64,000 bases of DNA from Candidatus Nitrosocosmicus agrestis (GTDB lineage: Archaea; Thermoproteota; Nitrososphaeria; Nitrososphaerales; Nitrososphaeraceae). The notes beneath the pieces were generated by a model that was not told the DNA's origin, did not search any database, and worked only from the letters and a program-made list of their open reading frames with translations. How positions within the stretch are numbered: position 1 is the stretch's first letter; the number at the start of each line of letters is the position of its first letter. The translations under genes were made by a program, and so were the position numbers. Positions 1 through 64,000 of the stretch are shown one piece after another. The DNA is taken from assembly GCF_008389435.1 (NCBI RefSeq), contig NZ_VUYS01000001.1:124001-188000 (forward strand), in the 5' to 3' direction.

Positions 1-131
1 AAGACGAAGGTTTTGGAAAACATGCAATAATTGAGGATCCTGACGGCCACCTAATTTCAATAGTGAAATTAAAAGAAAATCAAAGCGAAAACGACGGATT
101 CGATTTCTTAGGTCTTGTAGGAGCAGAATAA
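1..131 (+). CDS. VOC-family (glyoxalase/dioxygenase-like) protein, 3' end only
   Basis: An open frame runs in from the window edge and stops with TAA at 129-131, giving about 42 C-terminal residues. The stretch HAIIEDPDGHLISIV is the typical last strand of a vicinal-oxygen-chelate domain, where the DPDGH motif precedes the final metal-ligand strand. After it comes an acidic tail ending in LVGAE. The family includes glyoxalase I, extradiol dioxygenases and bleomycin-resistance proteins, so no substrate can be given from this fragment. The gene body and start lie outside the window. Confidence 0.7.
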   Translation, partial: DEGFGKHAIIEDPDGHLISIVKLKENQSENDGFDFLGLVGAE

Positions 132-321
132 ATTTACTTACATATATTCATACATCCATTTCGGAATATTTTGTAATATACTGACCACCTTCAAGTATCT
201 CATTTAAAATCTATAAGATGATTGGAATTTGGCAATATGCGTCTTGATTTATTAGACAGATTGTCTATTAATCGAACAAATTGACCCATAAACAGAATTG
301 ATTAGATCGTATATTAAAAAA
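132..321. other. Intergenic, convergent gene ends
   Basis: This AT-rich spacer lies between the end of the VOC gene and the end of the oppositely oriented flavin oxidase. I see no ORF or structured RNA in it. Confidence 0.5.
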
Positions 322-1812
322 TCACATTACGATTTTACCAGGGTTTAGAATGTTTAATGGATCCAATGAACTTTTTATCTGCCTGAAGCAATTAACTACA
401 TGTTCATTGTACACATTTTTGATATAGGGGGTTCTAGATATACCATCACCGTGTTCAGCTGTAATTGTTCCTCTAAGATCATAAACCTTAGTGAATAACG
501 AAAGTGTGAGAGATTCCATTGCCTCATATTGTTTTCTATGCGACCATTTATCTATGAAAATATCATCTCCTGTAATAGGACGGGTATGAAGATTTCCATT
601 GCCTAAATGACCATAAATAACATATGACAAGTTATGTTCCTTGTATAGTTTCAGAATATGAGTAACATAATCATAGATATAATTTATTGAAACAGCAGTG
701 TCTTCAAAAAGGGTTAAGGGTTTTCTATTGCCTACCGTATGCTTGATTGCCGTATTTAATGCATTCTTCCTGGAATTCCACAAATTATTTATCGAAATTA
801 GGTCATGTGCATCATCAATTATCTTACCGCCCAACTGGATTGTATCTGTTAAGGTTCTCTGAAGATTATCTATCTCGCCTTCGGTTTGATAAAAATACTC
901 TATGAATAAAAGACATCCGTTTTCTGTCGCAATTGTAGACTTTATGTTAGCGTCCATTACGGATTCATCTAAAAGTTCTAAAGCGACTGGATTAGTGCGA
1001 AGTATTTTTTTGGCATACGAACATGCACTTAGGACGTTGGGAAAATGTACCATATATAAGGACCTAAACAAAGGTAGATCTTTGATCTTGAGTTTTATCG
1101 AGTCTAATATAGCTAAGGTGCCCTCTGAAGCCGCAAAGATATTTTGGGAGTCAAATCCACGAGTAAAAACAGCATCTAATCGGTACCCACATGAATTCTT
1201 GCTAACGTCAGGATAAGAGGTTAAGAAATCGCGACTAGATGAAATAAATGACGATAGAGTTCTTCGCAATCGAGGATCACAATCGCGTCCTTCTGCGAAA
1301 CCATCACTTCCGTCCGAATAAACCAAGTCAATACGTTGCAGGTATTCAAGAATACTTCCATATCCCAACCCATAGGGACCAGAAGAATTATTTGACACCA
1401 TTCCACCGATTGTACAATAATTACCACTAGCAGGATTTGGTGGTAAAAACTTGTTATGTTTTTTAAGCTCTTTTTCCAATAATCCCTTAACTAGCCCAGG
1501 CTGAACAAGCACGGTATTCAGTTGCAAATCTAGATCAAGAATTTTATTCATATATTTAGTAAAATCCAATATCAATCCAGCCGATAGACTCTGTCCAAGT
1601 AAACTCGTTCCCGCGCCGCGACTCGATACAGGTAATTTTTTTCTGGAAGCAAGATGAAGTACCTCTTTGATGTCTTCTTTGCATTTTGGAAAGCACACTG
1701 CTTCTGGATAGATTTGATGATGGCTAGAATCAACCGAGTAATATTCTCTAGTCCACGGATCGGTGGTTACTTCACAGCGGTGGTTAAAATCTACTCCGTC
1801 AAAGACGCTCAC
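322..1812 (-). CDS. FAD-linked oxidase, GlcD / D-lactate dehydrogenase type
   Basis: The 496-residue product is a full-length member of the FAD-binding PCMH family (GlcD, D-lactate dehydrogenase, D-2-hydroxyglutarate dehydrogenase). The N-terminal PP-loop reads SSRGAGTSLLGQSL near residue 65. The second FAD-contact region, NPASGNYCTIGGMVSNNSSG, lies near 130-150. The C-terminal substrate and FAD cap contains TAEHGDGISR and ends in the usual LNPGKIV. It probably oxidises a 2-hydroxyacid and passes electrons to an acceptor. No GlcE or GlcF-type Fe-S partner is adjacent. The start is GTG; the gene stands alone, with decayed DNA upstream. Confidence 0.85.
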   Translation of the reverse strand: MSVFDGVDFNHRCEVTTDPWTREYYSVDSSHHQIYPEAVCFPKCKEDIKEVLHLASRKKLPVSSRGAGTSLLGQSLSAGLILDFTKYMNKILDLDLQLNTVLVQPGLVKGLLEKELKKHNKFLPPNPASGNYCTIGGMVSNNSSGPYGLGYGSILEYLQRIDLVYSDGSDGFAEGRDCDPRLRRTLSSFISSSRDFLTSYPDVSKNSCGYRLDAVFTRGFDSQNIFAASEGTLAILDSIKLKIKDLPLFRSLYMVHFPNVLSACSYAKKILRTNPVALELLDESVMDANIKSTIATENGCLLFIEYFYQTEGEIDNLQRTLTDTIQLGGKIIDDAHDLISINNLWNSRKNALNTAIKHTVGNRKPLTLFEDTAVSINYIYDYVTHILKLYKEHNLSYVIYGHLGNGNLHTRPITGDDIFIDKWSHRKQYEAMESLTLSLFTKVYDLRGTITAEHGDGISRTPYIKNVYNEHVVNCFRQIKSSLDPLNILNPGKIVM

Positions 1813-1903
1813 ATCTAACTGACATATAAAAAGAATATAATGTTTAATGGCTTTGTCAACTTAACGGCATGAAACCAGTAAAATCTGCTATGCTATTTCT
1901 GAT

Positions 1904-2123
1904 ATGTTTGATAAAAGAATTAAATATTATGTATATCGAGCCGATGATCAGTATTTGTATTCTGTAGGATTTTCAAAGTAATGCTACTAAGGTATTGCAA
2001 TTTAAGATAAATAAAAGATCTAAAAAAGTGGAAGTGAATCCTGAAATTTTGTATTTAGAGATACATCAAATGGAAAAAGATATCAATGCATTTGTTGGAT
2101 TAGACAGCAACAAGTGCTCCTAA
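1904..2123 (+). pseudogene. Possible frameshifted small ORF (about 72 codons)
   Basis: Starting at ATG 1904 the frame encodes MFDKRIKYYVYRADDQYLYS and stops at 1979-1981. Moving by one base just before that stop opens a second frame through TAA 2121-2123, containing VEVNPEILYLEIHQMEKD. Joined, they would give a charged protein of about 72 residues, consistent with a small gene broken by a single-base indel. I recognise no family. It lies in the decayed region between the flavin oxidase and the dead transposase. It could also be chance. Confidence 0.25.
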
Positions 2124-2824
2124 ACACATTTGACTTTAGATTGCCACTTCTTCCATAAAGTTAAAGTTATCCGATTTTCATATTTTAAAAAATCCAGAGT
2201 AATTAGATTTCAGAAATTAGAAGGTACCTTTCATATTTACTTAAAATTCATGGTGAAAATACATCAACTTTCTCAAATTTGAGACATAAATTTGCTTAAC
2301 TACATTTCTAATTTCAACTACCTATCCACGGTACCGCAGAGAGAGCATCACGATAAAACAACCGATAAAATAAGGTAGACTGATGAATCTAACTATTATT
2401 CTAGACGTCATTAAAAAGAAAATATATACACGTTCGTTCTCCTGAATCGGGAGAATTTTTGTCACTCATTATTGCAATAAGTATAATACACAAGTAATTA
2501 AAGACTAAATTCTGCTAATTTATCAATTCTTGTAAAACTGTTTATATATTGTTTGTTATATAGATATATTAAGGTAGATTAATTCTACTTTTGTGTCTCA
2601 AGTGACACAGGTAATTTCCTTTAAAAAATAAAACGCAAATAAATCCAATAGTTTGGATAAAATTTCTTTAATATTTAATATATTTGCATACAAGATATTT
2701 AAACCTTTCTACTGGCAGTCGATCTAAAAAGTACTGTTCTGGCACGGTTTATTAATAGTAAAAGAAGATAACGATTCTGATACAAATTTTTGAAGACAAC
2801 ATTCTTTTCCAATGGGGAAAATAA
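2124..2824. other. Gene-free AT-rich stretch
   Basis: No convincing coding frame is visible. It contains one short hairpin followed by T residues (2437-2460) and otherwise looks like decaying accessory DNA between the broken small ORF and the end of the dead transposase. Confidence 0.4.
2437..2460 (+). terminator. Hairpin followed by a T-run
   Basis: TTCTCC (2437-2442) and GGAGAA (2450-2455) are perfect inverted arms around a 7-base loop, followed by TTTTT. The shape is that of an intrinsic terminator. No intact gene reads into it now, so it may be a relic of the lost gene upstream. Confidence 0.25.
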
Positions 2825-3790
2825 TCATAGCAGAAGTCTAACCAGTCTTTTAAATAAATCAAGATCTTTTAATATGCTTATATCTTTTGTGCATCCATAA
2901 CCATCATGCATTACCAGTCTGGATGCAGATGATTTTGTTGAAAGAAATATAAACTGAATTTTGGAAAGCCTGGCAAGGGTGTCTTTTACCTTGTTTGATA
3001 TGTGTAGTGATTCAACATTTAATCCGAGGAAAAGGTATTTGATACGGTTGTCATATTTTTTGTCAACTCTTTTTATAAAATCTAAAAACTGTTTACCCGT
3101 CTTTTGTTTGTAACCGTGTGTTCATATCTAGCTAGTTAATGATCATAAACCGATACAAATTCAGAATATATTTTATCTTTTGAGTCATATTGTGTAGATG
3201 ATCGAGAGGTATTACTGTAAGCCCTGACTACTACTGAACCATTCTGAACTTCATAAATAAGGATAGAGCCCGTTAGTAAATAGCCGTATTGTATCTCAAA
3301 TTTTTTTTCAAATGATATTCAGTATATGGTAATCTCAGAACAATATTTGGTATTTGTATCCTATCCCATGCTTGAAAAGTATGCCTAATCTCGGTGTGAC
3401 TTGTAGAAGTCACAAAGTATAGTTTCTTTGATACACACTTTCTGCTGTCAGCAGCTTTAACAACCATGTCTAGAAAGATAGTCCACAACTTTTTTTTGGT
3501 TGATATTTTAATATTTTTTCTCAATTTCTACAGTCAGTTTGATTGACCCTCTCTGTGTAATTTGGATATTCCATTAACACGCAGCTCATGGATTAGTGTG
3601 TGTTCTCCACATCCTTATTAATATCATGATTGTAGGTTGACCGCATTCTCATTGCTAGAACAGTATAGACATCATCTTTACTCGAAATGTTCTTGTACTG
3701 CAACCTGATTCCCTTTATACTTACCAGCAATCATATCATACAACATATTTCATTTATCATTCGAGAGATATCTAAGGAAATTGTCACTCA
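2825..3790 (-). pseudogene. Decayed IS630-like transposase
   Basis: Three frames on the minus strand together reconstruct an IS630-type transposase of about 320 codons. The N-terminal part starts at ATG 3788-3790 (MSDNFLRYLSND) and is broken by stops. The middle part reads KLYFVTSTSHTEIRHTFQAW, then ILIYEVQNGSVV. The last 97 codons are intact from about 3115 to the TGA at 2825 and read GKQFLDFIKRVDKKYDNRIK, then YLFLGLN, HISNKVKDTL and IQFIFLSTKSS. This is the order seen in IS630 proteins, where the second catalytic Asp lies in YLxLDN. Here that Asp is replaced, so the catalytic site is lost as well as the frame. Terminal inverted repeats could not be recognised. Confidence 0.6.
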
Positions 3791-3917
3791 TAATAATGAA
3801 AATTCTATAGACGATAAGCTAAATGTGTTATAGATCTTATCCAAACAAGCACGCTCAGTTTACAGATGGATTTATCTTTCAGTTACATGATTATTAACAG
3901 ACTGTTTAACAACAAAT

Positions 3918-4811
3918 TTATTTTGTTATTATATGACTTGATGTTTCAGCAATAAAAACAGTATGTTCAGCTTGTGATACAACTTGATTATTACCCTCTA
4001 CAAGAATAGGATATGCTCTAATATTCTTCTTTTTAAGAAGGTAATCCAACAACTCTCGTGCTTTTGGCTCTTCAAATTCATTTACCAACCATCTAAGCGC
4101 AAAAGGTAGTGTTCTAAACTTGTTCCACAAAAAAGATATAAATTCATCTGCATCCTTATTCTTTGCGGGTTTTCTAGAAATTAATGAAAAGATATTCTTA
4201 ATCTTTCCCTCATACACAACACCTAAACCTTGCTTAGTTGTAACAAATGGTTCAATAGCATAAGCATGGTTTGAAGATAACGAAAATGAAGATCCATATG
4301 TCTTGATGTTGGGAATAGACTTTCCTGCATGTATTATATATTGTTCTAGCGAATGACCACTTAAATTTTGTATTGGCTTGAATCCATTATTTGTTATAGT
4401 ATTCTCAATAACTTTGCCTAAATCACTTGATTTAGTGTTATGTTTTGCGATTTTGGTAGCCTCAGATAACGACAATTCCGCTGTTTTAATCAATTGATCA
4501 TATCTAGAGTCATATGAGATAGTTACAGCTGTATCAGCGATAAACCCATTTATATGGACGCCCAAGTCAATTTTCACTACATCATCTTCTTTTATAACTA
4601 TTTGATCATTTGGTTCAGCTGTATAGTGAGCAGCTATCTCATTCAAACTAATATTAACAGGAAATGCAGGATGCCCACCCAAAGACTCTATTTCACTTTC
4701 GATCGAATTGCATATCTCAAAAAGCGTTCTACCTACGTGATTTTTTTTTCGAGTATTCTCCCGAACAATGGAAGCTATCTGACCTGCACGAGTGTAATCT
4801 TCTAGAGACAT
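3918..4811 (-). CDS. map: Methionine aminopeptidase, type II
   Basis: Cytosolic metallopeptidase that removes the initiator methionine from nascent proteins. The 297-residue length is right for archaeal type II enzymes. All five metal ligands of the pita-bread fold are visible: Asp in KIDLGVHI and in FIADTAVT, His in LSGHSLEQY, Glu in YAIEPFVTT, and Glu in SQAEHTVFI close to the C-terminus. The region between the His and first Glu ligands carries the type II insertion. ATG start at 4811. It is divergent from the tRNA-Pro gene that follows on the plus strand. Confidence 0.93.
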   Translation of the reverse strand: MSLEDYTRAGQIASIVRENTRKKNHVGRTLFEICNSIESEIESLGGHPAFPVNISLNEIAAHYTAEPNDQIVIKEDDVVKIDLGVHINGFIADTAVTISYDSRYDQLIKTAELSLSEATKIAKHNTKSSDLGKVIENTITNNGFKPIQNLSGHSLEQYIIHAGKSIPNIKTYGSSFSLSSNHAYAIEPFVTTKQGLGVVYEGKIKNIFSLISRKPAKNKDADEFISFLWNKFRTLPFALRWLVNEFEEPKARELLDYLLKKKNIRAYPILVEGNNQVVSQAEHTVFIAETSSHIITK

Positions 4812-4878
4812 GATTTAGAATTAGCATTCAGGAGTATAATAAGAATACAAATAATGATTTATATTAATTAAAATAAGA

Positions 4879-4887
4879 TTAAAATTA
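4879..4887 (+). promoter_or_regulatory. TATA-like element for tRNA-Pro
   Basis: TTAAAATTA lies 26-34 bases before the first tRNA base, the normal archaeal TATA-box distance for a tRNA transcribed close to its 5' end. Assigned by position and composition only. Confidence 0.4.
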
Positions 4888-4912
4888 GACAAAAAAAAGT
4901 TTCTCTTTAGGA

Positions 4913-4986
4913 GGGATCGTAGTCTAGCTTGGTAGGATGCCAGCCTTGGGCGCTGGAGGTCGTCGGTTCAAATCCGGCCGGTCCCA
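4913..4986 (+). tRNA. tRNA-Pro(TGG)
   Basis: A 74-base intronless cloverleaf. The acceptor arms GGGATCG and CGGTCCC pair over seven positions with discriminator A at 4986. The anticodon stem CCAGC/GCTGG encloses the loop CTTGGGC, giving anticodon TGG. The T arm GTCGG-TTCAAAT-CCGGC pairs fully. CCA is not encoded. It lies between the divergent map gene and the convergent uS11 gene. Confidence 0.95.
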
Positions 4987-5050
4987 TTGTCAAGTATTTA
5001 GATATATAAAAAAATGATTATATTGTAGATAAATATATAAAAAAAAATGA

Positions 5051-5455
5051 TTATACTCTTCTGCCTCGTCGACCACCAGGCTTTCGAGTAGTGTCATGTG
5101 GTACTGGTGTTACATCGTCTATTCTCCCAATTCGAAATCCTGCTCTTGCCAAAGCACGTATAGCAGCTTGTGCTCCTGGACCCGGAATTCTAGGACCAAC
5201 ACCTCCTACTGCTCTCACTCTAATGTGCAATGCGTTAATTCCCTTAGTTTTGGCAGCATCAGCGGCAGAAACAGCGGACTTCATAGCCGCATATGGAGAA
5301 GATTCATAACGATCGGCAGTAACATGACGTCCACCAGAACTAATGGAAATAGTCTCAGCACCACTTATATCAGTAATATGAACCAAAGTATTATTATAAC
5401 TACTGAAAATATGGGCTACCCCCCATTTATACTGAGTAACTTCTTCTTGTGACAT
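5051..5455 (-). CDS. rps11: 30S ribosomal protein uS11
   Basis: Small-subunit protein of the platform, contacting 16S rRNA near the E-site mRNA. The start is set at ATG 5453-5455 ([20 protein letters not shown]), because the 14 extra codons upstream match no uS11 N-terminus. Family hallmarks are [27 protein letters not shown], the glycine-rich [14 protein letters not shown] turn, and the basic tail [12 protein letters not shown]. It follows thiL by 38 bases on the same strand, so it is probably the last gene of a glmM-like/thiL/rps11 unit rather than part of the usual ribosomal-protein operon. Confidence 0.95.
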
Positions 5456-5493
5456 GAATGTTGAATTTTTGAGTGTCGCATTTAAAAACCTTC

Positions 5494-6510
5494 TCAAGTA
5501 AAGTGTTGGAACCCTTTATTTTTAAGAATTTCTTTATGACCTGCTGTATCAATAACAAATACTTTTCCACAACCTTTAGCTACTTTACCCACCAAAAAAA
5601 AACTGAACTTGGAATTTTCTTTTATATTTTTAGAAATTTCGTATAGACTCTTTTCTGATATTGTTCCAACAATATGATACTCCTCTCCACCAAAAAATAC
5701 AAGATCGTTAAATCCAAGATTATTCATCAAGGAAAACTCTTTGAGATTTGATGGTATAGGTATTTTATCTAAATAAATTAACATATCTACACCACTTTGC
5801 TTAGAGATTTCATACAATGCGGTGGCCAGACCATCACTAGAATCAGTCGATGCGGTAAAATAATGTGCCAAGGAAATTCCAAAATCATATGCAGGGGTAG
5901 GATTGAGAACAGAATTGATAGATTCTTTCTCAAAATTGGGATCTGGAGAAGGGATACCATGCATTAGTATTTTTAAACCAGAAGCAGTATAACCAAAAAC
6001 ACCCGTGACAAAAATGTAATCACCTATTTGTGCACCATTCCTTCGCGGTACAAAGACGTTTGGAAAGCTAACTCCAAACATGCAGCAATCAATAACAAGT
6101 TCCTCAGATTCATTAATATCTCCGCCAATAATTTCGATTTTGAACTCCTTTGAAACCAAATTAAAACCATCTACTAATTTTGAAATGTCTCCTTCAGTTA
6201 AATTTGAGGGAAGGCCTAACGAGACTAATGCGCATTTTGGTTTTATACCTTTTGAAACCAGATCACTTATGCTAGACACTATAGACTTTCTAGCAATCTG
6301 TTCGAAAGTCATAGTTGGTGGTACATCAGTATGTTCAACCAACATGTCACAGGTCACACATAGGGATGACCCTGAAACAGATTCCTTGCCTATGAAATAG
6401 TTCAGTGGGATTAATGAAATGTCATCTTTACCAAAGTGTGATTCGACATTATTGGAACCCATTTTTTTTATAATTAAGTTCAAGATCTGCTTTTCATTTA
6501 GATTTTTCAT
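5494..6510 (-). CDS. thiL: Thiamine-monophosphate kinase
   Basis: Phosphorylates thiamine monophosphate to the active coenzyme thiamine diphosphate with ATP and Mg2+. The fold is that of the PurM/SelD/ThiL superfamily: an N-terminal KDDISLIP metal-site motif, [22 protein letters not shown] near the middle, and [13 protein letters not shown] plus [13 protein letters not shown] in the C-terminal half. I place the start at MKNLNEKQI (6510) instead of the upstream MMMQ start, since this matches the family's beginning and leaves a 17-base overlap with the preceding mutase gene. That overlap points to coupled translation. Confidence 0.88.
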
Positions 6511-7822
6511 AAACGTCAACAATCTTAGTATAAAAGGATTTATAGAGAGAGTCTGCATCATCACTAGTTGATTCTAGAGACATACGAATCACGTGTTCTG
6601 TATTAGAGATTCGTATTAAGATCCAAGAATTTTCATCAATAATAAATTTTAAACCATCAGTTGAAATAATTTCACTCGAACTAGGTTTTAATACTGACAA
6701 TATTTTATCGAATAAAATTTCTTTATCAGTTTTTGCATCAATAGGATATTTAGTTCGAATTTGTTTAAGTCTGGATGATAAGAAAATACATTCGTCGACT
6801 AATTCTTTGTTCAAAGAACTAATCAAAACACTAGCTAATAATCCATCCCTACATGAATTGAAACCTGGCATGATAAAACCTCCGCTGCTTCCTTCTCCCC
6901 CAGACTCTGAACCAGTTTCATGCATACGCTTGATTACGTTTGATTCACCTACCTTTGAGAAAAAGATCTGACCCCCATGTTCAATTACATATTTCTCAAT
7001 CGATAAACTGGTATCGAGACTTATGGTGAACTTTTTGTATTTATTATTATTGATTACACTTGCAATACAAAATAAAAGAGTTAGATCTGGATTAAGTTTG
7101 AATCCATCCCTATTGACTAGCACTAATCTGTCCCCATCAGGGTCAAAAGCAAATCCAAAATTTAACTTGTTCACCTTAACCAAACTGCACAAATCAACGA
7201 GAGGATCCGAGGTGGGATCTGGTCCTCGGGAAGAGAATCCCACCTTATCATTAATTCCAAGATATTTAATATGATAAAGGTCAAGTAATTGATTGCCGTA
7301 GCCGCAAGCAGCACCACCTCCGAAATCAATACCAGCTTTAAAATTAGGGTTGGACTGTTTAAGTGGGGGAAGATGAGTTAGTATATCTGACATATAATGA
7401 GGATCGATTTCAAAGTATTGACCCATTTTAACATGATCATGAATCTGAGTTTTCAGTAAGCGTTCCAGATCTTCTTCAAACAGCCCCCTTCCATTTATGA
7501 GCATTTTAAGTCCATTCCATGGCAATGGATTATGAGACGCGGTAACCATTAAACCGCCCGAATACATCCTAGATTCTCTAAATAACACAGGGGTTGGTGC
7601 AACACCTAAATCATAAACACTAATCCCTTGTTCTAAAAGACAGCCAATTACAACATCATTTATCAACTTTCCAGACGGTCTGCTATCCCTTGCAATGACA
7701 CATTTTTTTTTATCATAATTATCATTTAAATAAGAACCAAAAGTCCTAGTAAAACGAGCTATCTCCTTTATAGTCAGGTCCTGTCCAAATATGCCCCTAA
7801 TCCCTGAGATAGAAATCTTCAC
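6494..7822 (-). CDS. Phosphoglucosamine/phosphomannomutase family enzyme
   Basis: A 442-residue alpha-D-phosphohexomutase with the four usual domains. The active serine is in TASHNPLPWNGLKM (near residue 95), the Mg2+ loop is FDPDGDRLVLV (near 230), a sugar-binding loop ESGGEGSSGG is near 310, and the phosphate-binding RISNTEHVIR is near the C-terminus. Archaeal members interconvert glucosamine-, glucose- or mannose-1- and 6-phosphates for cell-surface and UDP-sugar synthesis; which one cannot be told by eye. It is the first gene of a probable unit with thiL and rps11. Confidence 0.88.
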   Translation of the reverse strand: MKISISGIRGIFGQDLTIKEIARFTRTFGSYLNDNYDKKKCVIARDSRPSGKLINDVVIGCLLEQGISVYDLGVAPTPVLFRESRMYSGGLMVTASHNPLPWNGLKMLINGRGLFEEDLERLLKTQIHDHVKMGQYFEIDPHYMSDILTHLPPLKQSNPNFKAGIDFGGGAACGYGNQLLDLYHIKYLGINDKVGFSSRGPDPTSDPLVDLCSLVKVNKLNFGFAFDPDGDRLVLVNRDGFKLNPDLTLLFCIASVINNNKYKKFTISLDTSLSIEKYVIEHGGQIFFSKVGESNVIKRMHETGSESGGEGSSGGFIMPGFNSCRDGLLASVLISSLNKELVDECIFLSSRLKQIRTKYPIDAKTDKEILFDKILSVLKPSSSEIISTDGLKFIIDENSWILIRISNTEHVIRMSLESTSDDADSLYKSFYTKIVDVYEKSK

Positions 7823-7874
7823 ATTGATAAAATATATGCGGAATAATTTATGTTAAGTGGCAAGCATATAAACA

Positions 7875-8285
7875 TCAGGTGAATCGAGAACCAGTCAGCA
7901 TTACTTCACAGTGTTCGCAAATTCGTTTGTCAATATTTGATTCAATGCTGTGATGAACATCGCAAATGATAAAGGTATATCTCATAAAATTACAAAGCTG
8001 AATGAATTTAGTCATAGTACTTGGAGAATAAGCATTATTAGTAGAAAGATCTTTTGAGATTTCATTAATCATTCTCATTACTTCGAAATTGTCCTCCAAT
8101 TTTGCTACTAATGAGAGATCACCCCTAGTTCCTCTCAAATAATTACTTACTGCCGCTTGCGTAATACCAAGTAATTTAGCAACGGTCTCCTCCTTGAGTT
8201 CGTAATCATGCACCAATTTTTTTGATAATATAGCACGTATAGCAGGAATCAATGATTTAGACTCAATTTCGGACGGCAATAGCAT
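7875..8285 (-). CDS. HTH transcriptional regulator, COG2522-like
   Basis: This 136-residue protein has an XRE/Lrp-like helix-turn-helix near residues 30-58, where ETVAKLLGITQAAVSNYLRG shows the classic turn and recognition helix. A helical middle follows, then a C-terminal half with CDVHHSIESNIDKRICEHCE, whose Cys and His residues might bind a metal. Short archaeal regulators of the COG2522 type look like this; some larger relatives control thiamine genes. Because thiL is two genes downstream on the same strand, thiamine control is possible, but the ThiN ligand domain is absent here. Confidence 0.7.
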   Translation of the reverse strand: MLLPSEIESKSLIPAIRAILSKKLVHDYELKEETVAKLLGITQAAVSNYLRGTRGDLSLVAKLEDNFEVMRMINEISKDLSTNNAYSPSTMTKFIQLCNFMRYTFIICDVHHSIESNIDKRICEHCEVMLTGSRFT

Positions 8286-8357
8286 AATATTTTCGTGAAT
8301 TTCTAATTATATAAAGATTTCAAAGAACAAGTAAACAAAAAATAATTGGGTGATAGT

Positions 8358-8651
8358 CTAGCCCTCTTCCCAGCCTTTATTAAATACACCGAATTTGTGT
8401 AATGGAACTGGTTGACCTGCAGTATATTCTAAAGGCCTCATCCAGAATATAGCATGAGTTGGACAAACACCTACACATGCACCGTCTGAAATGCATCTTT
8501 CTGGATAAAAGACAAAAGCTTTGCCCCTTTTCCAACCTTCAACAGGTTTAACACGAAGTACATCCGGACCTAATGCGGTACAAATCTCTACACAAAGTGC
8601 ACACCCAATGCATCTTTGTTCATCAACATCTGGAAGTATAGCAATTGGCAT
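8358..8651 (-). CDS. Di-cluster ferredoxin-like Fe-S protein
   Basis: A 97-residue electron-transfer protein. Cluster 1 ligands are C14, C17, C20 and C24 in CIGCALCVEIC. Cluster 2 has C53, C59 and C63, but the second cysteine position is Asp56 (CISDGACVGVCP). That pattern is known from ferredoxins whose second cluster is [3Fe-4S] or an Asp-ligated [4Fe-4S]. Between the clusters lies an insertion (VEGWKRGKAFVFYPER) longer than in classic 2[4Fe-4S] ferredoxins, as in zinc-free archaeal versions. It is a single gene with spacers of about 70-100 bases on both sides. Confidence 0.88.
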   Translation of the reverse strand: MPIAILPDVDEQRCIGCALCVEICTALGPDVLRVKPVEGWKRGKAFVFYPERCISDGACVGVCPTHAIFWMRPLEYTAGQPVPLHKFGVFNKGWEEG

Positions 8652-8751
8652 CTAATAATTCACTAATCGTCTAGTAACGATAAAACTATTTAAACTGTTT
8701 GTCAATAGCAAAACGGTGTTATACAAAAGATAAAAAAATCGAGAAATGATT

Positions 8752-8973
8752 TTATTTTTTAAGTTGACGCATAACGTCTACTTGACCACTGTGAAGCCAG
8801 TCTTTTAGCTCTTCATGAGATGGTTTTGTATCATGTTTACCTTGAAGATGAAGATGAAGTAGTACATAATTTACTTGATTCAACAAAACCTTATTGGCTT
8901 CATCACCCTTGCGAGCTTTTGCTTTTAATTCTTCTGGAACGGTTGCCCACCATTCCTCAAATGATCTTACCAT
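8752..8973 (-). CDS. Small conserved-looking helical protein, unknown
   Basis: This 73-residue product has no recognised domain. It is rich in Lys, Glu, Leu and Trp (SFEEWWATVPEELKAKARKG at the start), which suggests two or three amphipathic helices. A central NYVLLHLHLQGKHD segment is His-rich. It uses an ATG start followed by well-formed codons, and the same-strand ferredoxin lies 100 bases downstream. It looks like a real small gene because the composition is that of a folded soluble protein, but no function can be proposed. Confidence 0.6.
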   Translation of the reverse strand: MVRSFEEWWATVPEELKAKARKGDEANKVLLNQVNYVLLHLHLQGKHDTKPSHEELKDWLHSGQVDVMRQLKK

Positions 8974-9110
8974 TAAAAAACCAGCGCTTAGTTACTTTAT
9001 AAATATTTTGAAAATTTAACATAGGACTGACTAATTATTTAGTTGAAACCAGGACCAAATGTAAAAACATTAATTGAAATTACAATTCATTTGTTATACG
9101 GTTTAACACT

Positions 9111-9944
9111 ATGCCATTTCTGATCGATGATGTATTGTCTGCGAAGAGGGAGTTGGATAAATTTAGACTAGATAATTTAAAACGCGGAAATTTAGCACCT
9201 CACCACGAACGATTTATTTTTCCCTTTCTTTGTGGTTCATATTTTGCATATAGGAAAATAGATGTTAAGAGAATAGTAGCCATTGCTCATGCCGTATCAA
9301 AAGATAATCCATCTTATTTAGATGTTGGATGTGGTTATGGAGACTTTTTGGAAAAAATAAGACAATATCTTCCAAATGCCGAAGGGATGGAGAAGAGTGC
9401 AGACATATTTTTCAAGTTAAAAAAATACAAACCTGATTATATAAAAATTGGAGATGCATACAACGGTATAGAAAAAAGATATGATGTCATATTTGTTGGA
9501 TGGATGGAACCAGGAGTCGACTACAGAGATAAAATTGCCGAAAAAACAGATGTTATAGTCACTACATTAGATCAAGGTGGACAATGCGGAAAACACTGCG
9601 GATGTGAAATGGAGGAATACGGCTTCAAGAAAGTTGCAAGTTGGCTAACACCCTCATGGATTGATGTGAACACCGAACTAATGAATAAATATTATTCATC
9701 CATGACCGAGGGCTTGAGACGTTCCCTTCATGAGTTAAGGGGAGCACATAATTTATGGTATATATATTCCAAGCCAAATTATGTTGAAAGTGTCAGAAAA
9801 GATTTGTTAGAATATGATTCCAAAATCAGCGACACTGCGACATATGATCATGAGAAGATCCTTGATGAATTAGGATACAGGGTAAACGAAAGGCTTCCAT
9901 TAGGATCAGGTATGAATTTATGGAAAATTGAGTTTGAAAACTAA
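9111..9944 (+). CDS. Class I SAM methyltransferase-like protein, tandem copy 1
   Basis: A 277-residue protein with a Rossmann motif I, YLDVGCGYGDFLEKI, near residue 75, followed by the acidic strand-2 end (AEGMEK). This indicates an S-adenosylmethionine-binding fold. The substrate is unknown. It is the first of two overlapping copies. 382 bases (9196-9577) are identical to 10014-10395 and two further blocks are identical, while the N-terminus, a middle island and the C-terminus differ. Copy 1 alone carries a cysteine-rich island, GGQCGKHCGCEMEEYG (near residues 155-170), which could bind metal. Stop and start of the two copies overlap by one base (9944). Confidence 0.7.
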   Translation: MPFLIDDVLSAKRELDKFRLDNLKRGNLAPHHERFIFPFLCGSYFAYRKIDVKRIVAIAHAVSKDNPSYLDVGCGYGDFLEKIRQYLPNAEGMEKSADIFFKLKKYKPDYIKIGDAYNGIEKRYDVIFVGWMEPGVDYRDKIAEKTDVIVTTLDQGGQCGKHCGCEMEEYGFKKVASWLTPSWIDVNTELMNKYYSSMTEGLRRSLHELRGAHNLWYIYSKPNYVESVRKDLLEYDSKISDTATYDHEKILDELGYRVNERLPLGSGMNLWKIEFEN

Positions 9945-10607
9945 TGTCTCCTGGATTAAATGACCTAATATTTGCCTTCAACGCGTTAGAACAATTTAGA
10001 AAACGCGCTATATCACCTCACCACGAACGATTTATTTTTCCCTTTCTTTGTGGTTCATATTTTGCATATAGGAAAATAGATGTTAAGAGAATAGTAGCCA
10101 TTGCTCATGCCGTATCAAAAGATAATCCATCTTATTTAGATGTTGGATGTGGTTATGGAGACTTTTTGGAAAAAATAAGACAATATCTTCCAAATGCCGA
10201 AGGGATGGAGAAGAGTGCAGACATATTTTTCAAGTTAAAAAAATACAAACCTGATTATATAAAAATTGGAGATGCATACAACGGTATAGAAAAAAGATAT
10301 GATGTCATATTTGTTGGATGGATGGAACCAGGAGTCGACTACAGAGATAAAATTGCCGAAAAAACAGATGTTATAGTCACTACATTAGATCAAGGATTGA
10401 GTTTAGCTGCAGAGTTCGAGGGTCATGATTTTAAGAAAGTTGCAAGTTGGCTAACACCCTCATGGGAAGACATCAACACGGAAATAACTAACAAATATTA
10501 TTCATCCATGACCGAGGGCTTGAGACGTTCCCTTCATGAGTTAAGGGGAGCACATAATTTATGGTATATATATTCCAAGCCAAATTATGTTGAAAGTGTC
10601 AGAAAAG
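9196..10607 (+). repeat. Mosaic direct repeats within the tandem methyltransferase pair
   Basis: Three blocks of copy 1 recur unchanged in copy 2: 9196-9577 = 10014-10395 (382 bp), 9627-9659 = 10433-10465 (33 bp) and 9687-9801 = 10493-10607 (115 bp). The offset changes from 818 to 806 because the intervening island is 12 bp shorter in copy 2. Sharp switches between perfect identity, including third codon positions, and strong divergence are the signature of gene conversion. Confidence 0.9.
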
Positions 10608-10759
10608 GGCTAAAAAGCCACATTAGTCAAGAAAACAAGGGAAATAACAATGGCTATGAATTCGAAAAAGTCTTGGATGAATCAGGGTATAAATATTTAG
10701 AAAACTTCAATATTGGTAACAAGAATCATTTATTGTGGGATATTGTATTTGACACTTAA
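9944..10759 (+). CDS. Class I SAM methyltransferase-like protein, tandem copy 2
   Basis: A 271-residue paralogue of the preceding gene. The same motif I (LDVGCGYGDFLEKI) and the same central core are present, identical at DNA level over three blocks. The N-terminal 20 residues, the island LSLAAEFEGHDF (no cysteines) and the last 50 residues are unrelated in detail to copy 1, where a longer N/K-rich linker occurs instead. The start ATG overlaps the stop of copy 1 by one base, so translation is probably coupled. Two diverged proteins may form a heteromer that shares a homogenised core; this is inference. Confidence 0.7.
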   Translation: MSPGLNDLIFAFNALEQFRKRAISPHHERFIFPFLCGSYFAYRKIDVKRIVAIAHAVSKDNPSYLDVGCGYGDFLEKIRQYLPNAEGMEKSADIFFKLKKYKPDYIKIGDAYNGIEKRYDVIFVGWMEPGVDYRDKIAEKTDVIVTTLDQGLSLAAEFEGHDFKKVASWLTPSWEDINTEITNKYYSSMTEGLRRSLHELRGAHNLWYIYSKPNYVESVRKGLKSHISQENKGNNNGYEFEKVLDESGYKYLENFNIGNKNHLLWDIVFDT

Positions 10760-10801
10760 TTCAAAAAGACTTAATATGATAAACAAATTTACTATTTTTT
10801 A

Positions 10802-12064
10802 TTGAAAGTAACTACATTAGGAGCTGCCAGAGAAGTTGGGAGATCTGCATTCCTGGTAAATTCAAATAATACAAATATTTTACTAGATTATGGCGTTCTA
10901 CTGAAGAAGGAGCCACTTTTTCCTATCAAAGTTAACCCGACTGACATAGATGCAGTTGTAATAACCCACGCACATTTGGATCATTCAGGATGTGTTCCCT
11001 CACTATTCCTCAATGAAGATACAAATCTGGAAGCATTGGCCACTATGCCGACTTTTGAACTATCTCAACTATTGATTCAAGACATGATAAAGATATCAGG
11101 ATTCTATCTTCCATTTCAATATCACGACCTTATGAATATGTTAAATCATGCTAGGCATCTGGATTACAGAAGTAGTCATAATATTAGAGATACCAACATC
11201 ACTTTTCACGAATCAGGTCATGTAATAGGCGGTTCAACTGTTCTGGTAGAGCATGAGGGAAGAAGGTTGTTTTATACAGGAGATATGAATACACGTGGAT
11301 CTAAGGTACTAAGGCCAGCTGATTTAGATATAGGTGAAATAGATATGTTGATAATAGAAAGTACTTATTCACAGGCCGAACAAGTTCCCAGGGATCAATC
11401 AGAGAGAGAACTAGTAAAATACGCAAAAGAGGTCGTTGAGAGAAATGGGGTGTTTTTCATACCTGCTTTTTCTGTAGAACGGGCACAAGAAATTGCCTGT
11501 GTTCTCAAAGCATATGACTTTCCTTACAAAATAGCTATGGATGGGATGGCATTAAAAACTAACGACATTATGCTTAGGTATCCAAAGTATCTCCGCGATT
11601 CCAAAACATTTAAGAGTTCTATCGAGGATGTAGAAAGGATTACAAGCTGGCATAGAAGGAAAAGAGTGGTTAAGGAACCAGGCGTAATAATTTCACCTGC
11701 TGGTATGCTTGTAGGTGGAACAGCGGTCTTTTACATAGAAGAAATTTGTAAAAGTCAGTACAACGGTATTGCTTTGGTTTCTTATCAGGGTGAGGGAACT
11801 CCTGGCAGATCATTACTAGACAAGAGACAAGTTACATATAATGGAAGAACTATCAAATGCTTAGCAGAGGTGAACAGATTTGACTTTTCTGGTCACAATA
11901 GCAGGACAGAACTATTCGAAATTCTAAACAAAATTAAAGGAGACCCGCAAGTATTGACAGTACATGGGGATAATTTATCCTGTACTAAATTTGCAGAGGA
12001 AATAACAGAAAAATACGGATACAAAGCACATGCACCAGAAGCTGGAGAAATTAACACAGTTTAG
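10802..12064 (+). CDS. Beta-CASP metallo-beta-lactamase ribonuclease, aCPSF2/RNase J-like
   Basis: A 420-residue nuclease of the metallo-beta-lactamase/beta-CASP family that acts on RNA, as an endo- or 5'-3' exonuclease. Motif 2 is THAHLDHSG, motif 3 the His in HESGHVIGG, and motif 4 YTGDMNTRG. The beta-CASP inserts include PAFSVERAQE and ISPAGMLVGG, and the last ligand His is in TVHGD. There is no N-terminal KH domain, so it corresponds to the short archaeal CPSF2 type and not to the transcription terminator aCPSF1/FttA. The start is TTG at 10802, 42 bases after the methyltransferase pair. Confidence 0.88.
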   Translation: MKVTTLGAAREVGRSAFLVNSNNTNILLDYGVLLKKEPLFPIKVNPTDIDAVVITHAHLDHSGCVPSLFLNEDTNLEALATMPTFELSQLLIQDMIKISGFYLPFQYHDLMNMLNHARHLDYRSSHNIRDTNITFHESGHVIGGSTVLVEHEGRRLFYTGDMNTRGSKVLRPADLDIGEIDMLIIESTYSQAEQVPRDQSERELVKYAKEVVERNGVFFIPAFSVERAQEIACVLKAYDFPYKIAMDGMALKTNDIMLRYPKYLRDSKTFKSSIEDVERITSWHRRKRVVKEPGVIISPAGMLVGGTAVFYIEEICKSQYNGIALVSYQGEGTPGRSLLDKRQVTYNGRTIKCLAEVNRFDFSGHNSRTELFEILNKIKGDPQVLTVHGDNLSCTKFAEEITEKYGYKAHAPEAGEINTV

Positions 12065-12124
12065 TAGACGATACAAAAGAAGATTGAAAAAATCTGTGTG
12101 TTATAGGAGGATCATTCGCATCGT

Positions 12125-13012
12125 TTGTTTCACAACAACCAATTAAATATTTATTCAACTATCAATAGTGGACAATATTTTCTATGGGAAAATAGACAAA
12201 ATATATGGTATGGAATATATGAAGACACTGTCCTCAAGATTTCGCCAATTCTGGACAACAATAGGATTCGCTACGAATATGACTCCTTTCCCAAAATTGA
12301 AGATTGGGAGCAAAGTGTCTTTAGGCTAGATGACAATTATGACCAAATAATTAATGAAATATCTAAAAAGGATTTGACGATTGAAAAAATTACAAAACAA
12401 TATAGAGGCTTGCGTATCATGAGACAAAAGCCGATTCAATGTATTATATCGTTCCTGTGTTCTAGCAATAATAATATTCCTAGAATTAGACTAATGCTAA
12501 GGAATCTCTCCAGAGTATTCGGAAAAACAATCGAATGGAAAGGCGACACATTTCATACATTCCCAACTTTGGCAGGCATATCCTCTGCATCACAAGCAGA
12601 ATTACTACAATGTGGATTAGGATATAGAGCAGTTTACATTCAAAATACTGTGAAATCCATTTTAAATCAGGATGTTGATATGAAAATTATCGAAAAGGCC
12701 AATTACACAGAATCAAAACTAGAGTTAATGAAATTATGTGGAGTAGGTGAAAAAATAGCAGATTGCATATTGTTATTCTCGTTAGACAAGCTAGATGCAT
12801 TTCCAATTGATACTTGGATCGTAAAACTACTTCAAGAATACTTGAATAATATTTTAGTTGCAAGTCCAGATGTGAAAATAAACAGCAAGTTATCTCCTAA
12901 TCAATATAAAGTTATTTCAAAAAAAATCAGAGATCACTATGGCAAATATTCCGGATATGCCCAACAGTTTCTATATTACAGCATTAGAGAACGAAATGGC
13001 AGAAAGTGGTAA
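12125..13012 (+). CDS. ogg: 8-oxoguanine DNA glycosylase (Ogg1-type HhH-GPD)
   Basis: Base-excision repair glycosylase/AP lyase removing oxidised guanine. The N-terminal domain begins with SGQYFLWEN, like Ogg1/AlkA. The HhH-GPD core runs from PIQCIISFLCSSNNNIPRIR through LMKLCGVGEKIADCILLFSL. The Lys of GEKIADC corresponds to the Schiff-base lysine, and Asp in AFPIDTW is the catalytic aspartate. The start is TTG at 12125, chosen because no in-frame ATG exists nearby and a GGAGG motif sits at 12106-12110. It may share a transcript with the beta-CASP gene 60 bases upstream. Confidence 0.9.
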   Translation: MFHNNQLNIYSTINSGQYFLWENRQNIWYGIYEDTVLKISPILDNNRIRYEYDSFPKIEDWEQSVFRLDDNYDQIINEISKKDLTIEKITKQYRGLRIMRQKPIQCIISFLCSSNNNIPRIRLMLRNLSRVFGKTIEWKGDTFHTFPTLAGISSASQAELLQCGLGYRAVYIQNTVKSILNQDVDMKIIEKANYTESKLELMKLCGVGEKIADCILLFSLDKLDAFPIDTWIVKLLQEYLNNILVASPDVKINSKLSPNQYKVISKKIRDHYGKYSGYAQQFLYYSIRERNGRKW

Positions 13013-13033
13013 AAATCAGTAAATAGATTTTGT

Positions 13034-13813
13034 CTATTTACCTCTCTTCTTCTTAATGTCAGATGCCCTCTTTGAGGACGATTTGGAGGCGGTAGATTTG
13101 GAGCTTGAGGGAGTACTCTTTGAGGACGATTTGGAGGCGGTAGATTTGGAGCTTGAGGGAGTACTCTTTGAGGACGATTTGGCAATGACGCTTTTTTCTA
13201 TTCTCGTCATCTTCTTTTCAATTTCTTTGAGCGATGAGTGGGTTTGCTTTAAGGAAATGGTTTGTTTTTCAATGGACTTTAGGCCTTTTTGCAAAGGCAG
13301 AGATATCTTCTGCATTTTCTGGATTTCTTTAAAGAGTTTATCCACATTCTTATTGATGGTTTCCAAGTTCTTGGTTATTGGAGACAAGTCAATGTTTCTA
13401 TAATCAGAACCTTTTACAGCATCTTTCCTCTGTGCACGTTGTACACGCCGGGGTTTTTCATCTTCTAGTTCCAGATCTTCATCATCTTCATCATCTTCAT
13501 CATCTTCATCATCTTCATCATCTTCATCATCTTCATCATCTTCATCATCTTCATCATCTTCATCATCTTCATCATCTTCATCATCTTCTTCTAGTTCTAA
13601 TTCCTCTTCATCATCTTCTTCTAGTTCTAATTCCTCTTCATCATCTTCTTCTAGTTCTAATTCCTCTTCATCATCTTTATTTTCTTCTTTATTTGTAGAA
13701 TTTAAAGTGTCATTCTCTACTTTTATAATACGTTCATCATCAGCATCAGCAGATCTGATTAAGATCTCTTTCTTATTTATAAGAACAGGATAATATTGTA
13801 TCTCCAAAGACAT
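13034..13813 (-). CDS. Low-complexity protein: acidic repeats, coiled coil, Ser/Lys tail
   Basis: The 259-residue protein has a clear modular build. A short ordered N-terminus (MSLEIQYYPVLINKKEILIR) comes first. Then come three copies of an ELELEEDDEE-like unit, about a dozen EDD triplets, and a basic hinge KPRRVQRAQRK. A heptad-rich coiled coil (about residues 140-205, NKNVDKLFKEIQKMQK) follows, and finally two near-identical SSSKSTPSSSKSTASK repeats with a KKKRGK end. The charge asymmetry suggests a scaffold or a nucleic-acid or histone-like binding role; no family is recognised. The DNA repeats are in phase with 9 bp, so the length is probably variable between strains. Confidence 0.65.
   Translation of the reverse strand: MSLEIQYYPVLINKKEILIRSADADDERIIKVENDTLNSTNKEENKDDEEELELEEDDEEELELEEDDEEELELEEDDEDDEDDEDDEDDEDDEDDEDDEDDEDDEDDEDDEDLELEDEKPRRVQRAQRKDAVKGSDYRNIDLSPITKNLETINKNVDKLFKEIQKMQKISLPLQKGLKSIEKQTISLKQTHSSLKEIEKKMTRIEKSVIAKSSSKSTPSSSKSTASKSSSKSTPSSSKSTASKSSSKRASDIKKKRGK
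13460..13680. repeat. In-frame microsatellite-like tandem repeats (acidic tract)
   Basis: A 9-bp unit (TCATCTTCA on the plus strand) is repeated about a dozen times, then a 30-bp unit containing TCTTCTAGTTCTAATTCC is repeated three times. All are in frame and encode Asp/Glu runs of the minus-strand gene. A second direct repeat of about 60 bp encoding the Ser/Lys tail lies at 13064-13184. Confidence 0.85.
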
Positions 13814-13886
13814 GTATGTACAGAGAATTCCAATATCAAATATTAAAAGTGATCTCTACTATTTATTACAAAAAAATAAAAAAATA

Positions 13887-15233
13887 CTAGCTAACCTTTG
13901 GTTTCAATTCTTCAGTAAAAGTATTGTAAATAGATAAGGCTTCTTTTTCACTTTTAGCGCCCACTATTGTTGCAGCTCCGCTAGTAAGAAAGCTAATGAG
14001 GAGTTTATCCTGATTAGATACAGTGAGTCCCAAGTTACCCTTAGATTTAAGCACATAGCCATTTGATTCAGCGGTTTTTAGAATCCTTGATAAATCAATT
14101 TCATTTGTAATTTGTGCAGGAGTTACCGTGTATGTCCTTTTTCCTCTATCTCTTCCACATAACTCTTCTACCATAATGGAAGGAACATTGGTGTCTTGGA
14201 ATTTTACGTTCAATCCACAGGATGGACATTCATCATGTCGATTCATTTGAATTTTGTCAAATACCAAATCATTAAGGTCCACGTACAATAGTTTATTTGC
14301 TAAAGATGGTGGTTGTCCAATGGTAATCTTTACAGCTTCTGAAACCTGAATTCCAGCAACAAGATAGAGAATAGACGGATGTACTCCCTCTGTGCTACAA
14401 GTAGGCATTTCATCCTCCGATAATTCAGGGAAAATACATCTAAGACATGCTGTTTGATTAGGAATAATAGTGCAAACAGAGCCCACCATTCCCAAGGCGC
14501 CTGCATAGATAAATGGGATCCCCAATTTTAAGCAGGCATCATTTAGAGCATACCTAGCATCAATACTATCTAAAGCATCAATCACTATGTCACTGCCTTT
14601 TATTATTTTCTCTGCAGTATATTTAGTAACAGAAATCGGAATTGCTTCGATTTTGACATCAGGGTTCATTTTTTGTAAGCGCTCCAAAGCAGCCTCGACT
14701 TTCACCTTTCCAATATCTACATCTGTGTACAAGTGTTGTCTATGGAGATTTGAAATTTCTACTACATCTCTGTCCACTATTCGGATAGTTCCTATCCCCA
14801 TTCCGACCAGCTGATTCAATACAGGATTACCTATACCTCCAGCTCCAACTACACATATCTTGGCATCTTTGAGTTTTTCCATTCCTATATATCCAATTTC
14901 TTCTAGCATAATCTGCCTAGAGTATCTAATCATATCCTGACTGGTTATTTCAGCCCCACCTGCAACTGCGGGCAAAATATAAATTGAATCCCCTTCCTTT
15001 AAACTAGAATTCATCCCAGCATTGCTAAATCGCATATTTTTGCCATTAATATAAATATTAATTAAGGCTCTAGGTTTGCCGTTAATATCAATTACTCGAC
15101 GCTTAAAGTCTTCGCCCATAATTTCTGACACAATATTGAAAGCTTCATCAAGTGTAGAAGCATCTATTGACATTTTTTTTTCTCCTGCTCCCTTATTTAG
15201 TACAGAAGGAACTACAAATTCAACTGTTGTCAA
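13887..15233 (-). CDS. Ubiquitin-like (MoaD/ThiS)-E1 (ThiF/MoeB) fusion protein
   Basis: The 448-residue fusion has three parts. Residues 1-93 form a beta-grasp ubiquitin-like domain that reaches a Gly-Gly at 92-93 (LPAVAGGAE). Residues 95-345 are an E1-like adenylyltransferase with the nucleotide loop VVGAGGIGNP (128-137), SNLHRQ, zinc cysteines CLRC and CPSC, and a PTCSTEGVHPS motif. The last 80 residues form a small unassigned domain. Such enzymes activate MoaD/SAMP-type carriers for molybdopterin, thiamine, tRNA thiolation or protein conjugation. Here the carrier is fused in front of its E1 and its GG is internal. TTG start; 39 bases after thrC. Confidence 0.85.
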   Translation of the reverse strand: MTTVEFVVPSVLNKGAGEKKMSIDASTLDEAFNIVSEIMGEDFKRRVIDINGKPRALINIYINGKNMRFSNAGMNSSLKEGDSIYILPAVAGGAEITSQDMIRYSRQIMLEEIGYIGMEKLKDAKICVVGAGGIGNPVLNQLVGMGIGTIRIVDRDVVEISNLHRQHLYTDVDIGKVKVEAALERLQKMNPDVKIEAIPISVTKYTAEKIIKGSDIVIDALDSIDARYALNDACLKLGIPFIYAGALGMVGSVCTIIPNQTACLRCIFPELSEDEMPTCSTEGVHPSILYLVAGIQVSEAVKITIGQPPSLANKLLYVDLNDLVFDKIQMNRHDECPSCGLNVKFQDTNVPSIMVEELCGRDRGKRTYTVTPAQITNEIDLSRILKTAESNGYVLKSKGNLGLTVSNQDKLLISFLTSGAATIVGAKSEKEALSIYNTFTEELKPKVS

Positions 15234-15272
15234 CTAATATTCACCGTTATTTTTCGATTTATATCCGTTTGT

Positions 15273-16499
15273 TCAACGTATGATGGCTGATACGAGCCTA
15301 ATATCGGGTTTTACAGAATTTGGAACAGAGAGTAAATCCATTATAGACTCTGTAGTTTTAAGACCATTACCAGTAACGTAACAAACTACATTTTCATCTC
15401 TTTCTATTTTGTTTTCCTCAATCAGTTTCTTTAAAACACCTACGGCTACACCGCCAGCTGGTTCAGTAAATATTCCTTCAGATTTTGCAAGTAATAATAT
15501 TGCATCCTTGATTTCTGCGTCAGTAACTTTCTCTCCTAGTCCATTGAATTGTTTAAGACGTTTTAATACGTATAATCCATCACCAGGGTCGCCAATCGCC
15601 AAACTCTTTGCCACTGTCTCAGGCTTTTCTACTGGAATCACCTCGTTAGATTTATTTTTGAATGCATCTACAATCGGCGCACACCCATTTGGCTGTGCAG
15701 CAATGATTCTCAAATTAGATATATCACCAATTAATCCAAGATTCATTATTTCTTCAAACCCCTTGCAAATTGCATTTAACATAGCACCACTTCCTACTGG
15801 AATAACAAGTACATCCGGAATGGTCCAATTCAATTGTTCTAACACTTCAAAAGCCAAAGTTTTGGAACCCTCAACATAGTATGGTCGCATATTGATATTT
15901 ACAATTCCATAGCCATTTGAATCTCCAATTACTGAAGCAATTCTATTTGCATCATCATATGTGCCGTCAACAGCTACAAATTTACCTCCATATGACAATG
16001 CCTGAGCTATTTTAACATCCTCAATATCCGAGGGTGCAAAAATATAACAGGGTAAATTTGCTCTCGCAGCATGAGCAGCAGTAGCAGATGCAAGGTTTCC
16101 TGTAGATGCACACCCTACTGCAGCTAAATTCATTTCTTTAGCCTTTGATATTGCAACACCTGCGGGTCTATCTTTAAATGAAAAAGTAGGGTTTACAGAA
16201 TCATTCTTTATATACAAGTTCTTAAAGCCACCAAGACTATTACCCAGGTTATCTGCTTTTTGTAAAGGGGTAATTGAACCATTTAGACTAACTATATTTT
16301 TTTTGTCTTCTATAGGAAGAACTTCAAAATACCTCCAATAAGTTAGATCAGATCTACTTTCAAACGTGTGTTTGGTAATACTATTATCTACTTTATACTG
16401 GACATCTAATGGTCCAAAGCAATCCTCACAGATATATAAAAATCTAGGGGAATACTCTTTGTTGCATTCTCTACACTTTAGTGCGCTTATAATTCCCAT
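15273..16499 (-). CDS. thrC: Threonine synthase
   Basis: PLP-dependent enzyme converting O-phosphohomoserine to threonine, the last step of threonine synthesis. The 408-residue protein starts with a four-cysteine zinc ribbon (CRECN..., YICEDC), typical of archaeal threonine synthases. The PLP lysine is in NPTFSFKDRPAG, and the phosphate loop is VIPVGSGAML near residue 235. GCASTGNLASATAAHAA is the substrate-binding region of fold-type II enzymes. ATG start. It follows hisI by 86 bases on the same strand and precedes the ubiquitin-like/E1 fusion. Confidence 0.92.
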   Translation of the reverse strand: MGIISALKCRECNKEYSPRFLYICEDCFGPLDVQYKVDNSITKHTFESRSDLTYWRYFEVLPIEDKKNIVSLNGSITPLQKADNLGNSLGGFKNLYIKNDSVNPTFSFKDRPAGVAISKAKEMNLAAVGCASTGNLASATAAHAARANLPCYIFAPSDIEDVKIAQALSYGGKFVAVDGTYDDANRIASVIGDSNGYGIVNINMRPYYVEGSKTLAFEVLEQLNWTIPDVLVIPVGSGAMLNAICKGFEEIMNLGLIGDISNLRIIAAQPNGCAPIVDAFKNKSNEVIPVEKPETVAKSLAIGDPGDGLYVLKRLKQFNGLGEKVTDAEIKDAILLLAKSEGIFTEPAGGVAVGVLKKLIEENKIERDENVVCYVTGNGLKTTESIMDLLSVPNSVKPDIRLVSAIIR

Positions 16500-16585
16500 T
16501 ATTTACAATTAATTATTAATAATATAATAGATAAATTTCTCTAAATAATATTTAGTATTACTTAACTATGTGTGTATGGCAGTAA

Positions 16586-16915
16586 TTACTGCTTCAATTC
16601 ATTGTGAAAGCATGTGCGGTCCCCCGTATGGCAAGCAGGTTTTAATGAATTAACAAGATATAACAAGGCATCAGAATCACAATCAACCAGTATTTTCTCC
16701 ACAGGTTGGATATTACCAGACTCCTCACCTTTCATCCATAACTTGTTATGAGAGGTGCTCCAAAAATGAGCATTTCCTGTTTCAACTGTTTTGTGTAAGG
16801 CAAGTTTATTTGCATATCCTAACATCAAAATATCTTTAGTTTTTACATCTTGTACGATTACAGGAATAATACCATTTCGTTTCTCAAAGTCAATTTTGTC
16901 AATGGTTTTTAGCAC
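16586..16915 (-). CDS. hisI: Phosphoribosyl-AMP cyclohydrolase
   Basis: Third step of histidine biosynthesis: hydrolytic opening of the adenine ring of PR-AMP, in the cytosol. At 109 residues it is the stand-alone form without a HisE domain. The hallmarks are ILMLGYANKLAL near the start, HFWSTSHNKLWMKGEESGN, the Mg-binding DCDSDALL, and the zinc cysteines in ACHTGDRTCF near the C-terminus. No other his gene is present nearby, so the pathway must be encoded elsewhere. Confidence 0.93.
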   Translation of the reverse strand: MLKTIDKIDFEKRNGIIPVIVQDVKTKDILMLGYANKLALHKTVETGNAHFWSTSHNKLWMKGEESGNIQPVEKILVDCDSDALLYLVNSLKPACHTGDRTCFHNELKQ

Positions 16916-17108
16916 CTTAGAATTGGTAGGGACAAAACGATATAAAAATTTTGAAACTGTAATATTCTACCCTAATATAATATGTCAAATCAGTAATGCT
17001 CAGCATGAGCAGATTAGTATGAATTTATTTGATTTAGGATGAAGTTTTGCGAAAGAAGGTTTAATTATATAGCGCAAAAAGCAAATAACAATAAAGACGT
17101 CCCTACGA

Positions 17109-18482
17109 ATGAATGGCTATAGCAATAAGACCAACGTAAAACCTTTGCATATTGGTTTTGATGACACTGATTCGGTAAATGGTAGATGTACTACCCATTT
17201 ATCATATCTAATAACAAAAACACTTTTAGAAAGATTTCAAGTCGAGTTTTTGGATTTACCCCTTTTAGTTCGACTAAATCCAAATGTTCCATTAAAAACA
17301 AGAGGCAACGGAGCTGTTTGTTTAAGGATCAGAGGAAGAAGTCAAACGCATCATGAAAGAATTAGAGCAGAAATAGCACAGATGATAGAAAACTACTCAG
17401 AAATAGGCAACGGAGCAAATCCAGGAATAGTGTTTTACGAAAATGACACCATAAGTAATGATTTGATTCAATTTAGTGAAAATGCAATGGATTCCATTCT
17501 CAGCAAACAATTGGCCATAAAAATAGCCAAAAACAATAATATAGAATTTATAGGTTTTGGAAAAGAGTATGGGCTTGTAGGAGCCCTCGCAGCCGTAGGG
17601 TGTACGTTGAATTCTGATCACACATTTGAAACAATCGCATACAGAAGTGAAGAAAATTTAGGTACACATAGGGATACAGATTGGCTCAGAGTAAAAAAAT
17701 TAAGCGAAGAAACATATCCATATACCTATAACAATTTTGACCAAAAAAATTTTAGAGTATTGATCACTCCGCATGGCCCGGATCCTGTATTCTGCGGCAT
17801 CAGGGGAGAAGATCCTCTACTCACGTCCTATTTTCTGAAGAATTTGTGTATTAAAGAGCAGTTAGATGGATATATGATATTTAGAACAAATCAAGGTACA
17901 AATTTACATCTGACAAGGGAAAAAAGTGTGCAAGAAATCATGCCTTTTATGTCAGGAGTTATCAATTGCAAAGTAATCTCAACTCCATTGACAATCAAGG
18001 GTGGCCATGTGATTTTTAAGATAAAAGACAAGTTTAACAAAGTATTACCAGTTGCAGTCTATCAACCTACAGGCCTGACCAAGCTTGTAAGTTTGTTACA
18101 TCCAGGAGATAGAATAGAAGTAGGATATGGCGTACATCTAAAATCAGAAAACCAGCTAACTCTTAACTTGGAATATTTGATCATTAAAGAACTTGTAAAG
18201 ACGTATGAGGAAAAAAATCCGATTTGTAATAAGTGTCTAAAAAATATGAAATCGGAAGGTATGAACAAGGGATATCAGTGTAAAAGATGCAAATCAAAAA
18301 ATAGAAGTAAAGAAAAGCTATACATAGAAACAGAAAGAAAAATTGGATGTGGTTTATACATTCCAGAACCAATTGCCCATCGTCATTTAACAAAACCCAT
18401 CAATAGGTATGGGATGGAAAAATCTTTTGACAGATTAGAGATTTTGAATATAATCAAAACCATAAAATGGATAGAAAAGTAG
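17109..18482 (+). CDS. tiaS: tRNA(Ile2) 2-agmatinylcytidine synthetase
   Basis: Adds agmatine to C34 of the AUA-decoding tRNA-Ile, an archaea-specific modification. The N-terminal kinase-like domain begins HIGFDDTDSVNGRCTTHLSY, the family's signature. RLNPNVPLKTRGNGAV and GLVGALAAVGCTL follow. An OB-fold region and a C-terminal zinc ribbon (ICNKCLKNM, YQCKRCKSKN) complete the 457 residues expected of the family. ATG start at 17109. The TAG stop (18480-18482) overlaps the 3' end of the convergent initiator-tRNA gene by three bases. Confidence 0.93.
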   Translation: MNGYSNKTNVKPLHIGFDDTDSVNGRCTTHLSYLITKTLLERFQVEFLDLPLLVRLNPNVPLKTRGNGAVCLRIRGRSQTHHERIRAEIAQMIENYSEIGNGANPGIVFYENDTISNDLIQFSENAMDSILSKQLAIKIAKNNNIEFIGFGKEYGLVGALAAVGCTLNSDHTFETIAYRSEENLGTHRDTDWLRVKKLSEETYPYTYNNFDQKNFRVLITPHGPDPVFCGIRGEDPLLTSYFLKNLCIKEQLDGYMIFRTNQGTNLHLTREKSVQEIMPFMSGVINCKVISTPLTIKGGHVIFKIKDKFNKVLPVAVYQPTGLTKLVSLLHPGDRIEVGYGVHLKSENQLTLNLEYLIIKELVKTYEEKNPICNKCLKNMKSEGMNKGYQCKRCKSKNRSKEKLYIETERKIGCGLYIPEPIAHRHLTKPINRYGMEKSFDRLEILNIIKTIKWIEK

Positions 18483-18500
18483 CGGGGGGTTGATTTGAAC

Positions 18501-18525
18501 ATACGGCTGGTTTATAAAACGCAGT
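18501..18525 (-). other. tRNA-Met intron 2 (T-stem, 25 nt)
   Basis: On the transcript, GCGG-TTA-CTG pairs with CAG-CCGT-ATG: a central helix GCGG/CCGT, bulges TTA and ATG, and an inner CTG/CAG helix. Cutting after the second base of each bulge restores the T stem GGTTG/CAACC exactly. Confidence 0.88.
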
Positions 18526-18560
18526 AACCGCTCTGCGGGTTATGAGCCCGCCGGGATAAC

Positions 18561-18577
18561 CTAGCCCCTAAAAAGGT
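18561..18577 (-). other. tRNA-Met intron 1 (D-loop, 17 nt)
   Basis: On the transcript, AGCC-AGA-CCT pairs with AGG-GGCT-AGG: a central helix AGCC/GGCT, bulges AGA and AGG, and an inner CCT/AGG helix with a TTTT loop. Excision joins GCCAG to GTTATCCC and restores the conserved D-loop GG. Confidence 0.88.
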
Positions 18578-18619
18578 CTGGCTTCCCCACCCCGCTAACT
18601 AATATTCTAATACAAGGAG

Positions 18620-18629
18620 TATATATACG
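18620..18629 (-). promoter_or_regulatory. TATA-like element for initiator tRNA
   Basis: On the minus strand CGTATATATACT lies about 24-33 bases upstream of the first tRNA base (18596), the expected place for a TATA box. The tRNA-Leu gene has a similar TAGAATAT-containing upstream region. Confidence 0.5.
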
Positions 18630-19102
18630 GTATAGATCGCCCTGAAAAAGATTTTTCAGCCTGTTTTTTACCTTGAAAAATTTCATTTTTGATTTCAATT
18701 AAAAAATCAAGAGATGATATTATGAAATCCGGTTTGATCTTATGTTTTATTGATTCATCTGATAGTCAAGTAAAGTGCACCAGAGGTGAAATAGATATGG
18801 CCTCAATATGCCTGCATTGGCCTATGTATACGTACATTTTAACATTGTAATTCTGATGAAGGAAAATACTTTTTTTAGTTTTTACCGACTGTTTTATATT
18901 TAAGATTTAATCTTTTGAAATGTAAAATACAAGAGTTATCCATGAGCTGTCTTCACAGATAACTAATCAAATTTAGGCAAAGAATCCAAAAATCAAGTTA
19001 ATTGAAAAAAATCAAATGAAAACCCCATTTTACTCCTCTGCACAGTTACCTAAATACAAATTAATTTTAATTTAATCAAATTATTATCAAAACATAATCA
19101 CA
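18630..19102. other. Gene-free spacer between two minus-strand tRNAs
   Basis: About 470 AT-rich bases without a credible ORF. Near the Met-tRNA promoter there is a perfect 8-bp inverted repeat, CTGAAAAA-GA-TTTTTCAG (18642-18659), whose function is unknown. Confidence 0.4.
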
Positions 19103-19147
19103 TGCGGGAGGTGGGATTTGAACCCACGGACCCCTAAGAGATGAGGT

Positions 19148-19163
19148 ATCTCAATCCCTGGTT
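19148..19163 (-). other. tRNA-Leu intron at 37/38 (16 nt)
   Basis: Central helix CTCA/TGAG with bulges GAA and ATA. Cutting GA|A and AT|A leaves the loop CTCAGAA next to CCTCA. The outer helix TGAGG/CCTCA exists only after the other intron is gone. Confidence 0.82.
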
Positions 19164-19170
19164 TCTGAGC

Positions 19171-19184
19171 ATCGTGTTTTTAAA
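19171..19184 (-). other. tRNA-Leu intron in anticodon stem at 30/31 (14 nt)
   Basis: Central helix CGTG/CACG with bulges AGT and ATG and a minimal TT/AA inner helix. Cutting AG|T and AT|G joins TGAG to G and builds the 5-bp anticodon stem. Confidence 0.82.
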
Positions 19185-19240
19185 CTCACGCCTTTGACCA
19201 GGCTTGGCAACTCCCGCATAAAATATTTTTGAAAAGTCCA

Positions 19241-19248
19241 ACATATAT
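19241..19248 (-). promoter_or_regulatory. TATA-like element for tRNA-Leu
   Basis: AATATATGT on the minus strand lies about 25-32 bases upstream of the first tRNA base at 19217. Assigned by position. Confidence 0.45.
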
Positions 19249-19268
19249 TCTAATAAAAAAGGAAAACA

Positions 19269-20195
19269 TCAGTCCAAATCCCTATCTCCAACTAAATTAA
19301 CAAAAATATCATCAAGAGTTATAGGAGTAACAGAAAAAGACAAATTTTTATGGACCAATGTATCTGATAATTCTCTGACGGTATTCTCAAATGTGAATAA
19401 CCTTACAGAGTCAGAACTTAAATTAACAATTTTCCCATATGAACCGAACAGATCCTTTAAATCTGAAATATTGATATCTTTGGAGGTATGTACATCGATC
19501 CTAGTATGATAGTTTAAAGTACCTTTCAAATCAGCCATATTTCCTTTTGTTATGACTCTACCTTTGTCAATGATAAAAATAGAATCAGACAATATTTCAG
19601 CTTCATCCATATAATGGGTAGTCAAAACAATTGAAATTCCTTTATTTTTCCAATCCTTAATAATAGACCACACTTGACGCCTAGATACCGGGTCTAATCC
19701 AATGGTAGGTTCATCCAAAAAAAGTAGAGGAGCTTCTGTGGCCATTGCCATTCCCACTAGAATTTTTTGTTTCATACCTCCAGACAAATTTAAAGCTGGA
19801 ATATCCTTGACGGAATACAATTCTAGTCTAGTAAGTATATCTGTGGTTTTCTGTGCCGCAACGTCCTTTTTTTCACCGTTTATTTTTAACCAATTATAAA
19901 CATGATCCCATGGTGTCAATGCCCTTAAAGGTCTACCCTCTTGAGGAACAATAGAAATTTTTTGTCGTATCCTTTCAGGATATCTTGTCACATCGTCTCC
20001 AAATACAACTACTTTTCCTGAGGTAGGTAATAGCTGAGTTGAACAGATGCGAATGAAGGTAGTCTTACCCGCGCCATTACGTCCCAACAAAGTAGAGATT
20101 TGTCCCTCTTTGATCTGTAAGGAGATATCGTCTAGCGCTTTTTTGTCAGAGTTTTTATAGATCTTGCTTACATTTGATGATTCGATAGCAAACAT
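19269..20195 (-). CDS. ABC transporter ATP-binding protein (drug/export type)
   Basis: The 308-residue ATPase has Walker A LLGRNGAGKTT, a Q-loop IVPQEGRP, signature LNLSGGMKQKIL, Walker B LLFLDEPTIGLD, and the H-loop LTTHYMDEAE. A C-terminal extension of about 90 residues (LNYHTRIDVHT to IFVNLVGDRDLD) matches the DrrA/CcmA-like exporters whose C-terminus contacts a separate ABC-2 permease. No permease gene is adjacent on either side: a tRNA lies downstream and dnaJ upstream. The partner is therefore encoded elsewhere. The dnaJ stop is 32 bases upstream, so read-through transcription from the chaperone operon is possible. Confidence 0.85.
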   Translation of the reverse strand: MFAIESSNVSKIYKNSDKKALDDISLQIKEGQISTLLGRNGAGKTTFIRICSTQLLPTSGKVVVFGDDVTRYPERIRQKISIVPQEGRPLRALTPWDHVYNWLKINGEKKDVAAQKTTDILTRLELYSVKDIPALNLSGGMKQKILVGMAMATEAPLLFLDEPTIGLDPVSRRQVWSIIKDWKNKGISIVLTTHYMDEAEILSDSIFIIDKGRVITKGNMADLKGTLNYHTRIDVHTSKDINISDLKDLFGSYGKIVNLSSDSVRLFTFENTVRELSDTLVHKNLSFSVTPITLDDIFVNLVGDRDLD

Positions 20196-20227
20196 TTGAG
20201 ACTAAAAAAATTGATGTTGAACTGTGT

Positions 20228-21358
20228 TTAGAACCATTTATTCTTAAATTCCTTAGACAAATCCTTTAGCAGATTCTTTTGTTTATCGTTAATTTTATCT
20301 GGAAGTTTCACCTCTACTTTTACATACTGACTTCCTCTTCCAAACTTCCCATACCTTGGCAAACCTTTGCCTTTTAGTTTGAAAATCGCATTAGCTTGTG
20401 TGCACTGAGGTATTTTGAGTTTTTCAGTTCCATCGATAGTTGGAACTTTTGTTTCTGTTCCCAATATCAAATCGATAAATGAAATATTGTAATTATACAT
20501 CAAATCTCCATCCTCAAGAACCTTGAAAAGCTGATGAGGCAATACATGAATTCTCACTAGCAAGTCCCCATTTACACCACCTTGGACGCTCTCACCTTTT
20601 CCAGAAATCCGTAAGGTTACGCCATCTTCAACTCCCGCGGGGATATCAATCTTTAAATCATTTGATTTTCTAATTTTGCCGTTTCCATGACAAACATTGC
20701 AAGGTTTCTCTAAAATCCTCCCTTCCCCATGACATGTATTACATGTATCTAAAGAAATAAAAGTAGAGAATTGATTTTGATTGTAAACTCTCCTAGTTTG
20801 GCCTTGTCCATTGCAAGTTGGACAAATTTTTGGGCTGGTCCCTGGAGCTGCACCTGTTCCTGAACATGTAGAACAATTTTCAATAGTAGGAATTTGAACA
20901 TTCTCCTTTTTGCCTTTCACTACTTCTTCCAACGTCATTGTTACATCATACAATAAATCCCGCCCTCGTCTCATTCTATTTGAAGACCTAGAGTTGAAAC
21001 TAAACGGATCACCACTAAATCCACTTCTACCTCCACCCATGCGGCCAAAAATTTGTTCAAAGATATCACCTACGTTACCAAATCCCATATCCTTGAATAT
21101 TTCAGCGAAGTTATCCTCAGAACCTCTAAATACTTCCTCGCTACCAACATGTCCATAAGTGTCATATCGTTTTCGTTTCTCTTGGTCAGACAGTACAGCA
21201 TATGCTTCTGAAATTTCCTTGAATCTTTCTTCTGCGTCTGGTGACTTGTTACGATCAGGATGATATTTTAAAGCTAATTTTCTATATGCAGATTTTAACT
21301 CATCATTAGTAACAGATTTCTGGACACCAAGTACTTCATAATAATCTCTTTTACTCAT
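20228..21358 (-). CDS. dnaJ: Chaperone DnaJ
   Basis: Hsp40 co-chaperone that delivers unfolded clients to DnaK and stimulates its ATPase. The J domain (residues 1-70) contains the HPD motif in [10 protein letters not shown]. It is followed by a Gly/Phe-rich segment with [12 protein letters not shown], four zinc-finger repeats ([32 protein letters not shown]) and the two substrate-binding beta domains. The 376-residue length is standard. It is the last gene of grpE-dnaK-dnaJ, 32 bases after dnaK. Confidence 0.97.
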
Positions 21359-21390
21359 TTCAAATCACAAAAAAGAAAAAAAGTTGGCTT

Positions 21391-23316
21391 TCAAACACTA
21401 TTTGATTTGTTATTTGTTTCTGAATTTGTAGAAGTCGATGATGAAGGCCCACTTGATGTTTGACTAAAAGAATCTTCATTTGGTGGGGGCGGTGAGGATG
21501 TATTTGATGATCCATCAGGCCCTGCTTCACCAGGAGTGGAGGTTCCAGAAGCATTTTGTTGGACTGATTGATATGCTGCTGTACTTATTTCGGCTAGGAT
21601 ATTTTTTAGTTCAGTTATTTTTGTTTTAATAGTATCTATATTATTGGTGGCAATAGAATCCTTAAGTTCTTGAACTGATTTGTTAACCTTCTCTTTTTGT
21701 TCTGTAGTTACTTTATCTTTGAGATCTTGATTAACCAACTTTTCTGCAGAGTATATCAGGTTATCTGATTCGTTTTTAATCTCTGCTTCTTCTCTTTTCT
21801 TCTTATCAACTTCTGCGAATGCATCTGAATCTTTCTTCAATTTTTCAATCTCCTCTTTGGACAATTTGGAACTTGCAGATATAGTAATTTTAGATTCCTT
21901 AGACGTAGCAAGATCCTTTGCAGTTACGTTCAAAATTCCATTTGTGTCTATATCAAATGTTACCTCAATTTGAGGCACAGACCTAGGTGCGGGAGGAATA
22001 CCTGAAAGATTAAACATTCCTAAGGAAACACAATCTGCTGCCATGGCTCTTTCTCCCTGTACAACATGTATTGTTACCGCTGTTTGATAATCAGCTGCTG
22101 TTGTGAATACCTTACTTTTTTTAGTTGGAATAGTAGTATTTCTTTCGATCAGTGTTTCTTTAAGTCCACCCATTACTTCAACTCCCAGAGTTAAGGGGGT
22201 AACATCCACCAAAAGAATATCAGTTGAAACCTCTCCAGAAATAATTGCACCCTGGATTGCGGCTCCCAAAGCTACTGCTTCCATTGGGTCTACTCCACGT
22301 TCGGGTTCTTTATTCATTACAGATTTTACAAACTCTCGGACTATGGGCATTCGAGTAGGACCTCCAACTAGTACAATTTTATCTATATCAATGGCAGACA
22401 ATTTTGCGTCTTTTATCGCTTGCAGCATAGGATTTCGGCATCTTTCGACTACTGGTCGAAGGAGCTCCTCTAATTTTGCGCGGTTTAAAGGAATAGCAAA
22501 ATTCTTTGGTCCAGTTGATTGATCATAAGCCAAAAATGGCAAGTTAATTTCTGTTGTTACAATATTAGATAACTCAATTTTTGCTTTTTCGGCAGCTTCT
22601 CTAATTCGCATCATAGCAGCTTTATCATTCTTAACATCTATTCCGGATTGATTCCTAAATTCATTAACAAGGTAATCTATCAATATGTTATCCATATCTG
22701 TGCCACCCAGTTGAGTATCACCGGAGGTACTCTTTACTTCAAAGACGCCTCCACCCATTTCCATTATGGTGACATCCAAAGTTCCTCCTCCAAAGTCAAA
22801 TACCATAATTTTTAAATCACTTTGGACTTTATCGAGTCCGAAAGCTAGAGAAGCAGCAGTAGGTTCATTAATTATTCTTACAACTTCTAATCCGGCAATT
22901 TCTCCTGCATCCTTGGTTGCTTGTCTCTGATTATCATTAAAGTATGCAGGAACGGTAATTACGGCTTTATCGACAGTATCGCCAAGAAATGCTTCAGCAT
23001 CTTTTTTGATTTTCTGAAGAATAAATGCGGATATTTGTTGGGGGGTATATTCTTTTCCAAAAACCTTAAACTTGTAATCGGTACCCATTTTCCTTTTGGC
23101 AGCGATAACGGTTCCCTCTGGATTTGAAAGCATTTGACGTCTTGCTGGCTCACCAACAAGTAGATGGCCATCTTGTGCAAAGGCAACTACTGAAGGAAAA
23201 GATTTTCCCCCTATTGATGCACCCTCAGCGGCTTGTATTATAACTGGCTTTCCACCACTCATAGAAGCAGCAGCAGAATTACTTGTTCCTAAATCAATTC
23301 CTATTATTTTACCCAT
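21391..23316 (-). CDS. dnaK: Chaperone DnaK (Hsp70)
   Basis: ATP-driven chaperone of 641 residues. The nucleotide-binding domain starts [11 protein letters not shown], has [15 protein letters not shown] and a [10 protein letters not shown] motif, then a substrate-binding domain with [11 protein letters not shown] helical lid is followed by a Ser/Thr/Asn/Pro-rich tail of about 50 residues in place of the bacterial EEVD-like end. Archaea are generally thought to have acquired DnaK by transfer from bacteria. The start codon directly abuts the grpE stop (23317), so the two are translated together. Confidence 0.97.
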
Positions 23317-23994
23317 TTAGTCTTCTTCTTCTCCTTTTGTATTCTCTTTATTATCAGTATCGATATTTTTAATTATCTTTTTGGAAACTTCTACTAAGCT
23401 AGGACGCAGAACACGATCATTTAACAAATAACCTTTTCTAATTTCCTTAGTAACCATATTTTCTTTTGCATTTTTATCTTCAACGTACGAAAAACCAATA
23501 ATTTCATGAAAATTGGGATCAAAGATACTATTTACAGCCTTTATTTCCTTAACATTTTCTTTTTCCAAGGAAATATCAATGTTTTTAAGGATGTTGGATA
23601 ATCCTTCAAGTATCGAATCTTCCACTTTATGATGCTTCAACGTATCTAATGCACGTACAAAGTCCTCACGTAAATTGATAATTGTGGACAACATCTCAGC
23701 TTTTGCAGCAATCAATCTCAGATTATTTTGTTTTTCAACGTTCTTTCGGTAATTATCAAAATCTGCTAAACTATACTTTAGTTTATTAAAAGTATCATCA
23801 TATAATTTACGATAATGCTCTAAATCATCTCGTGCTTCCTTGAGTTCAAGGGCCAGTTCCTCTACAGAAAAATCATCATGGGAATTTAATTTGTTTTTAT
23901 TTAAATTGGTATTATTATCATCGTCATCATCTAATAATGCAGGATCATTATCCGGATCATCTTTTCCCCGATCATTTCTTTCGGTTTTATCCAT
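23317..23994 (-). CDS. grpE: Nucleotide exchange factor GrpE
   Basis: Releases ADP from DnaK. The 225 residues comprise an acidic, low-complexity N-terminus (DPALLDDDDDN), a long coiled-coil dimerisation helix (ALELKEARDDLEHYRKLYDD), and the C-terminal beta-wing domain with the conserved FDPNFHEIIGF and IRKGYLLNDRVLRPSLVEVSK motifs. It is the first gene of the operon. The region upstream (23995-24128) should hold the heat-responsive promoter. Confidence 0.95.
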   Translation of the reverse strand: MDKTERNDRGKDDPDNDPALLDDDDDNNTNLNKNKLNSHDDFSVEELALELKEARDDLEHYRKLYDDTFNKLKYSLADFDNYRKNVEKQNNLRLIAAKAEMLSTIINLREDFVRALDTLKHHKVEDSILEGLSNILKNIDISLEKENVKEIKAVNSIFDPNFHEIIGFSYVEDKNAKENMVTKEIRKGYLLNDRVLRPSLVEVSKKIIKNIDTDNKENTKGEEED

Positions 23995-24128
23995 CGGTAT
24001 TAAATTTAGATAAATCTAATAATTACATATCGATTACTGGTTGAGTCACAGAAATCCATGTTAGAGTTTTATCACATAATGTAGGTCTAACTAAAAGCAA
24101 AAGAAAGTGACCGCTACAAAAAAGTCAA

Positions 24129-24560
24129 TTAGGCATAATTACTTTTTATCGATGACCGAGCTCCACACGCTTCGCAAATCATAAACCCTAGTTTTTTAAC
24201 TTTTTCAGTTCGGGTATCTGGACTACCACAAACAGGGCATATTACATAGTCTTTTACGTATCTGTCGATAAGACCAGCGAAGGAAGAGACAGGTTTCCTG
24301 CCCAAAAAAATAACTCTCTCACCAGTGATGTAGCCTGCTGATGCTAGTTCTTTGTTAAGGTAAAGCAATAATTTTTCGGGATCACGTCGAAGAGCCTTGG
24401 GGAAATCCATAAAGTTTCTAAAGATGGTTCTCTGGCCAACCCATATTACACGTGGTGTAGGAACTTCAAGTCTGGAAACCTCCTTTTTGACGACATTTCC
24501 TAGTTTATTTTGTAATCTATCGAGCAAAGCCAGGTACCCGGTTTCGTCTTGGATTGACAT
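24129..24560 (-). CDS. eif2b: Translation initiation factor aIF2, beta subunit
   Basis: Part of the aIF2 heterotrimer that brings initiator Met-tRNA to the small ribosomal subunit. The 143-residue protein has the expected helix, alpha-beta core (TIFRNFMDFPKALRRDPEKL) and a C-terminal zinc ribbon with CPVCGSPDTRTEK and FMICEACGA. ATG start. It stands alone between grpE and the gene-poor region. Confidence 0.93.
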   Translation of the reverse strand: MSIQDETGYLALLDRLQNKLGNVVKKEVSRLEVPTPRVIWVGQRTIFRNFMDFPKALRRDPEKLLLYLNKELASAGYITGERVIFLGRKPVSSFAGLIDRYVKDYVICPVCGSPDTRTEKVKKLGFMICEACGARSSIKSNYA

Positions 24561-26064
24561 ATGCTAAAGGATACTACAAACCATTTAATTTACGTTGTGA
24601 ATATACATGTCTAACAAGAATCGAAATACTCGCACTGAATTTGTGAATGCAAGTAATAAGAATTATGAAAATCGATAGTATCTTAAAAGTTATACTTAAT
24701 TTATGATTCTCCGTACCTAGCGTTGTATTAGATCTTGTATAACTAGAATATCTTAGAAGTGTCTTTTTATCGATCTACTTGTGATTCGACTAACATTTGT
24801 CAATTACTAATTATTTAGTCACAGGAGGCCCTCAGAAGTCTGAATAAACACTTTGTTTAGGATATTTCGTAAGCATTTTCCATATAGCATTTGTTATATT
24901 ATGAATTTCTACAATTTGTCATGAATGGCATGTTTGAATGTTCAATGGATGCTCTTTTTTTGATAAATTCGGGATTATCTTTTTTTGTTGCTTCACATTA
25001 TCTAAGTTCATAATCCACCCATTTGACCAATATGGATGGCATTATTAGTGGCAATCTTTTTACATGAGAATTCTTCTACTCTCAATCATATATACATCGT
25101 ATTCTCCAGTAATTTGGATAATTATCTTTACAGATCTTGTAAATGGATTTCTCTTCTTTCTTGGTCTTTAGTCTTTGGTCTTATTCTACAATCCCCAGAA
25201 AATTGGAAAATACTTTATTTTGCCAATCTCTTTTGATTATCAAATATCATCTAATACAGCGTTATACTTGTCCAATTCAAAGGAATTTTTTCAAGATTTA
25301 GGTTATGGGAAGTCAGTCTATAGAAAATAAAACCATTTGAAAGATATAGCTATCCACATTCTTTATATCAATAACCGTCTCAAACAATCAATATGCGTTG
25401 ACAAATTATCTTCTATATTCGTATGCTATATAAAAAAATCATAGATTTTATCTTTCACTTTCACTTTCACTACCTAGATTTCATTTTTCTAAATAAAGAT
25501 ATGATCACAATTTACATACAGATAGGCCACTAGCAAGGTTGTTAAAGATTCTAAACTAATACAATCCTTTGCACACTGATAACCATCTAGATATATCTAG
25601 ATCTGATGAAAATAAATAAAACAACTCTTTATTACCCAAAGTATAAAATATCTCAATTTTAAGTGCTACTACTTTTTATAACATAGCATAAGGGCACAAG
25701 AAGTAAATTAATAAAAGATTTGGTAACACAATTAACAATGGTCATTCTTAACTTCGCTATAACACCCGTATATAAAAATCATTAATTTTAAACATATACT
25801 AATATGTCACTCAAGATAGGCGATGTGAGCTTCGATGGAACTGCAGTGTTAGGAAAACTGCATTTACCTGCTTTGTGAATCAAATTACAAAGCATTATGA
25901 CTGATTTTAAGACGTCATACAGATTAGCGATAATCCAGCCCTTTAACAAACATAAAATAATAAAGTAATAATTGTAAATGCATACATTAACTCATATCGA
26001 CCCAAAATTATCATACACGATATTTCAAAATTCAAGTAAATAAGAGGTCTACTATTTCTAACTT
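24561..26064. other. 1.5-kb gene-poor AT-rich region
   Basis: No convincing gene is visible over about 1500 bases. The longest open frame (25036-25236) has an unlikely composition. The only protein-like trace is a 24-codon peptide at 25804-25878 that resembles the beginning of a peroxiredoxin. The stretch may be decayed accessory DNA or contain unrecognised RNA; I found no tRNA or obvious long hairpin. Confidence 0.45.
25804..25878 (+). pseudogene. Possible peroxiredoxin N-terminal remnant
   Basis: The ATG-initiated peptide MSLKIGDVSFDGTAVLGKLH resembles the first strand and helix of 1-Cys/2-Cys peroxiredoxins (GDxAPDFTA...GKIxF). It ends at TGA after 24 codons, before the catalytic cysteine, and no continuation is clear in other frames. 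The similarity is short, so this is tentative. Confidence 0.22.
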
Positions 26065-26655
26065 TTATTGCTCTGAGGTTAACCACTTGGCAAAAGGAGT
26101 CATTGCAGAAAATGGTAAATCGGTTGATTTTTCTACATTATAGCTTAACATTATCATACGATTAACTAACCGATCATGCAGTTTCTTATGTAATTGCTCC
26201 TTTTTTAAGGGTTCGTAAATCTCAAAGAAACATTTTTGTTTATAATAAGAAATATGATGCGAGTAACAATACATTAGTAGTGTAGGGTCTCGGCTAATTC
26301 TTTCTTTAATATCCTTTTGTGCCAGGGCAGGGCTATTTTGTATCTCTACATAAACTTGAAGAACCCTTCTTTGATACTGTTCTCTAATCGAATCACTATC
26401 AGAAGGAGACTTGTTTTTTGATATAAATATTTGACGTTTTAATTGATCAATAGTCTTGCGAGAAATGTCTTTAGCAGACAAAATATCTAATGAGGTATTT
26501 ACTCCAAACTTTTTTCCAAATAGAAAAAAAATTCCCATAATTTCGTTATTGGATACAAATGGAAATTGTAGACTGCCATTGAGGAACTCGAGTATTCTTT
26601 CGCTTATATCGACTGGTAAGAAAAATCCCATATAAGAATCAGAAGTTATGGTCAA
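26065..26655 (-). CDS. Uncharacterised 196-residue protein
   Basis: No domain is recognised. The N-terminal third is hydrophobic and ordered (MGFFLPVDISERILEFLNG). The C-terminal two-thirds are charged and helical, with KQKCFFEIYEPLKKEQLHKK and a Tyr/His-rich LMYCYSHHISYYK patch. The upstream start at 26655 is TTG; the ATG at 26631 begins with MGFFLPV and is an equally good choice. It lies downstream of mcm on the same strand, with a 117-base gap, and might be co-expressed with the replication genes. Confidence 0.6.
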   Translation of the reverse strand: MTITSDSYMGFFLPVDISERILEFLNGSLQFPFVSNNEIMGIFFLFGKKFGVNTSLDILSAKDISRKTIDQLKRQIFISKNKSPSDSDSIREQYQRRVLQVYVEIQNSPALAQKDIKERISRDPTLLMYCYSHHISYYKQKCFFEIYEPLKKEQLHKKLHDRLVNRMIMLSYNVEKSTDLPFSAMTPFAKWLTSEQ

Positions 26656-26772
26656 GTCAGTAAAAAAGTTTTATAGATATAAATATTTTATGAGTGATAG
26701 TATTAATACGAATAATAATTGCTGGCACTATTTCCTATCGAATTTATAACAAATAGTACATTAATTATTATA

Positions 26773-28905
26773 CTACGCTTTTGAATAAAATCCAGGTTTC
26801 CTTTCATAGATTTGACCATCATTCATTGCTTTTTTGATGTAGGATCTAGCATCTGAATCGTTAAATTTACCAGTTTTTACCAGTTCACCTATAAACACAT
26901 TCTCCTCTACATCGTTCTTTTCTTCTCCAGATATGCTCAAAAAGATTTCCATAAAGAGTTTTAATTTCGAAATTTCACTAAAAGGTTTACCATGTAATAC
27001 ACCCAAATCGACTTTACCGGTATTAACGTCGACACCGGCTGTTTCCAACATTCTTTGTACTAAGAACAGTGCTCTTTCAGCATCTTCTTGTTCAACCCGC
27101 TCCTTCAATAGTAATCTCGCACGAGCAGTTGCAAGCCTTACTAAACCCTCTAACTGTCGAGGAGTTACTGTAATCATGCTGTCTGAATCGACATTTCTCA
27201 TTGTCATATAATAATCTCGAATAATATTAATTGCCTCACGTGTGAGTTCTGGTTCTACAATTTGCTTGGCAAAGGCTAAATATTTACTAAAAAGATCTAT
27301 GTTGATGGCTCCCTGAGATGATTTTTGAACATCCTTATGGATTTCTAAAATATGACTAGCTATCTTACTATCTTTATCCTTCTCCGGAAGATCACGTATT
27401 ACATATACGAGATCAAATCTTGTAAGTAGCGGGATAGGAAGATTTACGTTTTCAGTGATATTTTTATAAGGATCGTACTTTCCATACATGGGATTTGCTG
27501 CAGATAGAATAGATGTACGAGCATTTAAGGTAGCTACAATACCACCTTTCGCAACGGAACAAGTTTGTTGTTCCATTACTTCATGAAGTGCAGAACGATC
27601 CTCGGCCTTAATTTTATCAAATTCATCTATGCATACTAATCCCTGATCTCCTAAAACAACGGCACCAGCCTCAAGCATCATTATGCCTGACTTATCCCTT
27701 ACAACAGCAGCGGTTAAACCAGCCGCAGTCGAACCTCTGCCTGAGGTATACAAGCCTCTAGGAGCAACTTTTGCAGCGAATTTTAGCATTTCAGATTTTG
27801 CGGTTCCCGGATCACCAACGAGTAGAACATTAATGTCCCCCCTCCTTGTCGATCCATCATCTAGTTTTTTGGTAACTGAACCTACAATCAACAATAATAT
27901 GGATTCCTTAATTACTTCGTGTCCAAATACGTGAGGTGCAAATGAGGATATTAGTTTATCATAAATATCGGGTTTATTTGAAAGCATTAGAATTTGCCGT
28001 TCATCTTCAGCGCTTATTGAAATTCTCTCCATTGATCGGGTTTTCTTATCTCCAGCCCGACCACCAAGATATTCAATGTTGTTACCCTCCATTCTCAACC
28101 TAAATAATGATGTTTTTTGTAAGGCAGAGGTACCACCAAAAGAAGGTTCCTGATCTATCCTTATTATACCGGTCAACATAATTCTATCTCCAGGTCTGCA
28201 TTGATCAACCAAATCTCCTAAAATAGTTACTTCTATATAATGCGGCAACTGTCCTGCCGGCAAATCCTCGGGTAATTCCTGAAGTCTAACTAACTGAAAA
28301 TCAATAAATAAGCTGTTCTCAATGTCCATTTCCAGTTCTTTTTCGGCACAACTTGTGCATCGCATTGGTTTTTTTAGAGATAATCCCTTTAATTGTGAGA
28401 AGCTAATTTGGTTGCAATTAAGACATCGGTAAGCCAACCGCTTTCCCAATGGTTTTACTTCTGAGGAACGCACTACCATCCCAGAAACACCTAGTAATTT
28501 ATTGATAACGTCTGCACTTATATCTCTCAATCCCTTCTGAACAGCATAATTACCAATACGTACTTTCACATGATCCTTAATTTCATGCGCATAGTCTGGA
28601 TGAATTTCTAGTAGAATAGAAGTAACAGATTCACTAAAAGCAGAAAACATTTCATCCGGATGATAAGTGATATCCTTTGCGAGAGCCGGACTAAAGCTAT
28701 CAAAGTCTATGTAATCAACGGTAATAGAGGTAGAAGATGTAGCCATCATATTATTAATTTTATCAAAATACTTGTAATTTCCCTCACGATCCTTATACGA
28801 ACGCAAAAAGATTTCTAGTTCGTTGGATAATGCGGATATAGTTTGTTGCTCTTGGTCTTGATCCTGCATATCAGTTGACGGATTAGAGGGATCAGCACTA
28901 CTCAA
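26773..28905 (-). CDS. mcm: Replicative DNA helicase MCM
   Basis: Hexameric 3'-5' helicase at the archaeal fork. The 710-residue protein has an N-terminal domain with a zinc finger (YRCLNCNQ, MRCTSCAEKE). An AAA+ core follows with Walker A LVGDPGTAKSEML, Walker B GLVCIDEFDKI, sensor 1 ILSAANPMYGKY and the arginine finger LTRFDLVYV. A C-terminal winged-helix-like region ends it. The listed start is TTG, overlapping the GINS gene by 8 bases. An in-frame ATG at 28869 (MQDQDQEQ) would remove the acidic first 12 residues. The overlap indicates a GINS-MCM operon. Confidence 0.96.
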   Translation of the reverse strand: MSSADPSNPSTDMQDQDQEQQTISALSNELEIFLRSYKDREGNYKYFDKINNMMATSSTSITVDYIDFDSFSPALAKDITYHPDEMFSAFSESVTSILLEIHPDYAHEIKDHVKVRIGNYAVQKGLRDISADVINKLLGVSGMVVRSSEVKPLGKRLAYRCLNCNQISFSQLKGLSLKKPMRCTSCAEKELEMDIENSLFIDFQLVRLQELPEDLPAGQLPHYIEVTILGDLVDQCRPGDRIMLTGIIRIDQEPSFGGTSALQKTSLFRLRMEGNNIEYLGGRAGDKKTRSMERISISAEDERQILMLSNKPDIYDKLISSFAPHVFGHEVIKESILLLIVGSVTKKLDDGSTRRGDINVLLVGDPGTAKSEMLKFAAKVAPRGLYTSGRGSTAAGLTAAVVRDKSGIMMLEAGAVVLGDQGLVCIDEFDKIKAEDRSALHEVMEQQTCSVAKGGIVATLNARTSILSAANPMYGKYDPYKNITENVNLPIPLLTRFDLVYVIRDLPEKDKDSKIASHILEIHKDVQKSSQGAINIDLFSKYLAFAKQIVEPELTREAINIIRDYYMTMRNVDSDSMITVTPRQLEGLVRLATARARLLLKERVEQEDAERALFLVQRMLETAGVDVNTGKVDLGVLHGKPFSEISKLKLFMEIFLSISGEEKNDVEENVFIGELVKTGKFNDSDARSYIKKAMNDGQIYERKPGFYSKA

Positions 28906-29482
28906 TTTTTAACACCAATTTCCTAAATTGAGATGTCATGTTATAAAAATTCTCATAAAGTAGTCTTTCTTCAATTGATAATTTTTCTTCAAGTTCAGGA
29001 ATCAAAGGTGATGAAGCTGAAAGTTTTGCGATTTTTTGTAACCTTGAAGCTATGAAAGGATTTAAAGATACTATCAATGAATCTCTCTCCTTATCTTCAA
29101 TATTTTGTAGATAATTGTTTACTCGTGCATAAAAATCAGGTTCAATTGTAGACAACATATGACTTTGTGCTATTCGTTCTCTGTTTAGGGCTCTTTTTAT
29201 ATAGGATAATTGATCCTCATCATGGATTTCTATTACGTTTTGTTGGCTCAAAATAATTGAAATCCATCTAGGGACTGAAGTCATATCACCCTCCTTTGCA
29301 CTGATAAAAACAAGAGGTCGCAATGACAACTCAAAATCTCGCAAATAAATTACACGTACATCTTTTAAGAGATAATCGAGTGAGGAATAAGTGTAAAGCA
29401 TGGTAATTTCATCCATGTCCAAGAATAGTTTAGAAATATCGACATCCATACCTGTTGGAGGTAATTCCGGTACTGATTTCAC
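28898..29482 (-). CDS. GINS complex subunit
   Basis: Component of the CMG-like archaeal replisome that links MCM to its activators. The 194-residue protein has a small beta domain containing GDMTSVPRWISIILSQQNV (the PxW signature of the GINS B domain) placed before a helical A domain (IEPDFYARVNNYLQNI...NPFIASRLQKIAKL). B-before-A order fits the Gins23 (Sld5/Psf opposite) branch, although the DFY-containing helix recalls Gins51. The start is GTG, with an alternative ATG at MDVDISK. It is divergent from rfcS with 144 bases between. Confidence 0.75.
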   Translation of the reverse strand: MKSVPELPPTGMDVDISKLFLDMDEITMLYTYSSLDYLLKDVRVIYLRDFELSLRPLVFISAKEGDMTSVPRWISIILSQQNVIEIHDEDQLSYIKRALNRERIAQSHMLSTIEPDFYARVNNYLQNIEDKERDSLIVSLNPFIASRLQKIAKLSASSPLIPELEEKLSIEERLLYENFYNMTSQFRKLVLKIE

Positions 29483-29626
29483 AGATAAATAATGATGACC
29501 TTTGCTTTATAAAATTTCAAAGATTTATACTAGAGATAGAGATTGAGGTATGGAAAATATAACAAATGGCAGAAGCTAAATACATCATATAATTTTAAAT
29601 TGCTAAAAGATAGACAATAGAGATGA

Positions 29627-30631
29627 ATGGAAAAACAGCAGAAGCCATTGGTTTCAGACATAATGTGGGTGGAAAAATACAGGCCAACACGGTTGGACCA
29701 AGTAATTAATCAAAAAGAGATTGTAAAAGGCCTAGAAAACCTGTTAAAAAAACCAAACGAACTTCCACACCTATTGTTCACAGGTTCTGCTGGTGTTGGA
29801 AAAACAACAATGGCAATATGTTTAGCCAGACAATTGTTAGGCGAAAACTGGAAAAGAGATACTTTAGAGCTAAATGCCTCAGATGAGAGAGGAATCAAGA
29901 TGGTTCGTGAAAGAGTAAAGGAATTTGCTTCTATAATGAAATTGTCAATTAATCAGCAAGCGGATGAAAGACCATTTAAGATTATTATATTGGATGAAGC
30001 AGACGAAATGACCTCAGAGGCACAGACAGCCCTAAGAAGAATAATTGAAGACAGTGCAAAAACCACTAGATTTGTTTTCATATGTAATTATCTCTCACAT
30101 ATTATAGAACCCATACAAAGTAGATGTGTAATTTTTCGATTTTCAAAAGTGTCTGAAGATGAAGTTGTAGAGTATTTGAAGAATATTTGTAAAAACGAGG
30201 GAGTCAAAGTGGATGACAAGGCCCTCCACAAAATTTATGAACAAACAAATGGAGATATGAGACATTCCATCAATATTTTACAAGCTGCTTCGGCAAGTGG
30301 AAATGTAAGCGTTCAACAAGTACAAAATGCGATAGGGATATCGGGGAGAAGCAAGATTTCAGAAATAATTGACTTGGCAATAGATTCCAAGTTTAATGAT
30401 TCTAGATTAAAATTATTAGAATTACTAAATGTGTATGGAGTTTCAGAAACTGATTTCCTTAGATATGCAAATGAAGAGATTTATAAACGAGATCTGGAAA
30501 ATCCCTATGAGGTTTCAACGATTCTTGCAGAATATGACTACAGACTAGCAAACGGGGCACATCCTGAAATACAACTAGCGGCTTTTCTGGCTCAACTTGG
30601 CAGATTAAACTTGAAGAGTAGAAAAAAATAA
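29627..30631 (+). CDS. rfcS: Replication factor C small subunit
   Basis: Clamp-loader AAA+ ATPase that opens PCNA and loads it on primed DNA. The 334 residues include Walker A FTGSAGVGKTTMA, Walker B IIILDEADEM, the SRC motif QSRCVIFRFSKV, and a C-terminal helical collar. The family start VEKYRPTRLDQVINQ is present close to the N-terminus. It is transcribed divergently from the GINS-MCM operon and is intein-free. The large subunit is not in this window. Confidence 0.96.
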   Translation: MEKQQKPLVSDIMWVEKYRPTRLDQVINQKEIVKGLENLLKKPNELPHLLFTGSAGVGKTTMAICLARQLLGENWKRDTLELNASDERGIKMVRERVKEFASIMKLSINQQADERPFKIIILDEADEMTSEAQTALRRIIEDSAKTTRFVFICNYLSHIIEPIQSRCVIFRFSKVSEDEVVEYLKNICKNEGVKVDDKALHKIYEQTNGDMRHSINILQAASASGNVSVQQVQNAIGISGRSKISEIIDLAIDSKFNDSRLKLLELLNVYGVSETDFLRYANEEIYKRDLENPYEVSTILAEYDYRLANGAHPEIQLAAFLAQLGRLNLKSRKK

Positions 30632-30646
30632 GCTATCTAGACAATT

Positions 30647-30919
30647 TTAAAAATCATCTTCGAATTCTTCTCCACCATCTTCCTCGGACACTTCATCAAA
30701 ATCTTCTTCGAATTCCTCACGTTCTTCCGCAGTCTTGTATGGAATATCAGCTTCTCCTAGATTTCCACAAACTGGACACTTAAACTCTATTGTTTGACCT
30801 TCGAGGTCTAAAAGAAATTCTTTGGTGAAAACCTCATCACAATTAGAACAAACAAGAGTGGTTTGTATATTTTCCTGAGTAAATTTATGAGACTGTACCC
30901 GAAAGATTGTGTTCACCAT
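30647..30919 (-). CDS. Small zinc-ribbon protein with acidic tail
   Basis: A 90-residue protein. The central zinc ribbon uses the CSNC and CPVCG pairs (LVCSNCDEVF ... FKCPVCGNLG), and the last 30 residues are almost all Glu/Asp/Phe (EEREEFEEDFDEVSEEDGG). Acidic tails of this kind mimic nucleic acid or mediate contacts with replication or transcription proteins. It converges on rfcS with only 15 bases between the stops. No specific family is recognised. Confidence 0.72.
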   Translation of the reverse strand: MVNTIFRVQSHKFTQENIQTTLVCSNCDEVFTKEFLLDLEGQTIEFKCPVCGNLGEADIPYKTAEEREEFEEDFDEVSEEDGGEEFEDDF

Positions 30920-31041
30920 ACTTATTTTACCTATAAGAATCGGTCTTTATTATAATCCTTATCTTTTTATAAACCTAAGGATTGTCGGTTGGGAAATAAT
31001 CAAACAAACAAACAGGAGTCAAAGGTCACAAAATACCAATA

Positions 31042-31875
31042 TTAACTCATACCTAATAGTTTATGCATTTGTGGAATCACTCTTACGTCCTTGTAAAACT
31101 TATACAATTCATCATACATTTTTAATACTTTATCATTGGTTGGAGAGTCAAACTGATAACTAGGCTGAAGCGTTACACCTCTTAAATTATTGATATTAGG
31201 ACACCGGAATATTTTGGTGGCCAAATTTCTGATTTCAGAAACTGTTGTAGAATTGGTAAATACTATCTTTATAAAAGTAATTTTGGATGTTTTGCTAAGA
31301 GCCAATTCCAAACATTTTAGTTCATTTTGTAGTAGATTATCGTAGTATTCAGGGTCTATTACTTTTGAATCCGAAGTTTTGAATTCAATTTTGCAAATAT
31401 CAAAATAAGGCAAAACTGATTCAAATCTTTTCCAATCATAACAAGAAGACTCCAAATAAGTTCTAATATTTAATTCATTTTTAACAAAATCAGCTAAAGC
31501 AATTAACGGAACAGGTTGTAGTAATGGTTCCCCGCCAGTAAAATTGACTTTATATATATTTGGTTGTAGATATTTGGTTATAAGATTTTTAGCATCATTA
31601 ATAGAATAGCTTTTTCCACTTGAAGGCGATAGAGAATACTTGGTATCACACCAATAACACCTAAGATGACAACCAGAAAACCTCACAAACAAAGTTTTTG
31701 TCCCTGCAAATATGCCCTCACCTTCAATACTAACAAACAATTCATTTAGTTGAACTTGTTCGTGTTCCTCTAAATTAGGCATATTATTTCTACCATGCAG
31801 TTTGCCTCCAATAATATAATTAGCGTTATTATCAATTTCGTTATTGATATCAACCTCAGAGCTAGTTGTTGACAT
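31042..31875 (-). CDS. queE: 7-carboxy-7-deazaguanine synthase
   Basis: Radical-SAM enzyme forming the deazapurine ring on the way to preQ0, which archaea insert as archaeosine at tRNA position 15. The cluster motif is CHLRCYWCDTKYS (CxxxCxxC). The upstream SIEGEG...GTKTLFVRFSG and the KVNFTGGEPLLQPV motif are typical. The 277-residue frame has about 31 N-terminal residues more than usual, so MPNLEEHEQ (ATG at about 31782) may be the real start. As listed it overlaps queC by 14 bases. Confidence 0.88.
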   Translation of the reverse strand: MSTTSSEVDINNEIDNNANYIIGGKLHGRNNMPNLEEHEQVQLNELFVSIEGEGIFAGTKTLFVRFSGCHLRCYWCDTKYSLSPSSGKSYSINDAKNLITKYLQPNIYKVNFTGGEPLLQPVPLIALADFVKNELNIRTYLESSCYDWKRFESVLPYFDICKIEFKTSDSKVIDPEYYDNLLQNELKCLELALSKTSKITFIKIVFTNSTTVSEIRNLATKIFRCPNINNLRGVTLQPSYQFDSPTNDKVLKMYDELYKFYKDVRVIPQMHKLLGMS

Positions 31876-32605
31876 ACTGTGTTTTATCCTCGATTCCGGC
31901 TTTCATGAATGCTTGCTTTCGATTAATACAAGATTCACAGATCCCACATTGTTTTAGAGGAGCAGATTTTGCCCTCTTAGTATTATCACTTTCACCTAAA
32001 TAACAGCTCCAAGTCTCAAAAATTTTATTGCCTAATGTTTCGTATCCAATCAAAAGCAATTCCGATTTACTTAGCTTATTAATAGCAGGTGACCAAATAT
32101 GAAGTTTCTTTCTTAATCCAGCCGCAATTCCATCAATTTCAGATAGATTAAGTATTTTTTCTAAAGAACGTGTAAAAGAAGGACGGCAATCAGCATATCG
32201 CGTGTCACCAGAATGGGCACCATAGACCACAAGCGAAATGCCCAAAGATGTAGCCCATATAGAAGCAATAGTTAAAAAAACAGTGTTTCTCAATGGAACC
32301 ACCATACTATAATCGAATGTCGAGGGAATCTTTGAATTAGAGGAAGTTAGAATATTTGTTTTTCCAAGTAAAGACTTTAAAAATGAAATATCCACAATTT
32401 CGTGCCTGCTACTTTTTAAGGATTTAGAAAGGCGTTTTGCTATTCTTAGTTCGTTTGATCCACGTTGTCCATAATCAAAGGATATTAGGTTGATTTTTAG
32501 ACCCATCTTCTTCATATATGCTGCGGTGCTGACAGAATCTAATCCTCCACTAAAAATGCAAACAGTTTCAGAAAAGTTTGTTATAGAATTAGATTTGTCT
32601 CTCAC
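31862..32605 (-). CDS. queC: 7-cyano-7-deazaguanine (preQ0) synthase
   Basis: ATP-dependent amidation and dehydration of CDG to preQ0, the next step after QueE. The 247-residue protein has the PP-loop IFSGGLDSVSTA, a YGAHSGDTRYADCRPSF motif, and four zinc cysteines near the C-terminus (SCYLGESD..., CGICESCINRKQAF). It sits between a membrane-protein gene (no gap at the 5' end) and queE, so the three are very likely one transcript. Confidence 0.92.
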   Translation of the reverse strand: MRDKSNSITNFSETVCIFSGGLDSVSTAAYMKKMGLKINLISFDYGQRGSNELRIAKRLSKSLKSSRHEIVDISFLKSLLGKTNILTSSNSKIPSTFDYSMVVPLRNTVFLTIASIWATSLGISLVVYGAHSGDTRYADCRPSFTRSLEKILNLSEIDGIAAGLRKKLHIWSPAINKLSKSELLLIGYETLGNKIFETWSCYLGESDNTKRAKSAPLKQCGICESCINRKQAFMKAGIEDKTQYVNN

Positions 32606-33193
32606 TTACGATAATTTATTTCGTTCGGTATGTAAACCTGACGATGTAGTTAGATCAGAATTTTTGAAATAGCCTACCAGTCCACCTATTCCATACGAAA
32701 TAGAAATCATCACTCGAGTCAAGAAAAGGATTAGTTCATAGTTATCGGTATAATTGTAATAGATCAAAATAAAAAATAAAGACGAAAGAACCAATGATCC
32801 CGTGATAACCTGTTCTATGCTATATATTTTAGAATATTTCTTTAAAAAGATAAATGTAGAAATGTTACCCAATGACAGACCAGTAAGTAACAAAAATGGG
32901 TAATATTTGTGAAAAAATGGTATAAACACAAAGGGTAATGCCCACGTTAACCCATTTAACAACTTTATTACCAATGGCCAAGAGAAACTAGTTGAGACTC
33001 GTTGTCGAAATACACGTCGCATTTTCAGCAAAGGCTTTATGAAAAGTGATAGCGAAATGATAAAACAGCCAACCCAAATAACATAATAAAAAAAATAACT
33101 AAAATTATATATATATACAATATGGGACAGAATTGAAGATAAGCCAAACCACACTGAAATGAAAAAAAACATGAATGAAAAGACCCTAGTCAT
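32606..33193 (-). CDS. Multi-pass membrane protein upstream of queC
   Basis: This 195-residue protein has five or six hydrophobic helices: around residues 3-30, 33-52, 70-90, 95-112, 125-142 and 150-172. They are separated by short basic loops such as LKMRRVFRQRVS. No family is recognised. The stop codon touches the queC start directly, so it is the first gene of a queC-queE unit. Its helices and basic loops suit an inner-membrane transporter or sensor, and a role in importing a deazapurine precursor would fit the context, but nothing in the sequence shows it. Confidence 0.7.
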   Translation of the reverse strand: MTRVFSFMFFFISVWFGLSSILSHIVYIYNFSYFFYYVIWVGCFIISLSLFIKPLLKMRRVFRQRVSTSFSWPLVIKLLNGLTWALPFVFIPFFHKYYPFLLLTGLSLGNISTFIFLKKYSKIYSIEQVITGSLVLSSLFFILIYYNYTDNYELILFLTRVMISISYGIGGLVGYFKNSDLTTSSGLHTERNKLS

Positions 33194-33284
33194 TCATACT
33201 AAAGGATGAGTCAATAGTATATAATTTAATAAGTAAACATAATACTGTTTAATATTTATCAGCAAAGGAATCTTATTAAATATA

Positions 33285-33407
33285 ATGAAATCTTGTAAGC
33301 TATGTAACAGAGTAAAATTCTATTCAATAAATTATCTATTTTCTGATACAATTTGCAATGAATGTTTTTTGATTTTGAAGGAAAAATCCAAAGATAATAT
33401 CCTATGA
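33285..33407 (+). CDS. 40-residue zinc-ribbon microprotein
   Basis: ATG 33285 to TGA 33405-33407 encodes MKSCKLCNRVKFYSINYLFS followed by DTICNECFLILKEKSKDNIL. Two CxxC pairs separated by about 16 residues form a complete zinc knuckle, which is unlikely by chance in an AT-rich spacer. It lies next to two other genes ending in zinc ribbons. No family is recognised; it could be a small DNA- or protein-binding adaptor. Confidence 0.5.
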   Translation: MKSCKLCNRVKFYSINYLFSDTICNECFLILKEKSKDNIL

Positions 33408-33428
33408 ACCAAAAAATAAAAAATAAAA

Positions 33429-33821
33429 TTATTCCTGAATAGAACCGCATTTATTGCAAAATTTTGATGAAGATTTTATACTGTTACCACAATTTATACA
33501 GTATTTTTTTTCTACTGATGTGTCTTTCGTCCTTGAAAGATCACCTTGGGTGCTGTAAAAATCAGCAATAGCACCGGTGGGTTTGAAGGTCTCGTCTACA
33601 TCTGGAAGATATTTTGATTGGGTGGAAGAATTTGTACTTGAGTCGGATTTATTTTCAATATATAATAATAATCGAGGGATAGAAGAATTTGTTTTTGAAT
33701 CTTTTACACTTTCTCCCAACCATAACGCAAATTTTTTTAGTGTCATTTCCGGAGTTGAAAAGGTCAGGGAATGCGTTGACATATAATCTTCTGTTGCCAT
33801 TCGCCCGTTAAAGATTTTCAT
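33429..33821 (-). CDS. Protein with C-terminal zinc ribbon (paralogue A)
   Basis: The 130-residue protein has a moderately ordered N-terminus (STPEMTLKKFALWLGESV), a low-complexity Ser/Asp/Lys middle, and the C-terminal ribbon YCINCGNSIKSSSKFCNKCGS (four Cys). The same ribbon closes the next upstream gene. The start could be the listed ATG or MATEDYMSTH seven codons in. Zinc-ribbon tails of this kind are common in archaeal membrane-associated or regulatory proteins; no function is assigned. Confidence 0.68.
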   Translation of the reverse strand: MKIFNGRMATEDYMSTHSLTFSTPEMTLKKFALWLGESVKDSKTNSSIPRLLLYIENKSDSSTNSSTQSKYLPDVDETFKPTGAIADFYSTQGDLSRTKDTSVEKKYCINCGNSIKSSSKFCNKCGSIQE

Positions 33822-33850
33822 AAAACTTTATGCAAATTTGTGACTTTTAA

Positions 33851-34507
33851 TTATTGTGAATTTCCACATTTGTTGCAAAATTTTGCTTGTTTGGGTATCA
33901 TTGCGCCGCAGACAATACAATTTTTTTTTTGACTGCTTTTGGAATAAGAGGAAGAATCTTGTTTTGTTATGACGATGTCTACTGGTTTGAATGTAGGGGC
34001 TTCCTGAGGCATTGGCAAGTCATATCCATCATTTGATGACGGACTAGGATAAGAAGTAGAGTGATAGGAGGAGGGGGTGGAGGAGGGGGTGGAGGAGGGG
34101 GTGGAGGAGGAAGATCCCAAGGTTCCAGCAGTAGATATAAATCCTTCAACTCCGAATCCACCCCTTCCATTATTACTTCCCAAGCTCCCCATATCGTTAC
34201 CAGCACTTGAAGGCATAGTAGATGTAGATGAACCATCACTACCGCCTTTAGTTCTACCAGAAGAATTCTTATCCATAGCAGATTTTAGTTCTAAAATAAC
34301 TCTACAAGACAGAAAATTTAACGCTGTTGAGGATACGAGAAATTCACCCATTTTTGAAAAATATTCGTTACTATCCATTTTACCTTGTTTAAATAATTGA
34401 GTAGAATCGAAGAAAGTTTCATAATTATTTTGAGTGTCATTGACCAATTGTTTCATCTTTTCGATCAAGCCACCAAGTGTATCCACCCCAAAAGACATGA
34501 CTTGCAA
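33851..34507 (-). CDS. Protein with C-terminal zinc ribbon (paralogue B)
   Basis: This 218-residue protein starts with a helical N-terminus (SFGVDTLGGLIEKMKQLVND, about residues 4-80). A flexible Ser/Gly/Pro/Thr linker with three STPSSTPSS-like repeats follows, and then the ribbon NCIVCGAMIPKQAKFCNKCGN. Together with the gene 30 bases downstream it forms a pair sharing the ribbon but not the rest. MSFGVDTL at 34498 is a good alternative start. The N-terminal helices could bind a partner, with the linker giving reach. Confidence 0.7.
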   Translation of the reverse strand: MQVMSFGVDTLGGLIEKMKQLVNDTQNNYETFFDSTQLFKQGKMDSNEYFSKMGEFLVSSTALNFLSCRVILELKSAMDKNSSGRTKGGSDGSSTSTMPSSAGNDMGSLGSNNGRGGFGVEGFISTAGTLGSSSSTPSSTPSSTPSSYHSTSYPSPSSNDGYDLPMPQEAPTFKPVDIVITKQDSSSYSKSSQKKNCIVCGAMIPKQAKFCNKCGNSQ

Positions 34508-34617
34508 TTGAATAAAAACAAATTTAAATTTATGGAATAAATCGTTTATTAGATAAATATTGAATGAAATATTACTTTACAATACTATCTTGATATAAAA
34601 AAATTCAGGGAATTATT

Positions 34618-35967
34618 ATGAAGTTTTTAGAAAATTTATCGGATTTTGGGATAAATCCAGTAGAAAAAAAACAAAAAGTATTATCGGGAAAGAATTTTTT
34701 TGTTTTGTGGTCTAGTTTAGGCATAGGCCTCTTGGTAATCTCGGCTGGCTCATTTATATCATCATCAAACATGACTGAAGCCATCACAGCTATCATTGTT
34801 GGTTCAATTGTCGGATCAGTATTGTTAGCATTAGCAGGCAAGATAGGAAGTGATCATTCAGTTCCATCCATCGTTAGCATGAGACCTGCATTTGGTTTGC
34901 ATGGGTCATATTTGCTTACAATACTAAATATGTTTCAGCTAATAGGTTGGTCGACCTTTGAAATTACGATATTATCAAAGGCAGCCAATATTTTTACTAA
35001 TGGGATTGTAGATTTTCATGTTTGGTCAATAATTTTTGGGATTATAATAATACTATTTTGTATTCTAGGACCACTAAAAATTGTTAAACAATGGCTTACT
35101 AAATTCGCAGTATGGATAGTGTACGGATCTACACTGTTCATGCTCGCAAATATCATACTCACAATAAATGGAATGGGTTTAGGCAATGTACTAGATACCA
35201 ACATAAGTGTTACTGCAAGCACAGATTCAGGTTTGAGTTTCTTTAACTCCCTAGATCTAGTTATTGCTATGCCGCTGTCGTGGCTTCCCCTCGTCGCAGA
35301 TTATAACAGATTTGCCAAAAATGGAAAAAATGCTTTTGTTGGAACATTCGTTGGATTTTCAATTACAAATTCGCTATTCTACATAATCGGATTATTATTG
35401 GGCATTAATGACGTATTTGAAATTCTGATTACTATTCAAACATTCTTTTATGGATTAGTGCTTCTGGTATTAATCGTTGATGAAATAGATAACGTTTTTG
35501 CAAATATTTTCTCATCAGCAATGTCGTTTAAAAATATCTGCAACAAGATAAACTATAAGTATCTGGTCATTTTTTTCACCGGGTTAGGAGTTTTGTTAGC
35601 AAATTTGATTCCAATTCAGCAATATGAGAATTTTCTGTTAATTATAGGAGCACTTTTTGCACCACTTTTTGCAATAGTTCTAACAGACTATTACGTGGTA
35701 AGAAAAAGACAGATCATGGTTGAAAACTTTTATGAACAAGCCAATAAAGTCAAAGCTTCGTCATTTTTTGCTTTTTTGGTCGGCTGTATCACCTACCTAA
35801 TATTATCCCCTATCTCCTGGTTTCATGCTGCTGATATGGCTTTAAATATCGGCTCTACGATTCCAAGCATGGCCATTTCAATTTTAGTCTTCTTAGTAAT
35901 AGAATTTTTAATAAAAAAAGTTAAATTTAAAAATAAGGAATATTCTACAGACAACAAAATTGAGTAA
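34618..35967 (+). CDS. NCS1-type nucleobase/HMP permease
   Basis: The 449-residue, 12-helix transporter begins with the cytosolic NPVEKKQKVLSGKNFFVLW, typical of NCS1 proteins (cytosine CodB, hydroxymethylpyrimidine CytX, allantoin). TM1 SLGIGLLVISAGSFI and the TM3-like RPAFGLHGSYLL motif carry the substrate-site residues of the family. Substrate cannot be fixed from sequence alone; pyrimidines or the thiamine precursor HMP are most likely. It is followed after 14 bases by an NDH-2-like gene, suggesting one transcript. Confidence 0.8.
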   Translation: MKFLENLSDFGINPVEKKQKVLSGKNFFVLWSSLGIGLLVISAGSFISSSNMTEAITAIIVGSIVGSVLLALAGKIGSDHSVPSIVSMRPAFGLHGSYLLTILNMFQLIGWSTFEITILSKAANIFTNGIVDFHVWSIIFGIIIILFCILGPLKIVKQWLTKFAVWIVYGSTLFMLANIILTINGMGLGNVLDTNISVTASTDSGLSFFNSLDLVIAMPLSWLPLVADYNRFAKNGKNAFVGTFVGFSITNSLFYIIGLLLGINDVFEILITIQTFFYGLVLLVLIVDEIDNVFANIFSSAMSFKNICNKINYKYLVIFFTGLGVLLANLIPIQQYENFLLIIGALFAPLFAIVLTDYYVVRKRQIMVENFYEQANKVKASSFFAFLVGCITYLILSPISWFHAADMALNIGSTIPSMAISILVFLVIEFLIKKVKFKNKEYSTDNKIE

Positions 35968-35981
35968 GAAGATGAGGTAAA

Positions 35982-37241
35982 ATGTCGACATCAACAAAAA
36001 AGAAGATAGTAATTCTAGGTGCAGGATATGCTGGAATATTTCTTAGTACTAATTTATCTTCAAAATTAGATAAGAATTCAACCGAAATAATATTGATAGA
36101 TAGAAATAATTATCATCAGTTGATGCAAGAAATCCATCTGGTTGCATCAGGATACAGAACTGCAGAACAATTGAAAATACCCATTTCCTCATTGATTCAG
36201 GGTAAAGATATTCAGTTCGTCCAAGAAAGTATAGAAAAAATAGATGCTGAACAAAAAACCATAGTATTAAAGTCAGGTGAAATCAAATATGATGAATTAA
36301 TAGTTTGTTTAGGATCTTCAACTAAATATTTCAACATACCTGGGGCAGATACCTATACTCTACCAATTAGATCGATTTATGATGCTTCAATTATCCATGA
36401 TCACATTCAAAGAATAATAGAGGAGGCATCAGAAAATAAGAAGCATAATATAGTAATCGTAGGAGCAGGAGCTACTGGTATAAGTTTGGGTAGCGCATTA
36501 GCAGAAACCATAAATGCATCACCTAACAAGAACAACATTAAAATAAACATAATTGAGGCAACATCGACAATTTTACCTGGGTGGGATGTTAGAGTTAAAA
36601 ATAAAACAGAAGAGATCCTCAAAGATAAAGGAATTCGAATTTTTCACAACTCACTTGTTGAAAGAGTCGAGAAACACACTTTATTTCTTAAAGATGGATT
36701 AGAAATTAACTCTTCTTTGATTATATGGACCGCAGGTGTTCGAGGATATAATATCGACATTGAACCAACTATTGACAAAACCAATGATGGTAGAATAATA
36801 GTAAATGAATATTGCCAAACAGGCAGATACAAGAATATCTATTCGATTGGCGATTTGGCTGCAATGAAAAATTCAAAGGGAACGCTGTATCCGCCGCTTG
36901 CTCAAATAGCTGTAAGACAGGCGCGCTATTTGGCAGATAACATTGCGGAATTCTATATTGAAGGCAAACATCCAAAAGAGAAATTTGACTACGAAATTAA
37001 AGCGCAAATAATTTCTGTCGGTAGTGACGAGTATGTTGGATTATTAAATAACTATTTGGTAAGCGGAGATTTAGCAAAAATGATCGATGAATTTACCAAG
37101 CAAACCTACATGAAATCATTAAAGTCAGGAGGAAAGAACATATCCGGTAATCTTTATGATAACGACTTTTTCTCTCAGGTCATGGCAGGTATTACTTTTG
37201 CAGGATTTACGTTTTTCAAAGGTTTAGAAAAACTGGCATAG
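35982..37241 (+). CDS. NDH-2-like FAD/NAD(P)H oxidoreductase
   Basis: A 419-residue type II NADH dehydrogenase family protein. The FAD Rossmann motif VILGAGYAGIFLS is at residue 10, the NAD motif IVIVGAGATGISLG near 160, and the second FAD-contact motif IYSIGDLAAM near 285. IIWTAGVRG is also typical. It would oxidise NAD(P)H and reduce a quinone at the membrane, but the C-terminal amphipathic helix is not obvious, and relatives include sulfide:quinone and rubredoxin reductases. Its pairing with an NCS1 permease is unusual. Confidence 0.85.
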   Translation: MSTSTKKKIVILGAGYAGIFLSTNLSSKLDKNSTEIILIDRNNYHQLMQEIHLVASGYRTAEQLKIPISSLIQGKDIQFVQESIEKIDAEQKTIVLKSGEIKYDELIVCLGSSTKYFNIPGADTYTLPIRSIYDASIIHDHIQRIIEEASENKKHNIVIVGAGATGISLGSALAETINASPNKNNIKINIIEATSTILPGWDVRVKNKTEEILKDKGIRIFHNSLVERVEKHTLFLKDGLEINSSLIIWTAGVRGYNIDIEPTIDKTNDGRIIVNEYCQTGRYKNIYSIGDLAAMKNSKGTLYPPLAQIAVRQARYLADNIAEFYIEGKHPKEKFDYEIKAQIISVGSDEYVGLLNNYLVSGDLAKMIDEFTKQTYMKSLKSGGKNISGNLYDNDFFSQVMAGITFAGFTFFKGLEKLA

Positions 37242-37453
37242 ACTTTTAATTGCAAGAGTCAAGATTTGATGTGCGAATCTCTTCTCAAAATTTTTTTAAC
37301 TATGTTTTACTTTTATGCAATTGCAAATTATAAGTAACGATTAGACCTGTACAAACAAAAAAACAAATAACTATGGGATGTAGTCAATAAAGACTTTTTT
37401 GGTCACAAATACTCAATATCAAAATAGTGTTGCAATTTAAACAATATAGTTTA

Positions 37454-38353
37454 TTAGCGGGGAGTATGCTCGTGTCTATGCTCATCAGTGTGTATATGAG
37501 GATGAGAATGAGAAATTCCTCCGTGACTATGAGTGTGGAAAATCTTTTTGATTAGTGCATAAATCGCAGTTATTCCAAAAGCTAAAGTAATAAACATGAC
37601 TATTGTAGGACCAGATGAAGAATCCAAAAAAAAGCTAGCATACATACCAGAAAACGACGCTACACAACCTATAACTATAGATAAAAATACAACATTAGAA
37701 AAATTATTTGAAAGCATACGAGCCGAAATTGCAGGACCAACTATTACGGATGCAAGCAATGTTACTCCTATAGACGACATTGAAACAATAATGATCGTTG
37801 CCAAAACAAAGGAAAATAATAATTCAATATAAGATGTTTTAATCCCACTAATCTTGGCACTTTCGTTATCAAAAAATGAGAATACCAGTCGTTTATGTAG
37901 CAGAAAGAAAAATGCCCCGGATAATATTGTAACCGATACTATAATATAGAGATCCTGTTCAGTAATAGCCAAGATATTACCAAAAAGAAGAGATTCAAAA
38001 TTTCTGGTGTACCTGTTAGTCATGCTTACAAGTAAAACGCCAAATGCAAAGATTGCTGTTGTAACTAATCCAATAGCAGCATCAGGTTTAATCTTGTTTC
38101 TTTTGCTTATTTCATAGATAACAAATGATGCCAAATAACTCCAAATTATTGCTCCTACATAATAGTTCATTCCAGCTATATTCCCAACTATAGCTCCTCC
38201 AAATGCAGCATGAGAAAGTCCATGACCAACATAACTCAATCCTCTAAGGATAATATATACGCCTGCTAATCCACATATACCACCAAGCAATACAGATACA
38301 AGTATACCTTTAATAAAAAAATCATATTGAAATGGTAACAGAAACTCAATCAT
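37454..38353 (-). CDS. Zinc/manganese ABC transporter permease (ZnuB-like)
   Basis: A 299-residue permease with eight or nine transmembrane segments and the family motif GLSYVGHGLSHAAFGGAIVG. The cytoplasmic or exposed tail is strongly His-rich (HTHSHGGISHSHPHIHTDEH, about 13 His), which could collect metal ions. It is the last gene of an SBP-ATPase-permease set, 9 bases after the ATPase. The family moves Zn2+, Mn2+ or Fe2+; the neighbouring urease locus makes a nickel role tempting but unsupported. Confidence 0.9.
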   Translation of the reverse strand: MIEFLLPFQYDFFIKGILVSVLLGGICGLAGVYIILRGLSYVGHGLSHAAFGGAIVGNIAGMNYYVGAIIWSYLASFVIYEISKRNKIKPDAAIGLVTTAIFAFGVLLVSMTNRYTRNFESLLFGNILAITEQDLYIIVSVTILSGAFFFLLHKRLVFSFFDNESAKISGIKTSYIELLFSFVLATIIIVSMSSIGVTLLASVIVGPAISARMLSNNFSNVVFLSIVIGCVASFSGMYASFFLDSSSGPTIVMFITLAFGITAIYALIKKIFHTHSHGGISHSHPHIHTDEHRHEHTPR

Positions 38354-38362
38354 GTAGTCTTT

Positions 38363-39103
38363 CTACTTGATTCTATAATCTGCAAGTCCATATGTTTTTA
38401 GTAGATTATCCTCTTTTAATACATGTTGTGGGGAACCTTCGGCAATAACATATTTATTAAAACATATCACCCACGGAGAACGATTTGCTATATGAGTAAT
38501 ATCATGAGTGGATAAAATAATGGTTATACCACTATTATTTAGAGTTTTTAATATATCAAAGATTTTTTCTCTTGACACATAATCAAGCCCTGTGGTCGGT
38601 TCATCCAAAATAAGCACATCAGGGTTTCTGATTAATGCCCTTCCCAAAAACACTCGTTGTTGCTCACCACCAGAAAGGGCCCGGATATGGCGTTTTTCAT
38701 ATCCACTCAACCCCAACATTTTCAAAACATCCTTAATTTGGTTTTTTAGTTTCTTGTCAATCCATGGAAGATAACTCTTGTAATTCCATGACCCCATTGC
38801 TATGACTTCTTGTACAGAAACTGGAAAGTTCCAATCAATAGTTTCTATTTGTGGAACATACCCAACTGATGGATAATAAAATATAGAATCGCAGTCATTA
38901 CAAATATATTCAATGTCTCCACTCCAAGGTTCATAAATCCCACATAATAGTTTCAGTAAAGTGGTCTTGCCAGATCCACTTGGACCAACGATGGAAACGA
39001 ATCGGCCCTTTGGAATGGTCAGATTGACTCCTTCAATAACAAAAGTATGATAGGCAAATCCATAGGACAAACCAGTTATCTTTAGATATTCGAAAGAGCC
39101 CAT
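38363..39103 (-). CDS. Zinc/manganese ABC transporter ATPase (ZnuC-like)
   Basis: The 246-residue ATPase has Walker A VGPSGSGKTTLLKLL, Q-loop GYVPQIETID, signature ALSGGEQQRVFLGRAL, Walker B VLILDEPTTGLD and H-loop STHDITH. The Gln-Ile/Asp region WNFPVSVQEVIAMG is typical of the metal-importer subgroup. ATG start; gene order matches the permease downstream and the binding protein upstream (47 bases). Confidence 0.92.
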   Translation of the reverse strand: MGSFEYLKITGLSYGFAYHTFVIEGVNLTIPKGRFVSIVGPSGSGKTTLLKLLCGIYEPWSGDIEYICNDCDSIFYYPSVGYVPQIETIDWNFPVSVQEVIAMGSWNYKSYLPWIDKKLKNQIKDVLKMLGLSGYEKRHIRALSGGEQQRVFLGRALIRNPDVLILDEPTTGLDYVSREKIFDILKTLNNSGITIILSTHDITHIANRSPWVICFNKYVIAEGSPQHVLKEDNLLKTYGLADYRIK

Positions 39104-39150
39104 GTATGTGATACACTTAAGGTAACTTATTAATATTTAAGAGTAAAAAA

Positions 39151-40167
39151 TTAGGGTGTGTAGGTATTTGCAGGATTTATACCTGAAAGACTACTGACAT
39201 TTCCACCCAGTGGGACGATCATATGTTCCATGTTCTCAAGCATCATTCCAACGTAAGTGTGATTAGGACTAGTTACATCACCTGGCAATGCGTCATCTCG
39301 GAGGGTTTGTACTATTTCTACACCAGCTTCATCGGCTATCTGATTTGTGATTCTGTTTGAAAACACTTCAGAAGCAAATATTGCTGGAACGTTTTCAGCT
39401 CTAATCTGATCAATTAATTTTGCTACGTCAAGTGGAGATGGTTCTGAAAAGTCAGAGGGCTGTACCGCACCTATCACAGTCATGTTGTATCTGGGTGCAA
39501 AGTATGCCCATGAATCATGGTATGTTATCAGTTTTCTTTGTTCTGGAGGTATGGTTTGCGTTGCTTGTTTAATTCCTTCATCTAATTTTTTTAATAAAGT
39601 GATATACTTGTTAGCATTTTTGGTATAATAAGCAGTATTATTTGGGTCCATTTCAATGAGTTTATCTTTTGTCAGATTGGCAAATTTCATTGCGTAAACT
39701 GGATTGAGCCACAAGTGTGGATTTGGATGACCTGCATCCTTAGGAAAACTAAAGTCAAATATCCAATCTGCAGGAGTTACAGTATTGTCACCCAATTTTA
39801 GTAACTGAATATTAGGATTAGTCTTTAGAGATGCATTTACTACTTTTTCCATAGGGTCTTCAAGATAGAGACCACTGATAATCACAAGATCCGCCTTACC
39901 TAGTTTCACGATATCTGACGGAACAGGTTCAAACGTATGCGAGTTAACTCCTTCTGGAACTAAGCCTGTGAGATTAATTTTGTCTCCACCGATATTTTTA
40001 ACTATATTTGTAATTGGAGAGACTGAAGTAACTACATTCAATGTTTCATTTTGAGCAAAAGAGGCTTGAGAATCAATGGCTGCTGGAATTAGCAATAATG
40101 ACAGAACTATTGCAAATGACACTCCTCCCGTTATTAATCTTGAATTGTTAATGGAAAATCTTAACAT
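39151..40167 (-). CDS. Metal-binding lipoprotein/periplasmic-type component (ZnuA-like)
   Basis: A 338-residue cluster A-I binding protein with an N-terminal hydrophobic signal or anchor (residues 14-37, ITGGVSFAIVLSLLLIPAA). Predicted metal ligands are His in GVNSHTFEPVPSD, His in GHPNPHLWLNPVY, His in TYHDSWAYFAPRY, and the acidic residue in RDDALPG. The three-His plus acid pattern is that of Zn2+/Mn2+ binders. It is the first gene of the operon, exported or membrane-anchored, and would hand metal to the permease. Confidence 0.9.
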   Translation of the reverse strand: MLRFSINNSRLITGGVSFAIVLSLLLIPAAIDSQASFAQNETLNVVTSVSPITNIVKNIGGDKINLTGLVPEGVNSHTFEPVPSDIVKLGKADLVIISGLYLEDPMEKVVNASLKTNPNIQLLKLGDNTVTPADWIFDFSFPKDAGHPNPHLWLNPVYAMKFANLTKDKLIEMDPNNTAYYTKNANKYITLLKKLDEGIKQATQTIPPEQRKLITYHDSWAYFAPRYNMTVIGAVQPSDFSEPSPLDVAKLIDQIRAENVPAIFASEVFSNRITNQIADEAGVEIVQTLRDDALPGDVTSPNHTYVGMMLENMEHMIVPLGGNVSSLSGINPANTYTP

Positions 40168-40257
40168 CCCATTATATTACTAATAATTTTATTAATTATT
40201 TTCATTGGCATAATTGATAGAATGTGTCATAAAACACATTTATACTAGTAAAAAAAT

Positions 40258-41193
40258 TCAGATTTTTCGGATCCCGCTAAAAGATACATTCAATACATTT
40301 TCTCTCACAATTCTTACTATAGAGTAAATAATGTTCTTTAGATCGTCCACAAACGAACCTAAAACACGGATAAGTAATCCATTCCCATCAGGTAATTTAG
40401 TACATCCTCCAATCACACTTTTTACATTGTCAAATATTTCCAGCACCTCACTTTGAATTTGGTTTATTTTTTCTTTGGGTGTAAGGATATAGATGTTACC
40501 TAACATGTCATAAGTATTCAATATTCCAAAGGATTTTACATTTTCCTTTTTGGGTTGTACCTTGGCAATATCAATCAATCTCAAATTTTCTTTCTGATTT
40601 ACAGATTTTACCTTCATATAACAGATATCATATTCAAAAGCCTCTTTGCTTGCAACTCGACCAGGAGTTAATATTTCAGAATAGACGCAGGTTCCCTCAT
40701 CATGAACTCTAATGTTTGTAATTTGATAAAACCTAGAGTCCCTAAAAGGTATTATTTGATCTGGAATATATTCTAAGTAACAGTCTTTGTCAACCTCAAG
40801 ATTAATGATTTGGGTCCCAAAATTCTTATTCATGCGGTATATTCGGGTAGCACTTTGAGTTGTAACATGAGCTTTTGCAGAATTTGTTAGATTAATATCT
40901 GTTCTGTATCTATCACCTTGTAGAACCCCTCCAGATGGAGAAATTATGTACACATAAGCCATTTCAGGACAAGTTTCTTCAAGATACATTGCCCGTTTTA
41001 TGCAAAGTGGAACTTTATAGTATTGATGTTTAATTGTAGTCCTATGAACAATTGGATCGTTTTCAAATCTTAAATGCAATATTCCTAATTTGCCTGCTTG
41101 TCCTACCCCCATTTGCTCCAAAGCACTGTCATAATTCAGCACTTCAGTAGGGATTTTTTCGGGTGTGCAGTATGAAAGATTATACACGCTCAA
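40258..41193 (-). CDS. ureD: Urease accessory protein UreD (UreH)
   Basis: Scaffold of the UreDFG complex that delivers nickel to apo-urease. The 311-residue product has the family landmarks LGILHLRFENDPIVHRTTIK, SPSGGVLQGDRYRTDI, KAHVTTQSATRIYRMN and IPFRDSRFYQITNI. UreD is among the least conserved urease proteins, but its place at the end of ureE-F-G-D settles the call. The start is TTG, or a GTG two codons later. Confidence 0.9.
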   Translation of the reverse strand: MSVYNLSYCTPEKIPTEVLNYDSALEQMGVGQAGKLGILHLRFENDPIVHRTTIKHQYYKVPLCIKRAMYLEETCPEMAYVYIISPSGGVLQGDRYRTDINLTNSAKAHVTTQSATRIYRMNKNFGTQIINLEVDKDCYLEYIPDQIIPFRDSRFYQITNIRVHDEGTCVYSEILTPGRVASKEAFEYDICYMKVKSVNQKENLRLIDIAKVQPKKENVKSFGILNTYDMLGNIYILTPKEKINQIQSEVLEIFDNVKSVIGGCTKLPDGNGLLIRVLGSFVDDLKNIIYSIVRIVRENVLNVSFSGIRKI

Positions 41194-41207
41194 ATCACAA
41201 TATTATA

Positions 41208-41864
41208 TTAATTGACAGCCACCGATTTTGGAGGTGCATCGAATAAAACATTTTTTACTATATGTTCAGCAACTTTTTTAACTCCTTCACCTGTTTTACT
41301 GTTAACAAAAACATATGGTCTACCGTTTCTAACAATTTTTGCATCACGCTCCATGATGTTCAGGTCTGCTCCTATGAATGATGCAATATCTATTTTGTTT
41401 ATGACCAGCAAATCAGAGGTTTCTATACCAAGTCCTCGTTTTCTAGGATATTTATCACCTCCTGAGACGTCTATGATATAAATAAAGTAATCAGCGAGGG
41501 CAGGACTGAAAGTTGTTGTTATATTATCGCCACCGCTTTCAATAATTATCAAATCAAGGTGTGGATGTTTTGTCTCCATTTCCTCAACCACGGAAATGTT
41601 TATTGACGGGTCTTCTCTTACCGCAGTATGAGGGCAACCACCAGTAGCTATACCAATGACAAGGTCTTCAGGCATTAATCCTCTTTCTGTAGCAAGGTTT
41701 TTCCTCATTCTATCTGCATCTTCTCTAGAAACTACGTCATTTGAGATAATTCCAACATTATAGCCTTCTTTCTTTAAAATAGGAACCAATTGTTCAATCA
41801 GCATTGTTTTTCCTGAGCCCACAGGTCCCCCTATACCAATGCGGGGGATTCTTGAAAGTGACAC
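41208..41864 (-). CDS. ureG: Urease accessory GTPase UreG
   Basis: SIMIBI GTPase that carries nickel and drives its insertion into urease. The 218-residue protein has the P-loop GIGGPVGSGKTMLIEQLV, the Cys-Pro-His nickel motif in TGGCPHTAVREDPSINI, the switch ESGGDNITTTFSPALADYF, and the base-recognition NKID. GTG start. It lies 14 bases upstream of ureD and 18 downstream of ureF in the accessory operon. Confidence 0.96.
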   Translation of the reverse strand: MSLSRIPRIGIGGPVGSGKTMLIEQLVPILKKEGYNVGIISNDVVSREDADRMRKNLATERGLMPEDLVIGIATGGCPHTAVREDPSINISVVEEMETKHPHLDLIIIESGGDNITTTFSPALADYFIYIIDVSGGDKYPRKRGLGIETSDLLVINKIDIASFIGADLNIMERDAKIVRNGRPYVFVNSKTGEGVKKVAEHIVKNVLFDAPPKSVAVN

Positions 41865-41882
41865 AAAAATTAAAGGAAAAAA

Positions 41883-42617
41883 TCAAGTAATAAACATTTT
41901 TGAATCCATCTGTTCATGGTGCATTTGAATTATGTCTAATTGAGGTACAAATTGCCACATGTCGTCAGCTGGTTGGTTTATGTTCTTTAATACCGTAGAC
42001 AAAATTACAGGCTTCATTTCATTGATCATCATTTGGCCCTCAAAATGTTGTAGAATACCCATTCTAAGTGCAGCTCCTATAACACTTACAACAAATCCAT
42101 ACACTAGCATCAAACCAGATCTTTCTTTCGGTATGTTCATGGAGTGACATCCGATTGCATAAGACACAGGAAAAACACCTTTTGCGAGTCCATCTTTGAT
42201 ACTTTTTGAGAAATAAGATAATACATCATTTTCATGGATAAATGAAGATACACATCTAAGGAACTGAATGCCAGACCTTGTGGAAGCTGAACGTGTTTCA
42301 TCTACCAATCGCATGAAGTAATAAGTATTATCTAAATTCAAAAGTAGATCATAGTCCTTTTTTTGTATGCCATCATAAATATTTCCTACAACACAACAAT
42401 CCGTTGGTCCAATTTGTTGAATGAGATATGCTTTGATAAAATCTGATATTTCCCCGTAAGATAGTTTTCTATTCCTATCATAAAATAATAACTCCAAGCC
42501 ATTTGAAGTGGTATACAATCCAGTCGGAAAGAAAGAATCAGATAATTGTAAGAAGCTTAAATCCTCGATAGATATGGACGACGAGTCTATTTTTTCTTTC
42601 CCAGTCTCAGTGTGCAT
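41883..42617 (-). CDS. ureF: Urease accessory protein UreF
   Basis: All-helical protein that acts as GTPase-controlling partner of UreG in urease maturation. The family core LQLSDSFFPTGLYTTSNGLE is near the N-terminus and the C-terminal helices include VYGFVVSVIGAALRMG. I place the start at the ATG 42615-42617 (MHTETGKEK) instead of the TTG three codons upstream. Either way it overlaps the ureE end, so translation is coupled. Confidence 0.9.
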   Translation of the reverse strand: MHTETGKEKIDSSSISIEDLSFLQLSDSFFPTGLYTTSNGLELLFYDRNRKLSYGEISDFIKAYLIQQIGPTDCCVVGNIYDGIQKKDYDLLLNLDNTYYFMRLVDETRSASTRSGIQFLRCVSSFIHENDVLSYFSKSIKDGLAKGVFPVSYAIGCHSMNIPKERSGLMLVYGFVVSVIGAALRMGILQHFEGQMMINEMKPVILSTVLKNINQPADDMWQFVPQLDIIQMHHEQMDSKMFIT

Positions 42618-43194
42618 GTACGTCAAATCCTTGATCAGGTTCGAAAATAAGTGTATCCGAACGAATTTCTATGTGATCTTTTAGATCTGATAAAAGTCTC
42701 AAGAATAGATTTATCTCGTCTGGAGATTGAATTGGAAAAATAATGTTGTTTTTATCTATTTTTAATGGTCTGTGTAAATTTCCAATAGTGTGTCCTACTT
42801 TTATTGCAACATTTGTTAAGAGATCATCAGAGTTGTGATCATGGTTAACTTTCTCGGTGTTATTATCTTGACTATCATTACCGTGACTATGTGAATGATT
42901 ATGTGAATATTTTTTGACGTTTAGAATGGCCACAAGCTCAGGAGATAATTTTATAATAATCATTTTAGAATCATCCAGAAATACTACATCACCATCCCTG
43001 AGATGAGTTCTTGATGGAAGTATGAATCCTACGTCAGTTTTTTTATCCGAAGCTTTTCTCATTCTGACCTTTTCGGCCTCAGATCTTTGAATAGTAATGG
43101 TTTCCAGAGTGTTATTTTTTAAAAAAGATTCATATTTTTGATACAGATCAGGATTATTTTTTATATTTCCCAAAATGGTTGAAACGGTTAACAT
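42607..43194 (-). CDS. ureE: Urease accessory nickel metallochaperone UreE, His-rich
   Basis: Nickel carrier that supplies the UreDFG complex. Residues 1-95 form the UreE N-terminal domain (TIQRSEAEKVRMRKASD, SRTHLRDGDVVF). The linker is a His-rich insertion (YSHNHSHSHGNDSQ... VNHDH). The C-terminal metal domain contains KVGHTIGNLHRPLKI with the conserved nickel His and ends VHAH. The His cluster is internal instead of at the C-terminus as in many bacterial UreE. First gene of ureEFGD; a promoter is expected in 43195-43336. Confidence 0.92.
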   Translation of the reverse strand: MLTVSTILGNIKNNPDLYQKYESFLKNNTLETITIQRSEAEKVRMRKASDKKTDVGFILPSRTHLRDGDVVFLDDSKMIIIKLSPELVAILNVKKYSHNHSHSHGNDSQDNNTEKVNHDHNSDDLLTNVAIKVGHTIGNLHRPLKIDKNNIIFPIQSPDEINLFLRLLSDLKDHIEIRSDTLIFEPDQGFDVHAH

Positions 43195-43336
43195 TAGATG
43201 ATATAGTGTTCGATCGACTCCATAAAAACAATTTCAGAATACTTGAAAGGACATAATATCTTGTACATGACAGATAATTTACACAATGGAGTTAATAGAA
43301 AAAAATGAAAATAGTTTGGTTAAGAAGGATTAGATG

Positions 43337-43714
43337 TTATGGATCTTTTTTTGAGTTATCTAGTGAATTTGGATTATTATCTCTGATTTTTTTTACGGCA
43401 TTTATCATATTCTGTAAATTTTGAGTATAATCGTATTTTCCATAGTGTTGGTAGTTGCTTGGATCCATTTCTGCAAACAAGAATCCCCCCTCCGACATTT
43501 CAACTTTTGATCCAATTTCAAATTTTTCAGCAATTATACACTGTTTCACCAAATGGTAAGGATAGTCCAAATTAAGGTGGGACTTTGGATCAATCAAGCC
43601 TGAAATTGAAGATAGCTTTGCAGATTTTACTATTACATGTCTAATTTGTATAGGATCAATTATCAACAATGATTCATCAACATTAGACTTTTCAGCACAG
43701 TGTCTTATTTGCAA
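43337..43714 (-). CDS. Unknown 125-residue protein coupled to the thermosome gene
   Basis: No family is recognised. The sequence is soluble, begins with a TTG start (LQIRHC...), and has a compact alternation of strands (KFEIGSKVEMSEGGFLFAEM) and a C-terminal helix ending in a polar tail. It follows the thermosome gene by six bases on the same strand, so co-translation is likely. In a urease locus it could be an accessory factor or simply a chaperonin neighbour. Confidence 0.6.
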   Translation of the reverse strand: MQIRHCAEKSNVDESLLIIDPIQIRHVIVKSAKLSSISGLIDPKSHLNLDYPYHLVKQCIIAEKFEIGSKVEMSEGGFLFAEMDPSNYQHYGKYDYTQNLQNMINAVKKIRDNNPNSLDNSKKDP

Positions 43715-43720
43715 AAGTTA

Positions 43721-45280
43721 TCACCTTTTTGAATCAGAAAGCGCTTGTGGGTTTAGATCATCCGCGGCAAGGTTTTTGTCTATTCTTAGAACTGATTTTG
43801 CCATCTCCCCAGATGCTTCTAATGCCATAGTTTTTACCAAAACGGGATCTAAGACTCCTTTAGTTACCATATTTACTATTTCTCCACTATCTATATCAAC
43901 TCCGTAGCCATCGGGTGATGCCTTGGCATTCATTACTTTCTCCAAGCCATTAAATCCGGCATTTGTTAGAATTTGTCTCATGATGCTTTCCAATGCAGCC
44001 GTTACTACTTCAAGACCAACTTGCTCCAAACCATTGAGTTTTAATTGCTTAATTTTTTCTATGATATGTAGTTCAGCTGCTCCTCCACCAGGAACAACAC
44101 CATAATTTAAAGCCGCTTCTGCAGCATTTATCCCGTCGATTGTTGATCGCCATCTTTCAAGTGACGTTTCTTTTGTGGATCCAGAAATCAATACTGTAAT
44201 TATTTTCTTACCGTTACCTTTTTCTAAATAAATAATTCCGTTATCCTCATCTTCATATATTTTTTCTGAAATCCCAATTACATCAGGATTTTTTAAATCA
44301 TCTAATGACCGTACCGGCTTTGCACCAGTATACCTGGACAAATATTCAATTTCTTCACTTGAAATATGCACTGCAAATAATCCTTTTGATACAAAAAGAT
44401 CTTCGATGATTTGATCCACTTCAGGAGAAGCGATAAAAAGAGTATTTGCACCTGTTTCTACTATCGAATCAACTATTCTTTTTGATTTTTCCAACCTATC
44501 TTTCTCCATTGTTAGTATATCTTGATATTTACTATTTTCTTTAATCCAGGACTCTTTTACTGGTTTCAGATCCAATTTTAGTATAAGGATTTTTGAATTT
44601 TCAACCTTGCTCGGAAGTTCAGGATCAATTCTTTTTCTTTCTAAAACTATTCCATTGAAAATCTTATCTTCAATGTCAACTCGCCTTATTACCTTTACCG
44701 CCTTATCAAAATCATATTGTCCGTTATATACAGCATCTTTTCCTACTGTTCGTAAGGCTTCGACTACTATTTTATGCAATACACGACCATCTAGTTTGGA
44801 CGACAGACTAGTTCTTACAATTTGATCGAGTTCTGCGTCACTCAGTTTAATTTTTTGAGCGCTTTGTTTCAGTAATTCGCATGAATGTTTTATTCCACTT
44901 TCTATGCCTTCAACTACCTTAGTAGGATGAACTGCTAATTCACGGATCAGCCTTTTGCCTTCCTTTATCATTTCGGCAGCAAGAATAACGGCAGTTGTTG
45001 TCCCATCACCCACTTTTTGCTCCTGTCTTTCAGCTATTTCTACTATCATCCTAGCAACTGGATGAATTGCTCTCAAAGACAGCAGAATGGTAACACCATC
45101 ATTTGAAACATGCCTATTCATTGCTTGATCAATTAAAAGTTTGTCGAGACCCTTTGGTCCCAAGGTTGTTCTCACGGTATCAGCTACAGCCATAACGGCA
45201 TTGGAATTAGACTCTAAAGCATTAAATTCAACATTTTCTGCAATTGGTTTCCAAACTCCAAAATTTTGCGGTGAAGACAT
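43721..45280 (-). CDS. Group II chaperonin (thermosome) subunit, divergent
   Basis: ATP-driven double-ring chaperonin subunit. The ATP loop reads QKVGDGTTTAVILAAEMI, the N-terminal TVRTTLGPKGLDKLLID is typical, and the second nucleotide motif appears as VVPGGGAAELHI. At 519 residues it is shorter than usual and lacks a Gly/Met-rich C-terminal tail. Several normally fixed positions are changed (NDGVTILLSLRAIHPVARMI), suggesting a specialised paralogue. It lies between ureC and ureE. ATG start with an upstream TATA-like TTTTTAAATTC at about 45335. Confidence 0.9.
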   Translation of the reverse strand: MSSPQNFGVWKPIAENVEFNALESNSNAVMAVADTVRTTLGPKGLDKLLIDQAMNRHVSNDGVTILLSLRAIHPVARMIVEIAERQEQKVGDGTTTAVILAAEMIKEGKRLIRELAVHPTKVVEGIESGIKHSCELLKQSAQKIKLSDAELDQIVRTSLSSKLDGRVLHKIVVEALRTVGKDAVYNGQYDFDKAVKVIRRVDIEDKIFNGIVLERKRIDPELPSKVENSKILILKLDLKPVKESWIKENSKYQDILTMEKDRLEKSKRIVDSIVETGANTLFIASPEVDQIIEDLFVSKGLFAVHISSEEIEYLSRYTGAKPVRSLDDLKNPDVIGISEKIYEDEDNGIIYLEKGNGKKIITVLISGSTKETSLERWRSTIDGINAAEAALNYGVVPGGGAAELHIIEKIKQLKLNGLEQVGLEVVTAALESIMRQILTNAGFNGLEKVMNAKASPDGYGVDIDSGEIVNMVTKGVLDPVLVKTMALEASGEMAKSVLRIDKNLAADDLNPQALSDSKR

Positions 45281-45700
45281 AATTTTTAGATTTAGAGACC
45301 GAGAGATAAATGTTCAGGATAGGTCTAGAATTAGAATTTAAAAATTTGATCAACCAATGCAGTAATCCAAAGTTAAAGGATAAACTGCAATAAACTAAAT
45401 TTTATAATCAATGTTGTCTAGTTACTTAATTAAAGCAGTTTATCTATACAGGCACAAAGATAGTGGACTCGATATTTCTTCAATAAAAGCACAATAGTCA
45501 ATATATCTCCATATTAATTAAATTATCAAAAGACATCAAAAGAACATAATATTATGATGTTCCTCGTGTTTCCTCATTTTTCGTAATTTATTAAGCGTCA
45601 TTTTCAAATAGTAGAAGACATCATCAAAAAGTTAACATTAAATAATTAAATGGTTTTGTAGCAAGCTCATTGCAAAGTTAAAAAAAGAAATAGTTGTGGC
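45281..45700. other. 420-base spacer between ureC end and thermosome start
   Basis: No ORF is visible. Near 45542-45562 there is a short inverted repeat (GAACAT...ATGTTC, loop of 9), and closer to the chaperonin gene a TATA-like element. It probably holds the end of the ureABC transcript and the thermosome promoter. Confidence 0.4.
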
Positions 45701-47428
45701 CTAAGCCATAAAGTATCTTTGTGCGAGAGTCAACTCCTTTGCAGGGTCCACTGTTGCGATTTGTCCATCAATCTTCACTTCATATGTTTCAGGATCAACA
45801 GTTATTTCAGGAGTCTTGTCGTTCCACATCATATCTTTCTTACCTATACTTCTGCAATTCTTCACTGCTAGTGTTGTTTTCTCTAGACCTAATTTCTGAG
45901 GTACGCCTAATTCTATTGATTTCTTTGACATAAAGGTAAAAGAGGTTTTTTTGACAGCTCGACCCATGGCACCGAACATCGGCCTGTAATACACTGGCTC
46001 TGGTGTGGGTAAAGAAGCATTCGGGTCTCCCATTATAGACCATGCAATAAATCCACCTTTAAAGACCATTTTTGGTTTTGCTGCAAAGAAAGCAGTATTA
46101 TACATCACAATATCTGCATATTTGCCTACCTCAAGGGAACCCAGATAATCGGCTACACCATGTGTAATTGCTGGATTAATTGTGGTCTTCGCAATGTAGC
46201 GTTTTGCTCTAAGGTTATCATTATCCCCTTCTTCATCTTTTAGTTTTCCTTTCATTTTCTTCATTTTATCTGCTGTTTGCCATGCACGTATTACTACCTC
46301 TCCTATTCTACCCATTGCTTGGCTATCGGATGAATACATACTCAATACACCTTCATCATGCATGACATCTTCTGCTGCGATGGTTTCTGCTCTGATTCTT
46401 GAATCTGCGAATGCTACATCTTCTGCGACTGCGGGGTTAAGGTGGTGACAGAACATCAACATATCAAGGTGTTCATCAACTGTATTAACGGTGAATGGCC
46501 TTGTAGGATTGGTCGATGAAGGTAATACATTCTGTTCTGCTGCGATTGCTATAATATCTGGAGCATGTCCACCGCCTGCACCTTCTGTGTGGTAACTATG
46601 AACAACTCTCCCATCAATAGCATTAATTGTATCCTCCAAGTAGGCACATTCATTTATCGAATCTGTGTGGATTGCAACCTGAACATCTGTTAAATCTGCT
46701 GCACGCAGTGAAGCATCTAAAACTGCTGCGGTAGTTCCCCAGTCTTCATGATCCTTTAATCCACAAGCTCCGGCTTCGATCTGTTCCATTTGAGTTGCCA
46801 ACGAAGGATGAGAATCATTACCCTTTCCCAAAAATCCCCAGTTCATTGGAGTATCTTCTACCGATTCAAGCATTCTACTTATATTAAACGTACCTGGTGT
46901 ACAAGTAGTAGCATTGGTACCATCTGCAGGACCAGTACCACCGCCTATCATGTTACAAATACCGTTGCTGATTCCATCTATATATTGCTGTGGTGAAATC
47001 ATGTGAATGTGGGTATCAAAGTGTCCAGGAGTACATATTGTATGCTCACCTGCGGTTGCCTCGGTACAAGCTGAAACTATAAGGTTTCTATCCACATCAT
47101 CCATTACTAGAGGGTTTCCTGCTTTTCCAATACCTGCGATTTTACCATCCTTAATGCCAATATCACCTTTCACTATTCCTATGACAGGATCAATAACTAC
47201 GGCATTTGTGATAACAAAGTCCAAAGCACCAGCTGCATTGGTAACACCAGGCGTTTGGGCCAAACCATCTCTAAGTGTCTTACCACCACCGAATACACAT
47301 TCATCGCCGTGTGAAATCAAATCTTTTTCAATCTCAACAAAGAGATCAGTATCACCTAAGCGAATCTTGTCGCCTTTTGTGACTCCAAATAAATCCGTAT
47401 ATTGTTTTTTGGTTAATTTTAATACCAT
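45701..47428 (-). CDS. ureC: Urease alpha subunit
   Basis: Catalytic subunit that hydrolyses urea to ammonia and carbamate at a dinuclear nickel site. Full length at 575 residues. Visible features include the first nickel motif [15 protein letters not shown], the carbamylated lysine in [12 protein letters not shown], His ligands in [10 protein letters not shown] and [14 protein letters not shown], and the mobile-flap region [23 protein letters not shown] start, 16 bases after ureB. In AOA the released ammonia feeds AMO and the CO2 feeds the hydroxypropionate/hydroxybutyrate cycle. Confidence 0.98.
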
Positions 47429-47444
47429 CTACAATCATCCTCCC

Positions 47445-47822
47445 CTATGTACTACCCATTCCTTTAAACCCATAGAACTTGGCTTTTTCAAATGCAGATT
47501 TTTTTATATTACCAGATTTCATACTTCCATTTGTTAATCCATTAAATCCAAAGCAAACCTTTGAGCCTCCTAGCTCACACAGTTCAACTTCTTTCGAATC
47601 GCCTGGTTCAAACCTAACCGATGTACCAGCTGGTATATTTAATCTATATCCAAATGCCTCCTCTCTAGGAAAATCTAAGACTTTATTTATTTCAAAAAAG
47701 TGTGTATGAGAACCTATTTGACATGGTCTATCACCAGTATGTTTTACGGTAACCTTAATTGTCTTTCTGTTTTCATTACAGAGCACATCTCCTTCTGATA
47801 AAACATATTCTCCAGGTATCAT
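47445..47822 (-). CDS. ureB: Urease beta subunit
   Basis: Structural subunit of 125 residues. Typical features are the start MIPGEYVLSEGD, KVTVKHTGDRPCQIGSHTHF, the LDFPREEAFGYRLNIPAGTS core and the FEPGDSKEVELCELGG motif. A C-terminal extension of about 20 residues (MKSGNIKKSAFEKAKFYG) is present, as in several archaeal and bacterial UreB. ATG start, between ureA and ureC. Confidence 0.97.
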   Translation of the reverse strand: MIPGEYVLSEGDVLCNENRKTIKVTVKHTGDRPCQIGSHTHFFEINKVLDFPREEAFGYRLNIPAGTSVRFEPGDSKEVELCELGGSKVCFGFNGLTNGSMKSGNIKKSAFEKAKFYGFKGMGST

Positions 47823-47886
47823 TATTAATCAGATCCTCCGATTATTATGATATTTAATTTATACTCAGTAGTCATTCATTTTTCAC

Positions 47887-48189
47887 CTATTGAACTGGAT
47901 CGTGTACGGTAACTAGTTTAGTTCCGTCTGGGAATGTAACTTCGACTTGTACGGTGTGTATCATTTCAGGTACTCCCTCCATAACATCCGTTCTTTTTAA
48001 AATATTTCTTGCAGATGTCATCAGCTCAGCGACTGATTTTCCTTCGCGTGCACCTTCTACCACAAAATTGGCTATATAAGCAATTGACTCGGGATAATTT
48101 AGTTTCACTCCTTTTTGTTTTCTACCTTCGGCAATTTGAGCCGCCGTCCAAATCATCATTTTTTCAATTTCTCTTGGGGCTAACATCAT
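47887..48189 (-). CDS. ureA: Urease gamma subunit
   Basis: Smallest urease subunit, 100 residues: [20 protein letters not shown], the [20 protein letters not shown] core, and the C-terminal strand [17 protein letters not shown]. The two initial ATGs are equivalent. It opens ureABC. TATA-like TTTTAAAATAA lies roughly 40 bases upstream (48225-48235), so the operon promoter is probably here, downstream of the unknown gene at 48297. Confidence 0.97.
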
Positions 48190-48296
48190 GTTTAATTCAA
48201 ATATAACAAGCGTAGTGAATTATTTTAAAATTCAAAATAATAATTAATATATATGAACAATTACAATGATCCGATTTAGTCGATGTCGACTAAAAA

Positions 48297-48881
48297 CTAT
48301 AATTGTTTAGAAATTTTGACAGGTATACACATTTTTAACCAATAAAACGTCTTGTTGTAATCACCGTTCTTTCCGGTAGGTAATATCAGTTCAAATTTTT
48401 CATGCACTGTATGAATTAATAATACATTTTCTTTTATTGCTGTCCCAAACATATTTGATACCAAGGTTTTTGCGTCAGGGTATAACACAAATTTTTTAAT
48501 ATCCTTATAATCTATAGATATTTCATCTGGAGACTGTAAAGAAGTTTTTTGAACGAAGGAATCTTTTCCTTTAATGTCCGAATAATCGATCTTTTCAGAT
48601 AATACATAGTAAAGGTGTGGCCCGAGACCAGCAACATATCCGGGATCAGCTAGCTTTCGGATTATGCTTTTTCTCAAAAGAATTATCCTACTAGGTGTAA
48701 AGGTTAGAAGATAGTCTACTTTCATCGGCTTCTTTTTTATGTATCCAGAGAGTCTCAAAATAATTGGTTCTACATTGCGTTCATACATGAGATCGCAAAA
48801 CATTTTGATCTTTTGTGTATCTGACAATGTAGAATCAGATTTGATCTTTTTCAAATCGCCCTCGATATCAACCAACAACAA
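48297..48881 (-). CDS. Unknown 194-residue protein between the urea channel and ureA
   Basis: No known domain is recognised. The sequence alternates strands and charged turns: LRLSGYIKKKPMKVDYLLTF, SRIILLRKSII, then ISIDYKDIKKFVLYPDAK, VLLIHTVHEKFELILPTG and a final FYWLKMCIP. This is compatible with a PH-like or GRAM-like beta-barrel fold. It is encoded on the urease strand, about 107 bases before ureA and 103 after the urea-channel gene. A role in urea uptake or urease assembly is only guilt by association. Confidence 0.65.
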   Translation of the reverse strand: MLLVDIEGDLKKIKSDSTLSDTQKIKMFCDLMYERNVEPIILRLSGYIKKKPMKVDYLLTFTPSRIILLRKSIIRKLADPGYVAGLGPHLYYVLSEKIDYSDIKGKDSFVQKTSLQSPDEISIDYKDIKKFVLYPDAKTLVSNMFGTAIKENVLLIHTVHEKFELILPTGKNGDYNKTFYWLKMCIPVKISKQL

Positions 48882-48984
48882 GGCAAGTTATAGAAGGTGA
48901 AATATTACTTTTAAAAACAAATGGCTAGATTTTCAAATTAGAGAAAAAATAAGTCTTGATCGTGATCGAAGAACCAGGAAAAAA

Positions 48985-50121
48985 CTAGCCTTCGGGTCTA
49001 GACCACCCTATCCCCGCCGGTATATTTCCAAATCCAAATATCGCAATGAGCCAGACCCAAGCCGTAAATACAAATGGTCCCGTAAGCGCAGGCAATCCCC
49101 ACTGTCCAAAAAATCTCTGAAGTGCAGGCATTACAATAACAGAGCATGCAACTGTTGCAAGTACAGCCAATAAGAATGACTGCCAAGTTAGTGGCACAAA
49201 ACTAGTTAACGCAATCATTACAAGTACCTGATTGAACCCGTGCAAACCAATTCTGGTTTCCTGTGTAGGTAACTTCATTAATATAGACAATGCTGCCCCT
49301 ATAGCCGATCCTATTAGCGCCATAAGTCCTCCGAGAAAAAGAGGCGAATATTCATTCCACTGTGATGTATACCCATTAGTAAACCAAGGTCTGTCCTGAA
49401 CACCAGCTATGAGAGGTGCTAACTCGAAAGTAAGTGTAAGTCCTACGACCCAAAATACACCAGTCTTCCAATTCTCAACAAAGGTAACCTGAGATACACC
49501 CTTGAATGTGGCAATTATGAACTCTTTGGGTGTCCACTTGAAATTATCAGGCCTTAGCTGTACGGGATTATCGCTTCCAGAAATTTTCACTTCTTTAACA
49601 GATTCTGGTACTTCTGGCCAAACGTCATGGCCATACCGTTTGCTTGCATACATCATAGCCCAAGTAGTAAATATGAAGGAAGATGTAAATCCAGGGATAG
49701 CTACAGAATTGGCTACACCACCTTTGAGATCCGGACTAAAAATATCTCCCATAAAGTGTGAGAATGCCATCCACGCTACAGCAGTAATTATGGCTCCAAA
49801 TATAGAAATCGTAAGGGTTACGCGATTTGCTTTTACGAATGGTCCAGACCAGAAAGCCATTCCAGTTAGAATGGAGTTGTATCCGAACAAACCAAATGTA
49901 ACTAAACCATAATCTGCACCAAGTAGTAACGCTGTCCCCGCACCAATTAAACCTGCAGCGACCATCATTATACCGGCTTTGCGCGAAGCAATAAGTACAC
50001 CAGCAAGAATAAATATACCGGTTATTGGTGAACTTAACAATGGAATTTCAGAGATTCCATTAAACAAGATATAGAAGAAATCTAGAAGAGGATCTCCCGA
50101 CGAATATGTTGGTATTCCCAT
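48985..50121 (-). CDS. Urea transporter, UT family
   Basis: The 378-residue membrane protein is built of about ten transmembrane helices. The UT signature YGLVTFGLFGYNSILTGMAF (near residues 70-90) and the mirrored second half with IGLHGFNQVLVMIALTSFVP show the internal two-fold repeat of channel-like urea transporters. A soluble loop of about 40 residues (VWPEVPESVKEVKISG) lies between the halves. The start is ATG. In the urea island it would let urea equilibrate across the membrane at higher supply. Confidence 0.82.
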   Translation of the reverse strand: MGIPTYSSGDPLLDFFYILFNGISEIPLLSSPITGIFILAGVLIASRKAGIMMVAAGLIGAGTALLLGADYGLVTFGLFGYNSILTGMAFWSGPFVKANRVTLTISIFGAIITAVAWMAFSHFMGDIFSPDLKGGVANSVAIPGFTSSFIFTTWAMMYASKRYGHDVWPEVPESVKEVKISGSDNPVQLRPDNFKWTPKEFIIATFKGVSQVTFVENWKTGVFWVVGLTLTFELAPLIAGVQDRPWFTNGYTSQWNEYSPLFLGGLMALIGSAIGAALSILMKLPTQETRIGLHGFNQVLVMIALTSFVPLTWQSFLLAVLATVACSVIVMPALQRFFGQWGLPALTGPFVFTAWVWLIAIFGFGNIPAGIGWSRPEG

Positions 50122-50204
50122 AGAAGGATTCTGTACAGGTATTGTTTAACAATTTGTATCGAATATCGGTTTATTAATATACAATAGATCTCTATTATAC
50201 ACAT

Positions 50205-52556
50205 TCAATTTAGCAGCAATACAGGCTTATCTGATTCAGACAATACTTTTCTTGTAACGTGACCAATTTCATTGGAATTACCCAACCCTTTTGTTCCCAA
50301 GACAATGATATCGACATTAAGATCATGAGCGGTTTTGATAATCCTGTTCGCAGGGTTCCCGACCTTTACTATTCTTTCACATCTCCTTGAAGTATTTATG
50401 AGAATACTAGATAGCACAAGACGTCCCTCCTTTTCTACCCGCTTTAATAATTCATTATCATATTCAATATTTTCATCCTTGCTATCATCGGGCCAATCAA
50501 TCACATGCACCACGTAGATCATAGAATCGACCTGAAACACATGACTAGCATAGTCTAATGCCCTTATAGAAGGCATAGAACCATCAACAGCTACAAGAAT
50601 CCGTTTATAATTGGCATCAACACGATTTTCAAGATGATCTCCGGTATTCCTCTTTGAAATATCTGATGTCTCATTATCTTGATTTCTTCTTCTAATGCGC
50701 TCTTCTACCAAAAATAAAAGTTTTGAAACGACTGTCGAAATTTCTCTTTTGGATTCGATAATGGGTTTGACAATGAGAAAACAAGCAGCTGCACCAGTCC
50801 ACACTATACTTAGTATTATCCAAAATGCAAAGAATTCAAATGAGAATATATACCCTGAAAAAAATAAAGGCAATGGCCAAATTACGACCAATAAAAGTGT
50901 GAAAATTATTCCATATTTATATCCAAAAAGCGTGCGCTTTTTTAGAAAGACTTCATCATTATCCTCCTTTATTAGCGATCTTATTCTCGCTTCGACTACA
51001 ACAATTCGCTGTTTTGTGATATTGAAATTGAAGTTATCGGGTTTGATCCAGCTTCCCAAGATTACTAATCCGAATCCAGAAACAAATGATGTCAAGTTAC
51101 CCAATAAAAGTGGGATATCATGACTTGTGGATGTTACAGAAATACTTCCGTAAAAATAACTAGCAGAATAAATCCAAACTATGATTCCGAATAACAGACC
51201 CAGTATGGCTGAAATTGAAGCAGCAGTCTTGTTAGTTTTTCTCCAAATCAGAGATAAAGAAATAGGACCCACCGCAGAGCCGATGAGAATTCCCATCGAC
51301 AGATAAATGTATTGCAAATTCAGGCCGATATGAAACAAGGTTAAAGAGAGAAGCCCGATACCAAATCCAAATATCAGGACAGAGTATTTTGAAATGCTCA
51401 TAAGCTGTCTGCCAGATGCAGAGGGTTTGAGATATGTTCTATAAATATCAAATGTAAAAAGAGAAGAGAATGCAACCAGTTCAGCAGAACCGGCACATGT
51501 AACTGCGGTAAACAGCATAGTCAATATCAAAATACCACCCACCTCGCCAAGGAGGTTTGATATAGTGATTGGAGCGACCAAGCCGTGGCTAACTTCAGAA
51601 GCAGAAAGATCAAGATGTAATGCGATCCCAGCAAGTCCTAAAGAGGTAGCTAGCGCAAAAGGTATAGCAAACCAGGCCAGTCCACCAACAAAAAATCCCT
51701 TAATCAATGATCTGGGACGCGCCGCAATGGCACGCTGCCAAAATGTCTGATCGACAAAAACAGTTCCAAAATTACCGATGATGTTGATAATCCCAAAAAT
51801 AAGAGCTCCAACCGATGCAAGCGTAAGAAATGAGCCACCTGAGTTACCTTCGACTGGATCTAATATACTTGCCTCTTGAAGTCCTTCAAATAAGCCCCCT
51901 ATTCCACCAATATGTGGATTGTAAAAGTAAATCCCCACCACGAGGATCAAAATTACGATAAATATCAAAGAAGTGTTTAGATAATCTGCAAAGAAAGTAG
52001 CCTTTAGTCCCCCAAAATAAGTATACATCATAATACTAAGCGGAATAATGAAACATGCAACTGTGATATCAATGCCTGTTAAAGCATTCAATGCAGCAGC
52101 ACCGCCCAAAACTAACATGGCCGTAACAATTGAGTTTGCTAACAAGGCAAAAAGCAAAAATACTTTATGACCAAATTTCCCTAACCTAAGATAGAGAAAT
52201 TCAGTAAAGGTATGAGATGAAGGTGCTCTCTTTTTTAATTCTAATGCAATAACGGCAAACAAAATTATCTGTATACTAGCTCCTGCCGCATACCAAAACG
52301 GTCCGCTAATTCCATACTTGTAGGCAACGGTTGATGACTCAAGTAATGTGGCAGCCCATATCCAAGCAGAAATAACAGAAGAGGCTAACAGACCGCTCTT
52401 TATATTTCGACCAGCTGTAGAAAACCACTCGAATGTTTTTCTTACTCCTAGCCACTTGGTATCGACAAAGATCAATACCAAAACTAATACGGTCATTATC
52501 AATCCCCCTCCAATGAAAATAAGGTAACCTATCCCTTCAGAAAGGATGAATGACAA
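50205..52556 (-). CDS. DUR3-like urea/Na+ (SSS) symporter with C-terminal UspA domain
   Basis: A 783-residue fusion. Residues 1-500 form a 13-14-helix SSS transporter closest to DUR3 urea permeases (ATLLESSTVAYKYGISGPFW, KKRAPSSHTFTEFLYLRLG, GTVFVDQTFWQRAIAARP). Two more helices follow around 540-595. Residues 640-783 are a universal-stress domain (RILVAVDGSMPSIRALDYAS ... GTKGLGNSNEIGHVTRKVL). Its nucleotide motif deviates: only seven residues separate the second and third Gly, and the usual GS is GH. The domain may sense nucleotide or energy state and gate uptake. TTG start. Confidence 0.85.
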   Translation of the reverse strand: MSFILSEGIGYLIFIGGGLIMTVLVLVLIFVDTKWLGVRKTFEWFSTAGRNIKSGLLASSVISAWIWAATLLESSTVAYKYGISGPFWYAAGASIQIILFAVIALELKKRAPSSHTFTEFLYLRLGKFGHKVFLLFALLANSIVTAMLVLGGAAALNALTGIDITVACFIIPLSIMMYTYFGGLKATFFADYLNTSLIFIVILILVVGIYFYNPHIGGIGGLFEGLQEASILDPVEGNSGGSFLTLASVGALIFGIINIIGNFGTVFVDQTFWQRAIAARPRSLIKGFFVGGLAWFAIPFALATSLGLAGIALHLDLSASEVSHGLVAPITISNLLGEVGGILILTMLFTAVTCAGSAELVAFSSLFTFDIYRTYLKPSASGRQLMSISKYSVLIFGFGIGLLSLTLFHIGLNLQYIYLSMGILIGSAVGPISLSLIWRKTNKTAASISAILGLLFGIIVWIYSASYFYGSISVTSTSHDIPLLLGNLTSFVSGFGLVILGSWIKPDNFNFNITKQRIVVVEARIRSLIKEDNDEVFLKKRTLFGYKYGIIFTLLLVVIWPLPLFFSGYIFSFEFFAFWIILSIVWTGAAACFLIVKPIIESKREISTVVSKLLFLVEERIRRRNQDNETSDISKRNTGDHLENRVDANYKRILVAVDGSMPSIRALDYASHVFQVDSMIYVVHVIDWPDDSKDENIEYDNELLKRVEKEGRLVLSSILINTSRRCERIVKVGNPANRIIKTAHDLNVDIIVLGTKGLGNSNEIGHVTRKVLSESDKPVLLLN

Positions 52557-52706
52557 TCAAATGTTAAAGTTTAATTGATTTATTTAAATTAATCTTGATT
52601 TCGTGATTTATTAATGCGATTTTTAACCGGAAAATTCTGTAATTAATTTGAAATTAAAGTTCTAAACTATAAATAATTAGATCAATAATTTTGTAGTATC
52701 AAATCA

Positions 52707-53246
52707 ATGATAGATTCCATAGACGAATTAATCCTCTCTGCTTTAAGTAAAGATGCGAAACAGGATTTAAATGAAATTTGGGACTTTTTAAGAAACTATG
52801 GCTATAATTTGAGTCTAGAAGAGATAGATTCGCGAATAAGAACTCTTGAGGATGAAAAAATAATATCAAGATATACTATATCTATTGATACCAAAAAAGT
52901 CAGGCATAAAATAGTTAGAGTGGTTTTGGTAACATTTAGACCATCGCAGCATTTGAGAAGTAGAGTAGAAGGGTTAAAGAAATACTTAGAAGATGCACCA
53001 TTTGTATTATTTTCTGGGAGGACTAGAGGAGGATATGATTGGATTACCATTCAGGTGTTTTCTTCTCCAGAGGTAGCTGACGAAGAAAGTGATATATATA
53101 GGAACTTGTTTGGAGACATCATACAGACTTACGAAGTATACGATTTTTCTCCACTAAAGGAATCTACATTTAATGCGTTTACTTATACAGATAAGGAATA
53201 CAAAAAATTCTTAAGTGAATGGATGCCACCGTTCCTTGGAAGATGA
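52707..53246 (+). CDS. Lrp/AsnC-like regulator, divergent from the urea symporter
   Basis: The 179-residue protein has an N-terminal winged HTH (residues 1-60, DELILSALSKDAKQDLNEIW, EEIDSRIRTLEDEKIISRYT). A ferredoxin-like C-terminal region follows (RVVLVTFRPSQHLRSRVEGL ... TRGGYDWITIQVFSS) that resembles an Lrp RAM domain. Start and orientation place its promoter in the 150-base gap shared with the DUR3-like gene, the classical arrangement for a local regulator. Control of urea uptake is inference. Confidence 0.72.
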   Translation: MIDSIDELILSALSKDAKQDLNEIWDFLRNYGYNLSLEEIDSRIRTLEDEKIISRYTISIDTKKVRHKIVRVVLVTFRPSQHLRSRVEGLKKYLEDAPFVLFSGRTRGGYDWITIQVFSSPEVADEESDIYRNLFGDIIQTYEVYDFSPLKESTFNAFTYTDKEYKKFLSEWMPPFLGR

Positions 53247-53327
53247 TCACCAACTAAATATTATATTCCAACAAAACTTTATTGTTCAAAAAAATGGCAA
53301 AAATGTAAAAATACTTTTTGGTAATAA

Positions 53328-54227
53328 TTAGTTTTTTAGATATTTTGCAGTTTTTGTAATTCTAGTGTTTTTAAAGCGGATTGTATCGTCTATTAAAGCG
53401 TGGATTTTAAGTCGCAAGTCCATTAAAAAGCTAATAATATCCGTACTTTGTTCAGGTTCACAGTTTAATTGAACCTCCTCTATTATACTGTCTAACCGTG
53501 CAAGAGTTATTTTTAAAGCAAGAGACGTTTTTTTGGTAATTTTTAGTGTTTTTAGATTTTTAAGGTTAATATTTTCATTAGCAATCAATTCCAAATCATC
53601 ACCTGAAAGACCTTCTTTTGTAAAAACTGCTTTTACTTCTCTTATCTGTCTAATGGTTAATTCATTTTCGATTATATGGTCCGTGAACTGGCTAATGTTG
53701 CTAGGAGAAAGAGTCGTTAATTCAAGGGCTTGACTAACACTTAGTTTATTTAACATTATTTTTTCCTTTACATCTTGTGGAAGCTTTAAAAGTTGTATTC
53801 TGTGAGAAACATATTCCTCACTTTTACCTATCTTCTTGGCCAATTCGGTAACTCCCCCCCACCCGAGGTCTTGTACATATTTTCTAAATGCCTCTGCTTC
53901 CTCAAGTACGCTCATAGATTTTCGCTGAATATTTTCCGTTAGTTGAATTTCAAAAGCCTGTTTGTCATTCATTTCCCTAATTTTGCAAGGAATGTGACGC
54001 CATCTAAGGGATTTACATGCATAAAAACGTCTATGGCCAGCCACAATTTCAAAGTTATTTTGATACGGACGAATTAAAATTGGCTGTAACAGCCCATGCT
54101 CTTTGATACTAGATACAAGTGATTCTACTTCTTGATAATCATTAAATTTATCTCTTAAAGAAAACTGTGACGGACGTATCATTTTAATTTCTATATGTTC
54201 TACTATACTAGTATCAAACGCATGCAT
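53328..54227 (-). CDS. ParB-family DNA-binding/CTPase protein, orphan
   Basis: A 299-residue ParB/Spo0J relative. The N-terminal CTP-binding core is intact: VESLVSSIKEHGLLQPILIR, the GHRR motif in EIVAGHRRFYACKSL, and the ENIQRKSMSVLEEAEAF box. A central HTH (WGGVTELAKKIGKSEEYVSHR) follows, then helical C-terminal residues. No ParA/SMC gene is beside it. It could organise chromosome or plasmid DNA, or act as a transcription factor of the Noc kind. ATG start at 54227. Confidence 0.87.
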   Translation of the reverse strand: MHAFDTSIVEHIEIKMIRPSQFSLRDKFNDYQEVESLVSSIKEHGLLQPILIRPYQNNFEIVAGHRRFYACKSLRWRHIPCKIREMNDKQAFEIQLTENIQRKSMSVLEEAEAFRKYVQDLGWGGVTELAKKIGKSEEYVSHRIQLLKLPQDVKEKIMLNKLSVSQALELTTLSPSNISQFTDHIIENELTIRQIREVKAVFTKEGLSGDDLELIANENINLKNLKTLKITKKTSLALKITLARLDSIIEEVQLNCEPEQSTDIISFLMDLRLKIHALIDDTIRFKNTRITKTAKYLKN

Positions 54228-54319
54228 AAAATAGATAAAGGAGCCTAATACTTATACATTTTCATTTTAAATTAATTAATCCAAATTTTTTGCATTTTTT
54301 TTGGAATAATTATAGAAAT

Positions 54320-54382
54320 TTGTTCTGTTCACTCCGTTGGTGTTAAATTTGGGTGTTTAAAAGTGGGTGGTGAATAGAACAA
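54320..54382. promoter_or_regulatory. Inverted repeat upstream of parB
   Basis: TTGTTCTGTTCAC (54320-54332) and GTGAATAGAACAA (54370-54382) are inverted with one mismatch over 13 bases and a 37-base spacer. They lie between the ParB gene start (54227) and the end of the upstream gene (54402). They could be a paired protein-binding site, for example for ParB, or a long-loop transcript hairpin. Confidence 0.35.
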
Positions 54383-54401
54383 GAGATTTAGTCGGTCAAT
54401 A

Positions 54402-54899
54402 TTAGTCTATTTCCCTCATGAAATTAATTACTTCCAAACAGTATGCAATGGCTCCTCCTACCAAGGCGGAAAGAATAGTGGAGTATATCCTAAGGTCATC
54501 AATTGGATGATGAGAAATCCAATCATGGATTAATACTATCACATTGTGACCTATTATAGTAAACAATACAATTAATCCTGCGGTTATCGCAAAATGACTT
54601 GTAGTAGATAGGAAAAAACCTTTAAGACCTCGAGTTTTTTCATCTTGAAATCTTATGATCCTTATATTTGGTAAATTACTTAGCAATTGGTAGCAGCTCA
54701 GCTTATCATCTTTGGTCTTAAGCTTAATGATTAATTGTATAATTGGCGGTGCGTCCTCAATTTCATTATCTGTTAACTCACGCATAGATGGATTGATCTG
54801 CTTGTTGAAAGGTATAGATTCCAATCTACTTATGACCTCATCTTCTGAAATACTTACATAAGTTAGCTCACAGTATACTGTAAATACATATCTATCCAA
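54402..54899 (-). CDS. Unknown protein with N-terminal alpha/beta domain and C-terminal membrane helices
   Basis: In this 165-residue protein, residues 1-90 alternate strands and helices like a small ferredoxin-like fold (YVFTVYCELTYVSISEDEVI, IIQLIIKLKTKDDKLSCYQL). The last 70 residues carry two hydrophobic helices (HFAITAGLIVLFTIIGHNVI and YSTILSALVGGAIAYCLEVI). TTG start. It follows the 84-residue gene by 28 bases, so the two form a module. No family is recognised. Confidence 0.6.
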   Translation of the reverse strand: MDRYVFTVYCELTYVSISEDEVISRLESIPFNKQINPSMRELTDNEIEDAPPIIQLIIKLKTKDDKLSCYQLLSNLPNIRIIRFQDEKTRGLKGFFLSTTSHFAITAGLIVLFTIIGHNVIVLIHDWISHHPIDDLRIYSTILSALVGGAIAYCLEVINFMREID

Positions 54900-54927
54900 T
54901 CAGAAAAGAAGATAATTAAATGAAAAT

Positions 54928-55182
54928 TTAGGCGTTTCGTTTACTTATTCGGATTCTTATATTTCTCGGATTATACTTTTGAGAAAGATTTTTTTTAAAA
55001 TCAATTAAATCCTTCTCGGAATCAACATCCAAGGTTATGATTACGTCTGCATCATTAGGAGAATACTTGTGTGTTCTAAAGGCATTAGTGACATGTATAT
55101 TTCTAAAGTTCTTCGTAGATCCCAATATGTTTTTACAGTTATTAGGCTCGCATTGTATTTCTACTACTGCTGATACACTCAT
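54928..55182 (-). CDS. Unknown 84-residue alpha/beta protein
   Basis: The sequence begins SVSAVVEIQCEPNNCKNILG and continues with ADVIITLDVDSEKDLIDFKK. This beta-alpha-beta-beta-alpha-beta spacing is like a stand-alone Lrp RAM or ACT-type ferredoxin fold. The last residues are basic (NIRIRISKRNA). It is the first gene of a two-gene unit with the membrane-anchored protein downstream, whose N-terminus may share the fold. Confidence 0.58.
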   Translation of the reverse strand: MSVSAVVEIQCEPNNCKNILGSTKNFRNIHVTNAFRTHKYSPNDADVIITLDVDSEKDLIDFKKNLSQKYNPRNIRIRISKRNA

Positions 55183-55267
55183 TTTCTCTCCCCATATATA
55201 TTATGCATAACACCGTTATATACTAACTTATTATACCCTACATGAGTCACTATTTGATGGTATAATA

Positions 55268-55289
55268 TAATCATGTAAAAACATGATTA
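55268..55289. other. Perfect hairpin, 9-bp stem
   Basis: TAATCATGT-AAAA-ACATGATTA is a perfect inverted repeat with a four-base loop in the spacer between the transposase end and the 84-residue gene. It could be a terminator-like stem, an operator, or part of an element end. Confidence 0.4.
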
Positions 55290-55334
55290 ACATACTATAT
55301 TAAAAATATATCCATTTCTAAATTTCATATCATT

Positions 55335-56444
55335 TCATATTTCTAATAGATTTCTAAATTTGTTTTTACTGTTCGATTTATCTAATTCTATTCCAGCTTT
55401 CTCCGCAGGCGTTTTTCCGTTCAATGCTGCATGTGGCTTGACAAAGTTATAGTAGATGCGTTGACCTTCTGCAATGGCTGACTTGTGGCTCTTCCAACCC
55501 CTTTGAACCTTGACCCTTTCCCTTAGTGATCCATTTAACCTTTCAATTCTGTTATTGTTAGCGTGAGGCTTGTTGATACCACACTTGGCAACATGGTCTG
55601 TCTGCTGTCCAAATACCTGCTTAACGCCTTCTCTATAAGCTCTTAATGCATCAGTGTAGATTGTTAGAGGCTTGTTGCCATGACTGTTCTTTATGGCTTC
55701 GTTAAAGGCTTGGATTGCCCCGTTAATGTCTCGCTTTTCAGAAAGCTTTGAGGCTATGAGGAATCGAGATTCTCTATCCATGACATTCCAGAGGTAAGCT
55801 AATCCGCTTTGTCCTTTACTTGTTTCGCCGTCCTTCATTTTTACAAACAGTTCGTCTACATGCCATTGATTAGACAATTGAGGGATTAGGCTGTTGACAT
55901 TTTCTGATATTCTAGGGATATACTTTTGTATCCAAGAATAGATAGTTGAAAAGCTAAGGTCTAGCTCAAAGTGGTCGTTTAGATTCCTAGCTACCTTTCT
56001 TAATGACAGTCCAGAGAAATACAAGTCCAGAGCAAAGGTAACAATTTCTGGATCGAACTTTAATCCCTTTAAGAGAGATGGTTCTTTGAACTTGTGCTGA
56101 CAGTCCTTGCACTTGTAAACCTGTTTCTCCTTGTAAAGACCGTACTTCATAACCCTTATTGAACCGCATTGGTCGCACTTGGTAGCATCCTCTGCAAAGA
56201 TTTTAGGTTGACTTTCAAGCCATAGTTTAACGCCATAGATATGCTTGCAGCACTCTATCTTTCGGTATTCAAAATCAGGACAACTACAAACCCAAATAGA
56301 TTCTAAAGCTTGGACTTCATATTGCTTGTTGGTAAAAGTTTGAGAATGAACTGTAAAGCTTCCACTGGAGTTTTGGATGATAGAACCTTCCTTTGATATT
56401 AAAAGTCCTCTTTCCATTCTAAAATCTATTTGATTGTTGCTCAT
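55335..56444 (-). mobile_element. DDE transposase with N-terminal SWIM and zinc-ribbon domains
   Basis: The 369-residue intact transposase has a SWIM zinc finger with C53, C55, C66 and H68 (WVCSCPDFEYRKIECCKHIY), a CxxC-CxxC ribbon (C90, C93, C112, C115), and an HTH region (SGLSLRKVARNLNDHF). The IS6-like DDE core has D197 (WHVDELFVKM), D265 (IYTDALRAY) and E301 (RIERLNGSLRER), so D-E spacing is 35 residues. The end NFVKPHAALNGKTPAEKAG is typical. All catalytic residues are present, so the gene may be active. Terminal inverted repeats were not identified. Confidence 0.85.
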
Positions 56445-56515
56445 ACTACTATACCACTAGTAGTATAGCGATGGTAGTATTTAACTTTAGTGTTTTATAC
56501 TTATATACTACTTTA
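56443..56515. promoter_or_regulatory. Repeated TAGTAT/ATACTA sites before the RHH gene
   Basis: ATACTACT (56443-56450) and AGTAGTAT (56459-56466) form an inverted repeat, and further copies follow near 56474-56481 (GGTAGTAT) and 56504-56515 (TATACTACT). They sit between the divergent transposase and RHH genes. Arrays of short inverted sites are normal operators for ribbon-helix-helix repressors. Confidence 0.42.
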
Positions 56516-56530
56516 ATTATATAATACTAT

Positions 56531-56752
56531 ATGGTAGAGAAGAAACCCGACTCAAGAGGTCGGATACCAACTTCAATTAAAATTGACCCAGATTTATGGA
56601 AAGAGGCAAAGATTGAAGCCATAACAAGAAACATGGATTTGTCAGAGATGGTTGAAGGTGCATTAAGAAAAGAATTGAAACCGAAAGAATCGGCTGAGCA
56701 AGCAAGGGAAACAATGAGGTTAAAAAGAAAACATAGTGGAGATGATTATTGA
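56531..56752 (+). CDS. Ribbon-helix-helix (CopG/Arc-type) protein
   Basis: In this 73-residue protein, residues 11-20 form the DNA-contact strand (RIPTSIKIDPDLWKEAKIEA) and two helices follow (EAITRNMDLSEMVEGALRKE), the RHH pattern, with a basic charged C-terminus. It is divergent from the transposase and precedes two small coil-forming genes. Likely roles are autorepressor, antitoxin or plasmid copy-control protein; the neighbours do not decide. Confidence 0.78.
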   Translation: MVEKKPDSRGRIPTSIKIDPDLWKEAKIEAITRNMDLSEMVEGALRKELKPKESAEQARETMRLKRKHSGDDY

Positions 56753-56754
56753 AT

Positions 56755-57159
56755 ATGGGCTATCCTTTTCTTAGAATGAAATTGGAGATTCTACAGAATA
56801 GATGGAAAGTTCTAGATGAAATACAGGATAAAATAGAAAAGGTAATAAAAAATTTACCAGAAGGAAGTGAAGAAAGAGACCAACTAATGTTTAAAAAAAT
56901 GGTTATAAATCTCCTACAACAAGATACTTCAGATATCACTAGTCTATATGTGGAGATTGATCAAATAAAATCAAGTATTGAAATACTGTGGAGTGAAACA
57001 CTCGGTAAGGATAAGAGTTTTACACTCCCATATGAAAAAAAGGATAAAAGTGTAATGGATAGGGTTGAGGAACAAGAAGGGTATAAAAAAGTTGTGGAAT
57101 GGGTAAAAAAAGACCTAGAGGAAAAGGCGAAGGATACAGAATTTAGGGATTTGAAATGA
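56755..57159 (+). CDS. Small helical protein of the RHH operon, unknown
   Basis: A protein of about 134 residues starting at ATG 56755 (MGYPFLRMKLEILQNR); a TTG six bases upstream would overlap the RHH stop. It is almost entirely helical and strongly charged (VLDEIQDKIEKVIKNLPEGS, DRVEEQEGYKKVVEWVKKDL) with heptads consistent with a coiled coil. The stop overlaps the next start (ATGA), so the genes are translationally coupled. No family is recognised. Confidence 0.65.
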   Translation: MGYPFLRMKLEILQNRWKVLDEIQDKIEKVIKNLPEGSEERDQLMFKKMVINLLQQDTSDITSLYVEIDQIKSSIEILWSETLGKDKSFTLPYEKKDKSVMDRVEEQEGYKKVVEWVKKDLEEKAKDTEFRDLK

Positions 57160-57470
57160 CAGCAGATTTTGAAGCATGGCAGGAGATATTAGAAAAATGG
57201 AAACAGGTCAACAGAATGCAAGACCTAAACCAAAGACTCTATGATGAATTGGGTAGTGCCATAATCTATATTTTAGAATATAGTAAACGAAATGATGTTG
57301 TTTTACCTAATAGAGAACGCCTTTGGAAACTTGTTGAGAATATTCATGAAATAACAGGTCGAGTTAACAGATATAGAGGTGAGATTAATAACTTACCACC
57401 CAAAACTAAACACCCATTTTCAACACCTGATGAGGAAACAGAACCTAGAAATTGGATTATTTGGTATTAA
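57156..57470 (+). CDS. Small helical protein of the RHH operon, unknown (2)
   Basis: A 104-residue protein, again predominantly helical (DFEAWQEILEKWKQVNRMQD, IIYILEYSKRNDVVLPNRER) with a Pro/Thr-rich C-terminus ending WIIWY. The first codon overlaps the previous stop by four bases. With the RHH gene upstream it looks like the third gene of a compact cassette, perhaps from an integrated plasmid or phage, because the transposase lies just across the divergent promoter. Confidence 0.65.
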   Translation: MTADFEAWQEILEKWKQVNRMQDLNQRLYDELGSAIIYILEYSKRNDVVLPNRERLWKLVENIHEITGRVNRYRGEINNLPPKTKHPFSTPDEETEPRNWIIWY

Positions 57471-57693
57471 TTTTACAAATAGAATGATGATGATAGAAAG
57501 GGTTGTCTTCAATTAAAGATTAGAATAGGACAGAAAGCAAATTCGTACAACATTCTTACTTTTCTCATTAACTAATCTCACCCTTATATAAGAACAACAC
57601 AATCTTCAACAGACCCACAGTCAAATTATTGAATTAAAACATCATATAATTAAGATACTTTTATAATAATGAGGATGACAAATACAAAAATAA

Positions 57694-58149
57694 ATGTTTT
57701 CCAAGATCTTGGTGGGAATAGATGGATCTGAATATTCTAGAAACGCTGTAAATTATGCTCTAGATTTAGTCACAAAATATAACTCAGAATTATTCCTCCT
57801 TGCGATTGTTCCTTCTAAAGTTCACCATGGTGATTCTTCTGGTGTATTCGGGATGGTGGCTCCATCGTATTTCGAAGAATACAAAAAGGAAGCTGAAAAG
57901 TGGTTTGATGAAATAAAAAATCACATTGGTCAAAAATCCTCAATTGATATCAACAACAAGGTCAAATCAGAGGTCATGACAACACCATTCTCAACTGCTG
58001 CCTCAATATTGAACTATGCAGAAGAAAGGGATGTAGATCTAATCATCATTGGAACCAGAGGTCACTCAGGGTTGAAAAAAATGCTACTTGGAAGTGTAGC
58101 AACAGATGTCGTCACCTATGCATATTGTCCTGTACTGGTGATAAAATAA
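57694..58149 (+). CDS. Universal stress protein UspA
   Basis: The 151-residue single-domain Usp begins MFSKILVGIDGSEYSRNAVN and has the complete ATP-binding motif GTRGHSGLKKMLLGSVAT (G-2x-G-9x-GS). It therefore probably binds ATP, unlike the Usp domain fused to the DUR3-like permease. Usp proteins dimerise and modulate survival or metabolism under energy limitation. Preceded by about 220 bases without a gene. ATG start. Confidence 0.93.
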   Translation: MFSKILVGIDGSEYSRNAVNYALDLVTKYNSELFLLAIVPSKVHHGDSSGVFGMVAPSYFEEYKKEAEKWFDEIKNHIGQKSSIDINNKVKSEVMTTPFSTAASILNYAEERDVDLIIIGTRGHSGLKKMLLGSVATDVVTYAYCPVLVIK

Positions 58150-58296
58150 AATTAATAACCTACAACACCTTTTTCATTGTCGTTACGTTACCACAGTAAA
58201 ATAACAATAATAATGATTATTCAAATTGTATTGTTAAATGGATTCTTGAACCAATTGAAGGTATTGGAAAGGTTTTTGCCAAGCGATTAGAATAAA

Positions 58297-58842
58297 CTAT
58301 ATCAGCTCATCCTGATGGAGCTTATCTAATAATGGTTTGAGTTCTTTACGGATTTCTTTTTCATCCAAGACAATACTTAAATCAATTCCTAAAACAATAG
58401 ATAAGATATTTCTGTCTTCTCTTGCAGTATAAATAGAATTACCAAATATACGGAATTGTTGACGATTATCATGAATCCATTGTTTCCATTTTCTAGTTCT
58501 TTGTGTATTTTCCTCCAAAGAACTTATTACATAATCCAAGTGAATTCCTTCCGAGTGATCTAGTAAATTAAGTTTAACCATAGGAAGCATAAGATTCCCA
58601 CCTCTTACATTTTTTTTCTCTTTTATCATTTGTTCTATAATGTTCTCCTCTATTTCATGGTCAGGCAATGATGCATCATTCTTTCCGTTTGGGTCTGAAT
58701 TGTCATGATACTTATCTAGGTCCACATTATAATTTGGAAAGAAATATCCTGTGAGATTTTTATCCCAGTCATAAACTTTGTAAATAGTGTCGATATATTC
58801 GATTTTCCATAAATTATCTTCCCTCTTCTTCCTCCCAATCAT
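58297..58842 (-). CDS. Unknown 181-residue protein
   Basis: A soluble, charged protein with an ordered N-terminal start (MIGRKKREDNLWKIEYIDTI), an acidic Asn/Asp-rich linker around residue 50, and a helical remainder (RKEIRKELKPLLDKLHQDEL). Nothing recognisable. It lies alone, convergent with uspA, separated from neighbours by 150-200 bases. Confidence 0.55.
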   Translation of the reverse strand: MIGRKKREDNLWKIEYIDTIYKVYDWDKNLTGYFFPNYNVDLDKYHDNSDPNGKNDASLPDHEIEENIIEQMIKEKKNVRGGNLMLPMVKLNLLDHSEGIHLDYVISSLEENTQRTRKWKQWIHDNRQQFRIFGNSIYTAREDRNILSIVLGIDLSIVLDEKEIRKELKPLLDKLHQDELI

Positions 58843-59047
58843 GATTTAAAAGAAAGCTACATTTGGTATTTTAAGTTGACAGAATTCCCCGCTTTTATTT
58901 AAACACGAGAATTAATCTCCAAAGGCTTGACAGACAATATAGCAGTTAAATTAAATTTCAAATTTGAACAAGAAAAAGAATAAAAAAAGTTATCTTGGAT
59001 TATTCAAAAAAAGAAACAAGAGAAATAAAAAAAAGGAATTTGGATTT

Positions 59048-59275
59048 TTAAATCTTGTAGGACTCTAATTCATCGATGCTAAACTTTAAGAATACTTCCG
59101 CACCGTTGTACCCTTCAATCTGACTTTTTGGTATGCTATACTCCTTTCGGTCTCCATGAGAGGCAATAATCACAGAATCTGAATTAATAGCATCAACATT
59201 TCCCGCATCTTGATAGTCATTTGATCTAACGTTTTTATGAACAATGCTTTCCCAATCCAATATAGATTCTGACAA
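59048..59275 (-). CDS. Small PRC-barrel-like/DUF2171-like protein
   Basis: A 75-residue protein that ends IPKSQIEGYNGAEVFLKFSI, a motif common in small AOA and bacterial PRC-barrel-like proteins, where GDR-like sheets pack into a beta-barrel. The middle VDAINSDSVIIASHGDRKEY supplies the strands. TTG start at 59275. Function unknown; often present in multiple copies in soil thaumarchaea. Confidence 0.6.
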   Translation of the reverse strand: MSESILDWESIVHKNVRSNDYQDAGNVDAINSDSVIIASHGDRKEYSIPKSQIEGYNGAEVFLKFSIDELESYKI

Positions 59276-60024
59276 GGCATGTATAAAACAAAATTAGATC
59301 TTTTAAGTCTTAGTATTTATACATAATAGAATGTATTATGGATTATATTATTTGAAAGATTTTGATACTTTACTAAATATTTTTATAAAATGAACAAGGC
59401 AAAAAGTCCTCAAAAGTAATAAATGATTGTATTTTTTGATACTTCTGATGTAGTTTCTTAAAGAGGATCTTCCAAATCATACTTCTTAAATACTCCATAG
59501 TTGTCTAATGCATCTTTTTGAAAAGCAAAAATTGCCATACCCCATACTTTGCATTTTTGTTTGTTATCAAAAAATTTAAAATTTAATATCATGATATCCA
59601 ATAAGCAATATCTATAGCCTGTTTTTTTGTTCTGCGAGCATGTCTTCAAAATTTATTCCTATATTTAGAAACATATTCCGGCATACTTAAATAGAATTCT
59701 TAAAACCATCGCTATTTGGGATTCAATCCTATGGAAACCCTCATAAATTATCAAGTCTTCATGAAAATCAAAGCAATGGTTCCTCATGTTTGAAAATTGG
59801 TAAATGTATTGCCCAATTTTTGAATCTTTTTTTGTCTACTTGTACCTTGGCAGAGCTGTTCGTGTAAAGTTAACCGCACCATACTAACCTTTATCTCTGC
59901 CTAGTAATAGATTTCAAATTATAAAAACCGACCTGCGATGAATCGTCATACATTCTATTTTGCAAAAAAATCAAAATCAGAAATAAACACATAGTTTTTA
60001 AAAATTGGGTTTATATCTAACACA
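59276..60024. other. Gene-poor spacer before the HD gene
   Basis: About 750 AT-rich bases. The only frames are a 63-codon minus-strand ORF (59458-59649) with odd composition and short fragments such as 59403-59460. I see no RNA gene or clear repeat. Confidence 0.4.
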
Positions 60025-61458
60025 TTGCCTGTATATCATCCGTTTCTAAATTTTACCAATAGTATAAGATTAGCCGAGTATGGATATATTGGAATAACAT
60101 CTATTGAGAAAAAAATTATTGACACAAAATTCTTCCAAAGATTACGAAGAATTAAGCAGAGTTCAAATCTATTTATGGCATTTCCAGGAGCATCTCATTC
60201 GCGTTTTGAACATTCCTTGGGTGCCATGCATGTTGCTGGCGAGGCATCCACATACATCATATTAAATTCCAACAACACGATTAATTCCACTTCAATAATT
60301 GACTTGATGGACACAATAGATTGTAAAAATGAGTTTAAAAAACAAATTCAAATTACAAGGCTGGCAGCACTGTTACATGATATAGGACACGCTCCCTTCT
60401 CCCATACATTTGAGGAATTTCTAAAATTAGTAAATCCATCTCTAGATTGGAAGCATGAATACTTAAGCTTGGAGATAATTTATGATAAGTTTGGAGAACT
60501 TATTTTTAAATTATCAGAAAATACGATTGAGTCGTACGAGGTTATGTCACTGTTGTGCGATCTATCCCCAGACCTTAAAATAATCGACAAAACTAAAAAA
60601 GTTCTTGAAAAAGTCGGTGTGAGAAAAGAGATTATAGCCAAAATGGATGTTTTTTTGCAATCCAATTGGTATTTGAATTTTCTCGTAAAAGAGGATCCGT
60701 ATAATGTAGACAGGTTCAATTATCTGATCCTAGACTCCAATAGAACGGGTGCAAAAGAATACGGATTTGTAGACGTAGGTAGAATAATCCAGAATTTGTA
60801 TTATTTAGAAAAAGACAAGATCGTAACTGTATCTACTCAAGCTAAAGAAGCAGCCATGAGATTCTTTGAGGCATATTCTCAAATGCACAGGTCAATTTAT
60901 TTACACAAGATATCACAAGGAGCCGACATACATTTGTCTTATATAATGAAAGAAGTTGCAAAAGAATCAGATACTATCTTTCATAAATTAACCAATCCTC
61001 AAATGGAAATTCTTTTGGAACTTTCTGATGATGTTTTGATTTATGAATTATCAAAAACAAAAAATGAAAAGACTAAGAAGTTGGTCAATGATTATCTAAA
61101 CAGGAATATTTTATCATTGGTTCATGAATTCGATCTAAGCGATAATAACAAGATTACTAGGATAATGGACACAAAGGGATCAAAAGGCTTGCAAGACGAA
61201 ATCAAAAAAGAATCAGGGTTGGCTGACAATAGCGTAGTTCTGGTAATTAACATTACAAACAAAAAGGCTACTAAACCACCTGTAGATGAGTCTACGCTAA
61301 AGAGACTCATGTTTTATAATACCAAATCCAAAAAATTAGAATCACTTGACTTGGATTTTATCAAACAACTATATCCTAACAAAAAATACAGAATTTTTGT
61401 AGAAAAAGAAGATAAAGAAAGGATTAAAGAAATTCTAAGCGAATGGTTGGAAGATTAA
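60025..61458 (+). CDS. HD-domain phosphohydrolase (SAMHD1/dGTPase-like)
   Basis: A 477-residue metal-dependent phosphohydrolase. The HD signature is complete: SRFEHSLGAMHVAGEA supplies the first His and LAALLHDIGHAPFSHTFEE the HD pair. The downstream Asp lies in EDPYNVDRFNYLILDS, and the order matches SAMHD1/YwfO-type dNTP triphosphohydrolases. The C-terminal third is a separate alpha/beta region. Likely activity is hydrolysis of dNTPs or another nucleotide. TTG start at 60025. Confidence 0.87.
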   Translation: MPVYHPFLNFTNSIRLAEYGYIGITSIEKKIIDTKFFQRLRRIKQSSNLFMAFPGASHSRFEHSLGAMHVAGEASTYIILNSNNTINSTSIIDLMDTIDCKNEFKKQIQITRLAALLHDIGHAPFSHTFEEFLKLVNPSLDWKHEYLSLEIIYDKFGELIFKLSENTIESYEVMSLLCDLSPDLKIIDKTKKVLEKVGVRKEIIAKMDVFLQSNWYLNFLVKEDPYNVDRFNYLILDSNRTGAKEYGFVDVGRIIQNLYYLEKDKIVTVSTQAKEAAMRFFEAYSQMHRSIYLHKISQGADIHLSYIMKEVAKESDTIFHKLTNPQMEILLELSDDVLIYELSKTKNEKTKKLVNDYLNRNILSLVHEFDLSDNNKITRIMDTKGSKGLQDEIKKESGLADNSVVLVINITNKKATKPPVDESTLKRLMFYNTKSKKLESLDLDFIKQLYPNKKYRIFVEKEDKERIKEILSEWLED

Positions 61459-62021
61459 TTTTCTTTTGGACTTACATGAGACTAAATATCATCCGGAGAA
61501 ATAGCGCCCCAACAATAAAAATCTCTTCAACTATAGTATCATAAATTGATTCACCAAAGTATTTGATATTTAGAATAATAACCTAGAAAAGCAAATCAAG
61601 TTACTAAATAATAAGGAAAATAATTTAGTAGAATTAACTTCACAAACTCAAATATTTATCATTCGTATTGTAATATGTAATTCAAGTATTGTCCTAAACA
61701 AGCAATGATGTGAATGTAGCAGCATGCTGATTAAGTAGAACAATATTTGTTATTCATTCACTTTTTTTATGATTTTTGATTAAACGATACAAGGTAGAAG
61801 AGGTGACGTATTTATGCTCTCATAATAAAATACAAGACAAAAGTATAGAAAATCCAAGGTAATTATATCAACAACAACAAACTTCTAACTAAACAAAATA
61901 CGCCAACATTTAATAATACATCATAAATCACGTTGTTAAAAGTAGGAAGAATTAGTCACATTCTTTTTATTATATACATCTATATGCTAGTTACATGTGA
62001 TGTTATAATTCCTTTAGGCAG
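61459..62021. other. Convergent 560-base spacer without genes
   Basis: No reading frame of more than about 30 codons with protein-like composition and no stem-loop of note. The spacer lies between the HD gene end and the YVTN gene end. Confidence 0.45.
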
Positions 62022-63203
62022 TTATGAAACTGCAAAAGAATTTTTTTGATCTGTAGAGTTCATAGCATGAGCTGTTGTTATTAACGACACTTTGTCTGAA
62101 TTTTCGTTGGCTACGTAAATATTACCATTGCTTGGGTTGTATTTTATATCCTGCGGATCATCTCCCACATTAAAAGTGTTGATCACTTTGTTGGTATTGC
62201 TGTCTATTTCAAGGACTTTACCGCTTCCATCTGAGTTAGAAATGGATGTCATGTAAATATTACCATTGCTTGGGTTGTATTCTAGATTTTGAGCATTGTC
62301 ATCTGTCGTAATAGTGTTGATCACTTTGTTGGTATTGCTGTCTATTATGGATATATCTCCTGACTCAGAGTTAGAAACATAAATATTACCATTGCTTGGG
62401 TTGTATTCTAAAGCATTAGGGCTGCCGTCTACTGGGATTGTGTTGATCACTTTGTTGGTATTGCTGTCTATTATGGATATATCTCCTGACTCAGAGTTAG
62501 AAACATAGATATTACCATTGCTTGGGTTGTATTCTAGAAAGCTTGGACCCTTTCCTACATTAATAGTATGAATTATTTTATTTGTGGCATTATCTATTAC
62601 AAGAATTTTACCTTGTACATCAGTATCTGTATCAGAGTTAGGATCAGAAACTACGTAAATATTACCATTGCTTGGGTTGTATTCTAGGAAAATAGGACCA
62701 TGTGGTATATGTATGGTGTGTATTACTTTGTTGGTATTGCTGTCTAATACTAATACCTGTCCCAGGTTACTTACATACATATCATCATTGCTTGGGTTGT
62801 ATTTTAAAAATTGCGGACTATCTCCTCCCGCAATTGTTTGAATCACTTTGTTGGTATTGCTGTCTATGGCTAACACATTATATAGATTAGTAGCATACAT
62901 AACACCATTATGAAGGTTGTATTCTAAAGCATTAGGGCTGCCGTCTACTGGGATTGTGTTGATCACTTTGTTGGTATTGCTGTCTATTATGGATATATCT
63001 CCAGAATTAAAGTTGGCTACGTAAATATTACCATTGCTTGGGTTGTATTCCAAGACTTGCGGTGACTCTCCAACTTTGATAGAGATCGTTTGAGGTTGTG
63101 CCAATACCTTCTCCAAGTTCAAAATTGCCAGAGGTAAGATAACGGAGATCATCAAAACAAAATAGCAAATAGATTTAGAAACTGTGTTAACGTCTTTGTT
63201 CAA
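62022..63203 (-). CDS. Secreted YVTN beta-propeller repeat protein
   Basis: The 393-residue protein begins with a signal or anchor segment (residues 10-34, SICYFVLMISVILPLAILNL). It then has eight repeats of about 42 residues with the pattern SPxxLEYNPSNGNIYVxN ... IDSNTNKVINTI, the YVTN family signature. Seven complete blades and a closing half-blade would form a seven-bladed propeller outside the cell. Surface-layer or extracellular binding roles are usual; no catalytic residues are recognised. Several repeats are almost identical in DNA. TTG start. Confidence 0.87.
   Translation of the reverse strand: MNKDVNTVSKSICYFVLMISVILPLAILNLEKVLAQPQTISIKVGESPQVLEYNPSNGNIYVANFNSGDISIIDSNTNKVINTIPVDGSPNALEYNLHNGVMYATNLYNVLAIDSNTNKVIQTIAGGDSPQFLKYNPSNDDMYVSNLGQVLVLDSNTNKVIHTIHIPHGPIFLEYNPSNGNIYVVSDPNSDTDTDVQGKILVIDNATNKIIHTINVGKGPSFLEYNPSNGNIYVSNSESGDISIIDSNTNKVINTIPVDGSPNALEYNPSNGNIYVSNSESGDISIIDSNTNKVINTITTDDNAQNLEYNPSNGNIYMTSISNSDGSGKVLEIDSNTNKVINTFNVGDDPQDIKYNPSNGNIYVANENSDKVSLITTAHAMNSTDQKNSFAVS
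62060..63080. repeat. Tandem blade-coding repeats of the YVTN gene
   Basis: The plus-strand motif ATTACCATTGCTTGGGTTGT recurs once per blade, and GATCACTTTGTTGGTATTGC likewise. A block of about 80 bp at 62410-62487 recurs at 62930-63003, and 62340-62410 recurs at 62470-62540 with one difference seen, pointing to recent duplication or conversion within the gene. Confidence 0.85.
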
Positions 63204-63442
63204 TTTCTGTTTTTTTTCAAATTCTCACATAAACAGATTTATAAATTTTTTTACACACTTTAATAAAATTTCTGATAATTTTTTAATGCTTAATATCCAA
63301 TAATGTTGCAAAGAAATTTCTCGGCTTGAGGTGACCAAACGAATGAGAGATACATATAAAAATGAAAATATAAAATTTGCTATATGCTGCAGTCCTAATA
63401 AAGGATATTATATAAAATTCTATGTTAAGGTAATCTCGATAA

Positions 63443-63901
63443 GTGAAGGCAAAGAACTCATATACGATTCCTATTCCTAAGGAAATGTTACAAAGAATAG
63501 ACAGAATGTCATCGCCCGCTCATGTTGGCAAACTCCAACATGCTATAGATTTCATTGCACCTTTAGGTACACCCGTTCTTGCTGCAGCAGAAGGTGTGAT
63601 AACATACGTCAAAGACGATTCGAATATTGGTGGACCTGATCCAGCATATTGGTCATACAGTAATTTCATTACAATCAAACATTCAAATGGTGAATTTTCA
63701 AGATATGATCACCTAGACTTTAAAAGTTCCAATGTAAGGTTATATGACAAAGTACAGGTTGGTGAAACGATAGCTAGAGTAGGTTTAACTGGTTACACTT
63801 ATCTTCCACATCTTCATTTTCAAGTCTTTATTTTTACAGGATATAACATCTGGACCGACTTTGAGACAATAGAAGTCAATGATTTTGAAAGAATTATTTA
63901 A
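63443..63901 (+). CDS. M23/LytM-type metallopeptidase-fold protein
   Basis: The 152-residue protein covers the whole LytM core. The first zinc pair is in GKLQHAIDFIAPLGTPV (HxxxD) and the second in GYTYLPHLHFQVF (HxH), with VGETIARVGLTG in between. Bacterial members cut peptidoglycan crosslinks. An archaeon lacks peptidoglycan, so it may be an inherited scaffold, a pseudomurein-independent peptidase or a weapon against bacteria. No signal peptide is visible. GTG start. Confidence 0.82.
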   Translation: MKAKNSYTIPIPKEMLQRIDRMSSPAHVGKLQHAIDFIAPLGTPVLAAAEGVITYVKDDSNIGGPDPAYWSYSNFITIKHSNGEFSRYDHLDFKSSNVRLYDKVQVGETIARVGLTGYTYLPHLHFQVFIFTGYNIWTDFETIEVNDFERII

Positions 63902-64000
63902 AAAATTGGTAACAAATAGTAATAGACATATTCAGAGTAATGCAAGAATTTGCTATCAGCAGCTCAACCTTGTCAACATAATTTCTCAAATATTTTAAAA
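63902..64000. other. Window end, no feature seen
   Basis: About 100 AT-rich bases after the M23 gene; nothing recognisable before the window edge. Confidence 0.5.

What the first reader, a model, noticed from the sequence alone, without database searches (positions are those of the whole stretch)
18480..18596. Initiator tRNA split by two non-canonical BHB introns
The initiator tRNA-Met gene carries a 17-nt D-loop intron and a 25-nt T-stem intron. Both junctions fold as bulge-helix-bulge sites, with central helices AGCC/GGCT and GCGG/CCGT, and removing both gives exactly 75 bases with every stem paired. Introns in an initiator tRNA, at two sites outside the anticodon loop, are unusual even for thaumarchaea and crenarchaea.
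Basis: partly seen in the sequence, partly recalled or inferred. Interest (0 to 1): 0.78.

Follow-up and report, generated by a model that had tools for sequence, protein, structure and literature searches.

The report
Initiator tRNA with two spliced introns

Summary
Confirmed. On the minus strand (18596 to 18480) lies an initiator tRNA-Met gene with a 17-nt insert in the D-loop (18577-18561) and a 25-nt insert in the T-stem (18525-18501). A scan for strict bulge-helix-bulge (BHB) motifs that used no tRNA template found exactly this pair and no other that leaves a recognisable tRNA-Met. It is the only initiator tRNA in a 98.9%-complete genome. The genome belongs to the ammonia-oxidising genus Nitrosocosmicus. 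Both introns occur in all 15 genus genomes, and all 61 family genomes read carry at least one initiator intron. The mature 75-nt sequence is nearly invariant, while the BHB helices show many compensatory changes. The genome encodes both endonuclease subunits, the alpha one with the Lys-bearing loop tied to broad specificity, plus RtcB ligase. Non-canonical and multiple tRNA introns are an established archaeal phenomenon, with a published thaumarchaeal model in tRNAscan-SE 2.0. No splicing data could be examined. A side observation may deserve more interest: tiaS is a conserved neighbour.

The parts
18480..18596 (-). Initiator tRNA-Met(CAU) gene, 117-nt precursor, mature 75 nt (CCA not encoded)
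   Evidence: A1:U72 pair, GGG/CCC anticodon stem, anticodon CAU; only such gene in the genome
18578..18596 (-). Exon 1: AGCGGGGTGGGGAAGCCAG
18561..18577 (-). D-loop intron (17 nt) between G18 and G19; BHB: central helix AGCC/GGCT, bulges AGA and AGG, inner helix CCT/AGG
18526..18560 (-). Exon 2: GTTATCCCGGCGGGCTCATAACCCGCAGAGCGGTT (anticodon arm included)
18501..18525 (-). T-stem intron (25 nt) between positions 52 and 53; BHB: central helix GCGG/CCGT, bulges TTA and ATG, inner helix CTG/CAG
18480..18500 (-). Exon 3: GTTCAAATCAACCCCCCGCTA
18619..18627 (-). TATA-like box (TATATATA) about 27 nt upstream of the gene, conserved in all 15 genus members
   Evidence: promoter activity inferred, not shown
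17109..18482 (+). tiaS (tRNA-Ile2 agmatinylcytidine synthetase), convergent neighbour whose TAG stop overlaps the tRNA 3' end by 3 nt

Best explanation
The gene is the sole, functional initiator tRNA-Met gene of a Nitrosocosmicus archaeon. It is transcribed from a TATA-type promoter as a 117-nt core precursor. At each insert the 5' exon pairs with the 3' end of the intron to form a 4-bp helix flanked by two 3-nt bulges. The (alpha-beta)2 tRNA-splicing endonuclease cuts after the second nucleotide of each bulge, RtcB joins the exons, and the 75-nt initiator tRNA results. The two introns are an inherited trait of the family Nitrososphaeraceae, with the D-loop intron also common elsewhere in the ammonia-oxidising archaea and with local losses and shifts of position. 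Shown: anatomy, single copy, conservation, covariation and presence of the enzymes. Inferred: transcription, cleavage, ligation and the exact ends in vivo.
For: Unique BHB solution leaving a tRNA-Met. ARAGORN detects the tRNA only when both inserts are removed. Both inserts in 15 of 15 genus genomes with near-identical mature sequence. The named Nitrosocosmicus loci L067, L106, L128 and L132 show the same two introns. Pairing across distinct sequences is 88% (D) and 97% (T) of cells, against at most 44% and 47% when the partner is slid by 1-3 nt. Double-sided changes number 79 and 40 cells, against shuffle maxima of 45 and 22. No other initiator gene: the pattern and the mature sequence find only this locus, and the two other CAT tRNAs have G1:C72 and other anticodon stems. 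Two endonuclease paralogues: alpha aligns to Aeropyrum alpha (3p1z, 3ajv) with catalytic His and the loop Lys44 equivalent, while beta lacks the His. RtcB present. Conserved TATA-like box.
Against: No RNA data were available. The outer helix of the T intron is only two weak pairs, so that site is a relaxed BHB by strict criteria. The genome has 43 contigs, so a hidden second copy cannot be excluded absolutely, though near-complete relatives held on one large contig (G006-G008) also show a single match.
Confidence: 0.95

Rival explanations
1. A decayed or unexpressed pseudogene, with the real initiator tRNA elsewhere in the genome.
For: Standard tools miss the gene: ARAGORN and Rfam do not report it.
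Against: No other initiator gene. Mature sequence nearly invariant in 61 genomes. Conserved TATA-like box.
Confidence: 0.01
2. The introns carry a retained function, such as protecting the 3' half of the tRNA gene from integrases or throttling initiator tRNA supply through a slow splicing step.
For: Retained in every genus member and most of the family, with helices kept by compensatory change.
Against: The D-loop intron is absent in genus g6 and some Nitrosopumilaceae, and the T intron changes position or is absent, so neither is essential. Compensatory change follows from the need to splice and does not need a further role. No attachment-site-like copy of the gene's 3' end in the genome.
Confidence: 0.08
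3. Assembly or sequencing artefact.
For: None found.
Against: The same two inserts in 15 separately assembled genus genomes and in named contigs from different studies.
Confidence: 0.003

Closest known systems
Non-canonical BHB introns of thaumarchaeal tRNA genes (tRNAscan-SE 2.0 thaumarchaeal intron model, PMC8450103)
   Same: Short introns outside position 37/38, BHB junctions, same phylum; the paper reports 107 such introns in the Thaumarchaeota genomes it analysed
   Different: The text read does not name the initiator tRNA as a carrier; supplementary tables were not available, so it may already be listed there
Multiple-intron tRNA genes of Thermoproteales (Pyrobaculum, Thermofilum; PMC3218864 and reviews)
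   Same: Two or three introns per gene at scattered positions, (alpha-beta)2 endonuclease
   Different: Different high-level archaeal group, hyperthermophiles; here in an ammonia oxidiser and in the initiator
Split initiator tRNA of Nanoarchaeum equitans and permuted initiator tRNA of Thermofilum pendens (PMC3218864)
   Same: An initiator tRNA gene interrupted and restored through BHB cleavage
   Different: Those are trans-spliced or permuted; this is a contiguous gene with two cis introns away from the anticodon loop

Membership tests
Archaeal BHB tRNA introns | 4-bp central helix with a 3-nt bulge on each side at the exon-intron junctions | tested here: met
   Both introns, and nearly all orthologues
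Archaeal BHB tRNA introns | Removal restores a complete tRNA | tested here: met
   75-nt tRNA-Met(cat), all four stems paired
Archaeal BHB tRNA introns | Position outside 37/38 (non-canonical) | tested here: met
   18/19 and 52/53
Archaeal BHB tRNA introns | Host encodes an endonuclease of broad specificity ((alpha-beta)2 with specific loop, or epsilon2) and RtcB | tested here: met
   alpha and beta paralogues, loop Lys equivalent to Aeropyrum Lys44, RtcB; assembly into a heterotetramer inferred
Archaeal BHB tRNA introns | Excised in vivo | not testable with these tools
   No RNA data held
Archaeal initiator tRNA-Met | A1:U72, three G-C pairs in the anticodon stem next to the loop, CAU anticodon | tested here: met
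Split or permuted tRNA | Exons on separate or reordered transcripts | tested here: not met
   All exons contiguous and in order

The most novel reading that the evidence does not exclude
The pair of introns in the only initiator tRNA is kept by selection because splicing of this tRNA is a control point for translation initiation or a shield against integration, making it a functional feature of ammonia-oxidising archaea and not just an inherited relic.
Probability: 0.08. Interest if true: 0.6.

Novelty: new member of a known kind. Interest (0 to 1): 0.3.

Why it matters
An essential single-copy gene is invisible to ARAGORN and to Rfam's tRNA model at its cut-off, so genome annotation in this lineage may report the initiator tRNA as missing. 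The family also gives a compact natural series (two introns, one, or shifted positions at one orthologous gene) for studying gain, loss and movement of tRNA introns. Beyond that it is ordinary archaeal biology.

Tried and rejected
The gene as an oddity of one genome: rejected, family-wide. A second initiator gene: none. The best match outside this locus is an 18-nt stretch with no tRNA context. Three-intron initiator genes in Bathyarchaeota loci (L073, L114, L146): inserts are plain by alignment, but the strict-BHB scan did not resolve their junctions, so no claim is made. T-loop inserts in genera g3 and g6: present, exact junctions not settled. Literature searches found no paper naming thaumarchaeal initiator introns, but subscription papers and supplements were not searchable. 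A DNA alignment call failed through a malformed reference and was replaced by the listing.

Full report
WHAT IS THERE. The reported segment holds, on the minus strand from 18596 down to 18480, a 117-nt gene that reads AGCGGGGTGGGGAAGCCAG-[ACCTTTTTAGGGGCTAG]-GTTATCCCGGCGGGCTCATAACCCGCAGAGCGGTT-[ACTGCGTTTTATAAACCAGCCGTAT]-GTTCAAATCAACCCCCCGCTA. The bracketed inserts are 17 and 25 nt, at window 18577-18561 and 18525-18501. Without them the product is 75 nt, ARAGORN names it tRNA-Met(cat), and all four stems pair. With either insert left in, ARAGORN finds nothing, and neither ARAGORN nor Rfam reports the gene in the window. The A1:U72 pair, the GGG/CCC anticodon stem and the CAU anticodon mark an archaeal initiator tRNA (established knowledge).

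IS IT MORE THAN CHANCE. Shuffling each insert reproduces both motifs in 2.5e-6 of 400,000 trials.

ONLY COPY. The anticodon-arm pattern and the spliced 75-nt sequence each find only this locus in the window's own genome (3.22 Mb, 43 contigs, 98.9% complete). The two other CAT-anticodon tRNAs begin with G and have different anticodon stems, so they are elongator Met and Ile2 (which is which was not settled).

WHO CARRIES IT. Loci from named Nitrosocosmicus assemblies (L067, L106, L128, L132) show the same two introns, and L067 and L132 appear to be the same sequences as genus members L049 and L041. In the genus all 15 genomes have both introns. Of 61 family genomes read, 49 have two initiator introns (D plus T-stem, or D plus T-loop). 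In genus g6 all 11 have a single T-stem or T-loop intron and no D-loop intron. One further locus is cut by its contig end. In family f2 of the same order, 13 of 17 sampled genomes have the D-loop intron alone and 4 have none. Genomes from other orders of the class are mostly intronless (16 of 17). A scan of named genomes also found many Nitrosopumilales and some Bathyarchaeota, Lokiarchaeota, Thermoplasmata and Micrarchaeota initiator genes with inserts in the D arm, but that scan was selective and truncated. The claim that such introns are unusual even for thaumarchaea is therefore wrong.

COVARIATION. Among 54 distinct D-intron and 49 distinct T-intron sequences, 88% and 97% of base-pair cells are standard pairs, against at most 44% and 47% when the partner is slid by 1-3 nt. 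Cells changed on both sides number 79 and 40, against shuffle maxima of 45 and 22. The best examples are the inner helices (C-G versus T-A; T-A versus C-G; G-C versus A-T) and the first central pair of the T intron (G-T, G-C, T-A). The sequences are related, so these numbers are not probabilities, but the direction is clear. The mature sequence meanwhile is almost constant (34 of the family genes identical to the window's).

HOW IT WORKS. The genome has two tRNA endonuclease paralogues. One aligns without gaps in the relevant region to the Aeropyrum pernix alpha subunit, keeping the catalytic His (H133 in 3ajv/3p1z) and the lysine corresponding to Lys44 of the Crenarchaea-specific loop, which PMC6379350 ties to cleavage of relaxed BHB motifs. 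The other lacks that His and fits the structural beta subunit. RtcB ligase is present. Thaumarchaea are described as having the alpha2-beta2 enzyme (PMC4090602; PMC3218864). A TATA-like box about 27 nt upstream is conserved in all 15 genus loci. Transcription, cleavage and ligation are inferred; no RNA data were available.

WHAT IS KNOWN. tRNAscan-SE 2.0 includes a BHB model built from thaumarchaeal introns and reports 107 non-canonical introns in that phylum (PMC8450103). Two- and three-intron tRNA genes are well known in Thermoproteales, and disrupted initiator tRNAs are known in Nanoarchaeum (split) and Thermofilum (permuted) (PMC3218864). I found no paper that names the thaumarchaeal initiator introns, but subscription papers and supplements were out of reach. 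The finding is a well-conserved member of a known kind.

SIDE OBSERVATION. The gene downstream, on the opposite strand, is tiaS, the enzyme that modifies the anticodon C34 of the other CAU tRNA, tRNA-Ile2. Its stop codon overlaps the tRNA's 3' end. tiaS lies next to the initiator gene in 15 of 15 genus loci, 26 of 30 family loci tested and most Nitrosopumilales loci. In several Bathyarchaeota loci it sits just upstream on the same strand. This supports orthology of the initiator loci, and the association itself may merit a look.

Noticed in passing
window 17109-18482 (+), with 18480-18596 (-): tiaS, which modifies C34 of tRNA-Ile2(CAU), is a conserved convergent neighbour of the initiator tRNA(CAU) gene across ammonia-oxidising archaea, and a same-strand upstream neighbour in several Bathyarchaeota loci (for example L066, L114, L146, L166). 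In the window its TAG stop overlaps the tRNA 3' end by 3 nt.
   Followed up: partly
window 19103-19217 (-): A second intron-bearing tRNA gene (Leu-like, 115 nt) about 500 nt upstream of the initiator gene, found by Rfam but not by ARAGORN.
   Followed up: no
L029 and L030 (same genome, outside the window): tRNA-Asn-like and tRNA-Ser-like genes with apparent inserts in the D-arm region (the Ser-like one apparently with a second insert), so the initiator is not the only gene in this genome with non-canonical introns.
   Followed up: no
L066, L073, L114, L119, L146, L166 (mostly Bathyarchaeota): Initiator tRNA genes that align with three inserts (D arm, variable region, T loop), 22-42 nt each; junctions not resolved by the strict BHB scan.
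   Followed up: partly
L056, L058, L059, L215, L216 (genus g6) versus L057, L060, L211-L214 (same genus): Within one genus the T-arm intron sits either in the T loop or in the T stem, and the neighbouring mature T-stem sequence differs with it, a possible natural case of intron replacement.
   Followed up: partly
window 46978-47275 (+): Rfam match to 5_ureB_sRNA (45.7 bits), probably only reflecting a urease gene.
   Followed up: no

Follow-up and report, generated by a model that had tools for sequence, protein, structure and literature searches.

Two introns of a tRNA-Leu(CAG) gene in an ammonia-oxidising archaeon and a predicted, structure-based bias in their order of removal

The minus strand of the window (the whole stretch of DNA analysed here, 64,000 nucleotides) carries, from position 19217 to 19103, a tRNA-Leu(CAG) gene of a soil ammonia-oxidising archaeon that is interrupted by two introns. 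This is probably a working, single-copy gene, whose two BHB introns would be cut by EndA, for which the genome encodes two different subunits, and whose exons would be joined by a tRNA ligase, with a strong bias towards removal of the stem intron (intron A) before the anticodon-loop intron (intron B) that is set by RNA structure and needs no separate factor.

Results

The gene is matched by the Rfam tRNA model RF00005 at 19217-19103 on the minus strand with 38.4 bits (gathering score 29); ARAGORN did not find a tRNA-Leu(CAG) gene at this position, as is expected for an intron that lies outside the anticodon loop. The 115-nt precursor consists of exon 1 (19185-19217; 33 nt, tRNA positions 1-30 including D-loop insertions), intron A (19171-19184; 14 nt, TTTAAAAACACGAT) at site 30/31 inside the anticodon stem, exon 2 (19164-19170; GCTCAGA, positions 31-37, with the anticodon CAG), intron B (19148-19163; 16 nt, AACCAGGGATTGAGAT) at the canonical site 37/38, and exon 3 (19103-19147; 45 nt, positions 38-73, with a class II variable arm). 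Removal of both introns leaves an 85-nt tRNA with the acceptor stem GCGGGAG/CTCCCGC, the T stem GTGGG/CCCAC and the anticodon stem TGAGG/CCTCA (UGAGG/CCUCA in RNA) closing the loop CTCAGAA, and all three stems are perfect. The identity of the tRNA, its anticodon, the positions and lengths of the introns and the BHB anatomy had been put forward in an earlier note on this DNA, and direct reading of the sequence agrees with each of them.

The genome measures 3.2 Mb, with a completeness given as 98.9%, and its tRNA set was taken from Rfam matches (44 listed, from 150 scored of 258 candidates) read by eye; tRNA-Leu(CAG) was found once among the 44. An ATATAT sequence stands 31 nt upstream of the tRNA (19243-19248, minus strand), and all 15 genus loci, counting the window, have the same sequence at a distance of 31-35 nt; it is a probable promoter-like element resembling a TATA box. 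A nearby open reading frame (17109-18482, plus strand) resembles the tRNA-Ile2 agmatinylcytidine synthetase TiaS. Elsewhere in the window, an Rfam 5_ureB_sRNA match (46978-47275, plus strand, 45.7 bits) lies antisense within an open reading frame (45701-47428, minus strand) that presumably encodes the urease alpha subunit, and this match may reflect only conserved coding sequence.

The central helix of intron A is formed by CGTG (positions 25-28; 19187-19190, minus strand) and CACG (intron bases 9-12; 19173-19176, minus strand), flanked by the bulges AG-T and AT-G, in which the hyphen marks the splice site. Bases 27 and 28 of this helix are also used in the anticodon stem, and base 25 in the D stem. 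A four-pair central helix, two 3-nt bulges and splice sites within the bulges were found at the 30/31 site in 72 of the 72 stem introns parsed. The strict hBHBh' form, for which a passage of PMC7714728 asks for two or more Watson-Crick pairs in both the inner and the outer helix, is not what the 30/31 site of the window presents: its inner helix has at most two A-U pairs and its outer helix is not formed, so that this intron is of a relaxed form. When motif A was imposed, the lowest-energy fold of the window gene likewise held the four central pairs alone, with neither an inner nor an outer helix.

At the 37/38 site, CTCA (positions 32-35; 19166-19169, minus strand) pairs with TGAG (intron bases 11-14; 19150-19153, minus strand) between the bulges GA-A and AT-A, and the outer helix is supplied by the anticodon stem. 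The 3' strand of that stem and of the outer helix is CCTCA (positions 39-43; 19142-19146, minus strand), the partner of which is split in the gene between positions 27-30 (19185-19188) and position 31 (19170). The outer helix of the 37/38 motif is thus TGAGG/CCTCA, exactly as had been claimed, and the further claim that its 5' strand becomes contiguous only once intron A has been removed is borne out by this separation. By this anatomy both introns are of the BHB type, and they would be cut out by EndA and the exons joined by a ligase.

Two EndA-type genes (PF01974) are present in the genome. The first retains HAPYLV, and the second reads PSKYV at the place aligned with HSKYV in a solved chain, so that only one of the two genes keeps the histidine of HxPYLV/HSKYV, presumably the catalytic one. 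At the gene level this gives one putative catalytic and one putative structural subunit, a pair that fits the alpha2beta2, broad-specificity type. Thaumarchaeota endonucleases are described as alpha2beta2 in passages of PMC4090602, where such archaea are said to be rich in expanded motifs, and a passage of PMC12397907 reports that certain archaeal endonucleases cleave motifs of relaxed form.

An orthologue was present in 15 of 15 same-genus genomes searched (window included), with both introns in every one. A first set of 45 distinct loci, from which one duplicate record of the window had been dropped and in which L089-L091, L093 and L094 (other isoacceptors) were left unparsed, contained 41 loci with both introns, 3 with only the 37/38 intron and 1 with none. 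An enlarged set of 94 distinct parsed sequences held both introns in 71, only intron B in 7, only intron A in 1 and none in 15, so that the stem intron was present in 72 of 94; these counts should not be read as prevalences, since the patterns used to collect many of the loci themselves demand or forbid the stem intron. Five further loci were unparsed (L097, L102, L103, L131 and L189), and inspection by eye showed L131 to have neither intron and L189 to be cut off by a contig end. A pattern search of 300 genomes of the order matched the with-intron pattern in 78 and the intron-less pattern in 40; by reading of the lists, no genome matched both. The remaining genomes fitted neither pattern, and they included almost the whole of the large family f9.

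A stem intron without a 37/38 intron was seen in L101, L102, L103, L256, L281, L293 and L301, and these genes, together with the seven that carry intron B alone, indicate that each intron can exist without the other. The tRNA-Leu(CAG) genes L102 and L103, from two relatives, carry extra insertions in the D loop and variable arm in addition to the 30/31 intron, apparently amounting to three noncanonical introns in one tRNA. By eye, L097 carries both the 30/31 and the 37/38 intron as well as a T-loop insertion, and its intron A helix has three of the four pairs; L294 similarly combines the two introns with a T-loop insertion. The 30/31 intron with the same central helix also occurs in tRNA-Leu(CAG) of records titled Bathyarchaeota (L256, L281 and L301, which lack the 37/38 intron) and Asgard (L291).

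The four-pair helix of intron A (positions 25-28 with intron bases -6 to -3) was intact in all 72 stem introns parsed, where shuffled introns lead one to expect 1.3, and shifting the register to any other value between -4 and +2 left 0 to 2 of the 72 helices. Among the 78 introns parsed at 37/38, 54 had all four pairs of the intron B helix (shuffled expectation, 1.0). An all-prokaryote pattern scan served as a control; the helix was scored in 25 of its 80 listed stretches, and it was present without mismatch in 12 of 13 archaeal stretches and in 0 of 12 bacterial chance matches, which by our own reading contain no tRNA.

Base 27 pairs with an intron base before splicing and with base 43 after it, and the two pairings exclude each other. 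Of the 72 parsed stem introns, 51 show U/A/A as the triplet of base 27, its intron partner and base 43, while 13 show C/G/G and 8 show U/G/A, with no broken pairing combination among them, and U/G/A constitutes a wobble step between the other two. Among the matches listed, the intron-bearing U27 forms fall in one family and the C27 forms in others, so that the exchange between C27/G and U27/A may go back to only one or a few independent evolutionary events.

Five leucine tRNAs were read by eye among the 44 tRNA-model matches listed: CAG, TAG (L035, with a 30/31 intron), TAA, CAA (L027) and GAG (L025, no intron). In tRNA-Leu(TAG) the stem-intron helix joins exon CGCA to intron TGCG (CGCA/UGCG in RNA) and was complete in 23 of 24 distinct sequences, against an expected 0.2; these were drawn from 35 loci, with L089, L093, L173 and L183 unparsed. 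Bases 27 and 28 therefore change jointly with their intron partners between isoacceptors. The second intron of L035 (G000:C38:5229-5449, minus strand) ends in TCCTA.A, an ending common to relatives, and suits site 37/38 less well than site 38/39, where three of four pairs were counted by eye. By eye, the tRNA-Leu(TAA) gene L042 (G000:C9:20050-20250, minus strand) apparently has a D-arm intron and an anticodon-loop intron.

For the 41 orthologues with both introns, constrained folding was used to calculate how much free energy it costs to impose either motif. Motif A had a median cost of 4.5 kcal/mol in the precursor and 4.4 kcal/mol in the absence of intron B (n = 41). Motif B with three outer pairs had a median cost of 15.3 kcal/mol in the precursor and 5.5 kcal/mol after removal of intron A (n = 41), a precursor cost that arises partly by construction, as the outer helix demanded is the one that intron A splits; without this demand, the median for motif B in the precursor was 8.5 kcal/mol (n = 41). 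The corresponding values for the window were 3.5 kcal/mol for motif A and, for motif B, 15.3 kcal/mol with the outer helix, 8.0 kcal/mol without it and 6.3 kcal/mol once intron A was gone. In the full precursor, motif A was cheaper than motif B with outer pairs in 41 of 41 orthologues and cheaper than the outer-less motif B in 38 of 41. As a control, intron A was transplanted to the variable loop, and the cost of motif B fell in 41 of 41 (median 4.0 kcal/mol); this control restores motif B and thus identifies the interruption of the stem, where intron A sits, as the block. Unconstrained minimum-energy folding was also tried and was rejected as a test, since it displayed neither motif and gave no cloverleaf for the mature sequence, and for this reason the energies are to be read only as a guide.

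In these folding models the second motif is predicted to form after the first intron is gone in 41 of 41 orthologues, the 37/38 motif with its outer pairs being cheaper each time once the stem intron was removed. The dependence that the earlier note had proposed, with the stem intron leaving first, is thereby upheld in folding; however, its expectation that an intermediate lacking intron B and retaining intron A should be wholly absent is too strong, given the median of 8.5 kcal/mol for the outer-less motif B and the cutting of relaxed motifs. The predicted order, A and then B, probably amounts to a strong bias without being absolute, because both motifs are minimal in this gene, two EndA subunits are present and some archaeal enzymes cut relaxed motifs. 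The inner helix of intron B comprises one or two pairs in 15 of 15 genus loci, which would leave the intron almost without a helix on either side until intron A departs, and at least three pairs in 10 of the 41 orthologues; the bias should be strictest in the genus of the window and looser in those ten.

Discussion

The gene sequence directly shows both introns, the central helix of each and the stem of the mature tRNA, and from these a pathway can be proposed for the transcript. Bases 25-28 would be paired to the 3' portion of intron A, withdrawing bases 27 and 28 from the anticodon stem and base 25 from the D stem; with 27 and 28 so engaged, the outer helix needed by the 37/38 site would be missing. 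EndA would cut intron A first, and ligation would place base 30 beside base 31, whereupon bases 27-31 could pair with bases 39-43. Only at this point would the 37/38 site become a proper motif, with outer and central helices (type hBH), and intron B be cut. The strong bias in order would thus come from the structure of the RNA and not from a separate factor.

An unlikely alternative, which nonetheless deserves weight, is that the introns are real and that an endonuclease tolerant of relaxed motifs removes them in either order or at random. The two subunits found here, the alpha2beta2 enzymes and many expanded motifs described for these archaea (PMC4090602) and the reported cutting of relaxed motifs (PMC12397907) all suit such a reading, as does the cost of only 8.0 kcal/mol for the outer-less motif B in the precursor of the window. 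Moreover, intron A is itself relaxed in the window, and an EndA that accepts it might accept a bare motif B in the precursor, while in the 10 orthologues with the longer inner helix that helix could replace the outer one. However, the inner helix has only one or two pairs in the 15 genus loci, and in nearly all orthologues (38 of 41) motif A costs less than motif B does even when no outer helix is demanded, both of which favour removal of intron A first. Removal of the 37/38 intron first is very improbable: apart from the existence of genes with intron B alone (7 of 94), nothing was found in its favour, and the outer helix of intron B is split by intron A, the motif favoured in the precursor in 41 of 41.

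Two further readings were rejected. Different boundaries, either one composite intron or another mature sequence, have a negligible chance of being right; although the unconstrained precursor fold pairs 27-30 with 32-35, sliding the 3' partner of intron A by -4 to +2 destroys the helix (0-2 of 72 left), and A-only, B-only and intron-less genes all yield the same stem-loop. It is equally hard to credit a pseudogene, or a tRNA in decay that has picked up insertions by chance. The low unspliced Rfam score and the ARAGORN miss might be cited for such a reading, but this is the only Leu(CAG) gene found among the listed Rfam matches in a nearly complete genome, and it has perfect stems after splicing, a helix conserved in 72 of 72 and an upstream element in 15 of 15 genus loci.

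Beyond the biased order, a stronger and broader version can be offered only tentatively, and we consider it more doubtful than probable: that the stem intron acts as an obligate two-step gate, holding bases 25, 27 and 28 and so blocking the full D stem, the anticodon stem and the second splice site until it is gone. Such a gate would operate in the leucine tRNAs CAG and UAG (the latter with a different second-intron motif) throughout a whole family of ammonia-oxidising archaea, and would persist because selection acts on a single base that alternates between two partners.

Processing order by motif dependence is already published for archaea. The tRNAscan-SE 2.0 paper states, in the sections consulted, that some introns lie so close that one must go before the second BHB can form, and reports 107 noncanonical tRNA introns in Thaumarchaeota, the same group of organisms, found by a repeated search since one intron hides the next (PMC8450103). 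These sections hold no list by tRNA or position and do not name the tRNA-Leu 30/31 site. Passages of PMC3978253, citing Sugahara 2007 and Tocchini-Valentini 2009, describe nested archaeal introns of which the last cannot form its BHB until processing of the others is complete, and list anticodon-arm introns for Crenarchaeota. There, likewise, the later motif depends on earlier removal; however, the introns described here lie side by side and not one within the other, and their dependence arises from the splitting of the second outer helix by the first intron and from the shared bases 27 and 28. According to the same passages, the red alga Cyanidioschyzon merolae has multi-intron tRNAs in which processing of the 37/38 motif invariably comes last, as is predicted here, but each algal motif can fold alone, whereas the second motif of the present gene would not fully fold until the first intron is gone.

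A 30/31 intron in tRNA-Leu of Thaumarchaeota was not named in the literature searched, which comprised titles, abstract openings and passages, and we make no claim that it is unpublished. The principle is already known, and this gene is a clear, conserved case of it; what is added here is the tRNA-Leu(CAG) member, its spread and the covariation of one base with two partners.

Taken together, these findings provide a compact and testable example of two splicing events whose order should be fixed by nothing but RNA structure, and the natural variants, with both introns, either or neither, allow the rule to be tested without designed substrates. The stem intron also accounts for the failure of a common tRNA finder to detect this tRNA-Leu(CAG). 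The need of base 27 to pair successively with two partners gives the two-step path a clean evolutionary signature.
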